From NCBI GenBank assembly GCA_018260755.1, contig JAGTWP010000033.1, positions 1-15,739 on the forward strand: 15,739 nt of DNA, written 5' to 3'. A program made the translations under genes and the position numbers. The stretch comes from Candidatus Altarchaeum sp. Its GTDB lineage: Archaea > Altiarchaeota > Altiarchaeia > Altiarchaeales > Altiarchaeaceae. Positions 1 to 15,739 of the stretch are shown here, piece after piece; position 1 is the stretch's first letter; each line of letters begins with the position of its first letter. The notes below the pieces were generated by a model. That model saw only the letters and a list, made by a program, of their open reading frames with translations, made no database searches and was not told where the DNA came from.

Positions 1-19
1 GTTATAAATTATATTTGAA

Positions 20-499
20 ATGAAAACGAAAAAAAGCATTATAAATCTTAGTGAAAAGGGTTGTCTTGAAATGATAGAAAAAGCACGATGGAAAGACGGT
101 GTTTTTTGCCCATATTGCAAATCAAAAGAAGTCGTGAAGAATGGATGGGACGAGTCTGACGGCGTAAAAGTGCAAAAACATAAGTGTAAACACTGTGAAA
201 AGACGTTTAATGTTAAAACAAAGACGATATTTGAAAATTCAAAAGTCCCATTGCAAAAGTGGTTCACTATGATTGCTCTTTTGGGCACAAATACAATACT
301 GTTTTTATCAGAATTCTTAAATATTGCTTATTCTAATGCATATAGAATGGCAAAAAAAATTCGTTCTGTTATTTCAACAGAAGAAGGAAAAAGAACTCTT
401 CATGGAGATATAGAATTAGAAATCGATGAAATGTATATATCATCGGGTCGGAAGGGCGAAAAGAATTTAGACAGAGCACCCAGGAAAAGAGGGAAATAA
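20..499 (+). pseudogene. Truncated IS1595/ISXO2-like transposase (5' part only)
   Basis: The 159-residue product begins with a zinc-ribbon (CPYC at about residues 30-33, CKHC at 56-59). A helical DNA-binding segment follows (KVPLQKWFTMIALLG, about 75-90). It then reaches the start of the DDE catalytic core at EIDEMYIS, where the first Asp of the triad lies. This order is typical of IS1595-group (ISXO2-type) transposases. Such proteins are usually near 300 residues; here a stop at 497-499 follows RKRGK, so the second Asp and the rest of the catalytic core are missing. The gene converges on SBDS, whose stop codon lies only 37 bp away, and a 25-bp motif that recurs inverted at 13414-13438 lies between them. 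I read it as a 3'-deleted, non-functional remnant. The family call is confident; whether a partner sequence beyond the window supplies anything is unknown. Confidence 0.8.
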
Positions 500-507
500 A
501 TAATTTA

Positions 508-532
508 ATCAGTAAAAATCAACATATGAGCG
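508..532. repeat. 25-bp motif shared in inverted orientation with 13414-13438
   Basis: Reading the plus strand here against the minus strand at 13414-13438, 23 of 25 bases match. The common core is AAAATCAACATA and both copies end in GAGCG. The copy lies between the truncated transposase and the SBDS stop codon, which is where the right end of the insertion element would be expected. I infer a terminal inverted repeat of an IS or of its non-autonomous derivative; no target-site duplication was recognised. Confidence 0.55.
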
Positions 533-535
533 ACT

Positions 536-1225
536 TTATTTTAAAATTTTTGTCTCAACATCTCCTTTTGTTAATGCACTCAATTTTCCAAGCACTTCAT
601 TTTGTATCCCAGCAGGAACTTCCACCATAATCAATACGCTGTCAGAGGTATATTCTTCTTTTAAAATCGGTATACCTTTTAAAGTATAATGTATTCCTCC
701 TGCATAGTGAAACGGAATTTTTGCCGCAATTTTTACCTTTTCAAATCTTATCGGAACAAATTCTCTTATTTTCTTTAGCACACCTTCAATCTGCTGTTCT
801 GCAGTCTTCTCAAATTTTATGTCAACTCTTGCCTGTTCCATCGCCGCTTCAATCCTCGCAGGCGGATTAGGAGCATTTGTTTGCGGATTCATAGAATTTC
901 GAACAATATATTCAATGATTTGTCTTTTTCTTTCTTCAAGCATATTTCTCTTTTGTGCGGTTGTAAGTTCTATCTCTCCTTTCTTTATAATTTCTCCGGC
1001 AATAACATTTACATTCTCTGTTTTAAAGACCTTTTGTAAATTTGATATTGCTGCTTTCTCGGCTTTTTTTGCATCTTTAAAAATAAATTCGCTTGCTACC
1101 ACATCACCCACATCTTTTATTTCATCCTGTTTGTATTTAAATGCTAAATCCGGGTCCACTAAAATTTCAAAATTTTCCCCCTGTATTTTTAATCGGGCTG
1201 TAACAGCTTTATCCAAACTTATCAT
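536..1225 (-). CDS. Ribosome maturation protein SBDS/Sdo1 homologue
   Basis: The 229-residue protein belongs to the SBDS family, which in archaea and eukaryotes acts on the large ribosomal subunit; the eukaryotic protein works with an EF-2-like GTPase to release the anti-association factor eIF6. The N-terminal FYSH-like domain occupies about residues 1-90. The family signature follows as NPQTNAPNPPARIEAAME (113-130), then the helical and ferredoxin-like C-terminal domains. Length is normal for archaea. It is the last gene of the visible minus-strand run, 275 bp downstream of psmA. In many archaea psmA-SBDS is followed by rrp4 and the exosome genes; here an IS remnant follows instead. The ATG at 1223-1225 is the first usable start. 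Function is certain at family level; promoter and co-transcription with psmA are not resolved. Confidence 0.96.
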   Translation of the reverse strand: MISLDKAVTARLKIQGENFEILVDPDLAFKYKQDEIKDVGDVVASEFIFKDAKKAEKAAISNLQKVFKTENVNVIAGEIIKKGEIELTTAQKRNMLEERKRQIIEYIVRNSMNPQTNAPNPPARIEAAMEQARVDIKFEKTAEQQIEGVLKKIREFVPIRFEKVKIAAKIPFHYAGGIHYTLKGIPILKEEYTSDSVLIMVEVPAGIQNEVLGKLSALTKGDVETKILK

Positions 1226-1480
1226 TTTAAAACTTGCTTTTAAAATCTCCGAACAATTGTAAAAACCTTATAGATTTTTAGAATATTATTTAAAAATATT
1301 ATTTAAAAATATTGCGAATTTTTAAAGATTGAAAATTTTATAAATTTTCCGTAAAGATACTTCAAGTATTTTTAGTACAGGCGGGTGATTTTAAACCTTT
1401 CGGGAAAATTATTTTAAAATTTAATGTTGGAGTTGGTTGGGATAAATTTATTTTAAAAATGAAAATTTTTGAGTTTTCAT
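1226..1480. repeat. AT-rich spacer between psmA and SBDS with a 13-bp tandem repeat (1282-1313)
   Basis: The unit AATATTATTTAAA occurs at 1282-1294 and 1295-1307, with a partial third copy to about 1313. No reading frame, tRNA-like cloverleaf or T-tract terminator was found in the rest of the spacer. It probably holds the SBDS promoter on the minus strand, but no single TATA box stands out. Confidence 0.6.
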
Positions 1481-1535
1481 ACTTTTTTCCTACTTTCTCT
1501 TTACTTTTTTCCTACTTTCTCTTTACTTTTTTCCT
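1481..1535. repeat. 22-bp direct repeat across the psmA stop codon
   Basis: The unit running from ACTTTTTTCC to TTCTCTTT is present exactly at 1481-1502 and 1503-1524, with an 11-bp partial third copy from 1525. The psmA stop codon (1501-1503) lies at the junction. Because 22 is not a multiple of three, adding or losing a copy would change the reading frame of the Lys/Glu-rich PsmA tail. Confidence 0.9.
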
Positions 1536-2286
1536 GTTGAGCTTTTTCTTCCTTCTCTTTTACTTCTTTGAACTCTTTCCTTACCTCTTCTAAAATTTTA
1601 TTTATACTCTCTTTATTTATCTTTTCAACCTTTCTTTCTATTATGGTTATATCTACATTTTCTGTTTTTGTTTTCCCGTCTGCAACAGAATTTAAAACGA
1701 ACAAAGCTAACTTTATTGCATCTTCTTTACTCATGCCGTGTTCGTGCTTTTTTTGAAAAATTTCTTCAACTTCTTTTTTTTTCATTCCTATTGCCGTGGC
1801 ATAACACTGGGTAAATGCACCGCTGGGATCTGTTTCAAATAGCTGCCATTCATTATTTACCATACCTGCAATTAACAAAGAGATTCCGAATGGTCTTGCA
1901 CCACCCCATTGTGTATATACCTGCTCTTCTTCACAGATCTGGGATGTTAATGAAAAAGGTGTAATTGGTTCGCTGTAAAGCATCCTGTGTCTTTGCGACA
2001 TCAGTCGTGCATCGCTAACTAATCTTCTTGCATCTGCAACCAATCCAGAAACGGCAACTGCAATGTGTTCATCAATCGTAAAAATTTTTTCTATTGAGCT
2101 CGGAACTATTAATTTAGACATTATATTTTTATCAACTGCTAACAGAACTCCTTCCTTAAAACAAATTCCGAGCGTTGTTGTTCCTCTTCTGACTGCCTCT
2201 CTTGCATACTCAACCTGAAATAACCTTCCATCCGGGCTAAAGATGGTAATCCCTCTGTCATAAGCCGACGGTCCCTGTGGATACAT
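1501..2286 (-). CDS. psmA: 20S proteasome alpha subunit
   Basis: Alpha subunits form the outer rings of the archaeal 20S proteasome and gate substrate entry. The N-terminal signature YDRGITIFSPDGRLFQVEYA (residues 9-28) includes the gate-forming Tyr-Asp-Arg. The Ntn-fold body follows, with GTTTLGI and VAVSGLVADARRLV. At 261 residues it is somewhat longer than typical archaeal alpha subunits. The excess is a charged Lys/Glu-rich C-terminal tail (about 220-261) that ends inside a 22-bp tandem repeat. Neighbours on the same strand are aIF2-alpha upstream (105-bp gap) and SBDS downstream, consistent with the conserved archaeal translation/proteasome/exosome gene neighbourhood. The beta subunit is not in the window. 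Confidence 0.97.
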   Translation of the reverse strand: MYPQGPSAYDRGITIFSPDGRLFQVEYAREAVRRGTTTLGICFKEGVLLAVDKNIMSKLIVPSSIEKIFTIDEHIAVAVSGLVADARRLVSDARLMSQRHRMLYSEPITPFSLTSQICEEEQVYTQWGGARPFGISLLIAGMVNNEWQLFETDPSGAFTQCYATAIGMKKKEVEEIFQKKHEHGMSKEDAIKLALFVLNSVADGKTKTENVDITIIERKVEKINKESINKILEEVRKEFKEVKEKEEKAQQEKSKEKVGKK

Positions 2287-2391
2287 TTTTTAAATAAATT
2301 TTAAATAAATTTTATGAAATTTTTGACTATGATTTTTGACTATGAAATTTTATATATTTATAAGTTTATAAATTTGATTTGTCTAATAAAT
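2287..2391 (-). promoter_or_regulatory. Upstream region of psmA with 13-bp tandem repeat
   Basis: The sequence ATTTTTGACTATG is exactly duplicated at 2319-2331 and 2332-2344. A TATA-rich block (about 2350-2372) lies just upstream of the duplication on the minus strand and could position transcription about 35 nt before the psmA ATG. Evidence for the promoter is compositional only. Confidence 0.4.
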
Positions 2392-3171
2392 TTATTTTTC
2401 ATGTTGTAATAATTCGCTTGATTCCTTTGCGTATCTTGCGGTGCAGTTCAGGTCCTTTGCCGCACCTAAAATTTTTTCAGATGTTGCTTTCAGTTTTTTT
2501 TCCGCTGTTTTGTATTCGTCTGAAAATACATCTATTTTGTAAATAGGTGCTCCTATGTAGGTTATATTTACATCTTTTGCATCAGCACTTTTAAAAATTT
2601 TCTTTATTCGTTCAACCCCATCCGCATCGTAACTTTTTAACATAACAAATCCGCTTACTTCAACCTTTTTGGCCTTTACATTTTTGTTTATTAATCCGAC
2701 TAAATTTTCCATCAGGGTATCTTCGCAACTCAAAATTTCTACATTTGTATTATCACTGGCTATTTTTTCAATTCCGGTATAGATTGTTCCGTATTTATCT
2801 TCAAGCGGTTTTAAAATTTCTCTTATTTTGTCCTTGTTTATTTTCAGTTCATTGCTTACAAACCCGATAAATTTTTCCTCTTTTTGAACTCTCTTAATAT
2901 CTTCTGTTTTTGCCTTTCTTTCGGCATCGGAAACACTTCTCAGCGATAAATTTATTGCTCCTCTCTCGTGGTCAACCCTTATTACCTTTAAGACAACCTT
3001 TTGTTCCTCTCTAACATAATCGTGAATATTTTTTATCCACTTAAGCGAAATTTCTTTTAAAGAAAGATATCCTTCCTTGTTATACTCATCAAGGGTAACA
3101 TACGCCCCCTGGTCAAATGTTTTTTTTATAGTGCATAAAACGAGTTCGCCTTCCTCAGGAAAATTTTCCAT
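2392..3171 (-). CDS. Translation initiation factor aIF2 alpha subunit
   Basis: The 259-residue protein matches a/eIF2-alpha, which with the beta and gamma subunits delivers initiator Met-tRNA to the small ribosomal subunit. The N-terminal S1 (OB-fold) domain spans about residues 8-78, with YLSLKEISLKWIKNIHDYVR and the strand VLKVIRVDHERGAINLSLR. A helical domain follows (about 90-170), then an alpha/beta C-terminal domain that binds the gamma subunit, including KVEVSGFVMLKSYDADGVERI trimmed around residues 168-188. Length is normal. It lies upstream of psmA on the same strand. A TATAAAT-like box about 37 bp upstream of its ATG suggests that it has its own promoter rather than relying on the overlapping cassette upstream. 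Confidence 0.95.
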   Translation of the reverse strand: MENFPEEGELVLCTIKKTFDQGAYVTLDEYNKEGYLSLKEISLKWIKNIHDYVREEQKVVLKVIRVDHERGAINLSLRSVSDAERKAKTEDIKRVQKEEKFIGFVSNELKINKDKIREILKPLEDKYGTIYTGIEKIASDNTNVEILSCEDTLMENLVGLINKNVKAKKVEVSGFVMLKSYDADGVERIKKIFKSADAKDVNITYIGAPIYKIDVFSDEYKTAEKKLKATSEKILGAAKDLNCTARYAKESSELLQHEK

Positions 3172-3204
3172 TATGATTATTTTGTAAATTATAATTTTAA
3201 TTAG

Positions 3205-3213
3205 GATTTATAC
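3205..3213 (-). promoter_or_regulatory. TATA box candidate for the aIF2-alpha gene
   Basis: On the minus strand GTATAAATC reads toward the aIF2-alpha ATG (3169-3171), centred about 38 bp away. That spacing fits an archaeal TATA box with a short 5' leader. Confidence 0.5.
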
Positions 3214-3232
3214 ATAATACTTTTTGTATTAT
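3214..3232. promoter_or_regulatory. Perfect 7-bp dyad abutting the aIF2-alpha TATA box
   Basis: ATAATAC and GTATTAT flank a five-base T loop on the plus strand. The dyad ends exactly where the minus-strand TATA candidate begins. On the minus strand, the only one with an upstream gene here, the dyad is followed by no T run, so it does not look like a terminator; an operator is possible. Confidence 0.35.
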
Positions 3233-3307
3233 TTTTAGCTCTCATTATTTCCGGAATTATATATTTTGAATTATTCTGCAACCGTTCCCGGATTTTCCAA
3301 TAAATTT

Positions 3308-3664
3308 TTATTTGCCAATATTTTCCAGGAGTTCTGCCTTTCTATTTTCAATGGAAGATATTTTAGATTTTAATCCTCTTATTTCTTTATTCACCTGTGA
3401 CAATTCATTAACGAATTTTTTCTTTTTGAGGTAATTTTCACCGTATTTTTCACTTACAAACGCCTCTACTTCTCTTCGGATAAGTTTAAGGTAAGGATTT
3501 TCGTGCATATACTGGTTACGGTATTGAAGTTTGCCTTCATTGATTGCCTCAAAAATTTCTTTTTGTATTAACCCGAATTCTTTGCGGGCGGTTTTGTCGC
3601 TGAGGGTGGCGCCCTTTGTTGTCCAATAAGAAGTTTCCATTTTAAACATTGTTTTAATTTTCAA
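3308..3664 (-). CDS. Small protein with predicted HTH-like region and C-terminal coiled coil
   Basis: This 118-residue protein has no function I can name. The N-terminal part (YWTTKGATLSDKTARKEF and GLIQKEIFEAINEGKLQYR) looks like an excisionase/MerR-type winged helix-turn-helix: a helix, a turn, a second helix, then a basic-aromatic wing. NPYLKLIRREVEAFV is another helix. Residues about 80-118 alternate Lys/Glu with hydrophobics in heptad style and are probably a coiled coil. The start is uncertain: Met1 overlaps the upstream TOPRIM gene by 11 bp, while Met6 (3649) or Met9 (3640) would leave short gaps; no Shine-Dalgarno site decides. It is the third gene of the ATPase-TOPRIM cassette. It could be a regulator or accessory factor of that cassette, or an unrelated hitchhiker. 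Confidence 0.7.
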   Translation of the reverse strand: MKIKTMFKMETSYWTTKGATLSDKTARKEFGLIQKEIFEAINEGKLQYRNQYMHENPYLKLIRREVEAFVSEKYGENYLKKKKFVNELSQVNKEIRGLKSKISSIENRKAELLENIGK

Positions 3665-4166
3665 GCAATTTCAGGAACTTTTTAAATGAGTCAACTTCCT
3701 TCAGATTGCTAAATTTTAATTCTTTAACATAATTCGGGAGAAATTTCTTCTTATATCCTCCTGATTTAAAATCATACTTCTTTTTGCTCCACTTGTGAAG
3801 TGCATCCGATGGCTTATTACTAAATTTTATTCCGAGAGAATAACATATCCATTCTTCTATTTCATCTTTAAAAACTATGATGTCGACTCTCTTTAGTTTA
3901 TTTTCATCTTTGGGAAAGTGTCTTTCTTTTTGTTTCTTTTCTTCCTTTTCGGAATTGCCGTCGCCATCTACAACAACAATTGTTTTATCAAAATCATCTA
4001 TCGCGGCTTTAATTTGATCGGTCATTTTTCGCGAGCACACGCCTTGAATATGATCGGAAGATGCTTTAACCTCATTTGAAACAGCACCTTCGTTTTTAAC
4101 CCACTTTATGAGTTCATCAAAAAATTTTGCACCATAAGTATCTTCGGCAAGTATTTTAACATTCAT
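3654..4166 (-). CDS. TOPRIM-like nuclease-type protein paired with an AAA ATPase
   Basis: The 170-residue protein has the layout of a minimal TOPRIM fold. An N-terminal strand ends in an acidic residue (VKILAEDTYG, Glu8), a hydrophobic strand carries an Asp-x-Asp pair (IVVVDGDG, Asp67 and Asp69), and a later acidic motif EEWICYS follows at 104-110. TOPRIM folds bind divalent metals and occur in topoisomerases, primases and OLD-type nucleases; the small stand-alone versions (DUF4276-, RloB- or DUF4435-like) commonly accompany ABC-type ATPases in defence loci. Its ATG overlaps the ATPase stop in an ATGA junction (4163-4166), so translation is probably coupled. A Lys-rich loop (72-93) follows the DxD. 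I cannot say which exact family it belongs to, nor whether it cuts DNA, cuts RNA or acts otherwise. Confidence 0.7.
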   Translation of the reverse strand: MNVKILAEDTYGAKFFDELIKWVKNEGAVSNEVKASSDHIQGVCSRKMTDQIKAAIDDFDKTIVVVDGDGNSEKEEKKQKERHFPKDENKLKRVDIIVFKDEIEEWICYSLGIKFSNKPSDALHKWSKKKYDFKSGGYKKKFLPNYVKELKFSNLKEVDSFKKFLKLLEN

Positions 4167-5530
4167 TTTTTGGAATACTTATCAATTCTTCCATATAACC
4201 ATTTTTCACTCAAAATTATTCCTGCAACATCTAATTCGTTCCTGATTTTTTCTTCATTCCCTATGTTGATGAAAGAACTTTCGCCATTTTCTTTTTTAAC
4301 TAAAATCAAATCTTTAATATCAGGATATACCAAATCAACAACTACGGGAGAGTGTGTCGTAATTATTACCTGGCCTTCTTCATTTTTGAATTCATCCATT
4401 ATTAATTCAATTGCTTTTGGATATAAGGAATTTTCCAGTTCATCAATTACAATTAATGATGGTTTTAATTCCAAAGCAGTTATAATTGTTAAAAATTTGA
4501 AACATCCCACAGATATACTTGGGGGCAACAACACAAGGTCATTCTCAGAAATTTCCATAAGAATTCTTCCGTCATCTGTTAATTTAAATATCAGATATGT
4601 GTTTGGAAATATATAAGAAAGCAGTGTCTTTATTCCATCCGGAACTTGACCATTTTCAAGGAAAAGATTATAAATAACATTGACTATATTTCGTCCATCT
4701 TCCGCCAAAGTTATGTTTTTTGTCGGGTTTATCGGAGGTTTTATCTCTGTAATATTTACCTCCTTTAAAATTATAGTGTTTTTGAGAAAATTAAAAATTT
4801 CATTATAATATTTGAATAAATTTTCTTTAGAAATTTTTTGCAGAATTTCGTAAGTTTGCGTGTTTGATAAATATGTTATGTGCTTTGTATATGCTTCTTT
4901 TTTATATTTATTTTCCTTTTCCATAGCTTTCACAACATCCTTCTCTTTAGATATTTCATCTATTATTTTTGCACTATCCGCAGTATAATTATAAATAATA
5001 TCGCCCGAATATTTTTTTATCTCTTTATCAAGGTTTTCTTTAAAAGACTCTAACTTACGGTAGAACTCTGGGTTAAGAAAACTAAGATCTAAAAAATCTA
5101 AACGAGGGTTATCAATGATGGCTTCATCCAACCCTTGATATTTTATTATTATTTCTCGTTTCGTTCTTTCAATTCTTAATTTCTCAACTTCGAACGCCTC
5201 CTTAATTATTTTAAATAGCCCTCCAGTTCCGCTAATTTCAACATCGTAAGAAATTTTATATTTATCTTTATCCTTATTGTCCTCAAATTTTAATGAAATT
5301 TTTATTGGCAATTCCTCTTTATGGTCAGATACAACATTCCTGTATCCCCACCACTCTGTAAATGGATTATCAGCCCTTTCAACATAGACCTTTCTAAGTA
5401 ATTTAAAAATTTCCGCTAAATTTGACTTTCCGCTTGCATTTGGTCCGACAACAACATTAAATTTTTCTAATCTAATCCTGCACTTTTTCAGCGACTTAAA
5501 ATTTTCAACATAAATTTCCCTCAATATCAT
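4163..5530 (-). CDS. AAA/ABC-type ATPase of the OLD/RloA/AAA_15-21 group
   Basis: The 455-residue protein begins with the SMC/RecF-like start LREIYVENFKSLKKCRIRLE. Walker A follows as GPNASGKS (29-36). A long insertion with charged helices lies at about 85-330. A signature-like helix is at 338-347 (SISVGCFKFL), Walker B at 359-364 (LIVIDE) and the H-loop TTHSP at 391-395. These are hallmarks of the ABC-class ATPases that power OLD nucleases, PARIS AriA and RloA. The protein has no fused nuclease domain; the TOPRIM part is encoded by the overlapping downstream gene. It starts 44 bp after dehydroquinate synthase on the same strand. The signature region has Val-Gly-Cys where many relatives have Ser-Asp-Gly-Thr, so it is divergent. 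ATPase activity is a safe inference; an anti-phage role is a hypothesis from architecture. Confidence 0.85.
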   Translation of the reverse strand: MILREIYVENFKSLKKCRIRLEKFNVVVGPNASGKSNLAEIFKLLRKVYVERADNPFTEWWGYRNVVSDHKEELPIKISLKFEDNKDKDKYKISYDVEISGTGGLFKIIKEAFEVEKLRIERTKREIIIKYQGLDEAIIDNPRLDFLDLSFLNPEFYRKLESFKENLDKEIKKYSGDIIYNYTADSAKIIDEISKEKDVVKAMEKENKYKKEAYTKHITYLSNTQTYEILQKISKENLFKYYNEIFNFLKNTIILKEVNITEIKPPINPTKNITLAEDGRNIVNVIYNLFLENGQVPDGIKTLLSYIFPNTYLIFKLTDDGRILMEISENDLVLLPPSISVGCFKFLTIITALELKPSLIVIDELENSLYPKAIELIMDEFKNEEGQVIITTHSPVVVDLVYPDIKDLILVKKENGESSFINIGNEEKIRNELDVAGIILSEKWLYGRIDKYSKK

Positions 5531-5574
5531 TTTTTAAATTTCAATTTTTATTTTCGTAATCCAAAGTTAATTTT

Positions 5575-6660
5575 TTACTTCTCAATAATTGTCTCATCAA
5601 CCTTTGTCCCGAAATGCCTCCCCCCTTTTTCAAGATATGCTAAAATTTCATCTCCAACCTTTAATTCAGTAATGGAAACAGGTCTTCCGTCTTTATTAAC
5701 CAATCGTATTGTTTCTGCATTCTGAAGTAAAATTTTTATCGTCCTTTCTTCAACAGCGCCATCTTCTTCTATTTTTCCTACCGCTTCAACCAGCATTAAC
5801 GGCCTACTTTCAATCTTTACTCTTACAACATAAGCCTTCCTTGTGTTTCCGTTCAGATCAACAATTAACATCTCATCACCTGCTTTTATTTCGCTTAGAT
5901 ATTTTGTCTTTCCGCCGGGACATAAAATGTATGAGCCGACTGCACCTGCATTTACTCTGAAAGGTCTTGAATTTACATATTCCGATTCAAGTGTTTCACT
6001 GTGAATCAAAAACAATCCGTTACTTTGCGAACCGACAAGCATCCCCTCTCCGACTTTGAGCATTGAAGCAGTATCAATACAGACCCTGTCGCCCATATCT
6101 AATTTCTTTATGGTTTTAATTTTTACAAGAGTTAATGGCATTGCTGCGGTTGTTTTGTATGTTTCGCTTACATAGTCAGCGATTTTTTTAATTTCCATTA
6201 CATCAAGCGTATTTATTGCTATTCCGTCGCAGCCCTTTTCAAGAGTGCTTAAAGCAGTCATTGCATCATCAAAATTTCCGACTTCAACTATTATTCCGCT
6301 CTTAATTTCGGAAATTAAATTTTCTAACGGAATAACCTTCCAGTTACTTGTTTCAATCAAAAAATATTCGGCAAAATTTTTCATAAATACAACTTCCCTT
6401 TCATCATCCTTATTTTCTATCCTTTTGTAAAAGACACTCTTTTTATCCAAACGTTTCAAAATTTCCGGATCAGATGTAAGCACATAATCGGAGTTTAAAT
6501 TTTCCGAAATCACATTTATTTTTCCCAGTTTTCTTATCTTTTCCAAATCATCCGAATCATCAATAATTCCGTCAAAATTTTTCTCAATTGCATAAGTTAT
6601 ATACCTCTTCTTTACATTCCATTCAATACCCCTTAAATCAATAAAAATTTGCTTGGTCAT
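5575..6660 (-). CDS. 3-dehydroquinate synthase II
   Basis: This archaeal enzyme (AroB' type) makes 3-dehydroquinate by NAD-dependent oxidative deamination and cyclisation of 2-amino-3,7-dideoxy-D-threo-hept-6-ulosonate, replacing the DAHP/AroB route of bacteria. The 361-residue product shows the conserved blocks GMLVGSQSNGLFLIHSET (206-223), SRPFRVNAGAV (231-241) and PGGKTKYLSE (248-257). Length is normal. The N-terminal third is more divergent, as usual in the family. The ATG at 6658-6660 is the natural start. It lies 102 bp downstream of the TPR/MBL gene and 44 bp upstream of the ATPase, all on the minus strand. The partner ADH synthase (AroA') is not in the window. Confidence 0.95.
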   Translation of the reverse strand: MTKQIFIDLRGIEWNVKKRYITYAIEKNFDGIIDDSDDLEKIRKLGKINVISENLNSDYVLTSDPEILKRLDKKSVFYKRIENKDDEREVVFMKNFAEYFLIETSNWKVIPLENLISEIKSGIIVEVGNFDDAMTALSTLEKGCDGIAINTLDVMEIKKIADYVSETYKTTAAMPLTLVKIKTIKKLDMGDRVCIDTASMLKVGEGMLVGSQSNGLFLIHSETLESEYVNSRPFRVNAGAVGSYILCPGGKTKYLSEIKAGDEMLIVDLNGNTRKAYVVRVKIESRPLMLVEAVGKIEEDGAVEERTIKILLQNAETIRLVNKDGRPVSITELKVGDEILAYLEKGGRHFGTKVDETIIEK

Positions 6661-6762
6661 TTTAAAATTTGTTAAAATCTGTTAAAATTTAAATTAGTAA
6701 AATTTAAATTAAGTTTTCAACACTTAATTTTTACAAAATTTAAAGTCAAAATTTTTAAAATT
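6661..6762 (-). promoter_or_regulatory. AT-only spacer upstream of the dehydroquinate synthase gene
   Basis: The gap is nearly pure A/T with short direct repeats: GTTAAAAT recurs at an 11-bp step at 6669-6676 and 6680-6687, and AAAATTTAAATTA occurs twice further on. It probably holds a promoter, but the composition prevents choosing one TATA box. Confidence 0.35.
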
Positions 6763-9012
6763 TCAAAAGTGCTTCTTACAAACATAAGTCAATTTTCCCG
6801 GATCACCCGGCACCTCCTCGGGAAAGTATATCGCATTTATTTCATTCATGTCAACAAAAACATCTTCTCCTTTCTCTTTGCTGCACATATCACATTTTAT
6901 TTTTAAACCAGGCAATAAAATTTTCATCCCTATGTCACCTGGAATACATCTTTTAGTTCTCCTGTCTTTAACAACACCTTCAATTGCTTTTGATATATCT
7001 ACCCTTAAACTTCCGAGTTCTTCCCCGAATTCGGAAATAATTGCAAGTCGGGGAGATGCATCCTTAATAATTTTCGTTGTTCCTATCAAACCAAGGTGAT
7101 TTTTGTAAAGCCGTTCGATTAAATTTAAATTCAGATCAAATTCTTTCTCCTTTATTGAACCGATATGTGCAATTAAAACATCACTGTCCTTAAATTGTGC
7201 TCCTATCTCATCAGTATAACCGGTATCTACTGTCATTCCCAGCCGAAATTTTTTCTTGTTATTTTCTATGAGGTCAAATATTAGTCCGACAGAATATTCA
7301 TCCCCCCACAACTCCCTGTGTTTTGCCTTTGTTGGCATAAGAACAAAACCATACTTTTCGCTTAAATCAATCGGAATTCCTGGCTGGATTACATAAATTT
7401 TTCTTACCGCCGACTTATCAAGAGACAGCAAATTCGCAAATTTATTTAGTGATGAAAAATTTAAAAACAGATCTATTTTTTTCTTCTCTTCCTGCGGAAG
7501 GTTGTCATTTCGTTCAAAAATTAAGGTCATTAACGATTCAAACTCACTTGTATGGTCAAGGTGGCTGTGAGAAATGAATATTGCATCTATATCCGAAATG
7601 TTGAATCCGTTGGCAAAAAAATTTTCTATAAAGTTAAACCCTGGATCTATGACAAATCCCCGCCCGTTCCATGAGAGAAAATAACCCCCTCCTTTCCTTC
7701 GTTCAATATCAGACGACAATGCAGGAGTGTAAGAATTCCACCTTCTCAAAACGATTAAAAAATTTTGAGCATTAGTTATTGTCTTTTTTGCAGAAACAAA
7801 ATTTTTAAATTTACCTTCTTTTTCGTTAATGTACCGGAATAGCCGTTCTTTCCTGTCTCTCAAATCCTCAACAATTATCTCAATAACATTTTCTTCCGCA
7901 CTTCTTCCTGTTTCTTTATCTTTAAGGCCTCCTATATTTTGTATCCACCAGTTTGCCTCAATTGCCTTGTTATAATTTGTCTTTTCATAAAATTCAAGCG
8001 ATTTTTTAAAATTTTCAATTGCCCCGGTTAAATTTCCAATATTTTTTAATGCTACACCCATGTCAAAATACGCATCGGCAAAATTTTTATCTATTTCAAT
8101 ACATTTCTCAAATTCTTCCTTTGCGGCATTGTAGTCGTTCAGCTCATTATATATAAATCCAAGAACATAATGTGCAAATAAAAAATTTTCCTCTGTTTTT
8201 ATCGCTTCTTTTATGAATTCTATCGCATCTTTTTTTTCTTTATATATATTTAACCTGTTATTCTCCTCTTTTAAAATAAACCCGTATGACTTATCATCGT
8301 CGGTCTTTAGAGTTACCTTCTTTTTTGTTTTGTTAAGTTTGAATACAAGCGAATGAATATCGTTTATAATGTTTATAGTCCTGTTATTACTGTCTTTGCT
8401 GATTACTGCATTTTTGTATATTTTTAACTTGCTTTTCTCTTCTTTTAGAATATATTCATAAATTTTTCCGCCTGTAATTTCTAAACGGACATTCTTTTTT
8501 GCCTTGTTAGACCTTAACAGGAGTGAATTATTTCCATTTGTAACAGTTATTGTTTCATTATTATCGGTTTTTTTGATGACCGTATTGAAATTGTCTTTGG
8601 AATCTTTGAACAAAGCAGATGGATTATTAATCCAGTCGATTTTTAATTCATCCTTTAAAAATTTTATGAAATCAGTATTGTTTTCAGGAACATCATCCCA
8701 GCAAAACAAATACTTCTCCACCCAGTCGATTTTTAATTCATCCTTTAAAAAATTTATGAATACCTTATTGTTTTCAGGAACATCATCCCAGCAAAACAAA
8801 TATTCATCTTTTTTGCCGTGTGCGCAATAATTAAGAACGCCTTTGAAAAAATTTACATCTGCCTTTTCATTAGCACTTTCTGCCGTAAGAATTCCTTCCG
8901 TGCAAAGTTTCTCTATGTCTTTAAGGTCTTTGTATTCTTTTGCCTGTAATTTGGCTATGACTTTTTTTTCTAATTCAATAAGATTAATGTCTTTAAATGG
9001 ATTAATTGGCAT
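6763..9012 (-). CDS. TPR and metallo-beta-lactamase-fold protein with duplicated N-terminal modules
   Basis: The 749-residue protein is a chain of modules. Residues 1-70 are a helical leader. Residues 71-100 and 101-130 are a 30-residue tandem duplication (YLFCWDDVPENN to KIDW; 24 of 30 identical). Residues 143-200 and 201-258 are a gap-free 58-residue beta-rich duplication (28 of 58 identical). TPR-like helices follow at about 265-350. A metallo-beta-lactamase domain from about 440 has HSHLDH (482-487), His565, Asp596 and His616 or His639 as likely metal ligands, an RNase Z-like layout. The C-terminus has CDMC (707-710) and CKKH (745-748), possibly another zinc site. MBL domains of this kind hydrolyse phosphodiesters or other esters; the substrate is unknown. 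No signal peptide or membrane segment is visible. It starts the minus-strand run and faces secG across a repeat-rich promoter region. Confidence 0.85.
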   Translation of the reverse strand: MPINPFKDINLIELEKKVIAKLQAKEYKDLKDIEKLCTEGILTAESANEKADVNFFKGVLNYCAHGKKDEYLFCWDDVPENNKVFINFLKDELKIDWVEKYLFCWDDVPENNTDFIKFLKDELKIDWINNPSALFKDSKDNFNTVIKKTDNNETITVTNGNNSLLLRSNKAKKNVRLEITGGKIYEYILKEEKSKLKIYKNAVISKDSNNRTINIINDIHSLVFKLNKTKKKVTLKTDDDKSYGFILKEENNRLNIYKEKKDAIEFIKEAIKTEENFLFAHYVLGFIYNELNDYNAAKEEFEKCIEIDKNFADAYFDMGVALKNIGNLTGAIENFKKSLEFYEKTNYNKAIEANWWIQNIGGLKDKETGRSAEENVIEIIVEDLRDRKERLFRYINEKEGKFKNFVSAKKTITNAQNFLIVLRRWNSYTPALSSDIERRKGGGYFLSWNGRGFVIDPGFNFIENFFANGFNISDIDAIFISHSHLDHTSEFESLMTLIFERNDNLPQEEKKKIDLFLNFSSLNKFANLLSLDKSAVRKIYVIQPGIPIDLSEKYGFVLMPTKAKHRELWGDEYSVGLIFDLIENNKKKFRLGMTVDTGYTDEIGAQFKDSDVLIAHIGSIKEKEFDLNLNLIERLYKNHLGLIGTTKIIKDASPRLAIISEFGEELGSLRVDISKAIEGVVKDRRTKRCIPGDIGMKILLPGLKIKCDMCSKEKGEDVFVDMNEINAIYFPEEVPGDPGKLTYVCKKHF
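8239..8586 (-). repeat. 58-residue (174-bp) tandem protein repeat in the TPR/MBL gene
   Basis: Residues 143-200 and 201-258 align without gaps, with 28 of 58 positions identical by my count. Shared landmarks include NSLLLR/HSLVFK, LKEE and the end motif KLKIYK/RLNIYK. Divergence at protein level shows that this duplication is older than the 30-residue one beside it. Confidence 0.85.
8623..8802 (-). repeat. 90-bp tandem duplication in the TPR/MBL gene
   Basis: The two 90-bp units encode residues 71-100 and 101-130. Long stretches are identical at the DNA level, for example the segments encoding CWDDVPENN, so the duplication is recent. It preserves the reading frame. Confidence 0.92.
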
Positions 9013-9092
9013 TTGGAAATTTATTAAAAATTTAAAAATTTTTGTTTAAAAATAAATTAATATTTAGTGAAAAAATTATAATTAGTATGTAC

Positions 9093-9218
9093 AAAATAAT
9101 TAGTAAAATAACTAATGTGTATAAAATAACTAATGTGTATAAAATAATTAGTAAAATAATTAATGTGTATAAAATAATTAATGTGTATAAAATAATTAGT
9201 AAAATAACTAATGTGTAT
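9093..9218. repeat. 48-bp higher-order tandem array between divergent genes
   Basis: The array is built from a 12-bp block (AAAATAATTAGT) followed by two 18-bp blocks (AAAATAACTAATGTGTAT or its C-to-T variant). The order is 12-18-18 at 9093-9140, 12-18-18 at 9141-9188, then 12-18 at 9189-9218. The C/T variant is the same in both 18-bp blocks of the middle unit, so the pair changes together. ATTAGT and ACTAAT form short inverted repeats inside the first and last units. The array lies between the start codons of the TPR/MBL gene (9012, minus) and secG (9269, plus). The open frames through it on both strands are a by-product of its composition and are not called as genes. Confidence 0.95.
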
Positions 9219-9231
9219 AAAAATTTCAAAT

Positions 9232-9240
9232 TATAAAAAT
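9232..9240 (+). promoter_or_regulatory. TATA box candidate for secG
   Basis: TATAAAAAT lies about 33 bp upstream of the secG ATG and just after the tandem array, the spacing expected for an archaeal promoter with a very short leader. Confidence 0.5.
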
Positions 9241-9268
9241 TTATCCGTTTAAATTTAAATTTGTCTAA

Positions 9269-9439
9269 ATGGCGAGATTACGAAAAGTGGGAGGGGAAGG
9301 ACCACCCGGTGTTGCAGGGCTTGTCCGATATTTTGACGTTGATGAAGGGGGACCAAAATTAGAGCCAATGCTTATTATAGGAGTAATTGTAGTTATTATA
9401 GTTGTGGAGGTAGCATTGGGGACATTGCTGAAGGTTTAA
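9269..9439 (+). CDS. secG: Preprotein translocase Sec61-beta/SecG subunit
   Basis: This 56-residue gene fits the archaeal Sec61-beta subunit, a tail-anchored component of the SecYEG channel. The N-terminal cytosolic part has the family pattern Gly-Pro-Pro-Gly-Val-Ala-Gly-Leu-Val-Arg-Tyr-Phe-Asp (residues 11-23), followed by GGPKLEP. One hydrophobic membrane segment follows (MLIIGVIVVIIVVEVAL, 34-50), and the protein ends just after it. Length is typical. The ATG at 9269-9271 follows a TATA box by about 33 bp with no Shine-Dalgarno site, suggesting a short or absent leader. It stands alone on the plus strand, divergent from the TPR/MBL gene. A glutamate inside the membrane segment (VVEVAL) is mildly unusual. 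Confidence 0.9.
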   Translation: MARLRKVGGEGPPGVAGLVRYFDVDEGGPKLEPMLIIGVIVVIIVVEVALGTLLKV

Positions 9440-9469
9440 GAATTTTGAGATTATTTCATATTTTATTTT

Positions 9470-9997
9470 CTATTTTTGAATAAGAGCGGCAATAAATTTA
9501 TCTATCTTTGACGCAAATTCCTTTACTTTTGCTGTCAAAAAGGAGTTTCATTTGCAAATAGAAACAATTTTTTCTGTAAGTGTTTTAAAATCATCATAAC
9601 ATTTTTGAACGGCATATACAGGCATGCCAATTGCCCCATCTGCTGGTTTGAGTATAAATATATGCTTGTGTGCTTCCATTAACATCGGTGCTAAGCTGCG
9701 ATAATGCTTTAATAGTCCAATACAATTATCGTCTTCTTCAACTGTTTGGGATGACAGTTGATTATTATTTAAAACATATTTGGAATAAAAATACGGAATC
9801 CTATTTACCCATTTTAAATAAGATTTTACAATTCTGCTTTCTTTTGCTGTATATTGCATGACAATATAACCTGCGGGTAACTCTTTCCCTTTTGGAATAT
9901 CAAAATTTCGTATAATAAGCTCGTATAATAATCTGCAGTAGAAACGAGATGTAGCCACAACATTAAATACATACAACTTATTACACAAGAATACGAT
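9470..9997 (-). pseudogene. Remnant of a ParA-like ATPase (C-terminal half)
   Basis: The open stretch 9548-9988 encodes 146 residues resembling the C-terminal half of a group of ParA/MinD-type ATPases. Landmarks are AGYIVMQYTAKESRIVKSYL, then WVNRIPYFYSKYVL, GLLKHYRSLAPM and LKPADGAIGMPVYAVQKCYDDF. The N-terminal half with the deviant Walker A (KGG-type) motif is absent, and upstream in-frame reading is blocked by a stop at 9998-10000. An alternative frame over about 9905-9945 reads LVSTADYYTSLLYEI, which fits the expected preceding segment better and suggests a frameshift. Downstream of the TGA at 9548-9550 the same frame continues with 25 protein-like residues (KVKEFASKIDKFIAALIQK) to a TAG at 9470-9472. 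I read it as a decayed gene, not a working one. ParA assignment rests on recalled family patterns. Confidence 0.6.
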
Positions 9998-10075
9998 CTA
10001 CTTTATAGGTAGGTTATTATAGTAGTCTAATTAATTATTAAAAGAAATCTTATACTTTCCTGTATTGTAATTTAA

Positions 10076-10483
10076 AAGGATTATCATACTTTATATAACG
10101 ATAAAAAAGAATTTAAGAAACTCCAAAAATGGGAAAAAGAATCAAACAGAATACAAGGGAAGGAACATGTTTATGTAGCGGATGTTGAACTTGACCAGTT
10201 GATGACATGCTTCTGGATGAGCTTTGCAAATCTAAGCAGTTTCTTTTTGTCTCAGTGCCTAAATAACAAGAAAATGGAACTTCAGACACTTATCCAGTCC
10301 TTTTTTATGTTAAGTGGAACAATAACAGAGACAGAGAACGAAAGAACCATTAATCTGACGAGAAATGAAAAAGAACCAGAAATGATGGAAAAACTGGCAT
10401 TAGGACTGAATGCTTTAAATAGTTTCAATATTAATAATATTAACGGGAAAAAATATTTGTTTCAATTAAGTGGTAATAATTAA
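10076..10483 (+). pseudogene. Transposase-like C-terminal fragment
   Basis: The frame is open from just after a stop at 10073-10075 to 10483, about 135 residues, with no ATG near its 5' end (TTG 10199 and ATG 10202 are internal). The text LQKWEKESNRIQGKEHVY, VELDQLMTCFWMSFANL and NEKEPEMMEKL resembles the C-terminal part of a family of archaeal transposase-like proteins that I recall but cannot name with certainty. The catalytic N-terminal part is missing, so this is a 5'-truncated remnant. It stands between the ParA-like remnant and rtcB, supporting the view that 9470-10483 is accumulated debris of mobile DNA. It could alternatively be a small independent gene starting at the TTG. Confidence 0.5.
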
Positions 10484-10531
10484 TTCGGTTAATTTTTTAA
10501 TTTAGCCGATAGTCATGTAATAGAAAAATAG

Positions 10532-10543
10532 TTTAAATTTATA
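10532..10543 (+). promoter_or_regulatory. TATA box candidate for rtcB
   Basis: TTTAAATTTATA lies about 35 bp upstream of the rtcB ATG, in the position expected for an archaeal promoter; no ribosome-binding site is apparent before the ATG. Confidence 0.45.
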
Positions 10544-10573
10544 ATGATAAAAATTTAATCTTTAATTATAAAA

Positions 10574-13372
10574 ATGTCCATCCGGCAAATTAAACAAATA
10601 CGGAAAGGTGTATGGGAGATTGAGAATAAACCGGTTCCAATCAGAATCTACGGAACAGAAAAGATAGTTAATACAATGGAAGAAGATGTCATAAATCAGG
10701 CAAGAAATGTTTCCCAGCTTCCTGGGATTGTAAAAGCAAGTTTAGTCATGCCTGACGGACATAAGGGGTATGGATTTCCAATCGGAGGGGTTGCTGCATT
10801 TGATGTGGAAAAAGGAATAGTAAGCCCTGGCGGTGTGGGCTATGATATCAACTGCCTTTCGGGAGATACAAACATATTATGTGAGCATGGATATTATGTT
10901 AAAATAAAGGACTTTGAAGAAAATTGGAAAAAAAAAAGTTTGCTCTCTTATGATCTTTCTAATGGATATTCAGAAGTTACCTCCATCAAAAAATTTATTA
11001 AATTTAAACCAAAAAATTCGGTCTATAAAATTATTACTAAAAGTGGAGATGAAATAACTGCTACTGAAGATCATCCGTTCTGGACTCCAAAAGGAATGAT
11101 TAATGTGGGGGATTTAAAAATCGGAGATAAACTCGGAATGTATCATTTTAAAGGCGTTCATTATGAAGAACCAAGTGATGAAGAAATATTGAATGAGAAT
11201 AAAATTAAGGAAAATCTTATTTTTTTGGGAAAGGCCTTTCAGGGAAACGCTATGCAACAGGTAATGACACAGTTAAAAAAAATAAAAATTCTACCCTTAA
11301 AATACAACTCAATACAAATTTCTTATTTATTAAAAATAATTGGTTTTGTTCTTGGTGACGGCTCCCTTTATTTTCAAAATAAAAAGGGGAATGGAATTGT
11401 TAGGTTTTATGGAAAACCTGAAGATTTACAAGAGATAAGAGAAGATATTTTGAAACTCGAATTTACTCCCTCAAAAATTTATTCAAGAAAAAAGCAAGGC
11501 AAAATTAAAACCGAATACAAATGCTATGAATTTGAAAATACAGAACATAGTATTAAGGTTGTTGGCAATTCATTTGCCGTTTTGTTATTTTCTTTAGGTG
11601 TTCCAGCAGGTAAAAAGGTTTCGCAGGCATATCAAATTCCCTCATGGATTCTTAAATCAAAGTTATGGCAGAAAAGATTATTTCTTGCATCGTTATTTGG
11701 GGCGGAAATGTCGTCACCAAAGGTAAATAATAATGGTTATAATTTTGATGCGCCGTGCTTCTCGATGAGTAAGTTAAAAAAATTTGAAGAAAACGGAAGA
11801 CAATTTATGGAGCAGATGGTTGATATGCTTTCAAATTTTGGCATAAAAACACAAAAAATTGGAAAAAGAAAAGAGGGCAAGTCCGTTCGTTTCAAAATAA
11901 TGGTCTCAAACGACACCGAAAATTTAATTAATTTTTATGAAACCGTAAATTTTGAATATAATAAAGACAAAAGAAACGAGAGCAATGCGGTTGTTCAGTA
12001 TTTAAAGTTCAAGAACAAAGTTATTAAAGAAAGGAAAGGAAGTCCAAGAATTGCTCTGAATTTTGAGACATATGGCGAGTATAAAAAGAACATAACGGAT
12101 GACGGGAAAGAAGGGTATGTTTGGAATGAAGTCGTGAAAATTGAAAAAGTAAATTTTAATGACTATGTTTATGATTTTACAGTTGAGCACAAAGATCATA
12201 ATTTTATTGCAAATAAATTTATTGTATCTAACTGTGGCGTCCGGCTTTTAACAACTTCATTAACCGAACCGGACATAAAGTCGCGATTAAAAATTTTAAC
12301 AAACAAATTATACCAAAATATCCCGAGCGGTGTCGGAAAAGGCGGAATTTTGAAGTTAGGCATTGACAAGATAGATGAAGTCGGGAGGTTAGGTGCAAAA
12401 TGGGCGATAGAAAATGGTTATGGAATTAAACAGGACTTAAATTTTATGGAAGAGAACGGATGTATTGATGATACTGATACGGGCAAGGTTTCCCAAAGAG
12501 CAAAGATGAGGGGAAGGGACCAGCTTGGAACATTGGGAAGCGGAAATCACTTTCTTGAAATCCAGAGAGTTGAGGAAATTTATAATGATGATATTGCAAA
12601 GAGATTCGGATTGTTCAAAGGACAAATAACCGTAATGGTTCACTGCGGAAGCAGGGGCTATGGCCATCAGATTTGTGATGATTATATTAAAATTTTGCTT
12701 TCTGCCACAAAAAAATATGGAATAAATTTATCTGATTCGGAACTGGTCTGTGCTCCTTTAAATTCAAAGGAAGGAAATGATTATATTAAAGCAATGCACT
12801 GCGGTGTCAATTATGCTTTTTGTAACAGAGAAATGATAACGCACCGGATTAGAGAAACATTTGAAAATTTAAAATTTAATGTTGAAATGAAAATTATGTA
12901 TGATGTTTGCCACAACATAGCAAAATTTGAGAAACACAAAGTTGACGGTGAAGAAAAATTGCTGTGTGTTCACAGAAAAGGTGCAACAAGGGCATTTGCA
13001 GCAGGAAGAGATGAAATTCCGGAAAGTTACAGAAATGTGGGACAACCTGTTATTGTTCCGGGAAGTATGGGAACATCATCTTATGTTTTGGTGGGAACAG
13101 AAAGGGCAATGGAAGAAACATTTGGAAGTGTATGTCACGGTGCTGGCAGGGTTATGTCAAGGGCAGAGGGAATAAGAACATGGAGAGGCGAAGATATAAT
13201 GAAAGAAATGGAAAGAAAAGGACAGGTGATAAAGTCAGAATCTCTGAAGATTTTGGCTGAAGAACATCCGAGTGTTTATAAGGATATAGATGAAGTTGTA
13301 AAGAGTGTTGAACTATCGGGATTAAGTAAATTAGTGGCGAAGGTTGTGCCTTTGGGGATAATAAAGGGATAA
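10574..13372 (+). CDS. rtcB: RNA-splicing ligase RtcB, intein-containing precursor
   Basis: RtcB joins 2',3'-cyclic phosphate and 5'-OH RNA ends in tRNA splicing and RNA repair, using GTP, Mn2+ and a guanylylated histidine. The 932-residue precursor contains a 460-residue intein (residues 94-553); the spliced protein would be 472 residues, normal for the family. Extein landmarks are MPDGHKGYGFPIGG (59-72), PGGVGYDIN (85-93), CGVRLL from 554, GSGNHFLEIQ, MVHCGSRGYGHQ, YDVCHN and CHGAGR. Likely metal ligands are Asp91, Cys554 (Cys94 after splicing), His659, His690 and His780. His855 in CHGAGR matches the guanylylated histidine by spacing to the Pyrococcus enzyme. The gene has its own TATA-like box. 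The archease partner is not present. Confidence 0.96.
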   Translation: MSIRQIKQIRKGVWEIENKPVPIRIYGTEKIVNTMEEDVINQARNVSQLPGIVKASLVMPDGHKGYGFPIGGVAAFDVEKGIVSPGGVGYDINCLSGDTNILCEHGYYVKIKDFEENWKKKSLLSYDLSNGYSEVTSIKKFIKFKPKNSVYKIITKSGDEITATEDHPFWTPKGMINVGDLKIGDKLGMYHFKGVHYEEPSDEEILNENKIKENLIFLGKAFQGNAMQQVMTQLKKIKILPLKYNSIQISYLLKIIGFVLGDGSLYFQNKKGNGIVRFYGKPEDLQEIREDILKLEFTPSKIYSRKKQGKIKTEYKCYEFENTEHSIKVVGNSFAVLLFSLGVPAGKKVSQAYQIPSWILKSKLWQKRLFLASLFGAEMSSPKVNNNGYNFDAPCFSMSKLKKFEENGRQFMEQMVDMLSNFGIKTQKIGKRKEGKSVRFKIMVSNDTENLINFYETVNFEYNKDKRNESNAVVQYLKFKNKVIKERKGSPRIALNFETYGEYKKNITDDGKEGYVWNEVVKIEKVNFNDYVYDFTVEHKDHNFIANKFIVSNCGVRLLTTSLTEPDIKSRLKILTNKLYQNIPSGVGKGGILKLGIDKIDEVGRLGAKWAIENGYGIKQDLNFMEENGCIDDTDTGKVSQRAKMRGRDQLGTLGSGNHFLEIQRVEEIYNDDIAKRFGLFKGQITVMVHCGSRGYGHQICDDYIKILLSATKKYGINLSDSELVCAPLNSKEGNDYIKAMHCGVNYAFCNREMITHRIRETFENLKFNVEMKIMYDVCHNIAKFEKHKVDGEEKLLCVHRKGATRAFAAGRDEIPESYRNVGQPVIVPGSMGTSSYVLVGTERAMEETFGSVCHGAGRVMSRAEGIRTWRGEDIMKEMERKGQVIKSESLKILAEEHPSVYKDIDEVVKSVELSGLSKLVAKVVPLGIIKG
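10853..12232 (+). mobile_element. Intein with LAGLIDADG homing endonuclease inside RtcB
   Basis: The intein begins with Cys (CLSGDTNILC) and ends ...FIVSN before extein Cys554. Splicing blocks are present: an N-terminal Cys, TEDH (164-167 of the precursor) as block B, and YVYDFTVEHKDHNFIANKF as blocks F/G with terminal Asn. Two LAGLIDADG-like motifs lie at about 252-263 (LLKIIGFVLGDG, Asp262) and 368-379 (RLFLASLFGAEM, Glu378), so both catalytic acids seem kept. The usual penultimate His is replaced by Ser. It interrupts the invariant DIN|CGVR segment, so the metal ligand Cys is also the +1 splicing nucleophile. RtcB inteins at this site are known in other archaea such as Pyrococcus. Confidence 0.95.
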
Positions 13373-13413
13373 ATTTTATTGTTATTTTTACAGGAGGTTA
13401 ATTTAATAAATAA

Positions 13414-13563
13414 CGCTCTTATGTTGATTTTCACTGATGGAGTTCAAATACATTGTTGAAGTTTTGCAAATTTTAAAATTCAAGCACAAACTCAAATATA
13501 AATTAAGTCAAATACACTAAAAATGCAAAACACAAAAGTTCAATAATAATAAGTATATGAGCG
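13414..13563. mobile_element. Possible MITE-like element (about 150 bp)
   Basis: It begins with CGCTCTTATG, part of the 25-bp motif (13414-13438) that is inverted relative to 508-532, and ends with ATATGAGCG (13555-13563), an imperfect inverted copy of its own start. The interior is A-rich and non-coding. No target-site duplication is apparent in the flanking 8 bp. It may be a short non-autonomous derivative of the IS whose remnant lies at 20-532. It fills most of the 235-bp gap between rtcB and the methyltransferase gene. Confidence 0.4.
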
Positions 13564-13570
13564 AATTGGT

Positions 13571-13580
13571 TTTATATGAT
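13571..13580 (+). promoter_or_regulatory. TATA box candidate for the restriction-modification operon
   Basis: TTTATATGAT lies about 33 bp upstream of the methyltransferase ATG and 8 bp outside the right edge of the possible MITE-like element. Confidence 0.45.
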
Positions 13581-13607
13581 GATCTAAATTATCAAAAATA
13601 GAAAAAG

Positions 13608-14450
13608 ATGAGTACGCACCATAAATTAATAATTGGAAATTGTATGAGTATGGAAGAAATTCCTGATGAAACTGTCCATCTTGTGGTAACCTCCCCTCCG
13701 TATTTTAATGCACCATTTGACTATAAAGGTTTATTTAAAAGTTATGGACAATATTTAGGCGTCCTTCGTAAAGTAGCTAAAGAGCTATATAGGGTATTAG
13801 CTGATGGAAGGATTTTTTTCCTTAACATTGATGATATGTTAATAGACGGCGAAAAATTTCCAATCGCTGCCGATGCGACCAGAATACTTTTAGATGCTGG
13901 TTTTAGATACAGGGACAGAATCATCTGGAAAAAACCTGAAGGTTATTTAAGGATAAGCAGGCGTAGTGGAGTCATTTTGCAGAATCCTTATCCGATGTAT
14001 TTTTATCCGGATAATCTTCTTGAAAGCATAATCATCTTCCAAAAAGGGAGATTTAACTATAGATTGATTTCTGAGGAGATCCGGGAAAAATCAAAAATTG
14101 ATACAAAAGAGTTTCAAGACAAAAAATGGTATATGACTTTATGGGAAATGAATAATGTTATGCCAGGTTCTCCGTTAGAGAAAGATATAGCTGCATTTCC
14201 TGAAGAATTACCATATCGGGCAATAAAATTATTTTCATATGTTGGTGAAACAGTCTTAGATCCTTTTGCGGGTTCTGGAACAACTATGAAAATAGCAAGG
14301 CAGTTAGGAAGGAATAGTATAGGTATAGAAATTAAAAAATCGCTGATTCCCACAATAAAAGAAAAACTTGGATTTAACGGACAAAAAACCTTAACAGATA
14401 ATAAAGATACTTTTGAGGTAATTCAGAGATCAAAAGGATGGATAGAATGA
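13608..14450 (+). CDS. Type II DNA methyltransferase, probably N4-cytosine
   Basis: The 280-residue protein is an S-adenosylmethionine-dependent DNA methyltransferase of the beta arrangement: the catalytic motif IV TSPPYF (28-33) comes first, and the AdoMet-binding motif I LDPFAGSGTT (217-226) lies near the C-terminus, followed by IGIEI (238-242). Ser-Pro-Pro-Tyr rather than Asp-Pro-Pro-Tyr favours N4-cytosine methylation, although this class also includes some N6-adenine enzymes. Between the motifs lies a target-recognition region (about 100-200). The gene overlaps the downstream endonuclease gene, so it protects host sites against that enzyme. The ATG at 13608 follows a TATA-like box by about 33 bp. 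Recognition sequence cannot be deduced. Confidence 0.92.
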   Translation: MSTHHKLIIGNCMSMEEIPDETVHLVVTSPPYFNAPFDYKGLFKSYGQYLGVLRKVAKELYRVLADGRIFFLNIDDMLIDGEKFPIAADATRILLDAGFRYRDRIIWKKPEGYLRISRRSGVILQNPYPMYFYPDNLLESIIIFQKGRFNYRLISEEIREKSKIDTKEFQDKKWYMTLWEMNNVMPGSPLEKDIAAFPEELPYRAIKLFSYVGETVLDPFAGSGTTMKIARQLGRNSIGIEIKKSLIPTIKEKLGFNGQKTLTDNKDTFEVIQRSKGWIE

Positions 14451-15496
14451 ACAACCTCACAGCTAGAATTAAGGGAATAAAATATACTCCTCTTTTATGT
14501 AGAGAGTTACACACATTTAATTTTAATGAGTTAGCAGAAGCCTTATCAAAAGAAGCTACCTTTATCCTAAGCATAGATGATAAAAATAAAGTAGCTGTAA
14601 GCTGGTGGGTTTCTGCAAAGAGAACAAGATCGTATCCTTACGCCAGAGTTTATGACTCTCTTAGTTTTTCCGGTAAGAAAATCACAATAATCCCAATATT
14701 TAAAGATGAGGGAAAAGAAGGCGACAGAGATTTCCTGCAATGGGATACAATTTCATTAATGAGTCTGCTTGGTGTTTATGTAATTGTGGCCTATTATGAG
14801 GATTCAGTTCAAAGTTCAAGGTATGAGAATAAGATAACTAAACAAAGATTTGACGTTGATTATCTCAAAGAAGAGATTAAGAACTTACTATCATATCAGT
14901 CAGATGCACTACATTGGAATGTATCGCAAATAGATAAAGTTGTCCAAATTGGCAAAAAAGCATTGGAATCTTATGAAAAAATCTCACAAAAGACAGGGGT
15001 TGAAATGCATTCAAGAGCAACCGCTGAAAAAAGAATTGAACAATTAAAAGAAGGAAAAGATACCTTTATGAATCTTTCGAGAAATCTTGCAGAAATGGCA
15101 CAAAAGAGAGAAAGCATAACTGTGCAACCAAAAGAGAAACTGTCAGGAGCTAAAGGCACTATAACAATAACCAACTATTTAGGAGGAAATTATTATTTCA
15201 CTTCCGATGAAGTTGAGTTACATGAAAATGATATTTATTTGATTGATGCAAAGCACACAAAGACAGATAATCTTCCATCTATAAACGATATTAAGGATGG
15301 ACTGCTTAAAATGATACTTTTTACAAATTTGGAAAACGTTAAATCAGACGGCAGGAATCTTAATCCCGTGCCAATTCTGAAACTTACAACAGGTAGGGGT
15401 TTTTCAATTGAATCATCAAGCGAAAAACAGAAAGAATTATTGGATACATTAAATAAAGAAGCAAAATTAAATGGATTTACAATCAGAAATTTTTAA
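14438..15496 (+). CDS. Probable type II restriction endonuclease
   Basis: The 352-residue product follows and overlaps the methyltransferase gene, the usual place for the cognate endonuclease. A PD-(D/E)xK-like core is visible near the C-terminus: EVELHENDIYLIDAKHTK with Glu260 and Asp270-Ala-Lys272. A second conserved-looking block is IFKDEGKEGDRDFLQWDTIS with LLGVYVIVAYYE (88-121). A charged helical stretch lies at about 165-225. The start is ambiguous: ATG 14438 gives a 13-bp overlap, while ATG 14447 gives an ATGA overlap with the methyltransferase stop and has a GGATGG stretch just upstream, so I favour 14447. The restriction family and cut site are not recognised. Role is inferred from context and motif. 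Confidence 0.8.
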   Translation: MDRMNNLTARIKGIKYTPLLCRELHTFNFNELAEALSKEATFILSIDDKNKVAVSWWVSAKRTRSYPYARVYDSLSFSGKKITIIPIFKDEGKEGDRDFLQWDTISLMSLLGVYVIVAYYEDSVQSSRYENKITKQRFDVDYLKEEIKNLLSYQSDALHWNVSQIDKVVQIGKKALESYEKISQKTGVEMHSRATAEKRIEQLKEGKDTFMNLSRNLAEMAQKRESITVQPKEKLSGAKGTITITNYLGGNYYFTSDEVELHENDIYLIDAKHTKTDNLPSINDIKDGLLKMILFTNLENVKSDGRNLNPVPILKLTTGRGFSIESSSEKQKELLDTLNKEAKLNGFTIRNF

Positions 15497-15556
15497 ATTT
15501 TTAAACTAAAACAAAGATTATAAATATGCAAAGCAAAATTGAATTATTTGTTTGCT

Positions 15557-15576
15557 AACGATACGTTGTATCCGTT
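15557..15576. terminator. Imperfect hairpin downstream of the restriction gene
   Basis: AACGATAC and GTATCCGTT pair as an 8-bp stem with one bulge around a GTT loop, 60 bp after the endonuclease stop. It is GC-richer than its surroundings but is not followed by a T run, so a terminator role is only a guess. Confidence 0.25.
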
Positions 15577-15629
15577 AAATTTCAAATATTAAATTTTAGT
15601 AACTATTCAGAGAGTATTTTCAAAATGAA

Positions 15630-15739
15630 ATTTTGTAATACTGAAATCTTTTGATTTCAATCTTACAAAATGTTTGGAACATTTTGTAATACTGAAATCT
15701 TTTGATTTCAATCTTACAAAATGTTTGGAACATTTTGTA
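15630..15739. repeat. 51-bp tandem palindromic repeat array, truncated by the window end
   Basis: The word ATTTTGTA recurs at 15630, 15681 and 15732, an exact 51-bp period; the first two units are complete and appear identical, and the third has just begun. Inside each unit TGAAATC and GATTTCA form a 7-bp hairpin with a TTTT loop (15642-15659), nested inside ATTTTGTAA and TTACAAAAT arms. Between units, TTACAAAATGTT and AACATTTTGTAA make a perfect 12-bp stem around TGG (15663-15689). Identical units argue against a CRISPR array with variable spacers. Length beyond the window is unknown. Confidence 0.93.

Follow-up and report, generated by a model that had tools for sequence, protein, structure and literature searches.

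Split OLD-type systems and the altiarchaeal locus

Nucleases of the OLD family (class 1/2, including GajA) carry an ATPase and a TOPRIM nuclease domain in one protein, and the catalytic residues of the latter have been described as E400, D455, D457 and E508, the last of these where the helical domain begins, together with the helical lysine K562 (PMC6755086). In PARIS, a class 4 OLD system, the two parts are split into separate proteins: the nuclease AriB is held by a hexamer of the ATPase AriA, an anti-restriction protein acts as the trigger, and tRNA is cleaved (PMC11455837, PMC12409363). The same two-gene layout is found in AbiL (AbiLi/AbiLii) and RloAB, and in HEC-01, a PADLOC candidate system of two overlapping co-directional genes encoding the ATPase HEC-01A and the DUF4276-type protein HEC-01B. 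ATPase-TOPRIM cassettes of this sort protect bacteria from viruses. The archaeal Cran1, a single-chain OLD relative, has a cell-cycle role and apparently does not act in defence (PMC12796447). A literature search on HEC-01, DUF4276 and MADS returned nothing relevant among the papers covered.

The locus considered here lies in a stretch of 15,739 nucleotides (the window) from a Candidatus Altarchaeum genome of 1.32 Mb in 78 contigs, where the original prediction had described a cassette of three genes. Three ORFs are indeed found on the reverse strand, encoding an ABC-class (AAA_21/OLD-type) ATPase of 455 residues (4163..5530), a TOPRIM nuclease-like protein of 170 residues (3654..4166), and a 110-residue protein with a winged helix-turn-helix and a coiled coil (3308..3640), which is a separate mobile gene outside the module. 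The first two genes share an ATGA in which the ATPase stop overlaps the TOPRIM start (4163..4166), and this 4-nt overlap recurs in most relatives. The overlap proposed between the TOPRIM gene and the third gene has not stood up: it requires a doubtful TTG start at 3664, and the aligned relatives instead start with the residue for which the ATG at 3640 codes, 13 nt past the TOPRIM stop. Pfam identifies the housekeeping neighbours that had been named, 3-dehydroquinate synthase II (PF01959, E 3.6e-124) and aIF2-alpha (PF07541, E 3.5e-21; PF00575).

Elsewhere in the window, about 8 kb from the cassette, are overlapping genes for an N4/N6 DNA methyltransferase and a type II restriction enzyme (13608-15496; PADLOC REase_II, E 1.2e-95). 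A 932-residue ORF (10574-13372) resembles, as judged by eye from its sequence, an RtcB RNA ligase interrupted by an intein, and a 749-residue protein (6763-9012) combines TPR repeats with a metallo-beta-lactamase-like domain; ORFs similar to the latter adjoin the dehydroquinate synthase gene in the three congeners G001, G002 and G003. The window further contains the N-terminal part of an apparently truncated IS1595-type transposase (20-499; zinc ribbon, E 1.5e-8) and a low-complexity tandem repeat (9032-9236), whose two strands read as KIISKITNVYK/LIILYTLVIL units.

A diverged TOPRIM subunit beside a familiar ATPase

The ATPase assignment rests on profile matches and motifs. Pfam returns AAA_21 (E 3.6e-24) and AAA_15 (E 5.2e-20), and the PADLOC models, at E-values from 1e-36 to 1e-22, are led by HEC-01A, followed by AriA, PDC-M25A, AbiLi and MAD3. 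The Walker A and Walker B motifs occupy the residues originally assigned to them, and together with the H-loop they are invariant or nearly so across 19 relatives: GPNASGKS at residues 29-36 (5423..5446, reverse strand), where G29, N31, S33, G34 and K35 are invariant; LIVIDE at residues 359-364 (4439..4456, reverse strand), where E364 is invariant; and THSP at residues 392-395 (4346..4357, reverse strand), invariant throughout. The locus thus has the ABC ATPase, complete with both Walker motifs and the H-loop, that characterises a split OLD-type ATPase-TOPRIM module.

For the 170-residue protein, structure prediction and structure comparison, together with conserved residues, confirm the TOPRIM fold that had been proposed. 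The AlphaFold2 model, built from 19 aligned sequences, has a mean pLDDT of 93.8 and a pTM of 0.88, and shows a core in which strands and helices alternate and, after it, a C-terminal part made of helices. Our fold calls are based on VIA-align and motifs; plain Foldseek gave nothing below E 1e-3 for either this model or that of the small protein, and a search of PDB sequences with the TOPRIM alignment profile gave chance matches only. The best VIA-align match is 2p62 (Pyrococcus PH0156, Z 10.1), and the model also aligns with the TOPRIM region of an OLD nuclease, 6nk8 (Z 9.4, 147 residues), with GajA (Z 7.3), and with AriB, 8ux9 (Z 7.1 over 144 residues). Unrelated alpha/beta proteins reach Z 6 to 7, and one Argonaute chain 7.8, which leaves a modest margin; the top matches agree with one another and span almost all of the chain.

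Invariant among the 19 aligned sequences are Glu8, Asp67, Glu104, Trp106 and Lys140. Two of the three acidic residues originally singled out, Glu8 (codon 4143..4145, reverse strand) and Asp67 of the D67-G-D69 motif (3960..3968, reverse strand), therefore hold in full, while Asp69 is retained in most sequences and replaced by Glu or His in some. The protein adjacent to the ATPase accordingly has a TOPRIM fold with a conserved Glu and a DxD-type motif, the third position of which is D, E or H among relatives. Glu104 (3855..3857, reverse strand), at the start of a helix, is a candidate metal-B ligand comparable to Glu508 of OLD, and Lys140 (3747..3749, reverse strand) may be the equivalent of OLD Lys562. 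E8, D67, E104 and K140 appear to agree with the OLD catalytic residues both in sequence order and in their placement along the secondary structure, a putative correspondence drawn from motif order.

The originally noted likeness of the pair to PARIS, RloAB and split OLD systems holds, and HEC-01 is the nearest known system. Like HEC-01, the pair consists of two overlapping co-directional genes, and its ATPase matches HEC-01A best (1.4e-36, up to 1e-44 in relatives, with all 19 members matching). The nuclease subunit differs, being about 170 rather than about 230 residues long and more diverged: of the 19 TOPRIM relatives, seven give weak matches to one HEC-01B model (best over HEC-01B models 1.5e-5) and six to DUF4276, while the copy in the window matches neither, nor any other defence-family model at a meaningful E-value. 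With PARIS the pair shares the split into ATPase and TOPRIM protein and an ATPase similar to AriA (8e-27), but its TOPRIM subunit, at 170 residues against 306 in the 8ux9_A chain, is about half the size of AriB, and the AriB models of PADLOC and Pfam match neither the window protein at E<=1 nor its 18 relatives at E<=0.1. The layout is also that of AbiL, where the ATPase matches AbiLi (6e-26) and the TOPRIM protein matches AbiLii at E 0.015 over 30 residues only, and of RloAB, although the match of the TOPRIM protein to RloB (15.8 bits) falls below the gathering score of 31.5. Similarity to MADS is seen in the ATPase (MAD3 NCBIfam, 2.9e-29) and in seven of the 19 TOPRIM relatives, which match MAD4 weakly, but the scores (102.5 of 420 bits for MAD3, 15.5 of 160 bits for MAD4) are far under the curated cut-offs. 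Class 1/2 OLD nucleases, including GajA, combine these two domains as well and, going by motif order, share the catalytic residues; the locus differs from them in encoding two separate proteins and in having no adjoining UvrD-like helicase.

To call this an undescribed defence system was too strong, given that profiles for HEC-01A/B, MAD3/4, AriA and AbiLi already exist. What the locus holds is a split OLD-type module of two genes, closest to HEC-01 and related to AriAB, AbiL and MAD3/4; its kind is already known, and what is new is an archaeal branch with a small, diverged nuclease subunit.

Distribution, decay and the gene behind the pair

Matches were found in 20 of 394 archaeal genomes (14 of the 294 of good quality). 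In this first set each of the 19 intact TOPRIM genes immediately follows an ATPase gene, in most cases sharing 4 nt with it, and later archaeal sets show the same placement; it is because every full-length TOPRIM relative examined directly follows an ATPase that we regard the pair as a two-gene module. Searches of viral contigs with the TOPRIM protein and its alignment, and of plasmids with the protein, found no relatives. Most archaeal copies adjoin housekeeping genes, outside visible defence islands. Some lie beside LysRS, GlyRS, trmI or a TrmJ-like methylase gene, and others at pth2/truD. Neighbours in tRNA metabolism were counted at 5 of about 13 sites in the first set and at 0 of about 8 in a later, smaller one; a signal suggestive in the first set and negative in the second is not one that we claim.

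The pth2/truD site is best seen in the Thermococcus-like genus of G256, represented by complete genomes of about 2 Mb, in which the pair lies between pth2 (recognised by eye) and truD (confirmed by Pfam) at 8 of 30 truD loci and is absent from the other 22. Where it is absent, pth2 and truD are separated by 3-7 nt at most loci, three giving no usable distance; the pair thus splits a tight gene pair in some species only (L160 2830-6302; L101-L130). Among close relatives both genes of the pair have dN/dS values of 0.08-0.27, and purifying selection therefore maintains the intact copies. The pair is located elsewhere in a neighbouring genus, beside an Era-like GTPase gene, and in one species of that genus (G055) only a fragment of the TOPRIM end is left at this site.

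The history of the pair can also be read in the genus of the window. The dehydroquinate synthase gene is kept in the three congeners (89-93% protein identity), and directly behind it all three carry remnants of the pair: in G003 about 72 ATPase codons joined to the last 25 or so TOPRIM codons, in G002 about 40 ATPase codons, start lost, joined to the last 10 TOPRIM codons, and in G001 only the last 24 TOPRIM codons, behind an unrelated insert. Three different junctions indicate that the pair is ancestral in the genus and was lost three times. In G001 a short insert (L005, about 1420-1500) separates the dehydroquinate synthase gene from the remaining TOPRIM codons; it has inverted ends (ATGCTCAATA...TATTGAGCA) and may be a small transposable element. 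G001 and G003 each have, at another place in the genome, a further pair that is intact and belongs to a different sub-branch (L056, L002), in neither case with the third gene. Patchy presence at fixed places, together with decay in situ, is what one expects of a costly module of conditional use, for example immunity, and not of a core function.

The third gene has a history of its own. In line with the HTH/coiled-coil protein that had been proposed, its product is modelled (pLDDT 93.0) as a winged helix-turn-helix followed by a 40-residue helix, resembling XPA/Rad14, MerR-type regulators, BldC and phage Xis (Z 6 to 8), and judging from this model it is probably a DNA-binding protein. No family in Pfam, NCBIfam, PADLOC or PHROG covers it. 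Relatives sharing 40-64% identity over about 110 residues occur on seven plasmids from Nostoc, Tolypothrix, Dolichospermum and Legionella, and an alignment query, required since the single protein found nothing in genome contigs, located 26 bacterial and archaeal genome loci, with hosts including Deltaproteobacteria, cyanobacteria, Chromatiaceae, Chloroflexi, Victivallales and Akkermansiaceae; the congener G001 carries a relative. Viral contigs and phages searched with the small protein yielded none. The neighbourhoods of these genes vary and are mutually unrelated, and no relative of the window TOPRIM was detected, by the profile used, at the 26 genome loci or the plasmid loci.

Several of these contexts merit mention in their own right. 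A BREX operon of a Chromatiaceae genome harbours a relative between its pglZ and brxL genes (L044 4001-4339), and on an Akkermansiaceae contig (L050 3896-6466) the initial part of the small protein shares its reading frame with a TPR protein carrying a signal peptide, perhaps through insertion at the start of the latter. Among Nostocales copies, in several unrelated contexts, DNA similarity of 87-99% stops near the ORF ends, and some copies carry an in-frame stop. The idea of a precise mobile element was rejected, since end points vary between copies (-1, -9, -26, -72; +326 to +396) and no fixed termini emerged.

The original prediction cast the small protein as an added component, possibly a regulator, antitoxin-like or a sensor, which would make this a three-gene system in which it regulates, senses or neutralises the ATPase-TOPRIM pair. 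Its gene does lie on the same strand, close behind the TOPRIM gene, and in an independent neighbourhood of one Nostoc lineage a relative stands beside a HEC-01 pair that is distantly related and has its genes in reverse order. This arrangement is nevertheless found at only one of 30 Nostocaceae HEC-01 pair loci within flanks of 1.5 kb, plus the same-lineage L036, and the small gene is missing from the five plasmid pair loci checked, from each of the 86 archaeal loci with the pair (a count in which some places recur), and from the congener remnants. The anticipated conserved three-gene synteny is therefore not seen, and relatives stand alone in many other contexts; widespread occurrence apart from the pair is precisely what the original prediction had named as counting against it. 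On the side facing aIF2-alpha, moreover, the TOPRIM stop in G003 is followed at once by the leader of that gene; in the window some 415 additional bases, with the third gene among them, stand at this point (approximate extent 3235..3650, reverse strand). We consider a three-gene system highly improbable: the third gene, absent from the remnants and the 86 archaeal loci and with relatives that occur alone, is not a component but an unrelated roaming gene, a hitchhiker inserted later behind the pair. Where the choice had been left between recent insertion and stable resident, each applies to a different part, the pair being an old resident that decayed in three of four species and the small gene a recent insertion.

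Function of the pair and its meaning

We think it likely that the two co-translated proteins, an ABC-type ATPase and a separate TOPRIM nuclease, constitute a split OLD nuclease of the defence type, to which the third gene does not belong. By analogy, defence would operate through release of the TOPRIM nuclease: as inferred from AriA/AriB and OLD/GajA, an oligomer of the ATPase would keep the TOPRIM subunit inactive until a viral signal altered the ATPase and freed or activated the nuclease, which might then cut tRNA, as AriB does, or DNA, as OLD and GajA do, by two-metal catalysis, and the cleavage would arrest or kill the cell and so stop the infection. Against a defence role stand the housekeeping surroundings of most archaeal copies, the want of any meaningful defence-family match for the window TOPRIM protein, and the cell-cycle role of Cran1. 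One could also speculate that the archaeal branch specifically targets tRNA, its neighbours in tRNA metabolism being the functional setting of a tRNA-directed immunity housed in tRNA operons, a suggestion that we regard as doubtful.

Two other functions can be envisaged for the same pair of proteins. The housekeeping neighbours and fixed chromosomal places would suit a housekeeping or cell-cycle ATPase-nuclease, for which Cran1 provides a precedent (PMC12796447), but an essential role sits poorly with presence in 20 of 394 archaeal genomes, absence from 22 of 30 Thermococcus-like truD loci, and three losses in one genus, and we judge this explanation unlikely. Slightly less probable still is a pure toxin-antitoxin or addiction pair, with the TOPRIM protein as toxin, the ATPase as antitoxin and no antiviral role. 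Co-translation of the genes would be expected of such a pair, and AriA has been described as the antitoxin of AriB (PDB 8v45 name; PMC11455837); yet loss is tolerated, as is shown by clean absences alongside intact copies and by decay on site, and the PARIS precedent ties the same architecture to virus sensing.

The pair extends split ATPase-TOPRIM modules to Altiarchaeota, Thermococcus-like and other archaea. As the small nuclease subunit is missed by current TOPRIM profiles, such archaeal systems are probably under-counted. The locus also carries a caution: what lies directly behind a defence-like pair may turn out to be a roaming gene with no link to it. A natural test is offered by the Thermococcus-like species, some of which have the pair between pth2 and truD while others lack it.
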